From NCBI GenBank assembly GCA_026414225.1, contig JAOAJK010000004.1, positions 1 through 64,000 on the forward strand: a stretch of 64,000 bases of DNA. The letters are read 5' to 3'. This stretch comes from Thermoplasmata archaeon. GTDB lineage: Archaea; Thermoplasmatota; Thermoplasmata; Lutacidiplasmatales; SKW197. The notes beneath the pieces were generated by a model, which searched no databases, had not been told where the DNA came from, and worked only from the letters and a program-made list of their open reading frames with translations. Both the position numbers and the translations under genes were made by a program. This document shows, piece after piece, positions 1 to 64,000 of this stretch; the stretch's first letter is position 1; every line of letters starts with the position of its first letter.

Positions 1-1763
1 ACCCCGGAGATGGCATACCCTGTGCTCGCGTTCTCATCAACATCAACGAACATGAAGAAAGCATCGGTCTCGTTGAATGCTCTGGCTACCATTGCGGTGT
101 CCCTGACTTCCACATAGAATGAAAGATAGTTTCTGTAGAGATGGACCCCGTATTTTCCTATCTCAACACTCGGGTTCTGGAGGCCGTAAACAGGATTTTC
201 GTAGAATGTTGTGCCCTCCCAGTCCTCAAATTTCCCGTCTATAGTGATACCAGGATACTGGACGAACAAGAGAATGCTGAAGATTCCCGTGGCTATGACG
301 ATCAGAGATGCAAGAAAGCCTGCGATTTTTTTCCAGGGTTTCTGTTTCCTTATTTTTCTCTCTCTTCCGGGAGCCACTTTTCCGTTTACCTTCCCGTTCA
401 CAAATCCATTGATGAGCCCGTCTCTCCCCACAATCTTTTTCTCCCGCACACCATTTATTAACCCGTTAACCTTCGCCTGAACCATCTGCTTCCCTATGTC
501 TCCGCAGATACTGCAGTTTTCTCCCTGTCTCACAAATGCTCCACATTTGGGGCAGATACTCGGGAGTGTTAGTGAGGTTTCGAGCACCCTTTCAAGGGCT
601 TTCTGGGGGACTTTCTCCACAACCGAGATTTCGGCCCCGCAAATCGGGCATGCCTTTTTACTGGCATTGACAAAAGCTCCGCACTGCATGCAGACATAAA
701 TGGACTTTTCACCCAATCCTGACTCCGCAGACACTGCTGGCGGCAGCACCTCTTCCTCCTCTACCCCAGCTTCAAGGTTTGCACCACAGATCTCACACCT
801 TTTAGCTTTTCCACTCACAAATGCCCCGCAATTGCTGCAGATGAAGATGCCTCCCTTTTCTTTCTCACCCTCAATCTCTTTAGGGGCTTCTTCTTTCTCT
901 CCAGGAGCCAGTTCTACACCACAGACAGAGCAGCGCCTTGCCTCTTCATTCACGAAGGCACCACAATTGGTGCAGAGCACAAAATGGAATCTGTGGGTTT
1001 CTTTCTCTCCAGCCGCTTTCTGCAGGGCAATTGGAGCACCGCAAACCCCGCATTTTTCTTCACCTGGCTGTGCAAATGCCCCGCATTCAGAGCAAACTGC
1101 AATTTCTCCCTTTACCTCAACCTTATCCTCACCATAGCAGGGCTCAAACGCCCCGTCCTTCAATCTGTATCCAAGCACCACTTTTTCATTCTGTCTTTGC
1201 ATCTCGCATTTCACTCTTCCGCCATGCTCCGAAAATTTAAGCGCTGCCTGGAATCTCGAGAGAATTTCCACCGACTTTACTTTCGAATGGGTGTAAAACG
1301 AGAGAATCCCCTGCTTTTTGAGCTTGTTTTCGAATTTTATCAGGATTCCAATGGTATCCAGTTCTCCAAACACCTCAACAGACCTGTCCACTAATTCAAT
1401 GATTGCAAACTTCTCCCTTTCCCTCCTGCTCTTCAATACTTTGTTGAGAGCAATCTGAAGATTTATCGGGTCCCTTGCACACCTGTATCCATGCTCCGTG
1501 GTTTCAACGCTGATAACCGTCTCAGTTTGCCAGGAATACCAATCGATGAATTTTATCTGCTTCAGGGCTTTATTGTTCACTCCCTGGTCCCTGAGATTTT
1601 CAATGATGGTATTTGGGTCCCGCTCTGAGAGCAAACAGATTACAAATTTACCGGAGGACAGTGCCTCCTTGATCAGGGAAATGTAGAGCGCAATGGCTAT
1701 GTTTGCCGGAACCTGGCAGGAAACCTGCAACCCCGTTTCCATCCTTTCAATTATTTCTTTCAT
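1..1763 (-). CDS. Membrane protein: degenerate KaiC-like domain, five zinc ribbons, TM helix, CBM9-like domain (partial)
   Basis: The frame is open from the ATG at 1763 to the left edge (587 codons), so the C-terminus is missing. Residues about 1-215 resemble a RecA/KaiC fold but have no Walker A motif, as if derived from the RAD55-like neighbour. Residues about 220-440 hold five CxxC-x(8-12)-CxxC zinc ribbons, most with the signature CGAFV. A short stretch rich in VNG/ING repeats follows, then basic residues and one hydrophobic helix at about 476-497. The remaining part, starting IDGKFEDWEG, looks like a CBM9/DOMON-type beta domain probably outside the cell. The start lies 4 nt after the RAD55-like stop, so the genes are cotranscribed. 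The architecture suggests a transmembrane sensor or adaptor; that role is inferred and the ligand is unknown. Confidence 0.8.
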   Translation of the reverse strand, partial: MKEIIERMETGLQVSCQVPANIAIALYISLIKEALSSGKFVICLLSERDPNTIIENLRDQGVNNKALKQIKFIDWYSWQTETVISVETTEHGYRCARDPINLQIALNKVLKSRREREKFAIIELVDRSVEVFGELDTIGILIKFENKLKKQGILSFYTHSKVKSVEILSRFQAALKFSEHGGRVKCEMQRQNEKVVLGYRLKDGAFEPCYGEDKVEVKGEIAVCSECGAFAQPGEEKCGVCGAPIALQKAAGEKETHRFHFVLCTNCGAFVNEEARRCSVCGVELAPGEKEEAPKEIEGEKEKGGIFICSNCGAFVSGKAKRCEICGANLEAGVEEEEVLPPAVSAESGLGEKSIYVCMQCGAFVNASKKACPICGAEISVVEKVPQKALERVLETSLTLPSICPKCGAFVRQGENCSICGDIGKQMVQAKVNGLINGVREKKIVGRDGLINGFVNGKVNGKVAPGRERKIRKQKPWKKIAGFLASLIVIATGIFSILLFVQYPGITIDGKFEDWEGTTFYENPVYGLQNPSVEIGKYGVHLYRNYLSFYVEVRDTAMVARAFNETDAFFMFVDVDENASTGYAISG

Positions 1764-1767
1764 GGCC

Positions 1768-2463
1768 TCAGAATATTACTTCCTCTGGGTCAATTTCAAT
1801 TCCCGACCTGGAAATAATGAATGGATGTTTGTAAGGGTCATGCCTCGTGAAACGCATCTTGTAGATTGTGAGCGTGCGTCTGTATTCTCCTTTTACATTC
1901 TCGTAGTTCAGGAAGATAAGCCCGTCCACGAGGAACTTCTCGAAGTCGTATTTTGTGAGCTTTCCCTCGGGTGCCTCCGAAATCAGAATTGAGGTAAAAC
2001 CAGCTTCAGTGAGAAACCGGACAAATTTGAACATCTCCTTTCTAAGCACATCCTCGCTGGAATAGGCAACTCCGATGCCGGAAAGCGAGTCAATCACAAT
2101 TCTTGTGGCCTTGTTCTGGCTGGCAGCACTTGCTATGAAGGTTTTGAGGGCAGCGAAGTCCACGAGGTCCTCTCTTGCCCGTATTTCACCAATATCCAGA
2201 ACCAGAATTTTGTTCTCCTTCTCCAGTTTTTCAATCTCAAAGTTGTATCTCCTGGCTGCCCTGTACAGATTCTGTCTTGGTTCTTCAACCAGAATCAGGA
2301 TGCCTGTTTCTCCATAATTCTTCGCGCCTCTGTAGATAAACTCCAGTCCGAGTAAACTTTTTGCGCTGCCCGCTGGTCCTGAGACTAAGGTGGTTGCATT
2401 CTCTGGCAGTCCTCCCTCACACAGTACATCAAAGCCCTCTATTCCGGATTTTATCCTCTTCAT
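1768..2463 (-). CDS. KaiC/RAD55-like RecA-superfamily ATPase
   Basis: A 231-residue single-domain RecA-fold ATPase. Walker A is GPAGSAKS at residues 29-36 and a Walker B-like segment (RIVIDSLSG) lies near 118-127. The N-terminal pattern IKSGIEGFDVLCEGGLP is typical of archaeal KaiC/RAD55 proteins, which act in signalling or motility rather than in recombination. The gene overlaps the upstream regulator by 35 nt, and its stop lies 4 nt before the start of the zinc-ribbon membrane protein. That protein has a related domain without Walker A, so an active/inactive pair is possible. The family is clear; the biological output is unknown. Confidence 0.87.
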   Translation of the reverse strand: MKRIKSGIEGFDVLCEGGLPENATTLVSGPAGSAKSLLGLEFIYRGAKNYGETGILILVEEPRQNLYRAARRYNFEIEKLEKENKILVLDIGEIRAREDLVDFAALKTFIASAASQNKATRIVIDSLSGIGVAYSSEDVLRKEMFKFVRFLTEAGFTSILISEAPEGKLTKYDFEKFLVDGLIFLNYENVKGEYRRTLTIYKMRFTRHDPYKHPFIISRSGIEIDPEEVIF

Positions 2464-3010
2464 TTTTCATCTCCTCCTCGATTTTTTCTAGAATTTTTTT
2501 TGCATTCTGGATGCCCGCAAGATTCACAAGTGCCTCATAGATCTGCTTTTCTGCGGCCTTAATCTTGGAACTGGGTACATTTCCGTCACGGTCTTCTTCA
2601 ATCCACTGCCTTACCCTCTCATCAAGCAAGGATCTCATTGCTTCTGCCCTTGCCTTGCCGAAAATTCGTTCACAGTACGCCAGCACCTCTCTCATTTTCT
2701 TTATCTTCTGTTCATCTGTGTCTTCGAACACTTTCACCTGTATGTAGAACTCAGGAGTTTTCAGTTTATATTCATAGAAGCTCCTCCTCTTACCCCTCAC
2801 GAATCTTTTCTCCACAATTCCGTAATCAGCACACAGGGCAAGAAAATTCGAGACAATTGCTGTGTGGAGTTTCACCGCTTTTGCAATCTTGACACTGGAG
2901 CTCCACCCGTTTTGATGGAGATACTTCAGAATCTCCATCCTCTTCCTGTTCCCAAGTTCTGAGAAAATTTTTCTATCCCCGTTGATTTCTAGCGGCAAGG
3001 CATCACCCAT
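2429..3010 (-). CDS. ArsR-like winged-helix transcriptional regulator
   Basis: The 193-residue product starts at ATG 3010. Residues about 15-80 form a winged-helix domain (LGNRKRMEILKYLHQNG, then SSSVKIAKAVKLHTAIVSNF) of the kind in archaeal ArsR-like regulators. The C-terminal half is charged and helical. A start at 3067 would keep the frame open, but the TATA-like box at 3071-3080 lies only a few bases before it, so 3010 fits a promoter with a leader better. It is the first gene of the three-gene operon. Two TTCA-N7-TGAA inverted repeats flank the promoter, which suggests autoregulation. Confidence 0.78.
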   Translation of the reverse strand: MGDALPLEINGDRKIFSELGNRKRMEILKYLHQNGWSSSVKIAKAVKLHTAIVSNFLALCADYGIVEKRFVRGKRRSFYEYKLKTPEFYIQVKVFEDTDEQKIKKMREVLAYCERIFGKARAEAMRSLLDERVRQWIEEDRDGNVPSSKIKAAEKQIYEALVNLAGIQNAKKILEKIEEEMKNEEDKIRNRGL

Positions 3011-3011
3011 T

Positions 3012-3030
3012 ATTTCATTTTTTGTGAAAT
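3012..3030. promoter_or_regulatory. Inverted repeat ATTTCA-N7-TGAAAT, candidate operator
   Basis: Perfect 6-bp arms (3012-3017 and 3025-3030) with a 7-nt T-rich spacer, directly before the chosen regulator start. The site shares half-sites and spacing with the second repeat beyond the TATA box. It is probably bound by the regulator encoded at 2429-3010 (inference). Confidence 0.5.
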
Positions 3031-3070
3031 TATTTAACGGAGCACTGGTGAATAGAATGGTTCTCATTAG

Positions 3071-3080
3071 ATATAAACTT
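3071..3080 (-). promoter_or_regulatory. TATA-like box of the regulator operon
   Basis: Read on the minus strand this is AAGTTTATAT, a good archaeal TATA match. A start site about 25 nt downstream (near 3050) would give a leader of roughly 40 nt before ATG 3010, containing the 3012-3030 palindrome. Confidence 0.5.
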
Positions 3081-3087
3081 TTCCAAT

Positions 3088-3105
3088 CACTTCATAAAAA
3101 GTGAA
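3088..3105. promoter_or_regulatory. Second inverted repeat upstream of the regulator operon
   Basis: It contains TTCA-N7-TGAA (3091-3105) and an overlapping perfect TCACTT-N5-AAGTGA (3088-3104). It lies just upstream of the TATA box at 3071-3080, opposite the repeat at 3012-3030. Two matching sites bracketing a promoter suggest repression by occlusion or looping. Confidence 0.45.
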
Positions 3106-3139
3106 ACTTAAAAAATAATGAAGGTAAGAAAGTTCAGAA

Positions 3140-3208
3140 TTACATCTGGGTCTGCTCTTTCTTCTTTTCCTCTTTCTTTTCTTCCTTGGGTTTCTTCTTC
3201 GGCGGCAT
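3140..3208 (-). CDS. Possible 22-residue lysine-rich peptide
   Basis: ATG at 3208 is preceded by a purine-rich GGGAGTGAGG that could act as a ribosome-binding site. The frame codes MPPKKKPKEEKKEEKKKEQT plus two residues and stops at 3140. The composition recalls the basic N-terminal tails of some archaeal ribosomal proteins (eS25 type), but no globular part follows. It could be a genuine small protein, a gene remnant or chance. It fills the gap between the regulator and herA. Confidence 0.25.
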   Translation of the reverse strand: MPPKKKPKEEKKEEKKKEQTQM

Positions 3209-3309
3209 CTTCCTCACTCCCGTGAGTTCTCGGTTTGATGAAACCCCCATTGCATGGTTGGATTTAAAACTTTGGGGAGCAAACACGGGATTAAAGGTCA
3301 CAGGAAAGA

Positions 3310-3317
3310 TTTATCTA
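3310..3317 (+). promoter_or_regulatory. TATA-like box of herA
   Basis: TTTATCTA is centred about 28 nt before ATG 3341. No ribosome-binding site lies between, so the herA mRNA is probably leaderless. This supports ATG 3341 over the upstream in-frame ATG at 3254, which lies before the promoter. Confidence 0.5.
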
Positions 3318-3340
3318 CAGCAAGACGCTACCTGGGAACG

Positions 3341-4774
3341 ATGGAAGAGATTGGCACTGTTGTGGGTAACACCGCACCAACCCAGTTTGACTGCCTGCTT
3401 TCGAAACTTGCTGAGAAGACCGAGTATGTGGAAATTAATCATGAGAAATGTGGCGTTGTTCTCGGTCAGATAGACAATGTGGAAATTAAAACGAGGGGAG
3501 AAGCCAGGGATGCGAATGAGGAAATAGGAAGTTCAGAATACAGAGCAATAGCCAAAATTAAGATAATTGGATTCCGCGATGAACGGAACCTCCTTCAGGT
3601 GCCCCACACCCCGATACTGCCTGGTTCTCCGGTGTTCCGTGCCTCTGAGGAGACAATTCGGGAAGTGCTCGGGCTTGGTAGAGAAACCAGAACTGGAGCG
3701 TATGTGGGTCTGCTAAGGGGCCATGACATAGAGGTGTATCTTGATATCAACGAGATGGTGCAGAAGCATATTTCTGTGCTGGCCAAGACAGGGGGCGGAA
3801 AGAGTTACTTGGTGGGTGTTCTTCTTGAAGAATTCATGAAGCATGATGTGACCTGCGTCGTTATAGACCCACATGGAGAATATCCCTCGATGCGGGAGTC
3901 AGGTAAACTTCCAGAAACCAAGCGGAATTTCCATGTATCTCCACGGGGCTACTCCTCAAAAATTCAGGAGTTTTCCCCGGACATAAAGACCAACCCTGCT
4001 GCAAGACCCCTCAGATTCACACTATCTAGCATGGATGCAAGGGACATAATTGCGCTCACGACAATAAAGAATGTCCGGCAGTATCTCACACATCTCAGGA
4101 AGGCAATCGACACCCTCAGACAGACGAAGGGAAAATACACAATTGATGAGATAATCTCAATTCTCGAAACCGAGCAGGAGTATGTGGTTGGCACATTGAT
4201 AAATGAACTTGAGTATCTGAAGGATGTGGAGATCTTTGCAGAGGTGGGCACCCATGTGAATGATATCGTTGTGAAGGGCAAAACTTCAATTATAAACCTC
4301 CGTGGGACGCCTCCAGATATTCAGGAGTTGATTGTCACACGGCTATGCAACGCCCTGTTTGAACTCAGAAAGATAAACAAAATTCCTCCGCTGATGCTTG
4401 TTGTTGAGGAAGCCCACAACTTCTGTCCGCAGCAGGGACAGGCCGCGAGCTCGAAAATAATGAGAACGATTGCCTCCGAGGGAAGAAAATTTGGCCTCGG
4501 ACTCTGCATCATCAGCCAGCGACCTGCAAAGATTGACAAGAACGTGCTCAGTCAGTGCAACACCCAGATTATCCTGAAGATCACGAATCCGAATGACCTG
4601 AAGGCGGTCTGTGCATCGGTTGAGGGGATTACCACTGGCACGATGGATGAAATTCAGTCGCTCCCAATTGGTACTGCTCTGATTACCTCTCCCTCACTCC
4701 CGATCCCTGTATTCGTTGATATTCGGCCCCGTGAGACAAAACATGGGGGAGAGGCGGTTAAAATAATTGAATGA
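3341..4774 (+). CDS. herA: HerA-type bipolar DNA helicase/translocase
   Basis: The 477-residue product is a hexameric FtsK/HerA-family ATPase that, with NurA nuclease and Mre11-Rad50, resects DNA ends in archaea. An N-terminal HAS-barrel (MEEIGTVVG onward) is followed by Walker A AKTGGGKS near residue 150 and Walker B LMLVVEEAHNF near 350, then the SEGRKFGLGLCIISQRP segment with a conserved arginine. Length is normal for HerA. The start at 3341 fits the family N-terminus and the promoter. No nurA, mre11 or rad50 adjoins it, so it is apparently monocistronic; a T-run terminator follows. Confidence 0.9.
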   Translation: MEEIGTVVGNTAPTQFDCLLSKLAEKTEYVEINHEKCGVVLGQIDNVEIKTRGEARDANEEIGSSEYRAIAKIKIIGFRDERNLLQVPHTPILPGSPVFRASEETIREVLGLGRETRTGAYVGLLRGHDIEVYLDINEMVQKHISVLAKTGGGKSYLVGVLLEEFMKHDVTCVVIDPHGEYPSMRESGKLPETKRNFHVSPRGYSSKIQEFSPDIKTNPAARPLRFTLSSMDARDIIALTTIKNVRQYLTHLRKAIDTLRQTKGKYTIDEIISILETEQEYVVGTLINELEYLKDVEIFAEVGTHVNDIVVKGKTSIINLRGTPPDIQELIVTRLCNALFELRKINKIPPLMLVVEEAHNFCPQQGQAASSKIMRTIASEGRKFGLGLCIISQRPAKIDKNVLSQCNTQIILKITNPNDLKAVCASVEGITTGTMDEIQSLPIGTALITSPSLPIPVFVDIRPRETKHGGEAVKIIE

Positions 4775-4820
4775 TGCGTGGTTGCAACTGAAAAAGCCTT
4801 CTTAACGACAACAGGAGGTT

Positions 4821-4847
4821 ACCATTTTCAAAAAATTTTTTTATGGT
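4821..4847 (+). terminator. Putative terminator after herA
   Basis: Short ACCAT/ATGGT arms enclose an A-run and seven consecutive Ts (4836-4842), 46 nt after the herA stop. T-tracts are the usual archaeal termination signal. Confidence 0.4.
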
Positions 4848-4892
4848 CGCCGAGGGATTAACTCAAACCTGTAGTTAAAAAATGGTACCTAC

Positions 4893-4906
4893 CGGGTAAC
4901 TACCCG
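4893..4906. promoter_or_regulatory. Palindrome CGGGTA-AC-TACCCG before the protease promoter
   Basis: Perfect 6-bp arms end 5 bp upstream of the TATA-like box at 4912-4919, where an activator or repressor could touch the BRE/TBP region. GTAGTT at 4871-4876 also pairs with AACTAC at 4898-4903, and related GGTTACC and GGTACC elements lie at 4815-4821 and 4884-4889. Confidence 0.4.
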
Positions 4907-4911
4907 ATGAA

Positions 4912-4919
4912 GTTTATAT
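4912..4919 (+). promoter_or_regulatory. TATA-like box of the subtilisin gene
   Basis: GTTTATAT lies about 38 nt before ATG 4954. A start site near 4942 would leave a short leader containing AGGTGA, a plausible ribosome-binding site. Confidence 0.5.
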
Positions 4920-4953
4920 TTTGAGAGGGAGGTTATGCAACAGGTGATACACT

Positions 4954-7900
4954 ATGCATCATAGAAATAGAAGGATTGCATCGGGAATAGCATTGACGGT
5001 TGTGTTAGTGTTGAGCGTGTTTTGGTTTTTGACAGGAGAGAGAAGCCAGGAAATGGAAGAAACTCAGCTTTTGTACATCACCGCAACAGAGCATCAGATA
5101 GAGATGCTGGAGAAAAGCGGAGTACGGGTGATAGAAAGGTATCCTAACTATGCACTAGTTGAGGTTACCTCACAGGAGAAAAAGGTGATAGAAAAGAGCA
5201 GGTTTGAAGTTGCTGGTGTTGACAACACAATTCTATTGCAGAACTATCGATTTGACCCGCTGCGGGGAGAACCTATGCTTCCTAGATCTGAATCGGATGT
5301 GAAACTTGTGCAGTTCATAGGTCCGGTGAAGGCCTCGTGGAAAACTGCCCTTGCAAATCTCGGATGTGAGATTTACTGGTATATTCCGAACAATGCTTTC
5401 ATCGTTAAGGTGCCCTCGTCCTCCCTTTCTTTAGTAAAGAAGCTTTCGTTTGTGAGGTGGGTGGGAGAATATCTACCTGCATACAAGATTGATGGTGCCC
5501 TGACCGGCATGGGCGAGGCAAAGGTAAGCATTTCATTGCTGACGCCAGATGCATCAGACAATGTGGCGATTGTGGTAAATGCGTACGGGGGAGAATTGAT
5601 TAAGACAGGAAGCACGATGATAGTGGCAAAACTTTCGCAGGCAGGAATAAGGGCAGTGTCAGAGATTTCTGGTGTTGAATTTATTTCGCCGTATGAGGAA
5701 ATGCGGATCTTAAACAACAATGCCCAGTGGATTACCCAGACAGGCAATTCGGGAGATAGGAAGATATGGGATAGGGGTATTCAAGGGGAAGGACAGATAG
5801 TTGGAGAGACAGACACAGGTATAGATTATGACCACGCAGCGTTCCGCGACCCGAATGTGCAGATCGTACAAAATCAGGTAAACCAGAACCACAGAAAAAT
5901 CGTGCTCTATCAGAACTTTGCGGATGGAAAGGACTCTGATAATTCAGGGCACGGGACCCATGTGGCAGGGACCATTGCTGGAGATGACTCCTATGTCGGA
6001 GGCACCGCAGCACACGACGGGATGGCCTACAAGGCGAAACTTGCTTTCGGGGACATTGGCTATGGAGATAGCCTTTCAGGTATTCCATCTGACTACAACA
6101 ACCTGTTTGGACCGCTGTACAATGCAGGGGCGAGAATTATTTCCAATTCCTGGGGGTCCTCAAGTGCCTCCTACACGAGTTCTGCGAGAATGGTCGATGT
6201 GTTCATGTGGAACCACAAGGACTGCCTTATTCTGTTTGCAAATGGAAATTCTGGTGCAAGCGGTGCCCAAACGGTTGGTTCCCCAGCGACAGCCAAGAAC
6301 CTGGTAAGTGTAGGCGCTTCCAAGAACAGTCCAAATCAGAATGATATGGCCTCATTTTCAAGCAGGGGGACTACCACCGATGGGAGATTGAAACCGACAA
6401 TTTCAGCTGTCGGCTCAAGTTTGTACTCGGCGGATTCAGATGGCAACCTCAACACAAATAACTCAGGATATATAAGCATGGCTGGAACGAGCATGGCAAC
6501 CCCCTGTGCAGCAGGAAATGCCGCCCTGGTAAGGCAGTACTTCATGGAGGGCTGGTATCCTACAGGAGCAAAGAATCCTGCAAATGCCTTCACGCCTTCT
6601 GCAGCGCTGCTTAAGGCAGTGCTGATGGTTGGCGGTGTTGAGCTGACTGGCGCATACAGCGACATGAACAACGAGGGGAAATTCCCGAATAACAGCCAGG
6701 GCTGGGGAAGAATTAACCTCGACAATTCTCTGTATTTTGCGGGAGATACCCTCGGGCTTCAAATTGTGGATGAAACAGCAGGAATAAGCACAGGAGAGTA
6801 CAAGGAGTACCAGTACTCAATCTCATCGAATGCCCAGCCATTTAAGGTGATTCTTACATGGACTGACTATCCGGGTACTGTCGGGGCTTCGAAGGCAATT
6901 GTGAATAACCTTGACTTGAAAGTGACGGCACCTGATGGTAGCGTTTATCTTGGCAATGTGTTTTCGGGTAAGAACCCGGGGCACTCGGTGACAGGCGGCT
7001 CGCCCGACACGATAAATGTTGAGGAGGGAGTAATTCTGCCAACGCCTGTGACGGGCACATATACAATAAGAGTCACTGCCACGAATGTACCCAATGGACC
7101 ACAGCCATTTGCGCTGGCATTGATCGGTGCCATTGGCTCTGGTGGTGGGGATACAACGCCCCCTGTGATTTCAAATGTGGAGGTGAAGAACATCACGCAG
7201 GATTCTGCAACCATCACATGGACCACCGATGAGCCAAGCACGAGCGTAGTGGAGTACGGCAAAACTACCTCCTATGGCCAGACAGCAACTGGTGCAAACG
7301 GAGTCACATCCCATTCCGTCACATTGCTCGGGCTCAGTGCCTCGACCCTCTATCATTTCAGGGTGAAGTCAGCAGATGGTGCTGGCAACACCGCAACAAG
7401 CTCTGATTACACCTTCACAACCTTATCTCCAGGTGATACCACGCCCCCAGTAATTTCGAATGTGGAGGTAAAGAACATAACCCAGGATTCTGCGACAGTC
7501 ACATGGACCACCGATGAACCGAGCACGAGCGTAGTGGAGTATGGCACCACAACCTCCTACGGGCAGACGGCAACAGGAGCAGGTGGTGTTACCTCCCATA
7601 CCGTCCAACTTTCAGGATTAACCGCCTCAACCCTCTATCATTTCAGGGTGAAGTCAGCAGATGCTGCGGGGAATGCCGCGGTGAGCTCTGACTACACATT
7701 TACCACATCCGGTGGCGGCGGGGACACCACACCTCCTGTGATTTCAAATGTGGAGGTAAAGAACATAACCCAGGATTCCGCGACAGTCACATGGATAACC
7801 GATGAACCCAGCACGAGCGTTGTAGAATATGGCACGGATACGAGTTATGGTGAATCCGCAGATGGCCCTGATGGAGTAACCTTCCATACAGTGGTCCTCA

Positions 7901-9834
7901 CAGGGCTCACACCCTCAACCACCTACCACTTCAGGGTGAGCTCCAAGGATGCTTCCGGGAACACTGCGGAAAGTGATGATTATACATTCACCACTACTCA
8001 GGCAGATACCACGCCACCAGTAATCTCAAATGTTGCGGTGTCAGGAATTACGATGACCTCTGCAATCGTTACCTGGACCACGGATGAACCGAGCACGAGC
8101 GTAGTGGAGTACGGCAAAACCCCTGCATACGGCGATGTTGCGATAGGGGCTACCGGTGTGACCTCCCATCAGGTCACTCTAACTGGCTTAAGTCCCGCGA
8201 CCACATATCACTTCAGGGTCAACTCTAAGGATGCTTACGGCAACACAGCTGTAAGCCAGGATTACAATTTCACCACTGCTTCCAATGACACGACACCGCC
8301 CCAGATCTCAAATGTTACGGTTGTGAACATCACCGCAAGTTCTGCGGTGGTTATGTGGACCACCGATGAGCCGAGCAGCAGTGTGGTGGAGTATGGGACT
8401 ACCACATCTTATGGCCAGACAGCCACTGGTGCCAATGGAGTCATTTCGCACTCAGTTCAACTTTCAGGATTAACCTCCTCAACCCTCTATCATTTCAGGG
8501 TGAAGTCGGCAGACGCGAATGGAAACGCGGCTATAAGTTCTGACTACACCTTCACCACATCCGGTGGCGGTGGAGACACCACACCCCCTGTAATATCGAA
8601 TGTGGCGGTGAAAAATATCACTGCGACCTCCGCAATTATAACTTGGATTACGGATGAACCCAGTAGCAGCGTGGTGGACTACGGCACAACGACTGCCTAT
8701 GGAAAGACCGAGACGGGTGCAGGAAACACAACCTCTCACTCGGTGTCACTATCTGGATTAACACCAGGAACGCTTTATCATTTCATGGTGAAATCAGTGG
8801 ATGCCTCAGGCAATGCTGCAAACAGCTCGGACTATACATTCACGACATTGAATAATACGACGGTGATACCGCTCACGGATGGAGTTCCGGAAACAGGCAC
8901 ACTCGGTAAAGCGAAAGATGTCAGATATTACTGCCTAGTTGTGCCAGCAGGCAAGATAAAGTTGAAGGTTGAGCTGAGGGGTTCTGCGTACACTGACTTT
9001 GACCTGTATGCGAAACTTGGCACACTGCCGACCCTATCTATCTATGATTATAGAGGAGTGAATTCAAACTCCAATGAACTGATAAACATAAATGCACCTT
9101 CTCCTGGAACATGGTACTTCATGGTTTATTCCTATTCTGGTAAAGGCACATTCACGATCAAGGCAACTACAACCGCACCACCATCAGTTACACCCCTAAC
9201 AGACGGAGTCCCCTACACGGATACAATCAACGGAACTGGCTATGGCAAATACTATTCGATTACTGTAGGTCCTGGCAGAGCCCAGCTCAAGGTTGAGCTT
9301 GTAGGTTCAAGTTCCTATTACTACAAGGACCTTGACCTGTATGTGAAATACAACGCACTCCCCACAACCCTGACTTACGACTACAAGAGCACGAGTTCCT
9401 CATCCAATGAGAAAATTTCCATACTGAATCCTGCAGAGGGCATCTGGTTCATATATGTGTTTTCATACTACGGTGCTGGCAGTTACACTATCAAAGCCAC
9501 TACCACAGACACCGTGGATGATGGGCAGCTCCAGGACGGGGTTGCAAAGACGAGTTCGCTGAGCGGAAGCGGAAAAGGTGAATACTTCTACATCACAATT
9601 CCAACTGGAAAGTACAGGTTGAGGATTGACCTCACAGGACCATTAAACGCTGACTTTGACCTGTATGTGCGGCTTAACTCAAAGCCAACACCATGCTACT
9701 ATGACATCAGGAGTGTAGGCCCCTCCTCCTACGAAACAATTATCATCGGCTATCCACCAGCAGGCACATGGTATATCCTGGTGTATTCCTACTACGGCTC
9801 AGGCAGCTTCACAATCAAAGCCACGACCTACTGA
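4954..9834 (+). CDS. Large secreted subtilisin-like (S8) serine protease with FN3 and PPC repeats
   Basis: A 1626-residue exoenzyme. An N-terminal hydrophobic segment (about residues 9-27) serves as signal peptide or anchor and is followed by a prodomain to about 260. The S8 domain has the complete triad: Asp287 (GETDTGID), His333 (GHGTHVAG) and Ser513 (GTSMATP). A beta-sandwich P-like region follows to about 730. Six FN3 domains (about 731-1300) each start near DTTPPVISN, and three pre-peptidase C-terminal domains (about 1302-1626) are marked by LTDGV and DFDLYV motifs. No C-terminal anchor is seen. It probably degrades extracellular protein, and its peptides could feed the peptide-type ABC transporter at 46-52 kb (inference). 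Confidence 0.93.
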   Translation: MHHRNRRIASGIALTVVLVLSVFWFLTGERSQEMEETQLLYITATEHQIEMLEKSGVRVIERYPNYALVEVTSQEKKVIEKSRFEVAGVDNTILLQNYRFDPLRGEPMLPRSESDVKLVQFIGPVKASWKTALANLGCEIYWYIPNNAFIVKVPSSSLSLVKKLSFVRWVGEYLPAYKIDGALTGMGEAKVSISLLTPDASDNVAIVVNAYGGELIKTGSTMIVAKLSQAGIRAVSEISGVEFISPYEEMRILNNNAQWITQTGNSGDRKIWDRGIQGEGQIVGETDTGIDYDHAAFRDPNVQIVQNQVNQNHRKIVLYQNFADGKDSDNSGHGTHVAGTIAGDDSYVGGTAAHDGMAYKAKLAFGDIGYGDSLSGIPSDYNNLFGPLYNAGARIISNSWGSSSASYTSSARMVDVFMWNHKDCLILFANGNSGASGAQTVGSPATAKNLVSVGASKNSPNQNDMASFSSRGTTTDGRLKPTISAVGSSLYSADSDGNLNTNNSGYISMAGTSMATPCAAGNAALVRQYFMEGWYPTGAKNPANAFTPSAALLKAVLMVGGVELTGAYSDMNNEGKFPNNSQGWGRINLDNSLYFAGDTLGLQIVDETAGISTGEYKEYQYSISSNAQPFKVILTWTDYPGTVGASKAIVNNLDLKVTAPDGSVYLGNVFSGKNPGHSVTGGSPDTINVEEGVILPTPVTGTYTIRVTATNVPNGPQPFALALIGAIGSGGGDTTPPVISNVEVKNITQDSATITWTTDEPSTSVVEYGKTTSYGQTATGANGVTSHSVTLLGLSASTLYHFRVKSADGAGNTATSSDYTFTTLSPGDTTPPVISNVEVKNITQDSATVTWTTDEPSTSVVEYGTTTSYGQTATGAGGVTSHTVQLSGLTASTLYHFRVKSADAAGNAAVSSDYTFTTSGGGGDTTPPVISNVEVKNITQDSATVTWITDEPSTSVVEYGTDTSYGESADGPDGVTFHTVVLTGLTPSTTYHFRVSSKDASGNTAESDDYTFTTTQADTTPPVISNVAVSGITMTSAIVTWTTDEPSTSVVEYGKTPAYGDVAIGATGVTSHQVTLTGLSPATTYHFRVNSKDAYGNTAVSQDYNFTTASNDTTPPQISNVTVVNITASSAVVMWTTDEPSSSVVEYGTTTSYGQTATGANGVISHSVQLSGLTSSTLYHFRVKSADANGNAAISSDYTFTTSGGGGDTTPPVISNVAVKNITATSAIITWITDEPSSSVVDYGTTTAYGKTETGAGNTTSHSVSLSGLTPGTLYHFMVKSVDASGNAANSSDYTFTTLNNTTVIPLTDGVPETGTLGKAKDVRYYCLVVPAGKIKLKVELRGSAYTDFDLYAKLGTLPTLSIYDYRGVNSNSNELININAPSPGTWYFMVYSYSGKGTFTIKATTTAPPSVTPLTDGVPYTDTINGTGYGKYYSITVGPGRAQLKVELVGSSSYYYKDLDLYVKYNALPTTLTYDYKSTSSSSNEKISILNPAEGIWFIYVFSYYGAGSYTIKATTTDTVDDGQLQDGVAKTSSLSGSGKGEYFYITIPTGKYRLRIDLTGPLNADFDLYVRLNSKPTPCYYDIRSVGPSSYETIIIGYPPAGTWYILVYSYYGSGSFTIKATTY
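7144..8850 (+). repeat. Six tandem FN3-encoding repeats
   Basis: Units of about 285 bp begin near 7150, 7435, 7726, 8008, 8290 and 8575. Several share long near-identical DNA stretches, such as the segments coding for NITQDSATVTW and TDEPSTSVVEYG. Similarity at synonymous positions suggests recent duplication or gene conversion. Confidence 0.85.
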
Positions 9835-9846
9835 AAACCTTTCCTC

Positions 9847-9866
9847 TTTTTTTTCAAAATTTTTTT
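9847..9866 (+). terminator. T-run terminator after the protease
   Basis: Runs of eight and seven Ts begin 12 nt after the protease stop, as expected of an archaeal terminator. The remaining sequence to 10040 is AT-rich, with no gene seen. Confidence 0.5.
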
Positions 9867-10040
9867 ATTCATTTTCTGGTATTTCGTGCTTCAGAATGCT
9901 TGAACCCAAAGATTCCCCTCGAGACCGTCCAATCTTAAGTGATTTTTGAAGAGACCATAGAACACTTATTGTTATATTTTTCCCTAAATGTGTTTAACAA
10001 AATTTGACATTAAAAACATACATTATATTTAATAGGAAAG

Positions 10041-10049
10041 TTTATATAT
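10041..10049 (+). promoter_or_regulatory. TATA-like box of the transposase
   Basis: TTTATATAT is centred 26 nt before ATG 10071, which predicts a leaderless transcript and favours that start over GTG 10050. Confidence 0.5.
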
Positions 10050-10070
10050 GTGATTGTCTTATATGGAATC

Positions 10071-10478
10071 ATGGTAGAATATAAATATGAAAAAATGAAA
10101 AAAGAGCTGCCATTCTTGGAGCAAATAAAGGTTGTTGACACAAAGCTAGAGGATTTTGATGGCGGTAAGAGAGTGACCTTCAAGGAAAAGGTGCTATCCT
10201 GTCTACCCCAACCTGAAGATAGAGAGATAGAATATGATGGAGAATGTGGAATCAAAGAAGAAAATCTACTCTATCTTTTGCATCCAAAATGTCCACAATG
10301 TGAGAGTACCCATATCGTTCATAATGGGACAAATAAACGAAAGTTGCGAACCCCTGGTGGCATGAAAGATTTCATCATTCAGAGATATCTCTGTCCAAGA
10401 TGTAAGTGTTGTTTTCAACCTTCGTTACTCTCTTTAAAAAAAACGCTCAATACTTCCAGACGACAAAATGTCAAGTAG
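10071..10478 (+). CDS. Transposase N-terminal frame (zinc-ribbon domain), orfA
   Basis: A 135-residue first frame of the transposase. It has a zinc ribbon with CPQCES near residue 76 and CPRCKCC near 108, the usual DNA-binding head of several IS families. Translation in this frame ends at a TAG at 10476-10478. Just before that, the codons TTA-AAA are preceded by T, giving the canonical -1 slippery heptamer T TTA AAA (10433-10439) inside a run of eight As. Slipping back one base joins this frame to the catalytic frame to give a product of about 456 residues. It may be a regulatory product or half of a frameshifted enzyme. Confidence 0.7.
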   Translation: MVEYKYEKMKKELPFLEQIKVVDTKLEDFDGGKRVTFKEKVLSCLPQPEDREIEYDGECGIKEENLLYLLHPKCPQCESTHIVHNGTNKRKLRTPGGMKDFIIQRYLCPRCKCCFQPSLLSLKKTLNTSRRQNVK

Positions 10479-11440
10479 TACAGAATATAGTGGAAAACAG
10501 ATCACTTAGAAAAGGCGTCGAGAATTACAGTTTATTGCAAGAAGGAATTAGAGTGTGTGCCCAAACTGGATTAAACTGGTTGAGAGAAGTGGGAAGTCAT
10601 CTTAAGAAGATAAGGGAAAAAATCAGCGTAATCCATTCTGGAATTTATGTCCACGATGAACAATTTATAGAAATTAAGGGGAAAAGAATGTATAGGTATG
10701 CGTTACGAGATGTTATTACAGGCCAGGTTATTCACGAAGAAATAAGAGAAAACAATGATGCAGATACAATTTATGATTTTCTGCTATCTGGCTTACGCGG
10801 TAAGAAAGTTGCCGTGTTGATAGAAGACGGGTCTAAAGAGTATGAGTGTGTAATAAATCGCCTGAACAGAAATCCAGAGATAATAAAAGTGTTTGAAAAA
10901 ATATACACACAACGTTGTATTTTTCACATTCTTAAGGATTTCAGAAAAGAGTTATGGGAAGTGAAAAAGCTGATTGAGAGAAAAAAAGAGAAGGAGATAT
11001 CCTTACCTTATCAAACCGAATATGATGTAGAGTGGAAAATCTTAAAACTCACATTTTCACTGGACGATGAGGAAAAGAAGAGGGAAATTGTGGGCTCCTT
11101 ACCTTCGGGCTATAAAGAAAAAGTGAGAAGGATATTGGAGAGCGATATGCCCATATGGGATATGGCAAGAGCGATATTTGACTTGCTATTCTCTTGGCGA
11201 CATCATTATCATCCAACGATAAGAAAGAAGATAGAAACAATAGATAGTATCTGGGAAAAAGCTACACTCTTTTACAGAATGAAGGATGTGCCAAAGACTA
11301 CAAACAGCATCGAACAATTTTTTAGTTGCACACAACCCGAAAAAACAAAATGGAGATTTCAGTCCGTAACTACCCTTCTCTCCTATCTGGCAATCATAGA
11401 TGGGGTTAGAACGGGCCTCCTATTTTCACTTAACTTTTGA
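10406..11440 (+). CDS. Transposase catalytic frame (DDE domain), orfB
   Basis: The -1 frame relative to orfA carries the catalytic core. Candidate acidic residues are the Asp in YVHDEQF, the Asp in LIEDGSKEY and the Glu in TNSIEQFF, with a CIFHILKDFRKEL segment between the second and third. This resembles IS256/MULE-like or ISL3-like enzymes, but the family was not fixed. The frame lacks an ATG near its beginning (TTG at 10406; the first Met lies deep in the domain). It is therefore probably expressed only through -1 frameshifting from orfA, or it is a broken copy. The stop lies about 50 nt before thyX. Confidence 0.72.
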   Translation: MLFSTFVTLFKKNAQYFQTTKCQVVQNIVENRSLRKGVENYSLLQEGIRVCAQTGLNWLREVGSHLKKIREKISVIHSGIYVHDEQFIEIKGKRMYRYALRDVITGQVIHEEIRENNDADTIYDFLLSGLRGKKVAVLIEDGSKEYECVINRLNRNPEIIKVFEKIYTQRCIFHILKDFRKELWEVKKLIERKKEKEISLPYQTEYDVEWKILKLTFSLDDEEKKREIVGSLPSGYKEKVRRILESDMPIWDMARAIFDLLFSWRHHYHPTIRKKIETIDSIWEKATLFYRMKDVPKTTNSIEQFFSCTQPEKTKWRFQSVTTLLSYLAIIDGVRTGLLFSLNF

Positions 11441-11490
11441 CACCCTCTTCCCCTCAAAAAAACTATATCCTCCCTTGCGTTCCTTCACAC

Positions 11491-12153
11491 ATGAAGGTTA
11501 CCCTGATTAGATACACCCCCGAACCAGAGTATACGGTTGCCCTTGCCGCCAAGACCTGCCATACGAGAACAGTGGAGGACGCGATGAAATTGAGCGAGGA
11601 GGAGGTGAGAAAAATCATTTCAATTGTTCTCAAGTCAGGGCATTTCAGTGTCCTTGAGCATGCGAATTTCACTTTTGCGATTGAAGATGTGAGCAGGGTA
11701 TTGACCCACCAGCTGGTGCGGCATAGAATTGCCTCATACTCCCAGCAATCCCAGAGGTATGTGAAACTTGAGGATTTTCCGTTTGTAATACCCCCAGAGA
11801 TCGAGAAAAATCCAGAAGCAAAACAGATTTTTATTGAGTGTGCGCGGAAGTGCATGGAAGCGTACAATGGACTGATTGAAGCAGGGCTCACAATCGAGGA
11901 TGCCAGATACATTCTCCCCTCTGCCACGAAGACAAATATAATTGTGACAATGAATGCGAGGGAACTTCACCATTTCTTTGCGTTGCGGTGCTGCGAACGC
12001 TCCCAGTGGGAAATCCGCGAGCTTGCGAGGGCAATGCTGGGGGAGGTGAAAAAAGTGGCGCCCAACATCTTTGTAGATGCTGGGCCGGAATGCGCGAGAA
12101 GTAACTGTCCTGAGGGTGATTTCTCATGTCTGAAAGAAGGAGAACAAAAATGA
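11491..12153 (+). CDS. thyX: Flavin-dependent thymidylate synthase ThyX
   Basis: A 220-residue FAD-dependent enzyme that makes dTMP from dUMP with methylene-tetrahydrofolate or an analogue as carbon donor. The diagnostic RHRxxSxxxxSxRY motif is present as RHRIASYSQQSQRY near residues 76-89. Start at 11491 (MKVTLIRYT) matches family N-termini; the open frame extends to 11437, but those 18 codons run back into the transposase stop region. The C-terminus ends with a cysteine-containing tail. It overlaps dys by 4 nt (ATGA) and forms an operon with it. The transposase just upstream may have separated thyX from its original promoter. Confidence 0.93.
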   Translation: MKVTLIRYTPEPEYTVALAAKTCHTRTVEDAMKLSEEEVRKIISIVLKSGHFSVLEHANFTFAIEDVSRVLTHQLVRHRIASYSQQSQRYVKLEDFPFVIPPEIEKNPEAKQIFIECARKCMEAYNGLIEAGLTIEDARYILPSATKTNIIVTMNARELHHFFALRCCERSQWEIRELARAMLGEVKKVAPNIFVDAGPECARSNCPEGDFSCLKEGEQK

Positions 12154-13097
12154 AGAAAGAAGAGACAGCAGGCCTTTGCACCAGAAAGGTCGAGGACATT
12201 GGGCTGAGAGAGGGTTTATCAGTCCGTGAGTTGATGGAGATGCTTGATAAAGCCGGGGGTTTTTCAGCAAAGAAGCTGGGTGTTGCATACAGAATAATGA
12301 AGCAGATGCTTGAGGAAAAGGATTGTGTAAAGTTTTTTTCATTCCCTGCATGTATTGTCTCAACAGGCACAAGAGGAGTAATAAAGGAAATGGTCCGAAG
12401 GAAAATGGTGGATGTGGTAATAACCACCTGCGGGACACTCGACCATGACCTTGCAAGAATCTGGAAGGATTACTACCATGGTGACTTTATGCTGGACGAT
12501 AGAAAGCTTCACAGGGCAAAACTCAATCGGCTCGGGAATATTCTGGTCCCCAACGACTCATATGGAATTATTCTCGAGGCCAAACTCCAGCCGATGCTCG
12601 AGGATATTTATAATTCTGGATTGAAGGAGGTCTCAACCAACCAGCTTGCATGGGAAATCGGGAAGAGAATTGACTGCCAGGAGTCCCTCCTCTACTGGGC
12701 ATATAGGAACAGGATTCCTGTCTTTATTCCGGGAATAACCGATGGGGCCGTGGGCTCTCAGGTCTGGCTTTTTTGGCAGACCCACAGGGATTTCAAAATA
12801 AACTTGCTTCAGGACGAACAGGAGCTCGCGGACATAGTGTTTACGGCAAGGAAAACAGGTGCGTTAATGCTGGGTGGCGGGATCTCGAAACACCACACAA
12901 TCTGGTGGAACCAGTTTAGAGATGGATTGGATTATGCTGTCTACATCACTACGGCTGTGGAGTATGATGGAAGCCTATCAGGGGCGCAGGTGAGGGAAGC
13001 GATTTCGTGGGGAAAGGTTAGGGAAGATGCAAAGCAAGTCACGGTTGAGGGAGATGCTACAGTACTTTTGCCGCTGCTGATAGCTGCACTGGTATGA
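12150..13097 (+). CDS. dys: Deoxyhypusine synthase
   Basis: A 315-residue NAD-dependent enzyme that transfers the aminobutyl group of spermidine to a lysine of aIF5A. GGGISKHH near residue 243-250 contains the active-site lysine, and the Asn/Asp-rich NAD-binding segments (TTCGTLDHDLARIW, PGITDGAVGSQ) are present. The start at ATG 12150 is chosen because GAAGGAGA lies 8 nt before it and it overlaps the thyX stop as ATGA; an upstream in-frame ATG at 12126 lacks such a site. It ends 29 nt before the convergent ABCE1 gene. Confidence 0.92.
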   Translation: MKKEETAGLCTRKVEDIGLREGLSVRELMEMLDKAGGFSAKKLGVAYRIMKQMLEEKDCVKFFSFPACIVSTGTRGVIKEMVRRKMVDVVITTCGTLDHDLARIWKDYYHGDFMLDDRKLHRAKLNRLGNILVPNDSYGIILEAKLQPMLEDIYNSGLKEVSTNQLAWEIGKRIDCQESLLYWAYRNRIPVFIPGITDGAVGSQVWLFWQTHRDFKINLLQDEQELADIVFTARKTGALMLGGGISKHHTIWWNQFRDGLDYAVYITTAVEYDGSLSGAQVREAISWGKVREDAKQVTVEGDATVLLPLLIAALV

Positions 13098-13126
13098 AAT
13101 TCTATAGCGCAGAGCACCCTGACGGA

Positions 13127-14896
13127 CTAAGCGTAATAATACTCCCCTGCCTCTTTCTGCTCCCTGTCCTTCGCAGAATCTGGCTTGTTAACCCTTGGTC
13201 TCTTCGTGGTCTCATCTCTCCTGAAGGTGATGTTCACACTTTTCAGAAATGCATTCATTCCGTCTCGCATCGAAAGAATTTCCGTGGTTTTTCCCAGTTT
13301 GCCGGGAACCCCATCAAACACGATCATTCTGTCAGCAACGAGATCGATGAAGTATATATCATGGTCAACAACCATCCCTGTCATTCCCGTTTTCGAAATC
13401 ACCCTCTTAATTGTTTTCGCAGCAATCATTCTCTGATTTGAATCAAGGTATGCCGAAGGTTCATCTAGAAGATAAATCTCTGCTGGCTGCGCGAGGCAAA
13501 GGGCGATTGCAGTCCTCTGGAGCTCACCACCAGATAGTTCTGTCACATTTTTGTCATAAAGAGGATTGATTTTCAGAGGATGCTCGATCTCTTCCTTGTA
13601 AAAGTTTGTAAACATAATATCTTTAAGGGTTTCTGCAAATATCTGGCGAACTGTATAATTTTCCTCAGGATTAATATACTGGGGCTTGTAACTCACCTTC
13701 ACACTCCTGGTTATGCATCCTTCATCCGGTTTCTCCACACCCGCAAGCATCTTCACGAATGTGGTCTTACCAGTTGCATTGGCACCGACCATCCCGATGA
13801 CCTCTCCCTTTCTTATCGTTCCTCCTTCTGTCTTCAGGGTGAAGTTGTCATAAGTTTTTCTGAGCGGTGTAAATTCAAGAACTATTTCCTGGACTGGGGT
13901 TTCAGGTGGGGGATGCTCGAAAAATTCTATCGGATAATCCCTGACACGGATGTTCTCCTCCTTGAGATATCCCTCTAGGTAGGTGTTTATAGCGACTCTC
14001 ACCGCTTTCGGGGGCACAACCACCCCGTAGGCACCTTCGGAACCGTAGAGAAGGTGGACATTATCTGCAAGGTAGTCGAGCACTGCCAGGTCATGCTCCA
14101 CAACAACCACAATCTTCTGCTTTGCAAGTTCCCTGATTATTTTTGCCATCTTCATCCGTTGATAAATGTCCAGGTAGGAGGAGGGCTCGTCGAAGAAATA
14201 GGCCTCTGCATCCTTAAGCACGGACGCCATAATTGCCAGCCGCTGGAGTTCTCCACCAGAAAGGGACCCAATGTTCTTCTCAAGCTGCTGGGACTCAAAC
14301 CCGAAGTCATCTAGCAGCGCTTTTATTCGTTCTGGAGTTGCGATTTTCTGAAGAAGTTCAATGGCGGTCCCTTTCGTCACTTTTGGAATCTTATCCACGT
14401 ACTGGGGCTTGAGCGAGGTTCTTATTTTTCCATCATACAATTTTTCAAAATAATCCCTGAGTTCAGTGCCAGAAAAATGCTCTATCACCCTGGGTCTTTC
14501 AACACCCTTCTCCCACTCTCCAAAATTCGGGACAAGGTTATTTGTCAAAATAGAGAGAGCGGTGGTCTTCCCGATCCCGTTCTCTCCGAGAATCCCTGTA
14601 ACCAACCCCTCTTTTGGAGCCGGTAATCTGTAGAGCCTGAAACCGTTCTGGCCAAACTGGTGCACGAGGTCTGTTTTCAGTTCCTCTGCCAGGTTAATTA
14701 TCTTTATGGCTGCAAACGGGCATTTGTGGACACAAATCCCGCAACCTGCACAGAGTTCTTCAGAAATCACTGGAAAACCCTTCTCGTCAAAGGTTATGGT
14801 TTCGGTGCCCATCCGCATCTTCGGGCAGTACTTCACGCATTCCATGAAACATCTTTTTGGCTGGCATCTGTCCTTGATAATCACGGCAATCCGCAT
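13127..14896 (-). CDS. ABCE1/RLI ribosome-recycling ATPase
   Basis: A 589-residue soluble twin ABC ATPase that splits ribosomes after termination together with aPelota/aRF1. Two N-terminal 4Fe-4S clusters are marked by KDRCQPKRCFMECVKYCP and CAGCGICVHKCPF. Two nucleotide-binding domains follow, with Walker A GENGIGKT and GANATGKT and LSGGELQR twice, and the hinge lies between. Start at 14896 gives the family N-terminus MRIAVIIKDRC. A TTATTATT element about 26 nt upstream suggests a leaderless mRNA. The product is essential in archaea. Confidence 0.95.
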   Translation of the reverse strand: MRIAVIIKDRCQPKRCFMECVKYCPKMRMGTETITFDEKGFPVISEELCAGCGICVHKCPFAAIKIINLAEELKTDLVHQFGQNGFRLYRLPAPKEGLVTGILGENGIGKTTALSILTNNLVPNFGEWEKGVERPRVIEHFSGTELRDYFEKLYDGKIRTSLKPQYVDKIPKVTKGTAIELLQKIATPERIKALLDDFGFESQQLEKNIGSLSGGELQRLAIMASVLKDAEAYFFDEPSSYLDIYQRMKMAKIIRELAKQKIVVVVEHDLAVLDYLADNVHLLYGSEGAYGVVVPPKAVRVAINTYLEGYLKEENIRVRDYPIEFFEHPPPETPVQEIVLEFTPLRKTYDNFTLKTEGGTIRKGEVIGMVGANATGKTTFVKMLAGVEKPDEGCITRSVKVSYKPQYINPEENYTVRQIFAETLKDIMFTNFYKEEIEHPLKINPLYDKNVTELSGGELQRTAIALCLAQPAEIYLLDEPSAYLDSNQRMIAAKTIKRVISKTGMTGMVVDHDIYFIDLVADRMIVFDGVPGKLGKTTEILSMRDGMNAFLKSVNITFRRDETTKRPRVNKPDSAKDREQKEAGEYYYA

Positions 14897-14985
14897 AGGG
14901 GAAGCATACACAGGGGGAATAATAAGGATTGTCATCAGGTAGAACTGGTGATTGTTCCGGAGTCGACGATAGGATAGGTGTTAAA

Positions 14986-14997
14986 CTATATATATAG
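14986..14997. promoter_or_regulatory. Palindromic TATA element CTATATATATAG
   Basis: A perfect 12-bp palindrome between ABCE1 and the divergent giant surface protein. It lies about 45 nt before ATG 15037 and probably serves that gene. Being symmetrical, it could also drive transcription toward ABCE1. Confidence 0.45.
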
Positions 14998-15036
14998 CAA
15001 TAAATATCTCGGTATAACTTGAAAGAAGGTGAAGAA

Positions 15037-18000
15037 ATGCGGGCAAAGAATTGGTACTCGAGGGTTTTGTGCATAGCGGTAATGTTGATGCTCCTGCTAC
15101 CTGGAGTGAACATGTTTATCAAGCAGGCAGGTGCGAGGGCAGAGATTGTGCAGGATGAGTATGGAAATCTTGTGATTAATGGCACGAGTGTTTTTGAGAT
15201 CAATGGCCTGACAATTGATCCGCTTACTGGACAGACAGGAAAGTATGGAATGAAGGGAAATATTACGGTTCAGAACGGAGGTACTTTGATTATAAGGGAC
15301 GCTGAGCTCTATTTTCTCCAGGACCTCTACCATCATTACTGGCTTTCGGTCAGAAACGGTGGGAAGATAATAATGGAGAATGCAACCCTCACCGTGGGCA
15401 CGAACCAGATTTTGCCTTATGTGTTCTTCAATATCTCGATGACCAATGCTGGCAATTCCTACATAAACAATTCTAAAATTGCCTATCCCGGCTACTTCAA
15501 TGTTTCCGGTACTAATCTCTCGATCATCAATTCGAATCTTTCAGCAATCACTCCTCCTTCCCAGTACCAGCAACCGGAGGAGATCGATGCTGTGGATGAT
15601 GCTCCCGTGCTCAGGGCAGTTAACAGCTGTGTCGTTTTAATCAATTCCAGCATTGACAAGTGTTATGAGAATGCATATGCAAGTGTGGTCTATGAGCTAA
15701 AACCCCTTTACAGAGGAGCTATGGACAACACTACAAATACCAACACAGCACCGCTCAACTCGACGGATGGAAATTACTACATTGTTGGCGCGGGGCAGAT
15801 GATGCACATCAGAAACTTTGATATCCTCGGGAACACAGGGAATGTGCTGAATGCATGGTTGAACATAACCTATCGCACAGACGCAGATTACCTTTCACCA
15901 ACGGTTATGCAAATATCTTTCGACGGTGGGGCAACCTGGAAGGATACCACCGTTGCTCCTAACAACAGGAGTTCGATGGTTACGGAGACCTATACGATAG
16001 GGGCCACGGCATTTGGCAATCTTTCAAATCTCCAGATAAGGTATCAGAATTTGAATGACAGTTTAAATTTGTACATTGACAAAATCACAGTGTATGCCCA
16101 GGTCTACATCGGTGTAAATGAGAGAGACCAGTATGACATCATATTTGAACACACCACGGTCATCGCGATTGACACCTACTTCGATGTGGATTTCCTTTCC
16201 TGCAACAATCCTGAGGACCCGAAAGCCAACAGCAACCCGCAGCACAACAGGGTGAATCTGAAGAGCAGCAGCTTTGGTTATTTTGTCAATCTCACTGTGA
16301 ATGAATGTCAGAGCCCTGGCCATGAGGACACGCCCATTATTACTGATGCTACTTCCGAGCTCTATCTATATAGATGGCTGGATGTAATTGTGAAAGATAT
16401 CCAGAATATGTCCGTATCTGGAGCAACAATCAAGGTGGCCTACAATGGGCCCTCTGGTGAAATTGCAGAGAGGGTGGAAAAACTCAATAACCTGAGCACT
16501 GCTCCCCATGGACCGTATGTGCTTGCAGCACTCGGGAGAACTCTGGCAAATTACAATGTGACAAATGAGAGTGGTTTCTGTTCCATTCCACTCATCACAG
16601 ATAACATTTCCGCGGCTTTCTGGCCCAACTCCATGCCGTACGGTAACTATCTCATAAGCCTCACATATGGTGGCACAGGTGGACCGATAAATCTGAACTC
16701 TAATATGAGCTACCCGGCATTTCCGAATATAAACGCTACGGCCAACAGAATGTCTTTGAATTTCACTCTCCCCGGACTCCTTCCCGATTTAACCGTGGGG
16801 ATTCCTGGCATGCCCTCCCTGATATCCGGCGGTTCTCCTGTCAGTATAACAGTTGTAGTGAATAACACGGGTTCCGCTATGGCAGCAAATGCAGAAATCG
16901 TCCTGTACGATGTGGTAGGTGACAACATCACTCTGATTGGGAAGAAGTCCATCACGGTGGGTCCTAACACCTACTGGAATAATGTGTCATTCACCTGGAG
17001 CCCGAATGTTCCGGAAATGCACAGAATTCTTGCAATTGCTGACCCTCTGAACAACATAACGGAAATCAGCAAATTGAACAATCAGGTATCGGTGGATGTG
17101 CTGGTTTATCGACCTGGAATCGACCTCATGATTATGAACACAACCCGGACACTCAGGAACATGTATTACCTCTGCAGTGGATTTGTTTACCTGGACAATG
17201 GCACACTCATACTTGAGAACACCACATTCAAGGTCATACAGACGAAGGATAATCAATTCAATGTTTACATGAAAGGGAATTCTAAACTCGTGCTGAACAA
17301 ATCCTTGCTGACAAGCGATTACCGTTACGGAATCATAGTTGCTGACAATGGCCAGATATATGGGAACAACTCTGGGATAAAAAACGGATCCCTGAGCGGA
17401 ATGGCCGGTGTGGTTTACCTGAGAGGAACAAACTATAACGGCAGCATCAGTGGGTTCCAGTGTGGCGCTATCACATTCATTGATGTGACTTTTGTAAGCG
17501 GGACCCTAGATTACCATGGTAGGGTTTATGCAGAGAACACGACATTTGACAGAAATCTGGTGTTTAACGGCACGGACAATGTAACGCTGGTTGCAGTCAC
17601 GCTTCCGTCAGCCCCTGATTCGGTCCTTGCATATGATAATGCGGTCGTGTACATTTACAGGTACCTGGATGTCAGGATTATGGATGTGAATGGTGTAGGT
17701 GTGGATAATGTAAACATAAGTGTGTATGACATAAACATGAATCTTGCAGCCCATGCGACCACAACCAATGGAACTGCAAGAATAACGCTGGTGACAGACA
17801 TAATTGATGCGACAACCCAGTATTATTCCCACTTTGTGGGGGTTTACATCGTTCACATCAGTTTTGGAAGTGGGTACTGGTACAACATCACGATGCCCTC
17901 TTACTTTTCATGGGAGAAGGGAATTGAGATAACCGAGTCAATTTCTGCAATCCCAGACATAGCAGTATCTTTTGCTACTGCCTTCCCATCCCTCCTACCG

Positions 18001-21000
18001 TACGGTGCAACATTAAACGGTACAATTCAGGTCGAGAACACAGGCACAGGCAGAGCAGAGAATGTCCTTCTTGAGATATACGATGGACTTGAAACCGTGT
18101 TCTCTCAGAGAGGCACAGTGCTCGCAGGACAGGTCCTGCTGATAAACTTCACCTACACGGCAAACATCACGGGACACAGAACGCTGGTGCTGGTTGCAGA
18201 CCCCGGCAGTGAACTTGTTGAGACCTCTAAGGAAAACAACATGGCAACGATGGAATTTATTGTATATAAACCGAGTTCCCTCTTGGTTGTTGAGAACACC
18301 ACGGTCGAGATTTCAAACACCACGGTTTACCAGTACGGCTCTGTGCTCATCGGCACCAACGGAACCCTGATCCTTGACAATGCTACAATGTGTTTCTCTC
18401 AACCCACTGCCTATTCCTATGGTATCTACATTTACTCGAACGGAAACCTTGTGATGAAGCACAGCAATATCCAGAGCAACTATCCATATTACTTAATTTC
18501 CATAGAATCTGGCTCCACAGTCGCCACGGATTCGCGGATAACCAGTGCCTCGGTTTTCGGGATGCAGAATTGCAGTTACACACTTTTGGGGACTACTTTT
18601 GTAGATGCAAGGGTAAACATAACAGCAAGTAGGTTTACGATGATTGGTGGCAGTTTGACCGAAGGGTTCTGGCAGAGTCTTTCTGTCTCCGCTGTTGCCC
18701 TGTATCTCCAGGACATCTATTATCCTTCCCAACTTATCCTCTCACCCACATCCTATGCTGTGCTTGTGAATGTATCACTGGGAGGCAGCGTGGGAGATAT
18801 AGTAACTCCAGATGGGGCCGAGGTACGGATTTACAGATACCTGGATGTGCTGACACTGGATGGAAACAGGAATCCACTTGACAGCGTGAACATCACCGTG
18901 AGATTTGCCTCAAATGATACGGTCGCAGGTAATCTTCTTTCAGACCTTTACGGAAATGCCAGATTCGTGCTTCTGACAGATATAATAAACTACTCAATTC
19001 AGAGCATAGGTGGAACCTCCTTCTTTGTAGGTAATTACAGGGTAGTCGCTGAATTTGCCGGTGAGAACTTGACTGCTGGCATATCCTTCCAGCCCTATCC
19101 ATCAATTGCAAATGTTATATACCTCAATCTCACATACACTACCCAGGTGCCCGACTTCGCCGTAAACCCCGGGGATATAAAGACACCATCGGCATTTGAT
19201 TACTATACCGGTGCTCTCGTAAACATCACGGTAAGAAACATAGGTCCGAGAAATGGAGTGAATGTGACAATCGTAGTTTACGACATGAATCTGGATGCAA
19301 ATACCGTGACCGAAATCAACCGCACCGTGATAAACATTCTATCTGGTTCAGTCGTATCATTCACGGTCCAGTGGCTACCCTCAATGTCTGGAAATCACAG
19401 CATAAAGGTGGAAATTGACCCCGCCAGCATATTTAATGAGACCAGCAAGGCAAACAACATTGCGGTAAGCCAGAGTGTCTGGTTCAATCCATCCATTAAA
19501 ATTGTAACTCTTAACATCTCAAAGGACGCCCTTCCCTACGATGAGAGCGTGTACATAAACCTGACAGTCAAAAACACTGGCAATGTGAACATGTCAAACT
19601 TTGAGGTGGTGCTTGAGGATACATATATCCATCAGAGCATCAGGGAGTTTATAAATGTCTTAAATGCAGGCCAGTCAGTGAATATTTCCTTCAGTTATCC
19701 TGTTGCTACACCGGGAAACCATACGGTGAATCTCCGCATAGAACTCGATAGGGTCTATGATGCTGAAACCTTTGTACTGAAGGTTTATTCTCCCCCAGAC
19801 CTTGAGGTCACATCCAGTGGCATCCGTGTTCTGTTTGGCACCACTCCAGTGTCCAAAGCAATGGAAGAGACCCCGCTGGCGATAAATGTTACTGTCACAA
19901 ACCTAGCGAACACCCCTGCCTACAATGTGACTGTGGAAATCTACAATGATACCTACCTCATCACCTCAGTTTTGATTCCCGTTGTGGACTCCCTATCTTC
20001 CGCCGAAATCTCGGTGCCATGGAACGCCTCAATGCCAGGAAGAATCGTGGTATCCGTGCTCAAGTGCGAGCAACCCTATCCCGAAAAGAACACCGCGAAT
20101 AACAATGCAGAGAAACAGATTGAAGTGATTCCGCTACCAGACCTCAAGATTCTTGATTTCTACGCTGAAAAGAACGGAAATAAGACAGTTAATTTTACAG
20201 CAGGGGACACGGCTATACTATGGTTGAACATCTCAAACAGTGTTGACTATCCAGTAGAGAACTTCTCAGTTGAAGTCTTTGCTGGAAACATAAGCGAAGA
20301 AAACCTGATTGCCTCTGTGAATCTCACAATAAATGCAAGTGAGATGCACCTGATGAACTTCACATGGGCAGTGCACCTGGAAGCGAACACTACCCTCCAC
20401 GCGGTATTGAATAGAAATCACACAATCACGGAGAAAAACTACACGAACAACGTGTTCGATCTGAATCTCACAATAATCTCTGCAAAACTGTTGATATCCT
20501 TTGCGCAGCTCCCCCTTAAATTCAACATAGACGATATACCGGTGGTCTCAGGTCAAATTTTGAGGGAGGCAACGGGTGAAGGCATACCAGGAATTAATGT
20601 AAGTGCCGCCTTGTTCCTCAACGACAAAGTCGTCTACCAGCAGACTGTTGTCACCGATGAAAATGGTAACTTTACAGTAACCCTTATGCAATTGAAAGAA
20701 CCGGGCCAGTACAGAGTAGTGTTATCCTGTCCGGATTATCCAGATGTAGAGGCAGCAATATCCTTATTCAATGTGGAGAAACCCGTCCCTCCACCTCAAT
20801 TCCCCTGGCTTATGGTAATCATTGCGGTGATTGCGGTCGTTGGAATTTCCCTTGCGGTGGTCTTCCTGTACTTCCGCAGGGCTGCAGGAAAACTCGTGGA
20901 ATGCGGGGAATGTGGTGCCTACATTCCAGAGAATGCGACCAAATGCCCGAAATGCGGTACCGAATTTGAAGTCACAACCGTTAAGTGCAGTGAGTGCGGT

Positions 21001-21855
21001 GCCTGGATAGATGGGAAGGCAACAGTGTGTCCGGAATGCGGTACAGTATTCACCGGTAAGAAGGTTGAAGCAGAAAGTTACGAGGAAATGATGAGAAGAG
21101 AGTTCAATGCGTATGTGGAGAAATTCAAGACCGAGGCGAAGAAGGAACTTGGGAAGGAATACTCGGAAAGCGCCTTCTGGGCATGGTGGAAGAACAAGCC
21201 AACATACAGAACTTACACCCAGTGGCTGAAAGAAGAGGAACTAAAGAAAAGAGGTGCCCTGAAGTGCCCACAGTGCACTACGCTGAACGAGAAAACCTCC
21301 AAGGTGTGTCTCAAGTGCGGAACTTCGCTTGAAGGTGCAGAACTTGTGCAGACCGAAAAATTACCTGGTGTCAAGGGGGCAGAGGTACTAAAAGAAGAGA
21401 CCAAACCTGAACCGGAACCACCTGAGGTAAAGAAACCTCCGGTGCAGAATCCTGAAGAAGCGAAGAAATCTGTGCAGCCAATGCCACCAGTTCACGGGGC
21501 ACCACCTGTGAAAACTGCAGAGGACCAGAAGCAACCGCCACAATCTCCACAGGTAGCGCCGAAACCCCAGGTGCCGTTACCTCCGAAGCCAGCTGCACCA
21601 AAAGAAGAAATGCCAACCCTCCCGATTCGCGGTGGCCCTCCAGCCACTGAGCAACCACCGCCAGAAAAGGCGTTGCTTGAATTCAAGCCAGAACCCACAA
21701 CGCCGGGAGCACCGAAGGTCGTGGTCATCAGAAAACCCACCGCAGCAAAGGTGGTAATTCCGAAGAAAGTTGTAAGGAAGCCGATGACACCCGGGCAGGA
21801 GGGTGAGGGGCAAGAAACCCAGGATGAAGAAACCCAGGACAAACAGCAGCTTTAA
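15037..21855 (+). CDS. Giant CARDB-repeat surface protein with cytoplasmic zinc ribbons
   Basis: A 2272-residue membrane-anchored protein. A signal peptide lies at about residues 8-32. Roughly 1900 extracellular residues follow, rich in Asn-x-Ser/Thr sites. The first two-thirds repeats a composite module three times: beta-helix-like segment, YRYLDV-type strand, carboxypeptidase-regulatory-like domain, then CARDB. YRWLDV/YRYLDV copies lie near nt 16369, 17656 and 18833. More CARDB domains follow. A TM helix (about 1924-1948) leads to two zinc ribbons (CGECGAYI, CPKCG, CSECGAWI, CPECG), an aromatic segment (ESAFWAWWKNKPTYRTYTQW), a further CxxC ribbon and a Pro/Lys-rich tail. ATG 15037 has GAAGGTGAAG before it; TTG 15019 is less likely. 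Function unknown; adhesion with signalling is plausible. Confidence 0.88.
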   Translation: MRAKNWYSRVLCIAVMLMLLLPGVNMFIKQAGARAEIVQDEYGNLVINGTSVFEINGLTIDPLTGQTGKYGMKGNITVQNGGTLIIRDAELYFLQDLYHHYWLSVRNGGKIIMENATLTVGTNQILPYVFFNISMTNAGNSYINNSKIAYPGYFNVSGTNLSIINSNLSAITPPSQYQQPEEIDAVDDAPVLRAVNSCVVLINSSIDKCYENAYASVVYELKPLYRGAMDNTTNTNTAPLNSTDGNYYIVGAGQMMHIRNFDILGNTGNVLNAWLNITYRTDADYLSPTVMQISFDGGATWKDTTVAPNNRSSMVTETYTIGATAFGNLSNLQIRYQNLNDSLNLYIDKITVYAQVYIGVNERDQYDIIFEHTTVIAIDTYFDVDFLSCNNPEDPKANSNPQHNRVNLKSSSFGYFVNLTVNECQSPGHEDTPIITDATSELYLYRWLDVIVKDIQNMSVSGATIKVAYNGPSGEIAERVEKLNNLSTAPHGPYVLAALGRTLANYNVTNESGFCSIPLITDNISAAFWPNSMPYGNYLISLTYGGTGGPINLNSNMSYPAFPNINATANRMSLNFTLPGLLPDLTVGIPGMPSLISGGSPVSITVVVNNTGSAMAANAEIVLYDVVGDNITLIGKKSITVGPNTYWNNVSFTWSPNVPEMHRILAIADPLNNITEISKLNNQVSVDVLVYRPGIDLMIMNTTRTLRNMYYLCSGFVYLDNGTLILENTTFKVIQTKDNQFNVYMKGNSKLVLNKSLLTSDYRYGIIVADNGQIYGNNSGIKNGSLSGMAGVVYLRGTNYNGSISGFQCGAITFIDVTFVSGTLDYHGRVYAENTTFDRNLVFNGTDNVTLVAVTLPSAPDSVLAYDNAVVYIYRYLDVRIMDVNGVGVDNVNISVYDINMNLAAHATTTNGTARITLVTDIIDATTQYYSHFVGVYIVHISFGSGYWYNITMPSYFSWEKGIEITESISAIPDIAVSFATAFPSLLPYGATLNGTIQVENTGTGRAENVLLEIYDGLETVFSQRGTVLAGQVLLINFTYTANITGHRTLVLVADPGSELVETSKENNMATMEFIVYKPSSLLVVENTTVEISNTTVYQYGSVLIGTNGTLILDNATMCFSQPTAYSYGIYIYSNGNLVMKHSNIQSNYPYYLISIESGSTVATDSRITSASVFGMQNCSYTLLGTTFVDARVNITASRFTMIGGSLTEGFWQSLSVSAVALYLQDIYYPSQLILSPTSYAVLVNVSLGGSVGDIVTPDGAEVRIYRYLDVLTLDGNRNPLDSVNITVRFASNDTVAGNLLSDLYGNARFVLLTDIINYSIQSIGGTSFFVGNYRVVAEFAGENLTAGISFQPYPSIANVIYLNLTYTTQVPDFAVNPGDIKTPSAFDYYTGALVNITVRNIGPRNGVNVTIVVYDMNLDANTVTEINRTVINILSGSVVSFTVQWLPSMSGNHSIKVEIDPASIFNETSKANNIAVSQSVWFNPSIKIVTLNISKDALPYDESVYINLTVKNTGNVNMSNFEVVLEDTYIHQSIREFINVLNAGQSVNISFSYPVATPGNHTVNLRIELDRVYDAETFVLKVYSPPDLEVTSSGIRVLFGTTPVSKAMEETPLAINVTVTNLANTPAYNVTVEIYNDTYLITSVLIPVVDSLSSAEISVPWNASMPGRIVVSVLKCEQPYPEKNTANNNAEKQIEVIPLPDLKILDFYAEKNGNKTVNFTAGDTAILWLNISNSVDYPVENFSVEVFAGNISEENLIASVNLTINASEMHLMNFTWAVHLEANTTLHAVLNRNHTITEKNYTNNVFDLNLTIISAKLLISFAQLPLKFNIDDIPVVSGQILREATGEGIPGINVSAALFLNDKVVYQQTVVTDENGNFTVTLMQLKEPGQYRVVLSCPDYPDVEAAISLFNVEKPVPPPQFPWLMVIIAVIAVVGISLAVVFLYFRRAAGKLVECGECGAYIPENATKCPKCGTEFEVTTVKCSECGAWIDGKATVCPECGTVFTGKKVEAESYEEMMRREFNAYVEKFKTEAKKELGKEYSESAFWAWWKNKPTYRTYTQWLKEEELKKRGALKCPQCTTLNEKTSKVCLKCGTSLEGAELVQTEKLPGVKGAEVLKEETKPEPEPPEVKKPPVQNPEEAKKSVQPMPPVHGAPPVKTAEDQKQPPQSPQVAPKPQVPLPPKPAAPKEEMPTLPIRGGPPATEQPPPEKALLEFKPEPTTPGAPKVVVIRKPTAAKVVIPKKVVRKPMTPGQEGEGQETQDEETQDKQQL

Positions 21856-22850
21856 AATCTTCCAAATATTTTTTCTTTACATTTTGAGCATTTTCCATCT
21901 TTTATTTTGTTGTAAACCACAGAGAACCCCTCTCGTTCTATAAGGATCTCATTGCATTTAGGGCAGTAAGTTATGTCAGGCTCACCCCATACATTTCCAA
22001 TGTATACATTTGCAAGTCCTATATCCTTGGCCATTCTGAATGCTTTTTTAAGCGTGGCCAGTGGAGTTGGAGGCACATCCATCAGCTCGTAGTCAGGATG
22101 AAATCTGGTAAAGTGCACGGGCACCTCGGGCGAAAGTTTTTCTTTCACCCAGTTCACGAATTCCACAAGTTCTCTCTCGTTGTCATTGTGTCTAGGAATT
22201 ACGAGATAGGTAATTTCTATGTGGATTCCGAGGTGGTAGGCAAGCTCGCAGGTTTCCAGCACAGGTTTCAATCGCCCATGCACAACCTTAGCATAAAATT
22301 CCTCAGTAAAGCCCTTCACATCAATGTTCATTGCATCTAGATAAGGTGCAATCCGTTTCAGCGGTTCCTTTTCTATGTAACCATTTGTCACATAAACGCT
22401 TTTTATTCCGTGTTCGTGAAGAAGTTTCGAGCAATCATGGGTGAACTCGTACCATATCGTGGGCTCATTGTAGGTCCAGGCGACACCTGGAACTTTGTAG
22501 CGTTTTGCAAGCCCAAGGACACCTTCCGGTGTGGTTTTTTCAAGGTAGGAGTTTTCCACATTCGCCTGGGAAATCGTGTAGTTCTGGCAGTGAAGACATT
22601 TGAAGTTGCAGCCCACCGTACCGTAGGAAAGAATCTCAGAGCCAGGGTAGAAATGGTAAAGGGGCTTTTTTTCAATTGGGTCTATGGCAACAGAAGAATA
22701 AAGTCCGTAGATAAGGGTATGAAGTTCACCATCCCTGTTCTCTCTTACACCACAAATCCCGCGTTTTCCCTCCTGGATTATGCAATGATGGTTGCAGAGG
22801 TTACATCTTACTGTGTTGTTCTCCTTTTTCTCCCAGAAAAGTGCCCTCAT
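21852..22850 (-). CDS. amrS: AmmeMemoRadiSam-type radical SAM enzyme (AmrS)
   Basis: A 332-residue radical SAM protein related to pyruvate formate-lyase activases. The cluster motif is Cys81-x3-Cys85-x2-Cys88 (CNFKCLHC). An extra N-terminal Cys set (CNLCNHHC, residues 16-23) and a C-terminal ribbon (CPKCNE, CSKCKE) match the AmmeMemoRadiSam subgroup, usually linked to Memo and AMMECR1 proteins whose genes are not in this window. The substrate is unknown. It follows rtcB by 2 nt on the same strand, and its stop overlaps the stop of the convergent giant protein. Confidence 0.85.
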   Translation of the reverse strand: MRALFWEKKENNTVRCNLCNHHCIIQEGKRGICGVRENRDGELHTLIYGLYSSVAIDPIEKKPLYHFYPGSEILSYGTVGCNFKCLHCQNYTISQANVENSYLEKTTPEGVLGLAKRYKVPGVAWTYNEPTIWYEFTHDCSKLLHEHGIKSVYVTNGYIEKEPLKRIAPYLDAMNIDVKGFTEEFYAKVVHGRLKPVLETCELAYHLGIHIEITYLVIPRHNDNERELVEFVNWVKEKLSPEVPVHFTRFHPDYELMDVPPTPLATLKKAFRMAKDIGLANVYIGNVWGEPDITYCPKCNEILIEREGFSVVYNKIKDGKCSKCKEKIFGRF

Positions 22851-22852
22851 TT

Positions 22853-24307
22853 TCAGCCCTTCATAACTCCAATAGGCCGCATCTTCACAATCATCTTCGA
22901 TATGCGCGCATTGTGGGCAATCCTCACAACATCATCCACATCCTTGTATGCCTCAGGACTCTCTTCGGAGAGGACTTCCTTGCTTGCAGCCCGTACATAG
23001 ATACCCTGCTTCATGAGGGAATCCCTCACATCGTTGGGTCTGAACCGCCTTATTGCCGCCTCCCTCGACATCACCCTGCCCGCACCATGACATGTTGAAC
23101 CGAAAGTTTCCTGCATTGCAATTTCAGTACCGACCAGCAGGTAGCTCGCAGTCCCCATATCTCCAGGGATTAATACTGGCTGGCCGACCTTTCTGTACGG
23201 AGCGGGAATCTCAGTTCGTCCGAGGGCAAACGCCCTGGTGGCACCTTTTCTGTGGACCACAACCTTTCTTCTCTTCCCATCAATCTCATGTTCCTCTATC
23301 TTCCCGATGTTGTGGCATACATCATAAATCACATGCATCTCCATTGACTCTGGCGTTTGCCTGAAAACTTTCTGGAAAGATTCCCTTACCCAGTGAAGGA
23401 TAAGCTGACGATTGGCCCAGGCATAGTTAGCACCGCAACCCATCGCTTTCAGATACTCTTCTCCTTCCTGGGAAGTGGCAGGAGCACATGCTAGTTGTTT
23501 ATCTTCAAGGTGGATGTTGTATTTCTTTGCAGCATTCACCATTTTTGCAATGTAGTCAGTTGCAATCTGATGCCCTGCCCCTCTTGAGCCGGTATGGATC
23601 ATTACTACAATCTGGTCTTTTGTGGTGATTCCAAAAACCTTTGCAATTTCTGGCTCATAAATTTCCTCTACCTTCTGTACCTCGAGGAAATGGTTACCAG
23701 CACCGAGAGTGCCGAGCTGGGGCATACCTCTCTGGATTGCCTTGTCGCTTACAAACGAAGAGTCCGCAAATTTTAGCCGTCCGTTTTCTTCGAGAAAGTC
23801 GAGGTCTTCCTTCCAGCCATAACCCTTTTCCACCGCCCACTCAGCACCCAGGTCAAGCACATTTTTCATTTCGTCATAGGTCAATCTAACCTTTCCTTCC
23901 GAGCCCACACCTGAGGGCACATTTGTGAATATTGTATCTATCAGATCCCTTATCTTTGGCTGTACATCCTTCAGCATGAGGTTTGTGCGGACGAGCCGCA
24001 CTCCACAGTTGATGTCGTAACCGACGCCACCTGGCGAGATAATGCCTGTCTCATAATCAAAGGCAGCAACGCCGCCTATTGGAAATCCGTAGCCCCAGTG
24101 AATGTCGGGCATGGCCATAGAATGACCGAGGATGCCAGGGAGAGTAGCCACATTTGCAACCTGTTCCAGTGAATTATCCTTCCGTACATCCTCAATCATC
24201 TTTGCGTCTGCATAGACAATTCCAGATACCTTCATCCCTTTTTTGTAGGAGGTTTCAATTTCATACTTGTAGTCAGTTAGTTTCTTCAGTGGACCATTCC
24301 ATGTCAT
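22853..24307 (-). CDS. rtcB: RNA-splicing ligase RtcB
   Basis: A 484-residue GTP/Mn-dependent ligase that joins tRNA exon halves (2',3'-cyclic phosphate to 5'-OH). Conserved segments include MPDIHWGYGFPIGG, SPGGVGYDINCGVRL (metal-binding Cys), GAGNHFLE, HTGSRGAGHQ and the guanylylated-His motif CHGAGR. No intein interrupts it. The start at 24307 (MTWNGPLKK) has GGAAGGTGA about 6 nt upstream; the longer open frame to 24370 runs through the promoter. Archease, the usual cofactor, is not nearby. It is cotranscribed with amrS and divergent from the FG-GAP protein. Confidence 0.95.
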   Translation of the reverse strand: MTWNGPLKKLTDYKYEIETSYKKGMKVSGIVYADAKMIEDVRKDNSLEQVANVATLPGILGHSMAMPDIHWGYGFPIGGVAAFDYETGIISPGGVGYDINCGVRLVRTNLMLKDVQPKIRDLIDTIFTNVPSGVGSEGKVRLTYDEMKNVLDLGAEWAVEKGYGWKEDLDFLEENGRLKFADSSFVSDKAIQRGMPQLGTLGAGNHFLEVQKVEEIYEPEIAKVFGITTKDQIVVMIHTGSRGAGHQIATDYIAKMVNAAKKYNIHLEDKQLACAPATSQEGEEYLKAMGCGANYAWANRQLILHWVRESFQKVFRQTPESMEMHVIYDVCHNIGKIEEHEIDGKRRKVVVHRKGATRAFALGRTEIPAPYRKVGQPVLIPGDMGTASYLLVGTEIAMQETFGSTCHGAGRVMSREAAIRRFRPNDVRDSLMKQGIYVRAASKEVLSEESPEAYKDVDDVVRIAHNARISKMIVKMRPIGVMKG

Positions 24308-24407
24308 GAATTTCACCTTCCACCACCATATTAAACTCCTCAGGGTAGATAAATGTTCCGAAAAGCACAAATAAAAAAGATAGGGCCACGTATGAAAAGC
24401 CAGTAAA

Positions 24408-24416
24408 TTTTATATA
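24408..24416 (+). promoter_or_regulatory. TATA-like box of the FG-GAP protein operon
   Basis: TTTTATATA centred 28 nt before ATG 24440 implies a leaderless transcript for the five-gene plus-strand operon. Confidence 0.5.
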
Positions 24417-24439
24417 GGGTGTAGTGATGGGCTGATTGG

Positions 24440-26368
24440 ATGAAATCGTTGCCTGTGATTGTTTGCCTCCTTCTGCTGGTTGGTAGTACCAGCTTTCTGC
24501 TCTCCGGGGAAGATGGAAGCATCTCAAGGATTATTGTACCTAGATTGCTGAGCGAGGACATTGCACCCTACTGCTGGGGCCTGGCAGTTGGGGACATTTT
24601 TGGAAACGGAAGTTTTGCGGTTCTGGCAGGGTCTAACAACAGAGTTGTAGGTCTCTCGCATGAAAATGGCACAAGGATATGGGAGTCCCAGGAATTGAGT
24701 GGTAATGTGAGGAAAATTGCGGTGGGGAATGTCACGGGGGATGCGCGATGTGAGGTGTTGGTAGCTACACACGACGGGCATCTTTACATAATAGATGCCC
24801 TGGAAAATCAAATTCTGCTTGACTGGGATAAGTCACACTTTACGAATGGGGCAATTTTCGGGTTATGCGTTTGTGACCTTGATGGTGATAATGTTAATGA
24901 GATTGTTGTGGGCACAGGGACCGCCAGCATTTCTGTATATAATTACAATGCGGGTCTCCTTTTCATGAAGGGAATGACGATGACCCAGGATGCAGTTTTT
25001 GAGGTCAAAATTGGAGATGTGGATGGTGATGGCCGCAAGGACATTGTGTTTGTGGACTGGCGTGGAAATACAGAGAGCACGGTGAGGGTTCTTGATTACT
25101 ATTTTGGACAGTTTACCCAGAAATTTGCAAGTCCATACATCCCGGGGATTTTATCGGCACTGACTGTTGATGACCTCAATGGAGACGGGGTGGATGAAAT
25201 TGTAGCTGGGAGCGGGGATGGATTTATATGGATAATTTCAATTGGAAATGTCAGCGGAGGCAGCACACGCACGGACACCGTTTTTGTTTCCCATGCCCAG
25301 ATTTTCGGTGTTGCGGTTGGTGATTTTGAAGGAGACGGAATAAAGGATATTGCGTGTACCACATGGGATGGCTATATCTATATTACGGACACCCAGACGA
25401 AGACGGTCAAGTATCTAAGCGAGAAGCGTCCCACTGACATCGGAAATTCAAACAGTGTGCTGTTTTTTGGCCAGTTAAACTCTAGCAAGGAAGTGCTGGT
25501 TGCGACAGAGTCAGGGATTCCGGATATTTCTCCTGGGAGGGTGCTGTTCTACGCAACCAAAAACATTGAGATACTCAATATAGAATACTCCCCCAGATTC
25601 CCAGAGATAAACCAGAATGTCACCTTCAGCGTTGAGATTTTGAGTGTATCTGCAAATATCCAGATTGAACTGAAACTGTCCGAAATTTTGCAGGGCGATG
25701 ACACACTGATAGGAACTGCGATGCTTAAGAACACGCGTCCAAACACGAAATACTATCTGAACTTCACATGGATCCCGGTTTCTGCGGGTTATAAATCAGT
25801 TAAGCTGGAATGCAATGCTGATGGAGAGGTCTTGAATAAGACATCTGCGGTATGTGTTGCCGTCAAGATGGAGCTCTCCATTACAGTAGGTAAATATCTC
25901 AGAAACAAAACCCTGGTTCACGGAGAAAAAATTGAATTGGAACTTACGCGGGGGGAGGTGGTGGAGGTCTCGATCCGGATTGTAAATAACGCTCCATACA
26001 CACTCTTCAATCTAGCTCTGGAGATATTTTTAGATGACAGTCTGTTCATGACGAAGAGGTTTGATATTTCGGGCGCTGAGGAGTTTTCCTTCAAGCTGGA
26101 TACATTCATCATGAACAATGGAACATTTGAACTAACAATCAAATCAAAGCTCATAAATCCGATGGATAACACGGAAAGTATCTATTCCACCTATGTAATT
26201 GATATAACCCTGAGGACACAGGTAGAATATCTCCCCTACATACTTAGTTTGCTTCCTGCAGGGATTATTCTCGTTCTGGTAATTGGAATACTCCTGCTGG
26301 TCCAGAGACAGGCTAAAAAATACAAGAAGCTCTGGCAAATTCCCGAGAATTTCCTCCGTAAAGAATAA
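24440..26368 (+). CDS. Membrane-anchored FG-GAP/VCBS beta-propeller protein
   Basis: A 642-residue surface protein. A signal peptide (residues 1-20) is followed by about 350 residues of propeller-like repeats. Calcium-loop motifs of FG-GAP/VCBS type recur: DLDGDNVNEIVVG, DVDGDGRKDIVF, DLNGDGVDEIVAG and DFEGDGIKDIAC. Two beta-sandwich regions resembling CARDB follow to about 600. One TM helix (about 607-628) and a basic tail end the protein. The outward-facing propeller suggests ligand or partner binding. It heads a tight plus-strand group with three small cytoplasmic proteins and NikR. Confidence 0.85.
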   Translation: MKSLPVIVCLLLLVGSTSFLLSGEDGSISRIIVPRLLSEDIAPYCWGLAVGDIFGNGSFAVLAGSNNRVVGLSHENGTRIWESQELSGNVRKIAVGNVTGDARCEVLVATHDGHLYIIDALENQILLDWDKSHFTNGAIFGLCVCDLDGDNVNEIVVGTGTASISVYNYNAGLLFMKGMTMTQDAVFEVKIGDVDGDGRKDIVFVDWRGNTESTVRVLDYYFGQFTQKFASPYIPGILSALTVDDLNGDGVDEIVAGSGDGFIWIISIGNVSGGSTRTDTVFVSHAQIFGVAVGDFEGDGIKDIACTTWDGYIYITDTQTKTVKYLSEKRPTDIGNSNSVLFFGQLNSSKEVLVATESGIPDISPGRVLFYATKNIEILNIEYSPRFPEINQNVTFSVEILSVSANIQIELKLSEILQGDDTLIGTAMLKNTRPNTKYYLNFTWIPVSAGYKSVKLECNADGEVLNKTSAVCVAVKMELSITVGKYLRNKTLVHGEKIELELTRGEVVEVSIRIVNNAPYTLFNLALEIFLDDSLFMTKRFDISGAEEFSFKLDTFIMNNGTFELTIKSKLINPMDNTESIYSTYVIDITLRTQVEYLPYILSLLPAGIILVLVIGILLLVQRQAKKYKKLWQIPENFLRKE

Positions 26369-26373
26369 GTGCA

Positions 26374-26796
26374 ATGAATGAATACGGGGACTCGAGCAGT
26401 ATGGGAATTGTTTCTGTAGAAATGCTGGCAGCCGCCCTCAGGGAAAAATTAAAGGGTACGGCCTACGAAGAAGAGGATATCGGAAAGCTGGCAGAGTATA
26501 TTATGAGCTTTTTTGGTTTCGAGGATAGAATAATTGATAACATGCTGAACAACGAAGATAGGGATATGTTTTACTTCTTGGAAGATAATGGAATTCTCAG
26601 ATCAGGATTCGAGGACACCACCGTGGAAAAGGGCAAACCGTGGAGGATTCATTACTGGATCCTTAACAAGGAAGAAATCTTTCGAATTGTTGAACAAACA
26701 ACCATGAAGAAGAAGGACACTGAAGAGGAGGTGTATGCCCTCTACGATAATCCCGAACTCTGGAAGAGGGGCGAGGACGACCATGAATCTCAGTGA
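26374..26796 (+). CDS. Small conserved-looking archaeal protein (DUF6015-like)
   Basis: A 140-residue soluble protein starting 5 nt after the FG-GAP gene. The middle holds a compact acidic segment (AEYIMSFFGFEDRIIDNML, then MFYFLEDNGIL) that recalls the uncharacterised archaeal DUF6015 group; this match is from memory and not certain. The rest is charged and mainly helical. It overlaps the next gene by 14 nt, so translation is probably coupled. An internal start at 26401 is possible. Confidence 0.65.
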   Translation: MNEYGDSSSMGIVSVEMLAAALREKLKGTAYEEEDIGKLAEYIMSFFGFEDRIIDNMLNNEDRDMFYFLEDNGILRSGFEDTTVEKGKPWRIHYWILNKEEIFRIVEQTTMKKKDTEEEVYALYDNPELWKRGEDDHESQ

Positions 26797-27010
26797 ACTG
26801 GTAATGACTTTGAAGGAAAAGAGGAAATGGGAGGAGGCAACGATGGAACTGAGCAGGAAGCTTGAGGAGGTAGAGAGACAGATAGAAATTGTCTCTGCGA
26901 ATCTCAGAAACCTGGAGGCGGAGTTAAGTAAAATGAAAGAAATGCTTCATGCTGAACCCGTAGGTAAGGTGGAGATTAGCCCCATCAGGATCAGGGAGGA
27001 GGTGAAATAA
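26783..27010 (+). CDS. Small coiled-coil protein
   Basis: A 75-residue protein starting at ATG 26783 inside the end of the previous gene. Residues about 10-55 form a heptad-rich coiled coil (KLEEVERQIEIVSANLRNLE). The only function visible is oligomerisation. It probably acts with the next, also coiled-coil, protein. Confidence 0.6.
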   Translation: MNLSELVMTLKEKRKWEEATMELSRKLEEVERQIEIVSANLRNLEAELSKMKEMLHAEPVGKVEISPIRIREEVK

Positions 27011-27011
27011 A

Positions 27012-27230
27012 TTGCAGCCAGCGGATACATTTGCAGAAAGAGTGGCAGAGATGGAAAAGGAAGCTGAAACTTTGAAGAAGAAGCTGGCGGCTCTCCATAC
27101 AGAGCGGGAAATTTTGCAGAAGGAACTCAAAAATGCGATAAATCAAACAATGTACTACGATAAACTGTTAAAGGACATGAGGAAGATGTTTCGGCCACTG
27201 ACGATGAAAGAGTTGCTGCTAAGAATGTAG
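27012..27230 (+). CDS. Small coiled-coil protein with TTG start
   Basis: A 72-residue protein whose first half is a coiled coil (AEMEKEAETLKKKLAALHTE). The start is TTG at 27012, supported by GGAGGTGA at 26997-27004, 7 nt upstream; no ATG lies in a suitable place. It begins 1 nt after the stop of the previous coiled-coil gene, so the two may form a heteromeric pair. Function not recognised. Confidence 0.6.
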   Translation: MQPADTFAERVAEMEKEAETLKKKLAALHTEREILQKELKNAINQTMYYDKLLKDMRKMFRPLTMKELLLRM

Positions 27231-27238
27231 GTGAGACC

Positions 27239-27649
27239 ATGGGTGTGGAAAGATTCGGTGTTTCGATAGAGAAGGAGTTGCTTTCCAGATTTGATAGGAT
27301 GATAAAGGACAAAGGATACACGAACAGGTCTGAGGCAATCAGAGATCTGATACGCGATGCATTGCTTGAGAGAGAAGCAGGTATTGAGAAGAAGAATGGT
27401 TTTGGGGCGCTCACAATCGTTTACGACCATGATGCTGGCAATGTAGTAGAAAATCTGCTTCACCTTCAACATGAATGGCACGCTAACATAATTTCAACGA
27501 CCCACATTCACCTTTCAGAACATCTTTGCATGGAACTCATTGCCCTTCGGGGGGAAATAATAGAGATGAATAAGATAGCAGACCATCTCAGGGCACAGAA
27601 AGGCGTGCTTCATGGCAAGCTTATGGTGATCAAAGCTTTTGATGGGTGA
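27239..27649 (+). CDS. nikR: Nickel-responsive regulator NikR
   Basis: A 136-residue ribbon-helix-helix repressor. The N-terminal RHH domain (residues 1-45, VERFGVSIEKELLSRFD and NRSEAIRDLIRD) is joined to an ACT-like metal domain. The four high-affinity nickel ligands are present with E. coli-like spacing: His78, His89, His91 and Cys97. It lies 8 nt after a coiled-coil gene and closes the operon. No nickel transporter or nickel enzyme gene is recognised nearby. Confidence 0.92.
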   Translation: MGVERFGVSIEKELLSRFDRMIKDKGYTNRSEAIRDLIRDALLEREAGIEKKNGFGALTIVYDHDAGNVVENLLHLQHEWHANIISTTHIHLSEHLCMELIALRGEIIEMNKIADHLRAQKGVLHGKLMVIKAFDG

Positions 27650-27651
27650 GA

Positions 27652-28101
27652 TTACTCATATATCCAGTTTTCTGTGACGAGCTTGTATTCGTAAATCTCC
27701 TCCTTTGTGAAAAAGAGCCCGATTTCTCGCTCGGCACTTGCTAGGGAATCCGAACCGTGGATTATGTTTCTTCCCAGGTCTATAGAGTAATCTCCCCTGA
27801 TAGTCCCGGGAAGGGATTCCTGTGGATTGGTTTTCCCCATCATGTCTCTCACAAGCTTAACCGCATTCTTCCCCTCAATCACCATCGCGATCACAGGTGC
27901 CGAGGTTATATATGCTACAAGTCCCTCAAAGAATTTCTTGCCCCTGTGTTCTCCGTAATGTTTCTCAGCCAGGTCTCTGGTAATCCAGAGCATCTTCATC
28001 GCTACAATCTTTAAGCCCCTTCTCTCGAACCTGGCGATAATTTCACCGCAAACCCCTCTCTGAACCGCATCAGGTTTCAACATTACAAAGGTGCGTTCCA
28101 T
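27652..28101 (-). CDS. ndk: Nucleoside diphosphate kinase
   Basis: A 149-residue enzyme that balances NTP/NDP pools through a phosphohistidine intermediate. The active-site motif NIIHGSDS is intact, and [16 protein letters not shown] is the usual N-terminus. It is the last gene of the L7Ae-eS28-eL24-ndk cluster, an arrangement common in archaea. Its stop lies 2 nt from that of the convergent nikR. Confidence 0.95.
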
Positions 28102-28105
28102 GGGC

Positions 28106-28378
28106 TCACTCCTTCTTTTCTACTTTCTTTTCCTTTGACTCCGGCTTGGCAGGCACAACAATCTTCTTTACAGCCTTCTTTCTCTCCTTCCTTGCAGTTC
28201 CCTTGGTAAACACACCAGTCCACTTCAACTTTCTTGGATTTCTTGCAAACTCTAGGAGATTTTTCTGGCATCTTCTTGAGCAGAAATTGTAGATTGTGCC
28301 ATCTTTCTTTATAAACATCTTTCCTGTGCCTGGTTCAATCGGGTTTCCGCAAAAAGAGCACGTTTTGATTGCTGGCAT
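28106..28378 (-). CDS. rpl24e: Ribosomal protein eL24
   Basis: A 90-residue large-subunit protein. It has the zinc ribbon typical of archaeal L24e ([13 protein letters not shown], then FCSRRCQKN) and the RNPRKLKWT segment. A Lys-rich extension of about 25 residues follows, longer than in many archaea. It sits between eS28 and ndk, 4 nt from ndk. Confidence 0.93.
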
Positions 28379-28390
28379 GTTTTCATCTCC

Positions 28391-28600
28391 TCATTTCACG
28401 GTGAGTTTTCTTGCTTCGCGGGCAGTTTCACGCAGATGGAGAATGTCGCCTACCTGCACCGGACCAATGATGTTTCGGGTTATAATCTTCCCTTTATCCC
28501 TTCCATCAAGGATTCTAACTTTAACCTGTGTTGCCTCACCTGTCATTCCAGTTCTTCCTATGATTTCTACAACCTCTGCATTGGCAGATTCGTCAGGCAT
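28391..28600 (-). CDS. rps28e: Ribosomal protein eS28
   Basis: A 69-residue small-subunit OB-fold protein of normal length. Recognisable features are [20 protein letters not shown], the [13 protein letters not shown] segment and the [11 protein letters not shown] ending, which is nearly invariant in the family. It is cotranscribed with L7Ae (22 nt upstream) and eL24 (12 nt downstream). Confidence 0.95.
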
Positions 28601-28622
28601 TCATCTCACCTGCTGATTTCAC

Positions 28623-28994
28623 TCACTTCTTAAGATTTTTAATCGCCTGCTCGATTTCATCCATGAGGGGCTTTCCCTTTCCGAAATCAACGATTGCGAC
28701 CGAGGCGGACTGTTTCTCGAGTCCGGCCGCGTTTCCGAGGGAAACCTTGCTTGGCACATACCCGTAGGGAATTTTCTTCTCCTCGCAGAGCATCGGAATG
28801 TGGGCAAGAATTTCCGGTGGTTCAACATCCTCCGCCATTACCACAAACTTTGCATCACCTCGTTCGAGAACTTTTGTAACTTCGTTGGTGCCTTTCTTCA
28901 CCTTGCCAGTTTCCCTTGCCATCTGCACCAGCTGATAAATCTTATCCGCAACCTCTTTCGGGGTTTCGAACCTTACATACATCGGTTTCGCCAT
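28623..28994 (-). CDS. rpl7ae: Ribosomal protein L7Ae (also box C/D and H/ACA RNP component)
   Basis: A 123-residue kink-turn-binding protein of the ribosome, box C/D and H/ACA RNPs and RNase P. The RNA-contact segment KKGTNEVTKVLERG and the downstream VMAEDVEPPEI are conserved. ATG 28994 is preferred over GTG 29003 because AGAGGTG lies 6 nt before it. The mRNA has a leader of about 48 nt, in which a K-loop-like element (29025-29042) overlaps a hairpin (29012-29026). L7Ae may therefore repress its own translation. Confidence 0.95.
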   Translation of the reverse strand: MAKPMYVRFETPKEVADKIYQLVQMARETGKVKKGTNEVTKVLERGDAKFVVMAEDVEPPEILAHIPMLCEEKKIPYGYVPSKVSLGNAAGLEKQSASVAIVDFGKGKPLMDEIEQAIKNLKK

Positions 28995-29011
28995 ATCTGA
29001 CACCTCTTTCT

Positions 29012-29042
29012 GCTATTTTTTATAGCCTCATTATTCACAGGC
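29012..29042 (-). promoter_or_regulatory. Candidate L7Ae-binding K-loop overlapping a hairpin in the L7Ae leader
   Basis: On the minus strand 29042 to 29025 reads GCC-TGT-GA-ATAAT-GA-GGC: a 3-bp C-stem, a three-nucleotide bulge ending in U, tandem sheared G-A pairs and a terminal loop, which is the kink-loop recognised by L7Ae. Next comes GCTAT-AAAAA-ATAGC (29026-29012), which shares two bases with the K-loop stem, so the two folds compete. The ribosome-binding site and ATG 28994 follow. L7Ae self-repression through leader kink-turns is known in some archaea; its use here is inferred. Confidence 0.5.
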
Positions 29043-29063
29043 AAAGGGGTTTACATGGAAATG

Positions 29064-29072
29064 GTATATATA
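29064..29072 (-). promoter_or_regulatory. TATA-like box of the L7Ae operon
   Basis: TATATATAA (plus-strand reading) lies about 26 nt before position 29042, so transcription should begin close to the 5' edge of the K-loop. Confidence 0.5.
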
Positions 29073-29132
29073 ACTTTGCTTCTGAGAATTTGGGTCACTT
29101 CAGTGTCTCTCTCTATGGTACACACAAAATCA

Positions 29133-29141
29133 ATTTATACT
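29133..29141 (+). promoter_or_regulatory. TATA-like box of the glycosyltransferase gene
   Basis: ATTTATACT centred 26 nt before ATG 29163, consistent with a leaderless mRNA and with rejecting the upstream in-frame ATG at 29055. Confidence 0.45.
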
Positions 29142-29162
29142 TTCTGCATCTTCACTTTTAAA

Positions 29163-30242
29163 ATGCAGAGAAAAATCTGTATAATCCATGATTTCTTTTT
29201 CAGTGCTGGTGGAGGAGAAAAACTTGTGCTTACCCTAGCAAAAGCCCTCGGGGCTGATGTGTATACCACCCATGTAGAAAGGAGAGTGCTGGAAAATCTC
29301 GGTTATGAGAATGTACCCGTGTATTCTATCGGGGATGTACCTGCTAACCAGTTTCTAGCTGCGGAAATCTCCACTCTTTGGTATTCCACACTCCATCTGA
29401 AAGATAAGTATGATGTTTACATTCTTTCAGGCAACTGGGCGCACTGTGCAGCCCTCCATCACCATCCAAACATTTTCTACTGCCACACTCCCGTGCGTTA
29501 CTTTTACGATTCCAGGGAGCGATTTCTCGGAAATTTCGGTCCTCTGATGCGGAGTTTCCTGAAAACCATAATCTGGCTGCAGAGCAGATATGATAGATAC
29601 ACGGTAAGACATGTGGACCAGATTGTGGCTAACAGCAGAAATGTGCAGCAACGGATAAGAAGATATTATGGGCGAGAATCAGTGCTGGTCCATCCCCCTG
29701 TAGATACTGATAGATACAGGTTTGAAAGGGTGGGCGAATACTGGCTCTCCGTTAATCGCATCACACCTGACAAAAGAATAGAACTCCAGTGCGAAATTTT
29801 TAGAAAACTGAGGAACGAGAGATTAATTGTCGCCGGAAAAATAGAGCGGCAGGCAGGAGAATACTTTCAATCTTTAAAACCACCGGAGAACATCGAGTTC
29901 CTCGGTGAGTGTAGCGAGACGGAGCTTATGAAACTTTATGCAAACTGCAAGGGATTGATTACCACCGCTATTGATGAGGACTTTGGAATGACTCCGCTTG
30001 AAGCAATGGCGTCGGGAAAGGTTGTGCTGGCGGTTAACGAGGGGGGCTATAGAGAAACAGTTGTGGATGGCGTAACTGGCTGGCTTTTGCCCCCAACTCC
30101 AGATGCGTTTGTTCGAAAAGTGAGGGAGGTTGATGAGAAGACACTTCTTGGAATGAAAGACAGCTGTATTGCCCATGCCAGAAAATTCGATGTAAAGGTA
30201 TTCGTGGGGAAGATGGAGGAATTGATCGAGAAGCTCTGTTAG
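29163..30242 (+). CDS. GT4-type glycosyltransferase
   Basis: A 359-residue GT-B fold enzyme. The N-terminal domain opens with IHDFFFSAGGGEKLVLTLAKAL (glycine-rich acceptor loop). The C-terminal domain has RITPDKRIELQCEIFRKL and the EDFGMTPLEAMASGK nucleotide-sugar site, with the retaining-enzyme Glu pair. No membrane helix is seen. It probably adds a sugar to a surface glycan or lipid; donor and acceptor are unknown. The rfbB gene 3.5 kb away could supply a deoxysugar precursor. Its stop overlaps that of the convergent OB-like gene by 4 nt. Confidence 0.88.
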   Translation: MQRKICIIHDFFFSAGGGEKLVLTLAKALGADVYTTHVERRVLENLGYENVPVYSIGDVPANQFLAAEISTLWYSTLHLKDKYDVYILSGNWAHCAALHHHPNIFYCHTPVRYFYDSRERFLGNFGPLMRSFLKTIIWLQSRYDRYTVRHVDQIVANSRNVQQRIRRYYGRESVLVHPPVDTDRYRFERVGEYWLSVNRITPDKRIELQCEIFRKLRNERLIVAGKIERQAGEYFQSLKPPENIEFLGECSETELMKLYANCKGLITTAIDEDFGMTPLEAMASGKVVLAVNEGGYRETVVDGVTGWLLPPTPDAFVRKVREVDEKTLLGMKDSCIAHARKFDVKVFVGKMEELIEKLC

Positions 30243-30955
30243 CAGATTCTGATGCAGCTTTCATCTCCAAAAACAAGGTTCCATTTTCCGTAATGGGAGT
30301 TGTAAATAAAATGACCGAAAATTTCCACAGTAATACCTCTCTCCAAGTATCTGCCTGTGCAATCTGTCTGGACGTTGACATCATAAGCGATGCAAGAGAG
30401 TGTGTAACCGGCATTCGAGATTTCTACCTGGGTTCCCGTAAGTTTCCCACTTGTCGCATTTTTAAGAAGGGTTATCGAGGTTATGCTCCCAGAAGTGTTG
30501 AGATATAGCCCTTCAAACCGCCCAGGTGATTCCAGCAGTGTCTCTAAAGGGACCTTCAGTTCACATGGTTCTGCCAAAACCTCGATAGCATTCTTATCAC
30601 TAAGATAGATCTCAATTTCGCCAGCATACTCTCTGACCTCTCCAGTAAACCTCAGGTTTGAGCCTGGTAAAGGATTGAGTTTCCGGAAGTCCACAAATGC
30701 GTTGTTTACAGCATAGAACCCGATGCTACAGTTTACCTCCTGGTCCCTGATTTCCCCATTCACATAATTGTCGGCAATCCTGCAGTTTCCCAGTAACCCT
30801 TCGGTGGTAATTCTCTTCCCTATGTGGGCCTGGGAGATTTTAGAGAGCGGCACAAATTCCGGTTTCGACTGGATGCTGTAAAGGAAAAGCAGGAATGTGG
30901 CCATGACCGCAAGTAATGTGATTATCACAACCAGCGAAATCCTTTTTTTCTCCAT
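30239..30955 (-). CDS. Membrane-anchored protein with OB-fold-like domains
   Basis: A 238-residue protein with one N-terminal TM helix (about residues 6-27). Two beta-rich regions follow (about 40-130 and 135-235). Each resembles an OB fold (GKRITTEGLLGNCRI, then LRFTGEVREYAGEIEIYL; later EISNAGYTLSCIAYD). Several Cys could form disulfides outside the cell. Its ATG overlaps the stop of the signal-peptidase fusion by one base (TAATG), so the two are translationally coupled. Function is unknown. Confidence 0.65.
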   Translation of the reverse strand: MEKKRISLVVIITLLAVMATFLLFLYSIQSKPEFVPLSKISQAHIGKRITTEGLLGNCRIADNYVNGEIRDQEVNCSIGFYAVNNAFVDFRKLNPLPGSNLRFTGEVREYAGEIEIYLSDKNAIEVLAEPCELKVPLETLLESPGRFEGLYLNTSGSITSITLLKNATSGKLTGTQVEISNAGYTLSCIAYDVNVQTDCTGRYLERGITVEIFGHFIYNSHYGKWNLVFGDESCIRIC

Positions 30956-32619
30956 TAAACATCGCCCTCAAACATAAGTTCCGGGTATTTTTCTTCTAGA
31001 ATGTAGAATATGGTCTTTGCGGTAATGTAAGATACGAGAAGGACAGGGAAAAGGAACACAAGATAGAGAAGGAGGGAAACAGCACCTACGATTAGCAGGG
31101 AGGTGAAATCGACTGGCATGGAGAATATCTGGGGGTAGAGATAGACGAAGATTGTGATTAGGAGGGTGCTTGTCAGCGAGCCGAGATAGAATTCAGCCCT
31201 GTATCTGCATCCCAGCCTGAAGAAAATGAGGGTTACGAGAACTGCGGCTGAGAGTATGGCAACAGGCAGGGAGAACAGGGCCACCGGGAAAAATGGCACT
31301 GAGATTAGGGCCGCCTGTCCAGCAATCTTTTTGCCCTTGACCTTTATCCAGTCAATCTTTATCAAAAAGCCGAAGACCTTTGAAGTTTTTTCTCTGACAA
31401 CCGCTTTTACTTTATCAGTCCAGCCCATCTGAATTTTTCTGATCTGGAACCTCCCACCCAGATATTCTCCCCAGAGCAGGATCTCGTCTACAAGGAGCGA
31501 AAGAAGCAGCATCACGACAACGACGAGGACCGCAAAAACCAGGCCTGAAACTATGTCCAGCAAAATCACAGCAATATATGGGTTATAGTCCAGCAGGGCG
31601 GTGATAAAATCGTCAGGTAACACGACCCAGAATGGCGAAGAGTAAGCCACAATTTTTCCGTTGTACACTCCCGGTTTGGTTGTAGAATAGGCGAAGAATG
31701 TGGTAGAAATAGTATCGTATTTTCCCCCCTGGATTACCATTACATTTCGGCTTACTGCACCTATCTCTTTGATGTCTCCATCCATGAATACCACGCATTT
31801 AAGGGGTAAAAAGCCATCATTGGTTATTGTCACTTCTTGGGTCTTGGTAGCATTTGGTGGGAGTGTTACTTCTAGGTTTGCTGGCTCTGGTTCCTCTCCT
31901 ACACCCGCGGACACGGTGACTATGGAGTTGGCGAAGAGTAGGGTGGAGAGCATCATCGCAAGAAATGCGACAAAAGTGTAGAGAAAAACCCTCCTGACCC
32001 TGACTTTATCTGGCCCCAGTATCAGATTGAGCTTCTTGTACTTTTTGGCTCCCCCATCCTCCCACATGAAAAGGAGAAGAACGAAGGCGATTGCCGGAAC
32101 AACCAGTGGAGCTACCGCAAACGGAGTGCCTGCGCTCGTTATGCTTTTGGAGATGGAATTTGTTAGGTCTCCCAGAGCGATGAATAGATTGCCAACAAGC
32201 GGAATTTTCAGGGGTAAACTGCCGACACCAACTGCCTTGCCGAGAAAGTGATTCTCACGGATGTATGGTTCCACTATGTGCGGGCCAGATTGATCAGGAA
32301 ATTCGTTTGCATCTCCCTTCGTGGCGAGCAGAATCTCACCGTTTTCTACCCTGATATCAATCACCCTGTGGAGCACATACTTGTCCTTTTCAATATAGCT
32401 TTTGTAAACAATTATGTCTCCGACCCTGACATCTGAAATTTTACAGGGGTGCCAGAAAATTACATCTCCCCTTGAGAGGGTCGGCTCCATACTTCCACTC
32501 ATGACCACACTCACGGGCATTGGCCTAACTTCAGAGATCGAGAGAAATCGGGCTACCAGTATCAGGACGACAACGATGAAGACCACATCGGACACATGCT
32601 TCTTCAGGCTGAAACGCAT
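30955..32619 (-). CDS. Signal peptidase I (S26B) fused to a polytopic membrane domain
   Basis: A 554-residue protein, about three times the length of an ordinary archaeal signal peptidase. Residues 1-165 are the peptidase: an N-terminal TM helix, catalytic Ser43 in MSGSMEPTLSRGD and His84 in YVLHRVI, the archaeal/eukaryotic Ser-His arrangement, then TKGDANEFPD. After a further TM helix comes a beta-sandwich domain (about 240-335) and at least six TM helices to the end. It probably processes exported preproteins; the added domain has no assigned role. A TATA-like element lies about 27 nt before ATG 32619. Confidence 0.85.
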   Translation of the reverse strand: MRFSLKKHVSDVVFIVVVLILVARFLSISEVRPMPVSVVMSGSMEPTLSRGDVIFWHPCKISDVRVGDIIVYKSYIEKDKYVLHRVIDIRVENGEILLATKGDANEFPDQSGPHIVEPYIRENHFLGKAVGVGSLPLKIPLVGNLFIALGDLTNSISKSITSAGTPFAVAPLVVPAIAFVLLLFMWEDGGAKKYKKLNLILGPDKVRVRRVFLYTFVAFLAMMLSTLLFANSIVTVSAGVGEEPEPANLEVTLPPNATKTQEVTITNDGFLPLKCVVFMDGDIKEIGAVSRNVMVIQGGKYDTISTTFFAYSTTKPGVYNGKIVAYSSPFWVVLPDDFITALLDYNPYIAVILLDIVSGLVFAVLVVVVMLLLSLLVDEILLWGEYLGGRFQIRKIQMGWTDKVKAVVREKTSKVFGFLIKIDWIKVKGKKIAGQAALISVPFFPVALFSLPVAILSAAVLVTLIFFRLGCRYRAEFYLGSLTSTLLITIFVYLYPQIFSMPVDFTSLLIVGAVSLLLYLVFLFPVLLVSYITAKTIFYILEEKYPELMFEGDV

Positions 32620-32693
32620 TTATTTAAGTAAGTTTATTCTGATATTTTAAGTTATTTGTGAACTTGCCTGATATAGAAGAGGTGGAGCGTTTT

Positions 32694-33635
32694 TTAAAGG
32701 ATTTGTTCTACCTTGCCTGAGCATGCAATCCTTAATCCTTTCCCGTTGAGGTCTACAAGGATGAGAGAATCCCCGGGGTTTAAAGCAGCTGGCTTCTGCA
32801 GCTCTACCTCTGCAACGAATTTTTCTCCAGTTCCACCCACCACTCTCACTTTTACCGGAATGAGAGAAAGCCGCACAAATAGGTGGGTGATGTTCTCATG
32901 TGTCCCTTTATAATATCTCTCCATCTCTCCAGCCATTTCAATCTTCCGGGTAACATGGAGGGCATCAGGCGCTGCAAGCACAAATCCGCGTTCGAGTTCA
33001 TCTACCTCGGCACCCTTAATAGCCAGCCCAACGCGGTCCCCGTTTTCCGCTTCCTCAACATCCACATCATGCACCTGGATTGACTTTATTTCAACAACTT
33101 TGTCTGTAGGGAAGAGACGGAATTTATCATGCCTGTGCACCTTTCCTCTCGACACGCCTAGTATCACCGTACCCACACCTTTCACATTGAAGAAATGGTC
33201 AATGCAGATATGGTCAAAATCAGATTTTTTAACTGGCTGCAGGCTTGCAAACCGTTCAAGTAAATGAGGAATACTTTTTTCAGCAACCTCAAACCTGCTC
33301 AACGGTGTAGATTTCACTATTCTCTTCCAGGTTTCCATTAGCGACGGGTCCTCTAGTATAACAGTCCCGCTTGAAAACCCGAACCTGCTGATTGCAACAA
33401 TTTCTTCACCGAGAGTGGCTGAAAACTCCTTCACAGCAATCACCGGGATATCACACATGTCCAGCGCATAGAGGAGGGATTGCAGCCTATCCGGGTATCT
33501 CAGGGGATATGCAACGGTCAGGTCCTTTCCACTTACCCTGTAATTATACATCTGAATGTCACTTGTCGTCCCTTTTTTTCCGAGTTCAGCAGCAAGTTCC
33601 ATGTCATTGAGAACTGCGAGAGTGATACCAGGCAT
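32694..33635 (-). CDS. SelB-like translation-factor paralogue (EF-Tu domain 2) with degenerate G domain
   Basis: A 313-residue protein. The C-terminal half is clearly the EF-Tu/SelB beta-barrel region (FDHICIDHFFNVKGVGTVIL, then GDRVGLAIKGAEVDELERG). The N-terminal 130 residues keep the outline of a GTPase domain but lack a P-loop and NKxD motif. This matches the archaeal SelB-like (SelBL) group described as having lost GTP-binding motifs. Start at 33635 follows a TATA-like box at 33653-33665 by about 24 nt; the longer frame to 33677 would begin upstream of it. No selenocysteine genes are seen here. Confidence 0.75.
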   Translation of the reverse strand: MPGITLAVLNDMELAAELGKKGTTSDIQMYNYRVSGKDLTVAYPLRYPDRLQSLLYALDMCDIPVIAVKEFSATLGEEIVAISRFGFSSGTVILEDPSLMETWKRIVKSTPLSRFEVAEKSIPHLLERFASLQPVKKSDFDHICIDHFFNVKGVGTVILGVSRGKVHRHDKFRLFPTDKVVEIKSIQVHDVDVEEAENGDRVGLAIKGAEVDELERGFVLAAPDALHVTRKIEMAGEMERYYKGTHENITHLFVRLSLIPVKVRVVGGTGEKFVAEVELQKPAALNPGDSLILVDLNGKGLRIACSGKVEQIL

Positions 33636-33652
33636 AGAAGCACCCAGAAACA

Positions 33653-33665
33653 ATTTATATTTAAA
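33653..33665 (-). promoter_or_regulatory. TATA-like box of the SelB-like gene
   Basis: The minus strand reads TTTAAATATAAAT centred about 24 nt before ATG 33635, which implies leaderless transcription and fixes the start. Confidence 0.5.
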
Positions 33666-33769
33666 AGTTATCGGCATCCACTATCCGAGCAATCGGTCAT
33701 GCAGAAAATTTTCCAAGAAAAGATTAATAATGGGTTGTTCTTTCCAACTGTAAACCCTGAGGTGAATAG

Positions 33770-34741
33770 ATGGCATTGCTGGTCACGGGCGGTTATGGTT
33801 TTATCGGCTCGAATTACATAAGACACCTGGAGAGCATCGGATATAGAGGGAAGGTAATCAATGTGGATAAGCTGGGCATCGGGTCCAATGTTGACAATTT
33901 GAAGGGCCTCAATCTGGACCACAAATTTCTCAAACTTGACCTCGCTGCACAGAATCTCCCGGAGAACGAGGAAATTGACTACATCGTAAATTTCGCCTCC
34001 GAAACCCATGTGGATAGGAGCATCAAAAACCCTGAGGAATTTTACAGGAACAATGTGGAGAGCTTGTTCAGGATTCTCGAGTGGATGCGAAAAAGCAAAA
34101 ATGATGTGAGGATGGTGCACATTTCGACGGATGAGGTTTATGGTGAAATCCTGGAGGGTTCATTCACGGAAGAGTCCACATTGAAACCCTCCAATCCCTA
34201 TTCCGCCACCAAGGCCTCCCAGGACATGTTCGTGCTCGCCTATGTCCGCACCTACGGACTGAACATTTCCATAACGCGCTCTGCAAATAACTATGGACCC
34301 TATCAATTCCCGGAGAAGTTTATTCCCAAGACCATTATTCGGGGAATGAACAATCTGGACATAATTGTTTACGGTTCAGGAAAGCAGATACGGAGCTGGC
34401 TTTATGTAAGGGACAATGCTGAGGCGATTCATACAGTCCTTCTGAAAGGGAAGAAAGGTGAAATTTACAATATACCTGGTAGCGATGAAGTAGAGAACAT
34501 CCAGATTGTGAAAATGATTGCCAAGACGATGAACAGGGAACTGAAGATCAGGCATGTGGAAGACAGGCCAGGACATGACCTCAGGTACAGTTTGAGGGGC
34601 AAAAATCTTGAGGCCCTTGGCTGGATGCCGAAAACAAGAATTGCAGATGGATTAGGTTTAACAGTTAAGTGGTATATGGAAAATGAGTGGTGGTGGAAGC
34701 CCCTGGTCAATGAGAAAGTTCTGGGTGTGGGTTTCGCCTAA
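33770..34741 (+). CDS. rfbB: dTDP-glucose 4,6-dehydratase-like NAD-dependent epimerase/dehydratase
   Basis: A 323-residue short-chain dehydrogenase-fold enzyme. The NAD-binding motif is GGYGFIGSN at residues 7-15. The catalytic dehydratase signature THVDRSI is present, as are STDEVYGE, YSATKAS (Tyr-x3-Lys) and RSANNYGPYQFPEKF. These match RmlB-type enzymes, which make dTDP-4-keto-6-deoxyglucose. GAGGTGAATAG precedes ATG 33770. The other dTDP-rhamnose genes are absent here, so the exact sugar is uncertain. It converges on the phosphomutase with a 4-nt overlap. Confidence 0.9.
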   Translation: MALLVTGGYGFIGSNYIRHLESIGYRGKVINVDKLGIGSNVDNLKGLNLDHKFLKLDLAAQNLPENEEIDYIVNFASETHVDRSIKNPEEFYRNNVESLFRILEWMRKSKNDVRMVHISTDEVYGEILEGSFTEESTLKPSNPYSATKASQDMFVLAYVRTYGLNISITRSANNYGPYQFPEKFIPKTIIRGMNNLDIIVYGSGKQIRSWLYVRDNAEAIHTVLLKGKKGEIYNIPGSDEVENIQIVKMIAKTMNRELKIRHVEDRPGHDLRYSLRGKNLEALGWMPKTRIADGLGLTVKWYMENEWWWKPLVNEKVLGVGFA

Positions 34742-36129
34742 TTCTTCCCCACTCTTTCCCCCTCTGCTCTAATTGCCTCTTCCAGAATCTGGAGGCCTTT
34801 CTGCACAAGACCATCGGCCTGCGTCTCGCTGGGTGCATCGGAGAAAACCCGCACAAGGGGTTCGGTGCCTGACTTTCTCACCAGGAGCCAGGCATTATCC
34901 TCAAAGCAGACCTTGTACCCATCAATGGTAATGATTTTCTCACCTGGGAATTCGTTTTTCAGCATCTCAAAAACCCGTTTCATCACCCTCTTCTTCAATC
35001 CCTCCTCGCAATGCAATGCCTCCTTTCTCTGATAAAACTTAGGAAACTCCTCTGAGAGCTCTTTCAGTGTCTTTTCTCTGTCAACGAGAATTTCCAGAAG
35101 CTTGAAGGTGCTCAGCAATCCGTCAGCAAACATCCTTGGTAGAAAGAAGTACTTCCCCGTCTCCTCGTATGCAAAAACTGTGTCGGGATTTGCCCGCATT
35201 GCAATTGAGATTTCAGGGGGCCCAACCCTTGTAGCAATGACTTCAACACCAAATTGCTGGGCAACCCAGTAAATTAGGCCAGACGAATTGATAGGAGTAA
35301 CAATTTTGCCTTTCTTACGGCTCAAAATCTCCCTTGCGAAAATTGCGGCGACCACATCTTCCGAAACAACCTCTCCATCACCAGTAATGAACAGCACACG
35401 GTCCGCATCGGTGTCGGTTGCGACCCCTATATCACATCCTTCTGCCTTCACCTGCTTTGCACTGCTCTGAAGTGTGTGTCTCCTTGGCTCAGGCATTCTT
35501 GCGGGCGTTGGTGAAGGGATTGAGTTTATGCTGAAAACCTCACAGTCGGCACCAATGAGAAGTTTTGGTAGAATCTGGTGGGCACATCCATTTGCAGTGT
35601 CCACAAGCACTCTGAACTTCCTCTTTCTTATTTTCCCGAAATCAGCACTCTCTTTGAGAATCTCTGCATAAACATTCAATGCAAAGAGGTTGACGGAACC
35701 GCCGAATTTCTGCATCGGACAGCGGGTCCTGACATACTTTCTAGTTTCAAAGATTTTTTCAATTTTTTCCGCGTTTTCTCCTCCGATGTCACTTCCATCT
35801 GGATTCATTAAAACTATCCCGGAAATTTCTGGAGGCGTGTGGGAACCAGTGATCATCGCTCCCCCAGGTATCTTCTGGTCCACTATGTACGACGCGATAC
35901 CGGGCGTTGGAATTATATCGCAGTAGTCCACATTCACCCCCTGGGAGTTCAAACCGGCGATGAATGCCATTGCTATGCTCTGGGCGCCAAATCTGGAATC
36001 CCTGCCGACCGCCACCCTCGCTCCCTGGCCTAAGTAGCATCCAAATGCTTCACCCACCTGTAGTGCGAACTCTGGTGTGATGTATTCATTTATTCTCCCC
36101 CTTATCCCGGCGGTCCCAAAAAGTTTCAT
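34738..36129 (-). CDS. Phosphohexomutase (phosphoglucosamine/phosphomannomutase family)
   Basis: A 463-residue alpha-D-phosphohexomutase. The phosphoserine loop is TGSHTPPE (Ser96), the metal loop is DTDADR, and the phosphate-binding loop is RKSGTEPLVR. The sugar-binding loop reads YEETGKYF where the family usually has GExSGH, so substrate preference may differ. The start at ATG 36129 has GGAGGGG about 9 nt upstream; GTG 36138 is an alternative. It follows the roadblock-like gene and probably feeds UDP-GlcNAc, mannose or glucose metabolism. Confidence 0.85.
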   Translation of the reverse strand: MKLFGTAGIRGRINEYITPEFALQVGEAFGCYLGQGARVAVGRDSRFGAQSIAMAFIAGLNSQGVNVDYCDIIPTPGIASYIVDQKIPGGAMITGSHTPPEISGIVLMNPDGSDIGGENAEKIEKIFETRKYVRTRCPMQKFGGSVNLFALNVYAEILKESADFGKIRKRKFRVLVDTANGCAHQILPKLLIGADCEVFSINSIPSPTPARMPEPRRHTLQSSAKQVKAEGCDIGVATDTDADRVLFITGDGEVVSEDVVAAIFAREILSRKKGKIVTPINSSGLIYWVAQQFGVEVIATRVGPPEISIAMRANPDTVFAYEETGKYFFLPRMFADGLLSTFKLLEILVDREKTLKELSEEFPKFYQRKEALHCEEGLKKRVMKRVFEMLKNEFPGEKIITIDGYKVCFEDNAWLLVRKSGTEPLVRVFSDAPSETQADGLVQKGLQILEEAIRAEGERVGKN

Positions 36130-36134
36130 ATTTT

Positions 36135-36488
36135 TCACCCCTCCCTCAATTTCTGGACCAGCTTTTCAATTTCTTCAAAAATTTCTGGCTTTGTGATTTT
36201 TGCATCATAAACACACACAAAGACCATTTTTCCTGCTCGTTTCAGGAGCACCCTCTCACTCCCCTTCATGCACAGCATTCCATCGGGCATCTCAATCTTC
36301 ATCTGCTTGCAGATTTTTTCCCCGGCTTCAATGGCTGCCTGGCACATCATAGCGAGCAAAGGTCCGGGGGTAAATTTTTCAATATCTGAAACAAAGATTT
36401 TGCCGGTGTCATCAATTATCATCGTACCGGTGCAGTTGTAATTTTTTCTCAAGTCCACCAGTTTCTGATAAATTTCAAGCGATTCCAT
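36135..36488 (-). CDS. Roadblock/LC7-like protein
   Basis: A 117-residue soluble alpha/beta protein. The order of strands and helices (TGTMIIDDTGKIFVSD, a central helix LLAMMCQAAIEAGEKICK, then RVLLKRAGKMVFVCVYD) is that of roadblock/LC7 dimerisation domains, which in archaea often work with small GTPases. No GTPase lies beside it. It precedes the sugar phosphomutase in the same transcript. A TATA-like element lies about 25 nt before ATG 36488. Confidence 0.65.
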   Translation of the reverse strand: MESLEIYQKLVDLRKNYNCTGTMIIDDTGKIFVSDIEKFTPGPLLAMMCQAAIEAGEKICKQMKIEMPDGMLCMKGSERVLLKRAGKMVFVCVYDAKITKPEIFEEIEKLVQKLREG

Positions 36489-36560
36489 GGAAGAGGGATG
36501 GGGTATATCTATTAAAAGATTTTTCTAACGCCTCCTAACATTTTCATCTCCCTTCAGAAA

Positions 36561-36570
36561 CATTAAAATC
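36561..36570 (+). promoter_or_regulatory. TATA-like box of mptA
   Basis: CATTAAAATC centred about 27 nt before ATG 36593, giving a leaderless mRNA. Confidence 0.4.
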
Positions 36571-36592
36571 CCTCCGCCCATACGGAAGAGCG

Positions 36593-37477
36593 ATGAAAGA
36601 TGTACAGAATCACAGTGCCACAAAAAGCTTTGCACTTAACCGTGTGGGAATAAGCGAGGTCCTCAAGCCGGCGTGCATTCAGAGACCGGACAAAGTGGTG
36701 ATGCTCACAGCTAGAATAGACCTCGCGGTGGATTTACCTTCTAGCCTTAAAGGGGCCCATCTTTCGAGGAACATGGAAGTGCTGACTGAAATCATAGATA
36801 ACAGCATCCGCACCCCTGCAGAAAGCCTGGAATCGCTGTGCCTCAGATGCGCTAAGGGAGTTCTCGAAAAGCACGAGTATGCCACCATCGCGGAGGTATC
36901 CATGGAAGCAGTGTATTTTCTGGAGAGAGGTGCAAAACCCTCAATGGAGAGCTACCTTCTTTTCGCTAAGGCAGTCTGCAGCAGGAGCGAAAAATCAAGA
37001 AGATTTCTCGGCGTAGAGGTCTCCGGAATGACGGCCTGTCCATGTGCTATGGAAACATTGCGGGAAAAACTTATAGAGGCCCACGGTGCCAGGGAGATAC
37101 TGACGCGATTACCTGTAATTACCCATAACCAGCGAAATCGTGTGAGAATCGATCTGGAAATTCCAGAGGAAGAGGAAATTGAGGCAGACCATCTGATAGA
37201 AATAGGAGAGAAAGCCCTCAGCACACCAACCTATGGGATACTGAAAAGAGACAATGAGGCAGAAGTGGTGCTTCAGGCCCACAGAAATCCTAAGTTCGTG
37301 GAAGATGTGGTGAGGGATGCGCTGCACCTTATTCTGCAAAAGTACGGGCATTTCCCCGATGAGATGCAGGTAAGGGTCTGCAGCGAAAGTGAGGAAAGTA
37401 TCCACAAGCATAACGCTTTCGCCGAGAAGACCACAACCATCGGAGAACTCAAAAAGGAGTTTAATTCGTCTCTGTGA
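36593..37477 (+). CDS. mptA: GTP cyclohydrolase MptA (type IB/FolE2 family)
   Basis: A 294-residue metal-dependent enzyme. In archaea it converts GTP to 7,8-dihydroneopterin 2',3'-cyclic phosphate, the first step toward methanopterin-type or folate-type pterins. Recognised segments are NRVGISEVLKP, EVSGMTACPCAME (metal-binding Cys region) and THNQRNRVR. Length is normal. It is monocistronic, overlapping the convergent coiled-coil gene by 17 nt. ThyX and the FolD-like protein in this window use related cofactors. Confidence 0.9.
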   Translation: MKDVQNHSATKSFALNRVGISEVLKPACIQRPDKVVMLTARIDLAVDLPSSLKGAHLSRNMEVLTEIIDNSIRTPAESLESLCLRCAKGVLEKHEYATIAEVSMEAVYFLERGAKPSMESYLLFAKAVCSRSEKSRRFLGVEVSGMTACPCAMETLREKLIEAHGAREILTRLPVITHNQRNRVRIDLEIPEEEEIEADHLIEIGEKALSTPTYGILKRDNEAEVVLQAHRNPKFVEDVVRDALHLILQKYGHFPDEMQVRVCSESEESIHKHNAFAEKTTTIGELKKEFNSSL

Positions 37478-38534
37478 GCATCTCAAATTCGATGTTTAGA
37501 TCCTCCGATATCTGACTGACCTTGTTATATACATTCAATAGAGCTTTTAAAACCATGCTAGCTCCTGAGGCGGGAAGGGAATCAGGTGCGTATCTCTCCT
37601 CCAGCAGATGCAGGGTTTTGTCCAGGAACTGTTTGGTCATTGCATGCAATTCCTTCGTAGCAACGATGCCCATGCAGAACTTCGTGCCTTTCATGAGCCC
37701 GATTTCATAGACACTTGAATCAAACTTTTTTGTGGCAAAGGTGTAGGGAGTATTCAGTTCCTTCTGGAGTTTGTATGATTCGCTGAGGAGTTTTGCCAGC
37801 ACATTCTTGTTGCCGGTCCTCCATTTTCTCACATATCTGATAAGAATTTTGCCATTGAGGTCCATTATGAACACTTCCTCGGGTCTCGCCTTGATCACCC
37901 TCTGTCCACCAGCCCTTTCAGGAGCGGTAACTATGGAACTTACAATCTGCATTTCAAAGAAGCGTTCCTTCACCCTCTGCTTCAGTAGGGTTACCTGTTT
38001 TTCAATCTCCTCCAAACTCTGGGTTCCAAACATCTTCCAGATTTTAAGAAGGTCCTCTTCGAACCCGGGCACTTCAATGCTTGCCAGGTCTTCCTTCAAT
38101 TTTTGCTCTTTGATAGTCTTCCACTCTTCCTTCAGTGTCTCAAACATCTGCGAAATTTCGTCTGCAGCGTTAAAATCGCCAAATTTATCTTTCAAGAGCT
38201 TAATTTTGTTTTCCAGTTCTGGTAACTCGTATTTTCCAACCTGTTTTTTTATTTCCTCTATCTTTATTATTTTCTCCTTCGCACCTGCAATCTCCCTCTT
38301 CAGTTTTTCAGGTTCAGTGATTTCCTCCAGCTGTGAGGTATCATATCCCAGATTCTTTATGAACTGGATATCCGGGTTTTCACGCCTTGCCTCTTTTTCT
38401 TCGGAGGGAGTACTTGCTTCCGTGACCTGTGAAGGCGCCTGTACCTCGGAAGTCCCGGCGGTCTCTTCAGATTTGGGTTCCCTGGGCTTTTCTTCTTCCC
38501 TCGGAGTTTGGGTAGGTTTCTTCCGCTTTCCCAT
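37461..38534 (-). CDS. Coiled-coil protein with C-terminal roadblock-like domain
   Basis: A 357-residue soluble protein. The first 55 residues are Lys/Glu/Pro-rich and likely disordered. Residues about 60-200 are a long coiled coil (KIIKIEEIKKQVGKYELPEL and similar). The C-terminal part contains EEVFIMDLNGKILIRYV and a longer helix-strand pattern resembling a roadblock/longin-type sensor fold; this assignment is tentative. ATG 38534 has AGGTG upstream and is preferred over GTG 38540. It may act with the roadblock-like protein 1 kb away. Confidence 0.65.
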   Translation of the reverse strand: MGKRKKPTQTPREEEKPREPKSEETAGTSEVQAPSQVTEASTPSEEKEARRENPDIQFIKNLGYDTSQLEEITEPEKLKREIAGAKEKIIKIEEIKKQVGKYELPELENKIKLLKDKFGDFNAADEISQMFETLKEEWKTIKEQKLKEDLASIEVPGFEEDLLKIWKMFGTQSLEEIEKQVTLLKQRVKERFFEMQIVSSIVTAPERAGGQRVIKARPEEVFIMDLNGKILIRYVRKWRTGNKNVLAKLLSESYKLQKELNTPYTFATKKFDSSVYEIGLMKGTKFCMGIVATKELHAMTKQFLDKTLHLLEERYAPDSLPASGASMVLKALLNVYNKVSQISEDLNIEFEMLTETN

Positions 38535-38611
38535 TATCACACCTGCCTCTAGGATAACAAGGATTTATAAATAATCTTCCTCTTTTTATGTGCGTTAATT
38601 CTACATGCTTG

Positions 38612-39427
38612 TTAATTTGCCTTTTTTAATTTTGCCAGATTTGAAAAAAGCATGCTGGTGGTTACGGGTCCCACACCTCCGGGCACTGGGGTAATATAAC
38701 TGCATTTCCTGGCTAAACCCTCAAAATCTGCATCACCCACAATTTTTCCATCCACGCGGTTCATTCCGCAGTCAATGACAAATGCATTCTCCTTCACCAT
38801 TTCCGTCTTCAGGAAACCTGGAATTCCTACACCACAGATTACCACATCGGCATTACGGGTATGGTACAGGAGGTCCTTGGTAAATTCATGACAGACCGAC
38901 ACAGTGGCATTACGGTTCAGTAGCATCGTGGCAAGAGGTTTACCTATCACTGGAGAGTGGTTGATCACGCACACATCTTTTCCTCCAAGCTCAAAACTGA
39001 CCTCATCAATTATTCTCATCACGGCAGCAGGGGTGCAGGGAACTGGGGCGCTATGATACGCATTTCTATACAGGAGTCCGAGATGTCTGGAACACATGCC
39101 TTCAATATCCTTTTCCGCTGGAAGCGACGCATATACCTGTTCCAAATCGAGGTGTTTGAAACCCATGAGCACGATCCCATCAGTATTCTCCATTCCATTA
39201 ATTGCATCACGCACTTCCTGGAGAGTAGAATTCATGCTGAGGCAAACTTCTTTGCATTCAATATCAAGGATTCCCGCATTTTTTTTCACAACACCAGCAT
39301 ATATCTTCGCATCCTCTGCAGCGGTGCGGATAATACCAATTCTGGAACCCTTCACAATCGTCCTTATTCCATCATAAACCTTGCTGGCAATTTTTCTTCC
39401 GTCAATAATCCCGGCCAAAGCCCTCAC
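38612..39427 (-). CDS. folD: FolD-like methylene-tetrahydrofolate dehydrogenase, catalytic residues altered
   Basis: A 271-residue FolD-family protein, slightly short. The NAD(P) domain is good: HSPVIGKPLATMLLNRNATV, then PVPGGVGPVTTSML. The N-terminal catalytic domain is degenerate. The conserved Tyr is Tyr43, but the cyclohydrolase lysine expected four residues later is Val47 (Lys48 and Lys49 follow). The usual QLPLP loop is replaced by MGFKHL. The protein may be a dehydrogenase only, or use another C1 carrier. It overlaps the upstream FKBP gene by 4 nt. Confidence 0.82.
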   Translation of the reverse strand: MRALAGIIDGRKIASKVYDGIRTIVKGSRIGIIRTAAEDAKIYAGVVKKNAGILDIECKEVCLSMNSTLQEVRDAINGMENTDGIVLMGFKHLDLEQVYASLPAEKDIEGMCSRHLGLLYRNAYHSAPVPCTPAAVMRIIDEVSFELGGKDVCVINHSPVIGKPLATMLLNRNATVSVCHEFTKDLLYHTRNADVVICGVGIPGFLKTEMVKENAFVIDCGMNRVDGKIVGDADFEGLARKCSYITPVPGGVGPVTTSMLFSNLAKLKKAN

Positions 39428-39774
39428 TTTTTCCTCTTCTGGATGTCCACGATTGAGATGTCAAAAATCAGGGTCTTGCCTGCAAGCGGATGTGTGCCTG
39501 TTTTTCCATATGCAAGTTCTGGTGGGATGGTAACTCTTTTCTTTTCTCCCACACTCATCCCCAGGATTGCATCCTCAAATCCCTTTATCAATTTTCCATC
39601 ACCGAGACGGAATGTGAGGGGTGCATAGTCCTGCCGTGGGTTGTACATTCTGTGCTGCTTTGCGACATCCAGAATGTTGGTGTCGAAAATCTCCCCGTTT
39701 GTAAAAAAGCCGACATACTCCACGCTTACAGTGTCTCCCTTTTCAGCCCTTGTCTGTCCTGGATTTTTCTGCAT
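39424..39774 (-). CDS. FKBP-type peptidyl-prolyl isomerase
   Basis: A 116-residue FKBP domain. Conserved parts are GDTVSVEYVGFFTNGEIFDT, LIKGFEDAILGMSVGEKK and ELAYGKTG. It is short, without the IF domain and metal-binding tail of longer archaeal FKBPs, so probably a foldase only. The mRNA is likely leaderless: the AT-rich palindrome at 39791-39804 lies about 24 nt before ATG 39774. It is translationally coupled to folD. Confidence 0.9.
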   Translation of the reverse strand: MQKNPGQTRAEKGDTVSVEYVGFFTNGEIFDTNILDVAKQHRMYNPRQDYAPLTFRLGDGKLIKGFEDAILGMSVGEKKRVTIPPELAYGKTGTHPLAGKTLIFDISIVDIQKRKK

Positions 39775-39778
39775 GTGC

Positions 39779-39804
39779 GGTAATTACCATACTTAAATTT
39801 AAGT
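39779..39804. promoter_or_regulatory. Divergent promoter with two palindromes
   Basis: GGTAATTACC (39779-39788) and ACTTAAATTTAAGT (39791-39804) are both perfect palindromes between the FKBP gene (start 39774, minus) and the PAC2 gene (start 39834, plus). The second is a symmetrical TATA-like element that could serve both directions. The first could hold a regulator over the FKBP start. Confidence 0.45.
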
Positions 39805-39833
39805 ATTTCCTTTCCATAGGGGTTTTGAGAGCC

Positions 39834-40607
39834 ATGAACGATGATGTACAAATCTATGAACTGAAGAAGATGGACCTGAAAAATGCGATTGTGATTGATG
39901 GTTTTCCCAGCGTCGGGCTTGTTAGCTCCATTGTTGCAAATTTCCTGATTACGGAGCTGCGACTGGAGCAGATAGGCATCATTGATGCTCCGCAGTTTCC
40001 GGTGGTATCTTTGATAAAGAATTCCGAGCCCCACCATCCAGTTAGAATTTATGCAGGTTCGAAAACCACCTCTAAGGGAGACGGGGACAGGTTGGTGGTC
40101 TTTACCTCGGAACTTCAGCCGCCTCCAAACATGGTGAAGGTAATTGCCACCACGATGCTGGACTGGATTGAGGAGCAGAAATGCGGATTGCTGGTCTCCC
40201 CGGAGGGCCTCGTGATTGAGGATGGAAGTCCGGATGATAGAAGGGCCGAGATGAAGGTGTACGGTGTGGGAAGCACGAAGAGAGCAAGGGAGTTGCTTGT
40301 GGAGCCCAATGTATTTCCTTTCACGGAAGGAATCATAACAGGGATCGCGGGTGTTCTTCTCAATGAGGGCAAGATACGGGATTTTGATGTCATCTGCCTG
40401 CTTGCAGAGGCCTACCAGGATATTCCAGATGCGAGGGCGGCGGCAAAGGTGATAGAGGTGCTCGACCGAATTCTGCTTCACACAAAACTCGATGCCAAAC
40501 CATTGTATGATGAGGCACTGAGAATTGAAAGGGAACTCCAGCGTATCCGGGAAAAGAGCAAAACCCAGAAGGCGGTGGCTCCACCCACTTCCTCAATTTA
40601 CAGATAG
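39834..40607 (+). CDS. PAC2-family proteasome assembly chaperone-like protein
   Basis: A 257-residue COG2047/PAC2 protein. Characteristic segments are VIDGFPSVGLVSSIVANFLI near the N-terminus, GLLVSPEGLVIEDG and GIITGIAGVLLNEG. Family members are linked to assembly of ATP-grasp or proteasome complexes; the archaeal role is not settled. The tail is charged and probably flexible. ATG 39834 is chosen; the open frame to 39750 crosses the divergent promoter. It is followed by dph6 with only 1 nt between. Confidence 0.82.
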   Translation: MNDDVQIYELKKMDLKNAIVIDGFPSVGLVSSIVANFLITELRLEQIGIIDAPQFPVVSLIKNSEPHHPVRIYAGSKTTSKGDGDRLVVFTSELQPPPNMVKVIATTMLDWIEEQKCGLLVSPEGLVIEDGSPDDRRAEMKVYGVGSTKRARELLVEPNVFPFTEGIITGIAGVLLNEGKIRDFDVICLLAEAYQDIPDARAAAKVIEVLDRILLHTKLDAKPLYDEALRIERELQRIREKSKTQKAVAPPTSSIYR

Positions 40608-40608
40608 G

Positions 40609-41271
40609 ATGATGGGAATTCTCTGTCTCTCTGGGGGAAAGGATTCTGTTTATGCGGGCTATCTTGCAATGCAGATGGGTCTGGAGATAAAAAGGAGCTT
40701 GATTTTTTTGCCTGAACAAACGGATTCTTACATGTTTCACTGCCCCAACATCCGCATAGCGTCCCTTGTGGCGGAATGCATGGGTCTGGAACCTGTTGAG
40801 ATTCCGGTGCAGGGGGATGAGGTAGAGAGCATTGAAAAAGCTTTTGGAGGGCTTGAGGAGGAGTATGTGATAACAGGAGCAATTGCTTCTGAATACCAGA
40901 AGGAGCGGTTTGAAAGGGTGGCCTACATCACAGGCAAAAAATGCATATCCCCGCTCTGGAGAAGAAATGAGCTGGGGTTGCTGAGAGAGATTGTGGATTC
41001 TGGCATGAGGGTTATTTTTGTTGGAAGGTTTGCGGAGGGCCTGGGCGATGAGTGGCTTGGAAGGGAGCTGGATGAGGAAGCGATAGAGGAACTGGCAGAG
41101 CTCCACAGGCAATTTGGCATAAATCCGAGCGGTGAGGGTGGGGAATACGAGACCCTCGTGCTGGATGCGCCGTTCTTTCACAGGCGGTTAAGGATTGTAA
41201 GCACAGTTCTACGCTCTGGTATTCACAGCGGGATGTTCGATGTGGAGGTTTTGGCTGAGGCGAAAAATTAA
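40609..41271 (+). CDS. dph6: Diphthine-ammonia ligase (ATP pyrophosphatase, Dph6-like)
   Basis: A 220-residue N-type PP-loop enzyme. The P-loop SGGKDS lies at residues 9-14, and ending segments GEGGEYETLVLDAPFF are typical of COG2102. It amidates diphthine to diphthamide on aEF2, the last step of that modification. It starts at ATG 40609 or 40612, immediately after the PAC2 stop. Other diphthamide genes are not in the window. Its stop lies 2 nt from the convergent transporter gene. Confidence 0.88.
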   Translation: MMGILCLSGGKDSVYAGYLAMQMGLEIKRSLIFLPEQTDSYMFHCPNIRIASLVAECMGLEPVEIPVQGDEVESIEKAFGGLEEEYVITGAIASEYQKERFERVAYITGKKCISPLWRRNELGLLREIVDSGMRVIFVGRFAEGLGDEWLGRELDEEAIEELAELHRQFGINPSGEGGEYETLVLDAPFFHRRLRIVSTVLRSGIHSGMFDVEVLAEAKN

Positions 41272-41273
41272 CC

Positions 41274-42785
41274 TCACAGGAGCAGCACGATTGCAACAGG
41301 AAGAATGATGGAACCCATTAGATGAATTTTCCTTAAGTTTAGAAGTAAGGGAATTAGGCCAACAAGGGTCGCAGTGGAGAGCACAAGAATCCCGGTAATC
41401 CCGCAAACCATGAAAACCGATACTACGAGAGCAACTAGGACTCCAATCTGAAACTCTTTTCTCACAAAGAATTTTGCTTTTCTTAGAAGCCAGATGCCAA
41501 ATTTGGGAATTATCACCAAGGCACAGAGAGATGCGAGGGATATGGCAAAAAGGGAGAGGGAAAGCACCGGTGCTATCTGGGCAGGGTCAGACCACTCTGT
41601 CGAAATTCCATAGAACTCTTCGAGAGTTGCAATTGCTCCCGACCTTGTTCTCTGGAGCATGAAGAGGGCTGCTATGTTGAACACAAATGCAGAGGTTTCA
41701 ATTGCGGAGGTCAGGGCAATGTACTGTTCTGGTTTTGTCTTCCTTGTATCTATCAGCACGGCGCCGCAGCCGGGGGTTATACCTGGAAAGATTCCAATAA
41801 TCATTCCAGCAATTGCACCGCCTATTACCTTCCGGTTGACTATGCCAGAATTCCAACCAATTTTTTCCTTCTGTTCGGGCAGGTTCGCAGGACAGGCAAT
41901 GGTTGCGAGGAGTCCCGAGACGCCGAAAAGCCCTGTGAAAAGAGGGAATAGGAGGGTGAAGCTGGATGTGGCGGCGAGTGGAGTGAGAAGCACGGTCCAG
42001 CCGAGAAAACCAGAAAGGAGGAAAACAGAGAGAGCGAGAGATGCTGGCTTCCAGCGATTTTCCCTCAGATCTGGAACAAAAATGCCGTGGAAAGTCACAG
42101 TTTCTCCCGGTTTTACACCCAACCGTTTCTTTGCTTCGAAAGGGATTAGCCGGTAGCCTACGCGGATTTTTCCCCTCCTATCATTTTCCATCTGGACGAT
42201 TAAACCGTGGATGTGTCGCAATGTATCGCAATCCGGCCGACCATCGCCCGCATCTAACACAACAAATTTTTTCCCCCTTCTTTCCAGCACGCTTTTTTCT
42301 GACAGCACGATGAGCGCACCAACGCAGAGGAGTACGAGGGGAATCAATTTTCTGGCATGTTCGTAAAGATTTACAGGTTCTGAAATAAGGAGTTTTACGG
42401 GTAGGAGAAGGAGCAACCCAAGCACGATTCCCGCAACCGAACCGTAAAGGGAGGCATAGATTATTTTTTGTCCTTCTCCTTTAAGCATGAGTCGCTGGGC
42501 CGGCTGGAGTGTGAGAAGTTCACTACTGTCAGGAACCCCTGTGAGCACGGTGCCCAGGATATCTGAGAAATTATGGGTGCAAATTGCAGCCATGAACATT
42601 GCTATGAACCCGAAGAACACATTGTCTGCGCACACAATCGAAGCTGCCCATCCATAAACAGGAAACACAAGGAGTAGCAGGATTGCAAGGTTGTTCTGGT
42701 GAAGGGCAGGAATAATCCCGCACAGAATTCCTAGCAGAGCCCCGAGGAATGCGGATACCACTACCAGTATGATCAATTCCATCAT
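41274..42785 (-). CDS. TctA-like membrane transporter (archaeal COG1784 type) with soluble insert
   Basis: A 503-residue polytopic protein with roughly ten TM helices. TctA-like repeats are visible: LGILCGIIPALHQNNLAILL in the first half and IIGIFPGITPGCGAVLID in the second, a pseudo-symmetric pair of PG-containing loops. Between the halves is a hydrophilic region of about 85 residues (about 168-255) that resembles a small beta-barrel (GLIVQMENDRRGKIRVGYRL). Partner subunits TctB and TctC are absent, as usual for the archaeal group. The substrate is unknown. A TATA-like element lies 26 nt before ATG 42785. Confidence 0.78.
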   Translation of the reverse strand: MMELIILVVVSAFLGALLGILCGIIPALHQNNLAILLLLVFPVYGWAASIVCADNVFFGFIAMFMAAICTHNFSDILGTVLTGVPDSSELLTLQPAQRLMLKGEGQKIIYASLYGSVAGIVLGLLLLLPVKLLISEPVNLYEHARKLIPLVLLCVGALIVLSEKSVLERRGKKFVVLDAGDGRPDCDTLRHIHGLIVQMENDRRGKIRVGYRLIPFEAKKRLGVKPGETVTFHGIFVPDLRENRWKPASLALSVFLLSGFLGWTVLLTPLAATSSFTLLFPLFTGLFGVSGLLATIACPANLPEQKEKIGWNSGIVNRKVIGGAIAGMIIGIFPGITPGCGAVLIDTRKTKPEQYIALTSAIETSAFVFNIAALFMLQRTRSGAIATLEEFYGISTEWSDPAQIAPVLSLSLFAISLASLCALVIIPKFGIWLLRKAKFFVRKEFQIGVLVALVVSVFMVCGITGILVLSTATLVGLIPLLLNLRKIHLMGSIILPVAIVLLL

Positions 42786-42844
42786 GAAAATAGAAGGTGT
42801 TGAGATTTTATTAACCCGAGCCCTACATGTAGGGAGGGAGAAAG

Positions 42845-42853
42845 GTTAAAAAA
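42845..42853 (+). promoter_or_regulatory. TATA-like box of the pilin-like pair
   Basis: GTTAAAAAA centred about 27 nt before ATG 42876, suggesting a leaderless transcript. Confidence 0.35.
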
Positions 42854-42875
42854 CCCCCATGTAATTCCATTATCA

Positions 42876-43361
42876 ATGAGATGTAAATTGAAGAGAAGAA
42901 AGAAAGGTGTGGCAGGATTCTACGAGGAGATTCCTGCATTGATTCTGATTATTGCTGGTGTTACCGTATTTCTCATAAGCGTGGTTCATGTGGTATCCCT
43001 TTATCTTTCCACTGTGAACCAGGAGAACATCCAGGATGAATGCTATTCTCTTTCCCGTATTGTAAGGTCGTACGATAAAATAATGTATAATGGTACCTAC
43101 AGTATGAACCCGGTGAGCGGGGTATTTGACATAGATAAAATAAGGAACCTTACAAACGCAACAGTGTTGAAAGATTTACACTCAACGAAAAAATTTAAAA
43201 TCACGATAGAGGACCTTGAAAACACCACTGCTAAATGGACCTTTGGCACCGAAATACCCACACCTAGGCCATCTGTTTATGCGGTTGAAACCACATCTAT
43301 TGTCCTGAAAGACAAGCATGATGTATTCCATGTAGGGAGGTTAACCGTGGAGATGTGGTAA
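42876..43361 (+). CDS. Pilin-like/secreted protein with N-terminal TM helix
   Basis: A 161-residue protein. A basic leader (MRCKLKRRKKGVAG) is followed by one hydrophobic helix (about residues 18-42) and a beta-rich extracellular part with Asn-x-Thr sites. The layout is that of archaeal type IV pilin-like proteins; a class III signal peptidase site could lie after the lysines, but it is not a textbook match. It is followed by a second protein of the same plan, overlapping at its end. No pilus ATPase gene is nearby. Confidence 0.6.
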   Translation: MRCKLKRRKKGVAGFYEEIPALILIIAGVTVFLISVVHVVSLYLSTVNQENIQDECYSLSRIVRSYDKIMYNGTYSMNPVSGVFDIDKIRNLTNATVLKDLHSTKKFKITIEDLENTTAKWTFGTEIPTPRPSVYAVETTSIVLKDKHDVFHVGRLTVEMW

Positions 43362-43363
43362 CG

Positions 43364-43936
43364 ATGAGGAGATGCATAAGATTTAAGAAGGCCCAAACCG
43401 CCCTCGTAGATACCCTTCTTTTCTTCATCATTCTCTCGGTCGCAGCTGCGGCTCTTTATGTGGTTGCAGAAAAATACATCAGGAATCCACCATCAACACA
43501 GTTCGTGCATGAAACTGAATATGCTGCAGATATGCTCACTACGACGCTGATGAGTACCATAAATAAAACAAGTTATGTGTCTACCTCGGGGACAACCTTA
43601 CTGATATATGATGTATCGGTCCAGAAAGCAATTGAGTATTATCTCGGTTTCTATGCAAATGCCCAGAACATGCCAGGTTCAAATCTCAGAAACGCAATTG
43701 AGAAAAAATTCGAACTCGCGAAGAAACTAGAATACCACTATGCGGTCCACGCTGCAATCAGCGGAACTAACAGGATCCTGTTTCTCTCAGACACAATTCC
43801 AGATGCTACTGCGGCGGATATGAATGCCGGGTTATCCAAAATTCCGGCCCAGAGGACCACGGCAATCAACTATCTAACAGTACCTAACATAAACGAGCCA
43901 GTGCCAATAACCCTCTATCTGTGGAGAGCCACCTGA
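43364..43936 (+). CDS. Second pilin-like protein with N-terminal TM helix
   Basis: A 190-residue protein. Basic start (MRRCIRFKKAQTALVDT), hydrophobic helix (about residues 17-39), then an extracellular mixed domain. The KKAQTALVDTLLFF junction looks like the pilin/pseudopilin class. ATG 43364 is preferred; an in-frame GTG at 43355 would overlap the previous stop. It is cotranscribed with the previous pilin-like gene, so the two may assemble together. Its stop lies 2 nt from the convergent UbiD gene. Confidence 0.6.
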   Translation: MRRCIRFKKAQTALVDTLLFFIILSVAAAALYVVAEKYIRNPPSTQFVHETEYAADMLTTTLMSTINKTSYVSTSGTTLLIYDVSVQKAIEYYLGFYANAQNMPGSNLRNAIEKKFELAKKLEYHYAVHAAISGTNRILFLSDTIPDATAADMNAGLSKIPAQRTTAINYLTVPNINEPVPITLYLWRAT

Positions 43937-43938
43937 GA

Positions 43939-45213
43939 TCAGTCCTCAATGTAGTCCTCCAGATTCAATTTCAGGGGCAATTCTGGCTTTCTGAAACCTT
44001 TCCCTTGATGTCCAAATGGGATTGTGAGATCAAATCCTATTTTTGTTGTCATTCTCGTATTCGGGTCTGCTGAGGGGTCAAGCGAAGAGCCCTTTTCCTC
44101 CTTCATTATTATGTCCTCCTTTCCCTGAAACCTTGTTGCCATCGCCCATTCCACATCATGCGGGTTGTGAATGTCGATGTCCTCATCAACTACAAACACA
44201 TGCTTAACCGAATGATGCCCCCGAAACGCCGCCTCGATTGCCTTCCTTCCATCATCCGCATCTTTCTTTCTTATGCTCACTATTGCATGGAGCCAAGAGC
44301 AACCACCGGGGGTTATGTATACATCTTTCACATCGCAGACCTTACCCACTTCAATGTAAATCGTGGGCTCTCTTGGCATCCCCATCAACACCTTGTGTTC
44401 AAGCCCACCTGGGAGCAGGGCATGATATACTGGATTTTCCCTTATATAAATCTTCTTTACTCTCGCTACTCGCTGTTTTCTCACGATATCCGGGGTTTCT
44501 GTAAGGTCGAGAAAAGGTCCTTCGTCATGGAATTCCCCAGTAAGCTCGCAGAGCATCACTATTTCTGCCTTCGGAACAATATGTCCATCCAGATTTGTGC
44601 ACTCGGTTTTTGCAAGCGCATTGGCGATTGCCAGTTCGTTTACATTTACTGGCACTGAGATCGCGGACCCGAGAAGCACGGGGATTGAGTTTCCAATGCA
44701 GAAGGCAAATTCCTTCAAACCTCTCTTTATGTAAGCATCAAAATCTCTTTCCAGAATTCTAAGAACCAGCTTATCTTTGTCTATTACCATCGCCCTGTGG
44801 AAAGATGCATTCAGTCCGTACTCCCTGTCATTTGCAATGACAATCCCAGAGGCTATGTATGGACCACCATCAAAGGGATAGTATGTAAGGATGGGGATTT
44901 TGGTAAGGTCCACTTCCATCGTTTTGTAATTTGCATCTACTATTTCTGGTTCTATTGGCTTATTGATTGCATCAATCATCTTCGGAATGATATCCTCTTC
45001 TCTTATTCCCAACCCTATTGCCACATGTTTTCTAGTGGGGCAGAGGTTCGCCACCACGGGCATCGAGTGCGCCTCCACATTTTCAAACAGAATTGTTTCC
45101 TGCTCCAGCATTTTCATAATTGTTGAGATTTCATATTTTGGGTTTACTTTTCTTCTCACATGTTTGACCATCTTTCGCTTTTCAAGCTCATCAATAAATT
45201 CCCGAAGTTCCAT
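43939..45213 (-). CDS. UbiD-family decarboxylase, probable trans-anhydromevalonate 5-phosphate decarboxylase
   Basis: A 424-residue prenylated-FMN-dependent decarboxylase. Recognisable parts are MELREFIDELE at the N-terminus, YYPFDGGPYIASGIVIAND, the Glu-rich CELTGEFHDEGPF and VVDEDIDIHNPHDVEWAMATRF. UbiD homologues serve several pathways. Here the gene follows mevalonate kinase by 4 nt, which points to the archaeal mevalonate pathway, where phosphomevalonate is dehydrated and then decarboxylated to isopentenyl phosphate. The dehydratase subunits and the UbiX flavin prenyltransferase are not in the window. The specific substrate is inferred from context. Confidence 0.82.
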   Translation of the reverse strand: MELREFIDELEKRKMVKHVRRKVNPKYEISTIMKMLEQETILFENVEAHSMPVVANLCPTRKHVAIGLGIREEDIIPKMIDAINKPIEPEIVDANYKTMEVDLTKIPILTYYPFDGGPYIASGIVIANDREYGLNASFHRAMVIDKDKLVLRILERDFDAYIKRGLKEFAFCIGNSIPVLLGSAISVPVNVNELAIANALAKTECTNLDGHIVPKAEIVMLCELTGEFHDEGPFLDLTETPDIVRKQRVARVKKIYIRENPVYHALLPGGLEHKVLMGMPREPTIYIEVGKVCDVKDVYITPGGCSWLHAIVSIRKKDADDGRKAIEAAFRGHHSVKHVFVVDEDIDIHNPHDVEWAMATRFQGKEDIIMKEEKGSSLDPSADPNTRMTTKIGFDLTIPFGHQGKGFRKPELPLKLNLEDYIED

Positions 45214-45217
45214 AATT

Positions 45218-46156
45218 TCACACTCCTATTGTAGTTTTAAGCACGGTAAAGCCAGCATTCTCAATCGCTCTTGCAACCTTCTCCTGACACTCTTTACCAG
45301 GTGTCAATGCAACCATGTATCCGCCTCTGCCTGTTCCTGTCAGCTTTGCACCCCAGGCACCATTCTCCCTTGCAATGTTTACCAGCAGATCAAGTTCCTT
45401 GCAGGAAACACCGAGTTCCTGGAGCAACTCATGGTTGCGGTTCATAAGTTCACCAGCCCTTCTGTAGTCGCAGGATTCAAGACAGATTCTTCCTTCCCTG
45501 ATTAGGCCATCCGCCTCTTCAAAAATCTTTTTGGTTTTTTCCGGCTGCGTTTTCATCAGGGCTTTCACCTCTTCAACCACCTTCTGGGTGTTTGCGGTTA
45601 AACCAGTATTTCCCATCACTATCTCAACTTTCGTGGGCATTTTAACCCGCTCAAATTTTGGTGGCGGGCCTTTCAGAAATACGAGGCAGCCACCGAATGT
45701 AGAGGCAGTATTGTCCACGCCAGAAGGGGTTCCGTGATAGCCTTTCTCGCCTTCGTATGCAACCTCGTTTATTTTTTCGTCATTGAAACCTAGATTGAAT
45801 TCTTCATTCACAGCTCTGGCAAACGCGGTGCATGCGGCAGCACTTGCACCTATACCTGACGCCGCTACGAGATCTCCAGCAAAGGTAATTTTGATCGGAG
45901 TCCTGGTAAGGTCAATTCCGCAGTACTCACACATAAGCGAGATAGATCTGTACATCTGGGCTTCCTTCTCTTTCTTGTAGCCGGGCGTTTCAGGTCTTAG
46001 GTCTTCAACTTCAAAACCTGAGAAGTTTTTTCTCCTTATCCTGGAAACAGTTGCAGTGGTCCGCATTCCAATCGCGCATACAATTGAGGGCAGCCCATGC
46101 ACCACAAAGTGTTCTCCGAAGATTATGACTTTTCCGTAGCCGTGCCCATGTCCCAT
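45218..46156 (-). CDS. mvk: Mevalonate kinase
   Basis: A 312-residue GHMP kinase that makes 5-phosphomevalonate. Motifs are GKVIIFGEHFVVHGLPSIV at the start, the ATP loop ASGIGASAAACTA, and the C-terminal KLTGTGRGGYM. ATG 46156 gives the usual family N-terminus; the frame remains open to ATG 46228 and 46252, but that extension is unlike known kinases and abuts the divergent promoter. It heads an operon with the UbiD-like decarboxylase. Confidence 0.88.
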   Translation of the reverse strand: MGHGHGYGKVIIFGEHFVVHGLPSIVCAIGMRTTATVSRIRRKNFSGFEVEDLRPETPGYKKEKEAQMYRSISLMCEYCGIDLTRTPIKITFAGDLVAASGIGASAAACTAFARAVNEEFNLGFNDEKINEVAYEGEKGYHGTPSGVDNTASTFGGCLVFLKGPPPKFERVKMPTKVEIVMGNTGLTANTQKVVEEVKALMKTQPEKTKKIFEEADGLIREGRICLESCDYRRAGELMNRNHELLQELGVSCKELDLLVNIARENGAWGAKLTGTGRGGYMVALTPGKECQEKVARAIENAGFTVLKTTIGV

Positions 46157-46294
46157 GGAATCACCAAGAAGCCCGAAAACATGAAGATATTTGGATTTTT
46201 CTCCAGAGGTTATGGGTTTGGCCAGCATGCTGTCCACTCTTAAAATTGGCAATGGTAAATAATATATAGCACTATTTATTTGTGGACATTGAGG

Positions 46295-48217
46295 ATGAAT
46301 ATGGGCCTGAAAGACTTTATAATAAAAAGAACGGTCTACTCCATAGTGACGCTGCTGATCGTGCTGGTGTTGCTCTTTACAATCTTCAGAGTAATGCCTG
46401 GGGACCCGACAAAACTTGCCCTAGACCCGAAAGCATCGCCCGAGAGAAAGCATATTCAAGCGGTTCAGTACGGGCTAGAGGACAGGGCGGATTACACTGT
46501 AGAAGACAAGACAATTCGTGTAACGAAAGATCCAGGTGCGACGATTTTTACGCCGCTTACACCTGGGAATTTCGTGAATTCCACGAACGAACTAAGGTAC
46601 ACGGTGAACAACCCGCGGGAGGAATGGTTTATTCTTGAGATTAAAATCAAACCCCAGACGCCAGGGTTGATGGTATCCGCAGGAGTTTTCCTTGATGGGC
46701 TCGGCGAGAAGGACGGAAAAATTGATGTGAGGGAAACAGTTTTGGATGTCGGAAACAAAACCCCGTGGCTTGCCAAAGCAGCTACCAACGGAAATGTGTT
46801 GCTAGGTGCGGTTACATTCTCAGACCAATCGAAGTTACAGGCCCAGAACAATACGATCAAGAATTGCGATGTGGCGGTGAATTCTGGTGGTCTCAGTATA
46901 GAAAATACAATAATTTCAGATGCAAAAATATTTTCTGGCACCTCCGGAATTAGAAACAGCGTGATTATCGGCACCACTGAAGAGTTCATCAATAAATCAA
47001 CAATTACAAACGAGGTATGGTATTATAATGTTAACATAACTGGGAGGGATACATGGGCAGCATCATGGGGTTCCCCTGAAAAGGATAACAACTCTGTGGT
47101 GGCCGCCTCAATGCTTGTCGGAAAAACTACCATAAAGAACTCGAACATCACGAGTGCAAAAATATTTGACTCTTTTGTAGATAACTGCACATTCACGAAT
47201 GTGATAGTCATAAACAGCACTATCAACAACAGAACTGCTGAAAACCTGATAATTCTGAATGATGAGGAATATCCCCTTGATAGAACCGAGCTGATTCTAA
47301 AAACACCACCGAAACCCGCGCTACAGGCAAGGGGCAACGATAAGAATCTGGTGGTAGTCAAGTTACTTACCCTGAACAAAGATGGGGACATTAAAATTGA
47401 AATCAAGGTGACTTCTTACATCAGGACGGATTTCTTCACCCAGCTCGCTAGATACATGCATGATATGCTGGTGTTCAACTTCGGAAACGATTTCACTACC
47501 CAGAGGCCGGTGGCTGAAGGAATTTCTATAAGAATTGGTCCCACAGTTCTTCTCTTTGGAAGTGCTACTATCATTGCATATGCACTCGGAATTTTCCTCG
47601 GCGCGCTCCTCGCCTGGAGGCGTGGAAGCAGGATGGAACTTTCAGTGATCATTGTCAGCCTGTTCTTTTATTCAATGCCCCTCTTCTGGTTCGGGATGAT
47701 ATTGATATGGGTATTTTCAAACCAGGCCGGCTGGTTCCCACCTGGTGGCCTCCAGTCTCCTACAACCGATAAACCACTGGAAGGATTTGAATACTTCAAG
47801 GATATAGTGTGGCATCTTTCCCTTCCGCTTCTTACTCTTACTGTGACACATCTAGCGGGTGATATTCTGCTGATGAGGAACTCGATGTTAGAAGTCATGG
47901 GCGAGGATTACATACTTACAGCAAAGGGGAAGGGACTGAAGGAAAAGACGATTCTGTACAAACATGCGGCCAGGAATGCGATGTTACCGGTTGTTACCGC
48001 CCTTGCATTGAGCATAGGTGGTATCGTGAGCGGTGGTGTGCTTACAGAAACAGTGTTCTCATGGCCAGGCATGGGACATTGGCTTGTGGAGGCAACGCTG
48101 ACCTTCAACTACCCAGTGGCTCAGGGTGTGTTCTATATCCTTGCGATTCTGACGATTGTGGGAAATGTGATGGCAGACATACTGTATGCGTATCTGGACC
48201 CGAGGGTGCGACTGTGA
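46295..48217 (+). CDS. Peptide-type ABC transporter permease (DppB-like) with large extracellular insert
   Basis: A 640-residue permease, about twice the usual DppB/OppB length of 310-340. TM1 (about residues 8-32) and the FRVMPGDP signature are normal. The last 240 residues hold the remaining TM helices with the EAA-like coupling segment (LTAKGKGLKEKTILYKHAARNA). Between them, in the first extracellular loop, lies an insert of about 340 residues (about 45-385), Asn/Ser/Thr/Ile-rich and beta-helix-like (NSGGLSIENTIISDAKI, TTIKNSNITSAKI). ATG 46301, preceded by GAGG, is an alternative start. First gene of a four-gene importer operon. Confidence 0.88.
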   Translation: MNMGLKDFIIKRTVYSIVTLLIVLVLLFTIFRVMPGDPTKLALDPKASPERKHIQAVQYGLEDRADYTVEDKTIRVTKDPGATIFTPLTPGNFVNSTNELRYTVNNPREEWFILEIKIKPQTPGLMVSAGVFLDGLGEKDGKIDVRETVLDVGNKTPWLAKAATNGNVLLGAVTFSDQSKLQAQNNTIKNCDVAVNSGGLSIENTIISDAKIFSGTSGIRNSVIIGTTEEFINKSTITNEVWYYNVNITGRDTWAASWGSPEKDNNSVVAASMLVGKTTIKNSNITSAKIFDSFVDNCTFTNVIVINSTINNRTAENLIILNDEEYPLDRTELILKTPPKPALQARGNDKNLVVVKLLTLNKDGDIKIEIKVTSYIRTDFFTQLARYMHDMLVFNFGNDFTTQRPVAEGISIRIGPTVLLFGSATIIAYALGIFLGALLAWRRGSRMELSVIIVSLFFYSMPLFWFGMILIWVFSNQAGWFPPGGLQSPTTDKPLEGFEYFKDIVWHLSLPLLTLTVTHLAGDILLMRNSMLEVMGEDYILTAKGKGLKEKTILYKHAARNAMLPVVTALALSIGGIVSGGVLTETVFSWPGMGHWLVEATLTFNYPVAQGVFYILAILTIVGNVMADILYAYLDPRVRL

Positions 48218-48226
48218 GGTGAGAAA

Positions 48227-50467
48227 ATGGTATCAAGAAGAACTAAAGAAAAAATTAGGGACATTTCCAAAGTGCTAAAGACCAGCTGGAAGATGTTCAG
48301 CGAGAGCATTACTGGTCTGGTGGGCCTCGGGATAATCTTCTTCTTCGTAATTATTGCAGTTCTAGCCCCGGTTCTGGGGTTGAAGGATCCTATGCACTGG
48401 ACCGCTCCATACTCGGACATACTCGTAGGTGTGGAATCAAACGCGACATCCGGTTCATTCACCGGCACACTTGCTAGCGGTCCTGCGAGTGTGCCCCCAG
48501 TTGGTGAGAAAATTTATAAGGCATACATTCTAACCACCGAAGGAACCAAGGGAAAGATTTCCGGCATTAGCTTGAGGGACAATTCGGTTGTGTGGACCAG
48601 AGAATTCGACGGAACCCCGGTTCAGAATTTCACATATTTCTACCTCGTGGCTGGTGCAATGAGCGCACCGACAAACATCACCATATTTGTATGCGCGAAC
48701 ACGGCATCAGGGGGAAAACTGTATATTTTCGTGGATGACTACCAGTACAACATCGCATCAAAGGACATAAAAATGGTAGAATTCCCATCGGCAGGGTATT
48801 TCGATAAGATTGGTGGGGTGACATTTCCAGCGAAAATTATAAGAACTGGAGAGTACTGGCCATTCTTTGTTGTTTCTGAAAAGGGTAAGGTTTATGGTCT
48901 CCAGATCAGAATAACACAACCAGGAACATTGTTGAAGGACCTGCAGATAACAGTTCAGCGGGGATTTGCTGATGGAAGTGAATACCAGATACCGGGCAAT
49001 GCTACAGTTTATGGTGACCCATTGCAACTCCACGGACAGAGAGTCCTGGTAGTCACCCACGAGCAGGGCATTACATTCATTCAATACAACTCCACAGGGT
49101 ATCCATGGACGGTGAATCCATTCGGAAACTATTCCTTTAAACCGAGTCAGAGAAGTTCACCGGTCACATCCAAGTATTATAAGGACCTGGGCAGTTTCAA
49201 TCCAGAGACCCCTATATTTGCTGGTAGCGATGACGGATTGCTTTATCTCTTCCGGCTTAATTCTCAGGCAATTTCAAATCCGGTGAAGTATGGCGTCGGC
49301 AGTTCAAGTGAAAAAATCGTGGGGATTTCCGCCAGTTATGAAGAGGAATGCCAGGTATATACGGCATCGGAGAACGGGAAGGTAATGGCGTTTACTTACA
49401 ACCGCACGGAAAAAGTTCTCAGGGAGAACTATGAACTTGATCTGGGTGGTAATGTAATTGCGTCCCCTTACTTCAGCAAAGCTACCGATAAAGTGTTTGT
49501 AGTCACCGAAAAGTCAGGCATCAGGATAATGTGGGTGTTGAACAATGTAATAACGGAATCTGGCGTGATACGGTACACTTATGAAACCCGCAAGGACATT
49601 TCTCCACCGTTTCCCACAGGGCAGGTGATACAGTTCAATGTGACTGCATACAATCCGAATACTGGTGCATTTGAAAACAAAACTGAGACAGGAGAAGTGG
49701 TCCTTCTCTGTGATAGAAACACCAACGGGATCCTGCTAATCGCTGAGAAAATAAGAACTCCCTTGCCCCCTGGTACCTACCCATCGGGTAACACATACTG
49801 GTTGGGTACAGACACCCAGGGAAGAGACATCCTCAGCAGGATTGTCTGGGGTTCTCAGATTGCTCTCTTCATCGGTGTCACCGCTGCAGTACTTTCAATG
49901 CTTCTCGGCACCATAATCGGGCTGGTGAGTGGATACTACGGCGGAAGCATAGACCTTGTGCTCATGAGAATAACGGATGTGTTCCTAGTTATACCGTTCC
50001 TTCCGCTCGTGATCATTCTAGCAGCGGTTCTTGGATCTAGCGTTATGAACATAATCTATGTGCTTGTGCTTATCGGCTGGCCGGGGATTGCCAGGGTGAT
50101 CCGTTCGATGATTCTCTCCCTGAAAGAAAGGCCATTTATTGATGCGGCAAGGGTGACCGGCGCAAGCAACTTCCGGATAATGTTCAAGCACCTATTTCCG
50201 AATGTAGTACCGCTTGCAGTGCTCTACATGACCTTCACGGTTTCTGGTGCGATTCTCACGGAGGCAGCATTAAGTTTCATCGGACTCGGTGACCCCAACT
50301 CTGTCAGCTGGGGCATAATCCTCCACGACGCCCAGTACTCTAATGCAGTGGGTAACTGGTGGATGACAATTCCTGCAGGGTTGTGTATCACCATGATTTC
50401 GATGGGGTTCTATCTTGTTGGCAGGGCAGTCGAACAAATAATCAATCCGAGGTTAAGGAGTAGATGA
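48227..50467 (+). CDS. Peptide-type ABC transporter permease (DppC-like) with propeller-like extracellular insert
   Basis: A 746-residue permease, about 2.5 times a normal DppC. TM1 lies near residues 25-48. The conserved loop YWLGTDTQGRDILSRI, normally within about 50 residues of TM1, appears only near 518, followed by the remaining TM helices and the coupling segment (FIDAARVTGASNFRIM). The insert of about 440 residues (about 70-510) has beta-propeller/PQQ-like blades (GKISGISLRDNSVVWTREF, PIFAGSDDGLLYLFRL, VYTASENGKVMAFTYN). It probably sits outside the cell over the channel and may do the job of a binding protein. It starts 9 nt after the first permease. Confidence 0.88.
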   Translation: MVSRRTKEKIRDISKVLKTSWKMFSESITGLVGLGIIFFFVIIAVLAPVLGLKDPMHWTAPYSDILVGVESNATSGSFTGTLASGPASVPPVGEKIYKAYILTTEGTKGKISGISLRDNSVVWTREFDGTPVQNFTYFYLVAGAMSAPTNITIFVCANTASGGKLYIFVDDYQYNIASKDIKMVEFPSAGYFDKIGGVTFPAKIIRTGEYWPFFVVSEKGKVYGLQIRITQPGTLLKDLQITVQRGFADGSEYQIPGNATVYGDPLQLHGQRVLVVTHEQGITFIQYNSTGYPWTVNPFGNYSFKPSQRSSPVTSKYYKDLGSFNPETPIFAGSDDGLLYLFRLNSQAISNPVKYGVGSSSEKIVGISASYEEECQVYTASENGKVMAFTYNRTEKVLRENYELDLGGNVIASPYFSKATDKVFVVTEKSGIRIMWVLNNVITESGVIRYTYETRKDISPPFPTGQVIQFNVTAYNPNTGAFENKTETGEVVLLCDRNTNGILLIAEKIRTPLPPGTYPSGNTYWLGTDTQGRDILSRIVWGSQIALFIGVTAAVLSMLLGTIIGLVSGYYGGSIDLVLMRITDVFLVIPFLPLVIILAAVLGSSVMNIIYVLVLIGWPGIARVIRSMILSLKERPFIDAARVTGASNFRIMFKHLFPNVVPLAVLYMTFTVSGAILTEAALSFIGLGDPNSVSWGIILHDAQYSNAVGNWWMTIPAGLCITMISMGFYLVGRAVEQIINPRLRSR

Positions 50468-51525
50468 ATATGGCGCTCTTAGAAGTAAAGGATTTGAAGG
50501 TGTACTTCAGAATAAGAAAGGGTACAGTGAAAGCAGTGGACGGCGTTTCATTCAATCTTGATGCAGGTGAAACGCTCGGGCTTGTGGGCGAATCCGGTTG
50601 TGGAAAGACAACAACTGCATTTGCAATTACAAAACTCCTGGCAAATAACGGATACATAGCAGGTGGAGAAATCTACTTTGATGGCCAGAAAATTGCAGAA
50701 CCCGTGCCGGACTTCGGTAAAGGGCTTCTTGCAGGGGCAAAGGCAACAAAGTTTGAAAAAATGCAGGAAGAAAAGATGCAGACGATAAGATGGAAACAGA
50801 TTTCTGTGATATTCCAGAGTGCGATGAACGCCTTTAATCCTGTTTATAAAGTCGGGGACCAGATCATGGAAGCCCTCAGGGTTCATGAAAAGATGACTAA
50901 GGAACAGGCAAGACAGAGGACGATTGAACTCTTCCAGCTTGTGGGACTGGATCCGCGAAGGCTCACAGGATACCCACATGAATTCAGTGGCGGTATGAGA
51001 CAGAGGGCGATGATCGCGATGGCCCTCGCCTGCAATCCGAAGTTGATTATTGCGGATGAGCCAACGACAGCGCTGGATGTCATCATGCAGGACAGAATTC
51101 TGAAGGAAATCAAGGATCTGCAGAGGAAATTTCAGATTTCAATGATAATAATCACCCACGACATTTCGGTGGTTGCAGAAGTCGCGGATAAGATTGCAAT
51201 CATGTATGCTGGTAAGATTGTTGAATACGGGGACATCGTAGCCATCTTCCACCGCACCTCCCATCCTTATTCAATTGGTCTTCTCGGGGCTTTCCCGAGC
51301 ATCAAGGGGAAGAAGCGACGGCTGGATGCGATACCTGGCTCTCCACCAGACCTGGCAAATCCACCCACTGGATGTAGGTTCCATCCCAGATGCAAGTATG
51401 TGAAGGATATCTGCAAGGATAAGGATCCGGAATTTGTTGAGGTGGAAAAGAACCACTGGACTGCGTGTCACTTTGCATACGAAGTGTTCAATGCAAGGAT
51501 TTCTGCGGAGGAGGTGAGAATGTGA
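50464..51525 (+). CDS. Peptide-type ABC transporter ATPase (DppD-like)
   Basis: A 353-residue ATP-binding subunit. Walker A is GESGCGKT, the Q-loop region is SVIFQSAMNAFNPV, the signature is FSGGMRQR, Walker B is LIIADEPTTALD and the switch is THD. The C-terminal CRFHPRCKYVKDIC segment is the oligopeptide-importer extension, where Cys may hold an iron-sulfur cluster. It overlaps the DppC-like stop (ATGA). ATG 50470 is an alternative start. Confidence 0.93.
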   Translation: MNMALLEVKDLKVYFRIRKGTVKAVDGVSFNLDAGETLGLVGESGCGKTTTAFAITKLLANNGYIAGGEIYFDGQKIAEPVPDFGKGLLAGAKATKFEKMQEEKMQTIRWKQISVIFQSAMNAFNPVYKVGDQIMEALRVHEKMTKEQARQRTIELFQLVGLDPRRLTGYPHEFSGGMRQRAMIAMALACNPKLIIADEPTTALDVIMQDRILKEIKDLQRKFQISMIIITHDISVVAEVADKIAIMYAGKIVEYGDIVAIFHRTSHPYSIGLLGAFPSIKGKKRRLDAIPGSPPDLANPPTGCRFHPRCKYVKDICKDKDPEFVEVEKNHWTACHFAYEVFNARISAEEVRM

Positions 51526-52559
51526 TAACGGGTGCACAGGAAATTCCCATGGAACCATTTCAGGGCCCATCTCCAGAAACGGTGGTAAGGGTAGATAACC
51601 TGGTCAAGTATTTCCCAGTTAAGATGGGAATTGCCGGAATATTTGGACCTAAGAAAGTGGTGCATGCAGTCGATGGAATTTCATTTGAAATCAGGAAAGG
51701 CGAAATTCTGGGGCTTGTTGGTGAGTCTGGATGTGGCAAATCCACGACTGGAAGATTGCTCGTACGTCTTGAGACCCCTACAAGTGGAACAATCCTTCAC
51801 CATGGTAAGAATATCGCACACATTAAAGGGAAGGAACTGAAGGAATTCCGAAGAAGGGTTCAGATGGTTTTCCAGGACCCATATGAATCCCTCAATCCGA
51901 GGTTTACAGTGCTTGGAAGTGTTTCCGAGCCGCTGATTGTGCACAAGATAGGGAGTTCTATGGAAGAAAGGGAGGAACTCGTATGCAGAGCCCTGGAGGC
52001 AGCGGAATTAAAGCCAGCAACTGAGTATCTATACAGGTATCCCCATGAATTAAGCGGTGGGCAACGACAGAGAGTTGCAATTGCCAGAGCCCTCGTGCTC
52101 CGCCCCGACTTCATAGTCGCAGATGAGCCAGTGTCAATGCTGGATGTGTCGATCAGGGCAGGGATTATGAACCTGATGCTGGACCTCCGTGCGAAGTACC
52201 AAATCCCCTACCTATTTGTAACCCACGATGTCTCCGTTGCCAGATACATGTCAGACAGAATTGCGGTGATGTATCTAGGCAGGATAGTTGAGATCGGGCC
52301 TACCGAGTATGTGATATCCAATGCCCAGCACCCGTACACCCGTGCCCTCCTATCCGCAGTTCCAGTGCCTGACCCCGCCCACAAACACGGACGTGCAGAG
52401 ATAAAAGGGGAATTGCCGAGTCCGATAGACCTACCAAAGGGCTGCAGATTCAATCCGCGATGTCTTTACGCGAAGGATATCTGTTTCCAGCAATCCCCTG
52501 GTATGATAGAGGTGGAAAAGGACCACTTCGTCGAATGCCACTTCGCTGGAAAAATTTAA
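51522..52559 (+). CDS. Peptide-type ABC transporter ATPase (DppF-like)
   Basis: A 345-residue second ATP-binding subunit. Walker A is GESGCGKS, the signature is LSGGQRQR, Walker B is FIVADEPVSMLD, and the peptide-family C-terminal extension CRFNPRCLYAKDIC is present. The start is GTG 51522, overlapping the DppD-like stop as GTGA and preceded by GGAGGTGA; ATG 51549 is an alternative. It pairs with the DppD-like subunit and is the last gene of the operon. No substrate-binding-protein gene lies upstream or downstream. Confidence 0.92.
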   Translation: MITGAQEIPMEPFQGPSPETVVRVDNLVKYFPVKMGIAGIFGPKKVVHAVDGISFEIRKGEILGLVGESGCGKSTTGRLLVRLETPTSGTILHHGKNIAHIKGKELKEFRRRVQMVFQDPYESLNPRFTVLGSVSEPLIVHKIGSSMEEREELVCRALEAAELKPATEYLYRYPHELSGGQRQRVAIARALVLRPDFIVADEPVSMLDVSIRAGIMNLMLDLRAKYQIPYLFVTHDVSVARYMSDRIAVMYLGRIVEIGPTEYVISNAQHPYTRALLSAVPVPDPAHKHGRAEIKGELPSPIDLPKGCRFNPRCLYAKDICFQQSPGMIEVEKDHFVECHFAGKI

Positions 52560-52565
52560 AACAAA

Positions 52566-52865
52566 TCAATCTACAATTATTTTTTTACATCTTTTGCAGA
52601 CAACCACCGCATCCTTTTTGCATCTGGAACATACCTTTTTGAACAATAACTCCTCAATATCAGCATGACAGCATTTGCTCTCGACACTGGTGAATTTGCC
52701 ACAGTAGGTGCAGTAGTGTTTCCTTGATTCCTTTTTGCCAAACCGAGAGTAAAGATAAAGCAATATATACAAAACGAGGACTATCACAAACATTACAATA
52801 ATGTAGATGCACAGCATTCCGTAATCAATTTCCTCTTCACCTGAGAGCTGGAACATGGGAATCAT
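52566..52865 (-). CDS. Small membrane protein with cytoplasmic zinc ribbons
   Basis: A 99-residue protein. A short acidic N-terminus is followed by one TM helix (about residues 17-40), a basic stretch (RFGKKESRKH) that predicts the C-terminal side is cytoplasmic, and CxxC pairs (CTYCGK, CSRCKK, CKRCKK) plus CCH that could bind two zincs. It overlaps the TPR gene by 4 nt and is coupled to it. The plan matches, in miniature, the two larger zinc-ribbon membrane proteins in the window. Function unknown. Confidence 0.7.
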   Translation of the reverse strand: MIPMFQLSGEEEIDYGMLCIYIIVMFVIVLVLYILLYLYSRFGKKESRKHYCTYCGKFTSVESKCCHADIEELLFKKVCSRCKKDAVVVCKRCKKIIVD

Positions 52866-53359
52866 TGAGACAACAGGCGCATTGCCTCTTCCCTTGTCAG
52901 GTTAAGGGCTTTCAGAAAGTATTCCAGGGATTTTTTCAGGATGGTGTCATACTCCTGATTACTTGCCTCTTCGTCCATTTTAGAAATTGCGTTCCTGTAG
53001 AATTCAACGCTCAGTTCTGAGAGGTAGTATATGGCATTGTCAGGGTCAAGGTGTGCCGCACGGGTGTAGGCCTCCTCGGCCTCCTTATATAGCCCGTTCT
53101 CCAGACAGAAGGAGCCATATGCAGAATAATAATATGGATTTTTGCTATCTAATTCGATAGCCTTCCTGTATGCATTTAAAATTTGATCGATACTCACCTT
53201 TGGAATTCCCACACTTGCCTCAGCAATTCCGAAGTAGGCTTCGGCGCAGTTTGGATCCAGTTTCACGGCTTTATTGAACCTCGAGAGAGCACCCTTGAGG
53301 TCACCTTCCTGGAGCAGTCGGTTGCCAGCAGCGAGTTCTTTTTCCACATTTGGTTCCAT
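52862..53359 (-). CDS. TPR-repeat protein
   Basis: A 165-residue helical protein with about three tetratricopeptide repeats: GDLKGALSRFNKAVKLDPN, ILNAYRKAIELDSKNPYYYS and YKEAEEAYTRAAHLDPDNA. TPRs mediate protein contacts. ATG 53359 is chosen; an upstream GTG at 53377 is less likely. It is divergent from psmA and coupled to the zinc-ribbon membrane protein, so it may be that protein's soluble partner. Confidence 0.78.
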   Translation of the reverse strand: MEPNVEKELAAGNRLLQEGDLKGALSRFNKAVKLDPNCAEAYFGIAEASVGIPKVSIDQILNAYRKAIELDSKNPYYYSAYGSFCLENGLYKEAEEAYTRAAHLDPDNAIYYLSELSVEFYRNAISKMDEEASNQEYDTILKKSLEYFLKALNLTREEAMRLLSQ

Positions 53360-53407
53360 GTTTACCACGATTTCCACAATAGAAAGGGGGTTTAAAAAAG
53401 TTCTTCT

Positions 53408-53429
53408 GTAGAAGGCGCAAACCTTCTAC
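53408..53429. promoter_or_regulatory. Inverted repeat GTAGAAGG-CGCAAA-CCTTCTAC upstream of psmA
   Basis: A perfect 8-bp inverted repeat, with an additional CTTCT-GT-AGAAG palindrome overlapping its left arm. It ends 17 bp before the psmA TATA-like box and lies between psmA and the divergent TPR gene, a typical place for an operator controlling one or both. Confidence 0.45.
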
Positions 53430-53445
53430 GGGATATAGCGAATAG

Positions 53446-53453
53446 TTTATATT
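53446..53453 (+). promoter_or_regulatory. TATA-like box of the proteasome/exosome superoperon
   Basis: TTTATATT lies about 36 nt before ATG 53486; transcription should begin near 53475 with a very short leader. This rules out the longer frame beginning at 53453. Confidence 0.5.
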
Positions 53454-53485
53454 TGAGTGAAATATCTGCATACCTTGGTGTTAGT

Positions 53486-54199
53486 ATGGAGATGCAACCA
53501 GGTCAGATGGCATATGATAGAGCAATAACAGTATTCTCGCCAGATGGAAGATTGTTCCAGGTAGAGTATGCAAGAGAGGCCGTGAAGCGTGGCTCCACCA
53601 CACTCGGGATCCTGTTTAAAGACGGGGCAGTCCTTTTAGCGGACAAGAGGGTATCCTCTAAACTAGCGGTGGCACACTCCATTGAAAAAATTTATGTGCT
53701 GGATGAGCATATTGGCTGCGCCACTTCAGGACTCGTGGCGGATGCAAGGGTCCTTGTGGACTATGCTAGGGTGATCGCACAGATAAACAAGGTCACCTAC
53801 AACGAAAAAATTTCTGTGGAGATGCTGGTTAAGCGGATTTGCGACTACAAACAGACCTACACGCAGTATGGTGGTGTGAGACCCTTTGGCACTTCGCTTC
53901 TCGTTGCGGGTGTGGACGAGTTCGGGCCCCAGCTGTTTGAGACGGATCCAAGTGGTTCGCTTACTGGCTACAAGGCAGCCTGTATAGGTGCCAACAAGGA
54001 AAAAGTCCTGGAGTATTTTGAGGAAAATTACAGGGATGAACTTTCAATGGAGGACGCGATTGTCATGGGTTTGAAAGCTCTGAGGGAGGGTGCAAAGGAC
54101 TCCCCCCTTTCTGTCGAGGTGGGCACTGTCACAAAAAACAGACCCTTCAGCAGAATGCCCCAGGAAGAAGTTCAAAAGTATCTTGAAAAGGTGAAGTAA
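53486..54199 (+). CDS. psmA: Proteasome subunit alpha
   Basis: A 237-residue outer-ring subunit of the 20S proteasome. The alpha signature AYDRAITVFSPDGRLFQVEYA gates the chamber, and the N-terminal Tyr region and GSTTLGILFKDG match the family. There is no catalytic Thr, as expected of alpha subunits. It heads the superoperon with the SBDS and exosome genes, linking protein and RNA turnover. The beta subunit is not in the window. Confidence 0.96.
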   Translation: MEMQPGQMAYDRAITVFSPDGRLFQVEYAREAVKRGSTTLGILFKDGAVLLADKRVSSKLAVAHSIEKIYVLDEHIGCATSGLVADARVLVDYARVIAQINKVTYNEKISVEMLVKRICDYKQTYTQYGGVRPFGTSLLVAGVDEFGPQLFETDPSGSLTGYKAACIGANKEKVLEYFEENYRDELSMEDAIVMGLKALREGAKDSPLSVEVGTVTKNRPFSRMPQEEVQKYLEKVK

Positions 54200-54202
54200 A
54201 AA

Positions 54203-54907
54203 ATGGTGAAGCTAGAGGATTCTGTGGTGGCACGGCTCCAGATAGGGGAGAGCACATTTGAAGTGCTGGTTGACCCGAAGGCGGTGCAGTTGATAAGGGA
54301 CGGAAAAGAGGTAAATTTGATGGATCATCTGGTTATTGATGAAATCTTCAAGGATGCAAGGAAGGGTGAAAGGGCATCCGAGGAGCATTTGAAGAAAAAT
54401 TTCGGCACTGAGGATGTGCTGGAAATTGCAAAGATAATTATCCTGAAAGGAGAGGTGCAGCTGACTACAGAACAGCGGAGACAGATGCAGGAAGCCAAGC
54501 GGAAGCAGATTGTGGAAATTATTGCGAGGAATGCTGTGAACCCGCAGACTGGCACCCCCCATCCTCCGGCGAGAATTGAGTCAGCAATGAAGGAAGCAAA
54601 GGTCCACATTGACCCGTTTAAACCCGCCGACTCCCAGATTCAGGAGGTGCTGGCTGCCCTTCGCCCGATAATCCCTATAAAGTTTGACACGGTGAGAATT
54701 GCGGTGAAACTCTCTCCCACCGACTACCCGAGAGTGATAGGGGACATCAAAAACTTTGGAAAAATCACACAGGAAGAATGGCAGTCAAACGGATACTGGA
54801 TTGGCATCGTAGAGATGCCTGCGGGGATGCAGACCGATTTCTTTGATAAGCTGAACCAGAAAACGAAGGGTGCGGCTGAAACCAGAATTCTCAAATCCCA
54901 GCAGTAG
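54203..54907 (+). CDS. SBDS/Sdo1 ribosome maturation protein
   Basis: A 234-residue homologue of the Shwachman-Bodian-Diamond protein, which removes anti-association factor aIF6 from new large subunits together with an EF2-like GTPase. The three-domain layout is complete: FYSH domain (residues about 1-90), a helical middle with LTTEQRRQMQEAKRKQIVE and NPQTGTPHPPARIE, and a ferredoxin-like C-terminal domain. It starts 3 nt after psmA, in the normal archaeal superoperon order. Confidence 0.95.
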   Translation: MVKLEDSVVARLQIGESTFEVLVDPKAVQLIRDGKEVNLMDHLVIDEIFKDARKGERASEEHLKKNFGTEDVLEIAKIIILKGEVQLTTEQRRQMQEAKRKQIVEIIARNAVNPQTGTPHPPARIESAMKEAKVHIDPFKPADSQIQEVLAALRPIIPIKFDTVRIAVKLSPTDYPRVIGDIKNFGKITQEEWQSNGYWIGIVEMPAGMQTDFFDKLNQKTKGAAETRILKSQQ

Positions 54908-54925
54908 ATTTTAAAGAGTGATACC

Positions 54926-55630
54926 ATGATGGAAGAAAGGAAACAGATGCAGAATGTTGCCACAAGGAAAATTGTGGTGCCAGGCGAGTTGCTGATGAAA
55001 GGGCATATGAAGCCAGGTGTTGGCACATATGCGAGGGATGGACAGATTTTTGCTGCCACTGTCGGGATTCTGAATGTCCACGGAAACTATGTGAATGTGA
55101 TCCCGCTCAGCGGAAAGTACATGCCCAGAGTGGGTGATGTGATCATAGGCAAGATTATAGATGTAGCTCCCACAAACTGGCTTGTTGACATAAATGCTCC
55201 CTACCCAGCACCCCTGCACATAAGTGGAACACCGTGGAGAATTGAAATGGGGGAAACCCAGAAGTATTTGAATGTAGGGGACATGGTGCTGTGCGAGGTT
55301 GAGGCGGTGGATGAGACCAAGCGTGTGATGGTGACAATGGGGAAGCCGGGATGTAAAAAGCTGCTTGGGGGGGAGATCATTGAGATCACACCCACAAAGG
55401 TACCCAGGGTCATCGGCAAGGGCGGCTCAATGATAAATCTCCTGAAGAACTATACAAAGTGCCGAATCTTTGTGGGACAGAATGGCAGAATCTGGATAGA
55501 AGGCAGTGTGGAGCAGATTGCAATTGCAATCCTTGCAATCCGAAAAATTGAGGAAGAATCCCATTTGCTCGGACTCACGGATTCAATAAAAAATTTTCTT
55601 GAGGAGAAAACTAAGAATTTAACACAGTGA
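54926..55630 (+). CDS. rrp4: Exosome RNA-binding subunit Rrp4
   Basis: A 234-residue cap protein of the archaeal exosome. An N-terminal domain ([10 protein letters not shown]) is followed by an S1 domain ([20 protein letters not shown]) and a KH domain with [12 protein letters not shown], which binds RNA and guides it into the Rrp41/Rrp42 ring. It starts 18 nt after SBDS and overlaps the open frame of rrp41. Confidence 0.95.
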
Positions 55631-55644
55631 GAGGTGGAATAGTT

Positions 55645-56424
55645 ATGAGTGGAATAGGTATGGAAAACAAACCAAAGTTAGTTGATGAAAATGGTAGACG
55701 AATAGATGGACGGAAGCTGGATGAACTCAGACCGATAAGAATTGAAGCAGGAGTGCTGAAAAGGGCGGATGGTTCTGCGTATGTGGAATGGGGAGAAAAC
55801 AAGGTTCTGGCCGCGGTTTATGGACCGAGGGAAGCAAAACCGAAGCACATCCAGAATCCGGCAAGAGCAATCGTGCAGTGCCGTTACAACATGGCACCAT
55901 TTTCCGTTAGCGAGAGGAAAAGACCTGGACCAGATAGAAGGTCTGTGGAAATCTCGAAGATAACTGGAGAGGTGTTCGAGAATGTTCTCTTTCTCGAGAT
56001 GTTTCCGAGGGCGTCGGTTGACATCTTCATAGAGGTCCTTCAAGCTAATGCGGGAACCAGGTGTGCCGGAATAACCGCTGCCTCCGTTGCCCTTGCGGAT
56101 GCAGGAATTCCGATGGCAGACCTTGTGCCTGCATGTGCTGCAGGGAAAATTGACGGTCAGATTGCGCTTGACCTCAAGAAAGAGGAGGACAACTATGGCG
56201 AAGCCGATTTGCCTGTGGCAATTATTCCCAGGACAAAGGAGATTGTGCTGCTCCAGATGGATGGGAACATGTCCCAGAGCGAATTTGAAACCGCACTGAA
56301 CATGGCGATAGATGCCTGCATGAAGATTTACGAACTCCAGAAAGAGGCACTGAAAAACAAGTACAAGGGAGAACAGGAAGTGGAGAGGGAAGAGGTTCAG
56401 ACACCGAAACAGGAGCAGAGGTGA
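55645..56424 (+). CDS. rrp41: Exosome catalytic subunit Rrp41
   Basis: A 259-residue RNase PH-fold subunit carrying the phosphorolytic active site. [14 protein letters not shown] and the catalytic-Asp segment [12 protein letters not shown] are intact. A short acidic/basic tail follows residue 235. ATG 55645 has GAGGTGG upstream; GTG 55627 and ATG 55660 are alternatives. It lies between rrp4 and rrp42 as in other archaea. Confidence 0.95.
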
Positions 56425-56428
56425 TTGA

Positions 56429-57208
56429 ATGGGTGAGGATATAGTTTCAGAAATAATGAGAGAATACCTGCAGCAGCTTGCGGCGAAGGGAACAAGAGTG
56501 GATGGAAGAAAACTTGATGAGTACAGGCAGATTGAGATAAAGAAGAATGTAATTTCGTCGGCGGAAGGGTCAGCCCAGGTATCAATCGGAAACACCTCGG
56601 TGCTGGTTGGTGTGAAGGTTGAACTCGGGGAACCGTTCCCAGATACCCCGAATGTGGGTGTACTTACGACCAATGCAGAGCTGATTCCCCTGGCATCGCC
56701 CACATTTGAAGCAGGGCCTCCGAACGAGGAGGGAATTGAGCTGGCAAGAGTGGTGGACAGGGGCCTGCGCGAAGGGCGAGTAATTGACCTCGAAAAACTC
56801 TGTGTTGCACCCGGAGAAAAGGTCTGGATTATTTTTGTAGACATCCATGTTCTGGATTATGACGGGAATCTGTTTGACGCAGCTTACCTGGCGTCCCTGG
56901 CAGCCCTCACATGCACACGGGTGCCTGCCTCTGCCCAGGGGATGGGCGAGGATTTTCCTCTGCCTCTGAACGGATTGCCGATTGAATGCACGGTGGTAAA
57001 GATAAAGAATGCCATGATGGTGGACCCTGCACTGGACGAGGAAAAGATTGCGGATGTGCGGCTTACGATGGCAATAGATGAAAACGGCAATATAAGGGCA
57101 GTCCAAAAAGGACTTGCGGGATCTTTCAGCGTGGAGGAAGTAAGGAAAGTTATAAGTATGTGTCAGGTGTGTTCCTCCAAATTGCGGGAAATCCTCAAGT
57201 CAAGCTAA
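56429..57208 (+). CDS. rrp42: Exosome non-catalytic subunit Rrp42
   Basis: A 259-residue RNase PH-fold subunit that alternates with Rrp41 in the hexameric ring and helps bind RNA but lacks the catalytic Asp set. Typical segments are RVDGRKLDEYRQIEI, GNTSVLVGVKVELGEPF and CVAPGEKVWIIFVDIHVLDYDGN. It begins 4 nt after rrp41. Confidence 0.95.
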   Translation: MGEDIVSEIMREYLQQLAAKGTRVDGRKLDEYRQIEIKKNVISSAEGSAQVSIGNTSVLVGVKVELGEPFPDTPNVGVLTTNAELIPLASPTFEAGPPNEEGIELARVVDRGLREGRVIDLEKLCVAPGEKVWIIFVDIHVLDYDGNLFDAAYLASLAALTCTRVPASAQGMGEDFPLPLNGLPIECTVVKIKNAMMVDPALDEEKIADVRLTMAIDENGNIRAVQKGLAGSFSVEEVRKVISMCQVCSSKLREILKSS

Positions 57209-57229
57209 AGCATTAAAAAGGTGGTTCCT

Positions 57230-57601
57230 ATGTCAAGGCGGACAAAAAAGGTTGGAATTGCTGGCAAATACGGACCAAGATACGGAATAAGGATCAGGAG
57301 AAGGTTGCATGATGTGGAGTCGGAGATGAGAGAGAAACATCCATGTCCTGAATGCAACACGGGCGTTTTGAAGAGAATAAGCACAGGGGTTTACGAGTGC
57401 CGGAAATGCGGGACAAAGATTGCGAGCAGCGCCTACTACCCAACGCCTCCAAAAGCAATCACGAAGAAGATTGAGGAAGAGGAGGAGGCAGAAAAGGAAA
57501 TGGAAAAGAAAGAGCCAGAGAAGAGAGTTAGAAAGGTGAAGAAGGTGAAGGTTGAGGGCGAGAAGGAGAAGGAAGAGAAGGAGGAGGGTTCAAATGTATA
57601 G
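57230..57601 (+). CDS. rpl37ae: Ribosomal protein eL43 (L37Ae) with charged extension
   Basis: A 123-residue protein whose first 85 residues are a normal eL43. SRRTKKVGIAGKYGPRYG is followed by a CPEC...CRKCG zinc ribbon. A Lys/Glu-rich tail of about 40 residues is longer than usual; archaeal eL43 is commonly 70-90 residues. ATG 57230 gives the family N-terminus. It overlaps rpo12 by 8 nt in another frame. Confidence 0.93.
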   Translation: MSRRTKKVGIAGKYGPRYGIRIRRRLHDVESEMREKHPCPECNTGVLKRISTGVYECRKCGTKIASSAYYPTPPKAITKKIEEEEEAEKEMEKKEPEKRVRKVKKVKVEGEKEKEEKEEGSNV

Positions 57602-57722
57602 ATGTGCTAGATGCAAGGAACCCCTGAAACCAGATTCCATTACCCTCCAGTGTGAGAAATGCGGTTGCAGGATGTTTTACAAGGATAGACCAAATGTGAA
57701 GAAGGTGATTAAGGCAAGGTGA
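57594..57722 (+). CDS. rpoP: RNA polymerase subunit Rpo12 (RpoP)
   Basis: A 42-residue protein starting at ATG 57594 within the end of the eL43 gene and preceded by GGAGGAGGG. It contains CARCKEPL and CEKCGCRMFYKDRP, the two CxxC halves of the Rpo12/RPB12 zinc ribbon, and ends in a basic VKKVIKAR. It ends the superoperon, 3 nt from the stop of the convergent STAND ATPase gene. Its position after eL43 is standard in archaea. Confidence 0.93.
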   Translation: MYRCARCKEPLKPDSITLQCEKCGCRMFYKDRPNVKKVIKAR

Positions 57723-57725
57723 AAA

Positions 57726-60278
57726 CTATTTTCCCTGGATTTTCTCCAGTTCTCTGTTAATTTTCTCCAGCATGCCCTTGCTCCCCATCTGTTCGAAAAA
57801 TTCTCTTGCTTTCTCAAGGTTTTCTTTAGCCATACCGTATTTCCCCCACATGGTGTAAAGCTTTCCCATATCATATCTGCAGGTGTAGACCCTTTCAGCA
57901 CGCTGGATGGCAACATATAGGTCAAGGGCTCTCGAGTAATGGGCTTCTGCTTCCTCGAATTTGCCCATGGAAACCAGAACTTTAGCCGTTGCGGAGCAAG
58001 CATCCCCCTCGTCCTCCTTGTTTCCCACTTCTACTGCCACCCGCATTGCTTCCTCTGCAAAACTCAGGGCCTTATCAACCTCTCCAAGCTCTGCATAAAT
58101 TACTGCAAGGTTTGATAGGATCGTCGTGAGCATCCTCTTTTCACCGATTTTCCTGGATTCTGCAAGTGCCCGCTTGTAGTGCTCCAATGCAGTTTTGTAA
58201 TCCTCTGTTTCCTGGTAGATTGAAGCAATGTTGCTCAATGCCATGATTTCGGAGGTTTTGTAGCCAATCCTCCTGGAGAGTTCAACATCTTTCCAGTAAA
58301 TCTTTATTGCCTCCTCATACTCCCCTCTCAGGGCATAAATGTCTGCCAGGTTATTGTAAATTGCACATAAGCCAGACAACTCACCGATTTCCATGTACAA
58401 CTTCTCCGCCTCTTTGAAGTGTTCGATTGCCTTCTTAATCTCTCCCTCATCACTGTAAAGGATTGCCAGATTGTTGTAAGTGTCTGCAAGTCCCTCCTTT
58501 ACATTATGCTTTTTCCTTATTTCAAGCGCCCTCTCAAGTGCCTTTCTTGCTTCCAAAATGTTACCTGTGCACCAGTGACCTGTGCCCACACGGTGAAATA
58601 CCGCCCCAGCTAAAACCTCATCATTCATCTTTTCACAGTTATTCAGGGCTTGCTGGTAATATTTCACGGCTATCTGAAACTCTCCTTTCAATTCGTATGT
58701 CCAGCCGAGCGTCATCAATGCAGAGGTGGTGTGGGCAGGGTCATCAGGCGAGGCGAAATCCAGGACTTCGCTTAGAAGGTGCACGCTCTCATCAAAATTC
58801 CCCTTTTTTGTGTGGGGCATGCTGAGTTTCAATTTAACCTTCATTTCCTCTGATTTTTCTCTTACGAAAGTCAGAGCATTCTGGTATGCATTGATAGATT
58901 CATCATACATTGAAAGGAAGTAATGGCAATCTCCGAGCATGCTGTAGAGCCTGTAACCGTAGTTTCTCCTCTCATTTTCATCCTCGATTTCGCCGAGAAC
59001 TCCCTCCGCCTCCTTTAAGTTTGCAACTGCATCTTCAATTGAATAGCTAGAAAGAGCAAACTCTGCTGCAAGGACCTTATATTTAACACCTTTCGCGAAT
59101 TCCCTTGCAATTATGAAGTGTTTTCCGAGGTCTGAATAATATACCGGTTCATTACTATGCAATCTTTCAAGTTGTATGCCAGCAATTCTGTGCATTATCC
59201 TCTTTCTCGGAGTTGAAATTTCACTGTAAACCCACTCGTAAACTGGGTTATGGACAAAACGATATTTTTCCTCACCACCGGGAACTTCTTCAATGTAGCC
59301 GGAGATAAGCAGATTGTCTAGAATTACCAGGAGTTTCTCCTCAGTTAATTCCACCAGCTTGGTAAGCAGCATGTATTCAAATTCACGGCCGAGCACTGCA
59401 CACGCCCTCAGCACCTTCTTTGCCTCCTCAGAGAGACGGGATATTCTGATACCGACCAGGCTTTTCACCGTTTCGGGCATATCGATTTTCTCCAAGGGGA
59501 TTCTGAGGCGCATCGTCTCTGCATCAAACGCACCCAGTTCCCTGAAATTTTTCCCGAGTTCCTCCACAAACAACGGGTTTCCTCCAGTTTTCTCGTACAC
59601 CGCAGCAAGGAGCTTTTCGGGCATGTTGCTGGACACAATACTATGTAAAATCTCCGCCACCTCCTTTTTCTGGAGATTCTTTATTTTAATTGTTCTTGCA
59701 TTTCTTTCTATCATTATGTTCCTCACGGTCTCTGCAAAGCGGGAACTGCTGCCCGTGGTCAAAAATTCGGTAGCATATGCAGCAAGGCACACCATCGAAA
59801 CTTTGGAAATGTTCCTTGAAAGATAGTGGAGGAAACTGAGCGTTCCAGAATCCGCCCACTGCAAGTCGTCAATCACAAACACTACGGGTTTCTCCGCAGC
59901 CAGTTGCTCAAATTTTCGCAGGAAGCTTTCCAGTTTCCTTGCGCGCTCCCGTTCAGCGTAATACAGTTTTTCTGTGGATATTTCACCCAGCATAAAAAGT
60001 CCGAGGGGCACAGGTTCCAGGGTTCTTTCAGCTTCTAAATGCCTGAACGCATCGTAGAGCGGAAGAAAGGGTGCTGCCTTTGTATCAATGCATCTGGAAA
60101 ACAAGATCCGAAACCCCTCATTTTCCGCAATCTTGCAAAACTCCTCCATTAACCTCGTTTTTCCAATGCCTGTCTCACCTGTGATAAGGAAAATAGCTCC
60201 GTTGCCGGATTTTGCAGAGTCAAGGACAGCGCGCAGCTCAGAAATTTCGATAGCCCTGTCCACAAACGGGGTTTCCAT
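57726..60278 (-). CDS. STAND-class AAA ATPase with C-terminal TPR array
   Basis: An 850-residue signal-transduction ATPase. Walker A is GETGIGKT (residues 34-41), Walker B is VVFVIDDLQWAD near 130, and EKTGGNPLFVEELG is the sensor/helical segment typical of MalT/AfsR-type STAND proteins. About residues 390-850 form some ten TPRs (for example AIEHFKEAEKLYMEIGELSG, ALEHYKRALAESRKIGEKRM). There is no DNA-binding or adenylate cyclase domain, so output must come through partners. A 70-bp structured inverted repeat (60332-60401) lies upstream. The ligand is unknown. Confidence 0.87.
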   Translation of the reverse strand: METPFVDRAIEISELRAVLDSAKSGNGAIFLITGETGIGKTRLMEEFCKIAENEGFRILFSRCIDTKAAPFLPLYDAFRHLEAERTLEPVPLGLFMLGEISTEKLYYAERERARKLESFLRKFEQLAAEKPVVFVIDDLQWADSGTLSFLHYLSRNISKVSMVCLAAYATEFLTTGSSSRFAETVRNIMIERNARTIKIKNLQKKEVAEILHSIVSSNMPEKLLAAVYEKTGGNPLFVEELGKNFRELGAFDAETMRLRIPLEKIDMPETVKSLVGIRISRLSEEAKKVLRACAVLGREFEYMLLTKLVELTEEKLLVILDNLLISGYIEEVPGGEEKYRFVHNPVYEWVYSEISTPRKRIMHRIAGIQLERLHSNEPVYYSDLGKHFIIAREFAKGVKYKVLAAEFALSSYSIEDAVANLKEAEGVLGEIEDENERRNYGYRLYSMLGDCHYFLSMYDESINAYQNALTFVREKSEEMKVKLKLSMPHTKKGNFDESVHLLSEVLDFASPDDPAHTTSALMTLGWTYELKGEFQIAVKYYQQALNNCEKMNDEVLAGAVFHRVGTGHWCTGNILEARKALERALEIRKKHNVKEGLADTYNNLAILYSDEGEIKKAIEHFKEAEKLYMEIGELSGLCAIYNNLADIYALRGEYEEAIKIYWKDVELSRRIGYKTSEIMALSNIASIYQETEDYKTALEHYKRALAESRKIGEKRMLTTILSNLAVIYAELGEVDKALSFAEEAMRVAVEVGNKEDEGDACSATAKVLVSMGKFEEAEAHYSRALDLYVAIQRAERVYTCRYDMGKLYTMWGKYGMAKENLEKAREFFEQMGSKGMLEKINRELEKIQGK

Positions 60279-60331
60279 GAGTTTCGAATAACTACCGCCT
60301 AAAAAAATGTTGTTGTGCTAGTAAGAAAAGT

Positions 60332-60401
60332 GTATTATCAACTTTCCTCGTGAACAACAAAAGCCACGCATGCATGTTCACGATGCCCATTGATAATACA
60401 A
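60332..60401. repeat. 70-bp two-tier inverted repeat
   Basis: Outer arms TGTATTATCAA (60332-60342) and TTGATAATACA (60391-60401) pair perfectly over 11 bp. Inner arms TCGTGAACA (60349-60357) and TGTTCACGA (60376-60384) pair perfectly over 9 bp. Two 6-nt unpaired segments lie opposite each other, and the 18-nt loop includes GCATGC. It lies between the Mre11-like gene end and the STAND ATPase start, both on the minus strand. TTGTTGT at 60311-60317 could pair with ACAACAA at 60355-60361 instead. It could be an operator, a terminator or an RNA element. Confidence 0.75.
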
Positions 60402-60413
60402 TGAAAATTTCTT

Positions 60414-61139
60414 CTACAACCTCCCCGCGGAAAGAATTTCCTTTAGCCGTGGCAATTTCAAAAGCCCGTATTCGGTGCAGCCCACAACCTCCGCCTCCAG
60501 ATAGTCAGCATAACCCAGCGAGGGCAGAAGCACATCCCCTTCGGCCAGATCATGTCCATAGGTCCATGGAGAGAACGCAGGGAGCAGCAGAAAACGGCTA
60601 TCTCTCCAGAGGAAGACGGGCATCTTCACATAGCCCCCAACCCTATCTGAAAGCTTGATTGCGGGGTGCTCATGCCCGAGCACATAGATTTTGCCAGGCA
60701 CAAATCTGACCTCCCTGTGTCCGTGCACAAACACAAAGTTCTGGATTTCAAAACTTTCTGCGAATTTCACATTCTCCACTGAGGCAATGCTTAGAAGGAA
60801 GTTGTCATGGTTACCCCTCACAATCCATGTCTCAACACTATCCGCCAGATTCCCCAGGATTCTCGGCACTCCCCTCCACTCCTCCTTGACATTGCCAGAA
60901 AATGTGTGCTTGAAATCCCCGTTGATTACAAATACCTCTGGCTTATAACGCCCGATCAATTTTCGGATTCGCTCCTCCATCTCCTGAATGTGCGCGTTCA
61001 TATCCAGTCCCAGCAATTCACTTTCAAGTCCAATGTGGAGATCTGAGATTACACATATCGAAAGATGGCTCAAAAAAACGCCCCGATATTCAGTTAGAAA
61101 AACGCCATCGGAAATCTCAATTTCATGCTGGAACCCCAT
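60414..61139 (-). CDS. Mre11-like metallophosphoesterase (Lhr-associated, COG1407 type)
   Basis: A 241-residue calcineurin-fold phosphoesterase. Metal-binding motifs are SDLHIG, VINGDFKH (with Asp), VRGNHD and VLGHEHP, in family order. It is short and lacks the capping and Rad50-binding domains of true Mre11. It lies directly downstream of lhr with a 17-nt overlap, an association common in prokaryotes that implies a joint role in nucleic-acid repair. ATG 61139 has GGGAGTGAG upstream; the open frame extends to 61148. Confidence 0.87.
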   Translation of the reverse strand: MGFQHEIEISDGVFLTEYRGVFLSHLSICVISDLHIGLESELLGLDMNAHIQEMEERIRKLIGRYKPEVFVINGDFKHTFSGNVKEEWRGVPRILGNLADSVETWIVRGNHDNFLLSIASVENVKFAESFEIQNFVFVHGHREVRFVPGKIYVLGHEHPAIKLSDRVGGYVKMPVFLWRDSRFLLLPAFSPWTYGHDLAEGDVLLPSLGYADYLEAEVVGCTEYGLLKLPRLKEILSAGRL

Positions 61140-63744
61140 TGGTCTCACTCCCGAGCAGTTCCATGAGCTTTTTGTGCAGCCCCATGATGTACTCCTTTCT
61201 GTCAGCCATCAGCACAATATCTGAAACACTTGCCGCCACGATGTTGAACGCAAAGGGGGAGGGCATGGGCAGATTTAACAGGGTTATTTTTATTTTCCCA
61301 TCTCCCACTGCGTTCCAGTATTTCAATGCATTCTCAATGTCCATGCTATCTTCCATAATCTCCCTGTAGGTCTCCTTAATCACCGGAAAGTCCGGAAACC
61401 TCTGCTGCAGCAGTCCTGCGAGGATATGGGCATCGTATTGCTGGTAATGGACGCTCTTGGTGTGTTCTCCGTATTTGCGGAGGATGAGGAAGGAACGGAC
61501 AGCCACATGTCTGAACCTCCGTTTAAACATCTCCGTGTTACCGATTGCTTGTTTCACAAGGACCTCAAGATTTTCCCTGAAAATCGTTGTGAAATCCTCC
61601 TTTGCCAGCTTTTCTTCAAGGGTAAGCATGAATCCGTTGTCGTTCACGCTTACTCTCACGGTTCCCCGCTTTCTGGTTGCCACGGCATGGGCAACAGCCC
61701 TGCTTATCGCATCGTTTGCCCTCCTGCCGATGAGCGAATGAAACACATAGCAGTAAAGTCCATCTTCGTCCAGGAACTCCTCAATCAGTAACTCGTTTTT
61801 TGCAGGGACACGCGCATACTTTGCCTGCTCGTTGAAGTAAGTGTAGATTGCATTTGCGGTGCTTGGATCAATGTTCAGATACCTGCCAATCTGATTAACT
61901 GCCTCCCGCTTCGGCTTTTTCAAAATCTGCCGCATCCAGTGCCTGAATTCTGCGATGTGCGAAGCCAGATCATACTGGAGGGGTAGCATCTCAGAAAACC
62001 ATGCTGGCACAGTGGGCTTTTTTGTGGGCTGCGGAATCACAAATGCCTTCATATTCCATAACTTCCGGAATTCGTAGGTCTTCCCGCCGAGAACGAAAAT
62101 GTCCCCGGGGGTTAACCTCTCCACAAATTCCTCCTCAAGTTTTCCTATGAACCGGCGTTCGTCCTCAGTGAAAACCCTTATCGCCACCTCATCAGGGATT
62201 GTGCCAGAGTTCATGTAGTAGATTGCCCTCGTCATCTTCCCTCTCCTTCCAAACTCATTACCATCATACCAGATTTTGCCATAGACCCTCTGGTCTTCAA
62301 GATATCTGTTGCCAGAGAGGTAGCGAAGCACACTTGTAAAATCCTCGAAACTGAGTTCGTTATACGGCATTGCCTTTCGCACCAGATTGTAACCCTCTCG
62401 AACATCCCATTTCTTCTCCAAGCTCATCCCGACGATGTGCTGGGCGAGCACATCAAGGCAGTTACGGGGAATTTTGACCCTCTCGAGCTTTCGCTCCCGT
62501 GCATACTTTGCAAGCACCGCGCACTCGACAAGGTCGTCCCTGTCCAGCACAATTATTCTTCCCTTTGAAACATCGTGAAGCTTATGCCCGCTCCGCCCGA
62601 TTCGCTGCACCCCTCTGGTGGCACTCTTCGGGGAGCCAAGCAACAGCACGAGGTCAATGTAGCCGATGTCGATTCCGAGTTCGAGGCTCGTAGAACTCAC
62701 CACGGCCCTGTATTTTCCATTCTTCAACCCTTCCTCAACCTCAAGCCGCACATCCCTTGAAAGGGAGCTGTGGTGGGCACCGATTTCTTCATCAAAGTTT
62801 TCGCTCACACCGTTTCCCATTTCGTGCTTCAGATGGAAAACCACTCTTTCGGTTGCACTCCTTGTGTTGGTAAAAACAAGGGTTGTTCTGTGTTTTTGTA
62901 TGTGGTCGTGCACCATGCTGTATAGTTTTTTGCTCAGCAGCTCGGAGGGCGTGTAGATGAAATCTGAGACAGGGGAGAGCACCTTTATGTCCATCTTCTT
63001 TGCAAAGTTGACATCCACGATTGTGCAGTTTCGCGGTATTTTTTTCTCAGGGGCTTCAAACCCCACGAGGAATTTTGCGACATCCTCGAGCGGGTGGATT
63101 GTTGCTGAAAGACCGATTCTAACTGGCTCCTCCTTCATCCTGCTGACAAGCCGTTCGAGGGAGAGCGCAAGATGGACGCCGCGCTTGTTTTCAGCCAGAG
63201 CATGGATTTCATCCACGATTATCCATTTCACACCAAGCAGCTTCTCCGAGAATTTCGGGGCGTTGAGTGCAATTGCGATGCTCTCAGGTGTTGTGATGAG
63301 CACATGCGGGGGTTTTTTAAGCATTCTTGATTTCACATCAGCCGGGGTGTCGCTCGTCCTCACCGCCACACGGATTTTCGAGGCAAATGGTGTGAGCTGG
63401 CTTATTTCCCGCAATGGAGTTTCGAGGTTTCTCTGGATGTCGTTGTTGAGGGCTTTGAGCGGAGAGATGTAGACCACATAGATTCTGTCCTCGAGCTGGT
63501 TCGTTTTTGCAAGGGATAGGAGGTGGTCGATGGAAAAGAGGAATGCACTCAGAGTTTTGCCAGAACCAGTTGGAGAGGTGATTAGCACATTGTTACCCTT
63601 CGAGATGTAGTAAAGTGCGAACTTTTGAGCTGGTGTGAAGTCCTCGAATGTCTGGAAGAACCACTGCTTTATCTCCTCGTTCTCAATTGTTTTAAGCACC
63701 GAATTTTTATCCGGCTCCTTTCTCGCAAACCTGATGCCCTGCAT
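61123..63744 (-). CDS. lhr: Lhr-family superfamily-2 helicase
   Basis: An 873-residue Lhr-core enzyme. It has the Q-motif region FTPAQKFALYYI, Walker A SPTGSGKT, the DEIH box (VDEIHALAENKRG), SAT motif (GLSATIHP), motif IV-V (LVFTNTRSATERVV, STSLELGIDIG) and motif VI QRIGRSGH. A winged-helix and an Lhr-specific C-terminal beta domain follow. Such helicases unwind DNA and DNA-RNA hybrids during repair. A TTTATCTATC-type element about 26 nt upstream suggests a leaderless mRNA. Confidence 0.93.
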   Translation of the reverse strand: MQGIRFARKEPDKNSVLKTIENEEIKQWFFQTFEDFTPAQKFALYYISKGNNVLITSPTGSGKTLSAFLFSIDHLLSLAKTNQLEDRIYVVYISPLKALNNDIQRNLETPLREISQLTPFASKIRVAVRTSDTPADVKSRMLKKPPHVLITTPESIAIALNAPKFSEKLLGVKWIIVDEIHALAENKRGVHLALSLERLVSRMKEEPVRIGLSATIHPLEDVAKFLVGFEAPEKKIPRNCTIVDVNFAKKMDIKVLSPVSDFIYTPSELLSKKLYSMVHDHIQKHRTTLVFTNTRSATERVVFHLKHEMGNGVSENFDEEIGAHHSSLSRDVRLEVEEGLKNGKYRAVVSSTSLELGIDIGYIDLVLLLGSPKSATRGVQRIGRSGHKLHDVSKGRIIVLDRDDLVECAVLAKYARERKLERVKIPRNCLDVLAQHIVGMSLEKKWDVREGYNLVRKAMPYNELSFEDFTSVLRYLSGNRYLEDQRVYGKIWYDGNEFGRRGKMTRAIYYMNSGTIPDEVAIRVFTEDERRFIGKLEEEFVERLTPGDIFVLGGKTYEFRKLWNMKAFVIPQPTKKPTVPAWFSEMLPLQYDLASHIAEFRHWMRQILKKPKREAVNQIGRYLNIDPSTANAIYTYFNEQAKYARVPAKNELLIEEFLDEDGLYCYVFHSLIGRRANDAISRAVAHAVATRKRGTVRVSVNDNGFMLTLEEKLAKEDFTTIFRENLEVLVKQAIGNTEMFKRRFRHVAVRSFLILRKYGEHTKSVHYQQYDAHILAGLLQQRFPDFPVIKETYREIMEDSMDIENALKYWNAVGDGKIKITLLNLPMPSPFAFNIVAASVSDIVLMADRKEYIMGLHKKLMELLGSETNGVPA

Positions 63745-63837
63745 TTGCTAAAACATTAGTTGAGGGATAGATAAAGATAGTGATTGGGGAACGGGTCACT
63801 GATATCAGCCAGATTTAACTTCAGGCATGTATCCAAA

Positions 63838-64000
63838 TTACCCCTCAACATTCTTCTTCCCCTCCTTCTTATTCTCCCCGGCAACCTCCCTTATCGTTTG
63901 TGTCAGGAAGTCAATCTGGGCCATGTCTAGTGTCCAAGTGGCATAGATGTTCCTTGTGGTTTTGAGTGCGTAAATTTCGGCGGCAAAATTTATTCCGGGC
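63838..64000 (-). CDS. Unidentified protein, C-terminal end only (partial)
   Basis: On the minus strand the frame is open from the right edge to a TAA at 63838-63840. It codes 53 residues including NFAAEIYALKTTRNIYATW and MAQIDFLTQTIREVAGE and ends in a Lys/Glu-rich tail. The even helical pattern looks like real coding sequence. The family is not recognised from this fragment. Lhr follows it on the same strand after about 94 bp containing its own promoter. Confidence 0.55.
   Translation of the reverse strand, partial: PGINFAAEIYALKTTRNIYATWTLDMAQIDFLTQTIREVAGENKKEGKKNVEG

Follow-up and report, generated by a model that had tools for sequence, protein, structure and literature searches.

The leader of about 48 nt preceding the gene of L7Ae (eL8) in a Thermoplasmata archaeon very probably represents an autoregulatory L7Ae-binding element composed of two nested k-turns, both the binding and the repression being predicted. 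In the window, i.e. the whole stretch of 64,000 nucleotides that was analysed, this tandem element occupies positions 29003–29042 of the minus strand, where the core of the leader reads CC-UGU-GA-AU-AAU-GA-[GGCUAUAAAAAAUAGCA]-GA-AA-GA-GG, and its strict pattern occurs only once in the genome of 1.9 Mb.

The L7Ae gene (28623–28994, minus strand, ATG start at 28994) belongs to the TIGR03677 equivalog with 159.7 bits, and its product matches the solved archaeal L7Ae with 155.9 bits, retaining the RNA-binding segment KGTNE(V/T)TK. On its 3' side the genes of S28e, L24e and nucleoside-diphosphate kinase (27652–28600, minus strand, NCBIfam equivalogs) follow with short gaps and probably form one operon with it. 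The TATA box GTTATATA was found by a consensus scan at 29067–29074 of the minus strand and has the same letters in L004, the only genome of the same genus. Since 25 nt separate the end of this box from CC at 29041, we place the transcript start near 29042, which agrees with the leader length of about 48 nt assumed in the original prediction. A scan for sigma-type promoters, which are also of the wrong type here, gave no match on the L7Ae strand. Rfam 15 has no family above the gathering cut-off in the window, and in the loci of eight relatives it registered tRNAs only. A divergent glycosyltransferase frame is present on the plus strand; its listed start at 29055 overlaps the L7Ae promoter, and ATG near 29163 (MQRKICIIHDFF) is the likely one.

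Layout of the tandem element

In the 5'→3' direction the leader RNA is GCC UGU GA AU AAU GA G GCUAU AAAAA AUAGC A GA AA GA GG UGUCAGAU AUG; all its parts named below are on the minus strand. The 5' strand of the outer C-helix is GCC at 29040–29042, with GGU at 29004–29002 as a partner suggested by RNAfold and by the flanking pair in columns 4/46 of the leader alignment; next to the bulge this helix contains Watson-Crick CC:GG plus G.U. Two bulged strands with the conserved NNU-GA signature follow: the outer one, Kt-b1 (29035–29039), with the UGU bulge (U at L3) and GA, and the inner one, Kt-b2 (29028–29032), with the AAU bulge and GA. They stand opposite GA at 29006–29005 and 29010–29009, respectively. 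The latter is the inner non-bulged step Kt-n2, assigned by sequence and pattern, while the former is a part of GAGG (29003–29006), which combines the Shine-Dalgarno sequence, the outer non-bulged GA (Kt-n1) and the 3' strand of the outer C-helix, as judged from sequence and the U-A link pair. The hairpin GCUAU-AAAAA-AUAGC (29012–29026), supported by stem statistics and compensatory changes, provides the NC helix of the inner k-turn, and only a 2-step helix (A.A and U-A) links the k-turns to each other. The most fitting interpretation of the leader is a pair of k-turns, one nested in the other, with the Shine-Dalgarno sequence used by the outer one. RNAfold, which has no knowledge of k-turns, gave for the bare 45 nt a minimum of −6.7 kcal/mol with GCCU paired to AGGU and the hairpin formed; its energy was inside the shuffled range (z −0.93), and such weakness is expected of a protein-dependent switch.

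The original prediction had described a K-loop of 31 nt at 29012–29042, with the GCUAU hairpin as a competing structure. Its letters, GCC-UGU-GA-AUAAU-GA-GGC running into GCUAU-A5-AUAGC, are indeed present there upstream of the L7Ae gene and are retained in L004. However, comparative data identify Shine-Dalgarno GAGG, not GGC at 29027–29025, as a partner of GCC/CC, so that the K-loop joined the outer bulged strand wrongly to GA of the inner one. Its 3-bp C-stem appeared weak because GGC was the wrong partner, and the supposed competitor instead closes the inner k-turn. What is conserved (29003–29042) spans more than the K-loop and extends through the Shine-Dalgarno sequence. Thus, the idea of an L7Ae-binding element controlling exposure of the ribosome-binding site survives as far as a k-turn-type element is concerned, which is well supported, while the specific pairing proposed for it does not.

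Conservation and phylogenetic spread

Leaders of L7Ae genes were collected by gene position, ignoring the motif, from related genomes at the levels of order, class and phylum, among them the genus mate L004 and the same-order family f2. Their common layout is CC-NNU-GA-NN-NNU-GA-hairpin-GA-NN-GA-GG, and the window fits it exactly. From the center outward the conserved order is the helix, tandem G-A, 5' NNU bulge, 2-step link (normally containing a U-A pair), tandem G-A, 5' NNU bulge and CC:GG, with NNU-GA conserved at both bulged strands. This layout was found in most families of the same class except f2, f3, f5, f6 and f8, as well as in many other families of the phylum, and every position-fetched leader has it in f4, f7, f9, f10, f11, f12, f15, f16, f20, f36 and f37. 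The strict pattern was registered in 76 of 190 leaders; with a limit of 120 nt it was observed in 75 of 188, against 0.01 expected from dinucleotide shuffling. In 96% of 70 distinct leaders, versus 20% of shuffled ones, the inner GA steps enclose a stem of 4 bp or more that sits flush against them.

In the alignment of 41 leaders the tandem structure was paired in 92.9% of cases (76.9% after shuffling). Its covariation was 0.473 compared to 0.196 (sd 0.019) in shuffled samples and 0.04–0.11 with slid partners; CC, GG and all four GA steps, being invariant through the selection of the leaders, were excluded from this evidence, so that independent tests come only from the hairpin, the pair in columns 4/46 and the U-A link. 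The hairpin has compensatory changes at all six positions, the pair 4/46 flanking CC:GG is retained in 38 leaders of 41 and the U-A link (columns 13/40) in 40 of 41. Unaided RNAalifold predicted the hairpin core only.

Since the strict pattern has, at a low rate, scattered matches away from L7Ae leaders over 293 genomes, a covariance model tests the element more reliably. The hold-out model, built from 39 leaders with this genus left out, gave the window a match of 36.9 bits at 28999–29045 (genome-wide E 3.7e-8), while the next-best place in the genome scored 17.6 bits; all other matches, not exceeding this value, were judged to be chance ones. It also recovered leaders that the strict pattern had missed, for instance L106 from Methanocellales, outside the phylum (25.5 bits). 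The model based on all 41 leaders gave a strong match (E ≤ 7.6e-7) in 51 of 194 genomes, one in each, and all 51 are located directly upstream of L7Ae, as established by coordinates and, for four genomes without a listed gene, by tblastn. Around nop loci (nop5 is reported to be regulated in Sulfolobus) no model match was found in this genome, G001 and four same-order genomes. A similar leader with a far longer insertion between the strands was noticed in L059 (1385–1496) and L130 (22.8 bits).

Several families have their own variants. In 28 leaders of f2 the sequence is CC-CGU-GA-GCC-GA-hairpin-GCU-GA-CGC-GA-GG or near it, which places two k-turns face to face via a short common helix; it hardly varies, and L031 has a single compensatory change, from C.C to A-U. 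Plain K-loops closed by the Shine-Dalgarno sequence are present in f14 (GCC-UAU-GA-UAG-GA-GGC) and in Hydrothermarchaeum (L084 and L095; UACC-GAU-GA-AAG-GA-GGUA), and short leaders of f5 retain the outer parts and lack the hairpin. Across these variants it is thus the outer part, bearing the Shine-Dalgarno sequence, that stays constant. No clear element was seen in the leader of f3 (same order, one genome, G003), and the tandem element is absent from Thermoplasmatales and several other families. The tandem form of L106 (198–242) indicates that this design also exists outside Thermoplasmatota, the spread beyond this phylum being judged from a single set of fetched loci.

Some other features of these leaders were registered as well. 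In the f2 leaders L005–L032, L050 and L186 the facing double k-turn CCCGUGAGCCGAGG-hairpin-CGCUGACGCGAGG, with its own variable hairpin, abuts the L7Ae start. For the f14 K-loop leaders (L138, L155, L156, L158, L162, L163 and L179) the predicted transcript start is at or near the C-stem. L7Ae leaders of the Thermoplasmatales-type f6 (L224–L239) have no tandem element, and most of them share GUGAAGGAGG before the start codon. Leaders L113–L129 and others of Methanomassiliicoccales type have an extra hairpin GCUCUU..GAGC just upstream, which includes the C that begins the outer C-helix and could compete with this helix; it is missing in the window, where the spacing from the TATA box is shorter.

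Alternative readings of the leader

The same letters allow other explanations. The K-loop GCC-UGU-GA-AUAAU-GA-GGC, which would bind L7Ae, exclude the GCUAU hairpin and thereby alter exposure of the ribosome-binding site, is permitted by the sequence in this genus (3 pairs, U at L3), and genuine K-loops, having the Shine-Dalgarno sequence as the second strand, are found in f14, L084 and L095. Nevertheless, its geometry (3 pairs, NNU-GA, a loop of 3–9 and GA) appeared in 1324 of 20000 dinucleotide shuffles (6.6%), and across 41 relatives its C-stem GCC/GGC was paired in 48.0% versus 47.8% after shuffling, with covariation of 0.013 versus 0.016, so that neither the conservation nor the covariation of this stem was borne out. 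It would also break the hairpin, i.e. the very part that covaries, and it is absent from the thermodynamic minimum. As an explanation of the conserved element it is, therefore, highly unlikely, even if in this genus the leader may still adopt this K-loop as an alternative fold. An element unrelated to L7Ae, either a conserved hairpin at the ribosome-binding site or an upstream open reading frame, is suggested by AUG inside the GAUGA strands of many relatives. But the first strand of the window reads UGUGA, a short frame opened by the second AUG terminates within the window and not in L004, the pattern is linked exclusively to L7Ae and the conserved letters are those of k-turns, all of which makes this explanation very improbable. 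Box C/D guide RNA was rejected: guide spacers are absent, with 2 nt between two 5' GA-strand units and likewise between the 3' GA steps.

A subtler question is whether the outer k-turn alone binds L7Ae and regulates, leaving to the inner G-A steps and the hairpin just the role of closing it. This is a sub-version of autoregulation and is compatible with it. The outer strand with its Shine-Dalgarno partner persists without the hairpin in the K-loops of f14 and short leaders of f5, and the published leaders have one k-turn. On the other hand, the inner part carries the full k-turn signature (NNU bulge, GA/GA and flush helix) in 70 distinct leaders. We regard sole action of the outer k-turn as a serious possibility with somewhat less than an even chance.

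Proposed mechanism and relation to known L7Ae leaders

Repression of the L7Ae mRNA by its own product, via a k-turn in the leader, is described for Sulfolobus, and a response in an E. coli reporter was observed with L7Ae leaders of several other archaea, too (Daume et al. 2017, PMC5539422). In A. fulgidus the protein folds the leader, and the Shine-Dalgarno sequence, located in the C-helix, becomes protected (Huang et al. 2019, PMC6298567). Given that the outer k-turn of the window has the same placement and that KGTNE..TK is kept, we infer by analogy that L7Ae binding, Shine-Dalgarno occlusion and repression are likely in this archaeon, too. According to the autoregulatory reading with nested k-turns, the free mRNA would be weakly structured and translated, until L7Ae in excess of its sites in rRNA and guide RNAs binds its own leader. 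The bound protein would fold the outer k-turn (CC-UGU-GA with GA-GG) and bury GAGG. The inner k-turn (AAU-GA, hairpin and GA) would stack on the outer one and offer either a further site for L7Ae or a scaffold folded in advance. L7Ae would then be translated less, as would perhaps S28e, L24e and nucleoside-diphosphate kinase encoded behind it. Simultaneous formation of the two k-turns, with two L7Ae molecules bound, is a conjecture; two bound proteins may clash, because the k-turns share just a 2-step helix. Somewhat less likely than not, the leader is a riboregulator whose nested k-turns are filled cooperatively by two L7Ae molecules, so that synthesis would be switched off more sharply than by the known single k-turns. 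Such a natural double k-turn may be a standing form of L7Ae autoregulation in Thermoplasmatota and possibly in some methanogens outside this phylum, as suggested by one leader of Methanocellales.

With the leaders of Sulfolobus acidocaldarius, Archaeoglobus fulgidus and other archaea the element shares the NNU bulge, tandem G-A pairs, the Shine-Dalgarno sequence inside or beside the k-turn and a weak protein-free fold. The published leaders contain one k-turn each, whereas here two are nested and conserved through much of Thermoplasmatota; having two bulged and two non-bulged conserved strands, the element is a variant of the L7Ae leader k-turn rather than its plain member. K-loops of box C'/D' type have in common with it one Watson-Crick stem, the NNU bulge and G-A pairs closing the loop. 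The leaders of f14 fit this type exactly, while in the window the loop contains a second k-turn and the hairpin. Like the engineered unit of Huang and Lilley (2016, PMC5058347), the element includes two k-turns in one short duplex. That unit is symmetric, and f2 resembles it in having two k-turns that face each other across a shared NC helix, whereas those of the window have the same orientation. Box C/D guide RNAs have similar strands of the L7Ae-bound kind (box C-like UGAUGA and GA), but the element of the window belongs to an mRNA leader and overlaps the Shine-Dalgarno sequence.

The 2017 study found strong leader conservation only in Sulfolobales and called prediction problematic (PMC5539422). 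The main text of that paper and of PMC6298567 contains no description of a double k-turn, and in open-access text we found none of tandem or double k-turns with L7Ae, nor of k-turns in Thermoplasmata or Methanomassiliicoccales, although an undiscussed drawing may exist. The nested double form in Thermoplasmatota thus appears to be new to the open-access literature searched. It extends mRNA switching controlled by L7Ae to a phylum without an earlier report in this literature, and a covariance model can find such elements automatically. If both k-turns are occupied, the leader would parallel in nature the engineered double k-turns and provide a cooperative switch of compact size. The simple K-loop, the tandem form and the facing double k-turn, all attached to one orthologous gene, make up a series for studying evolution of RNA elements.
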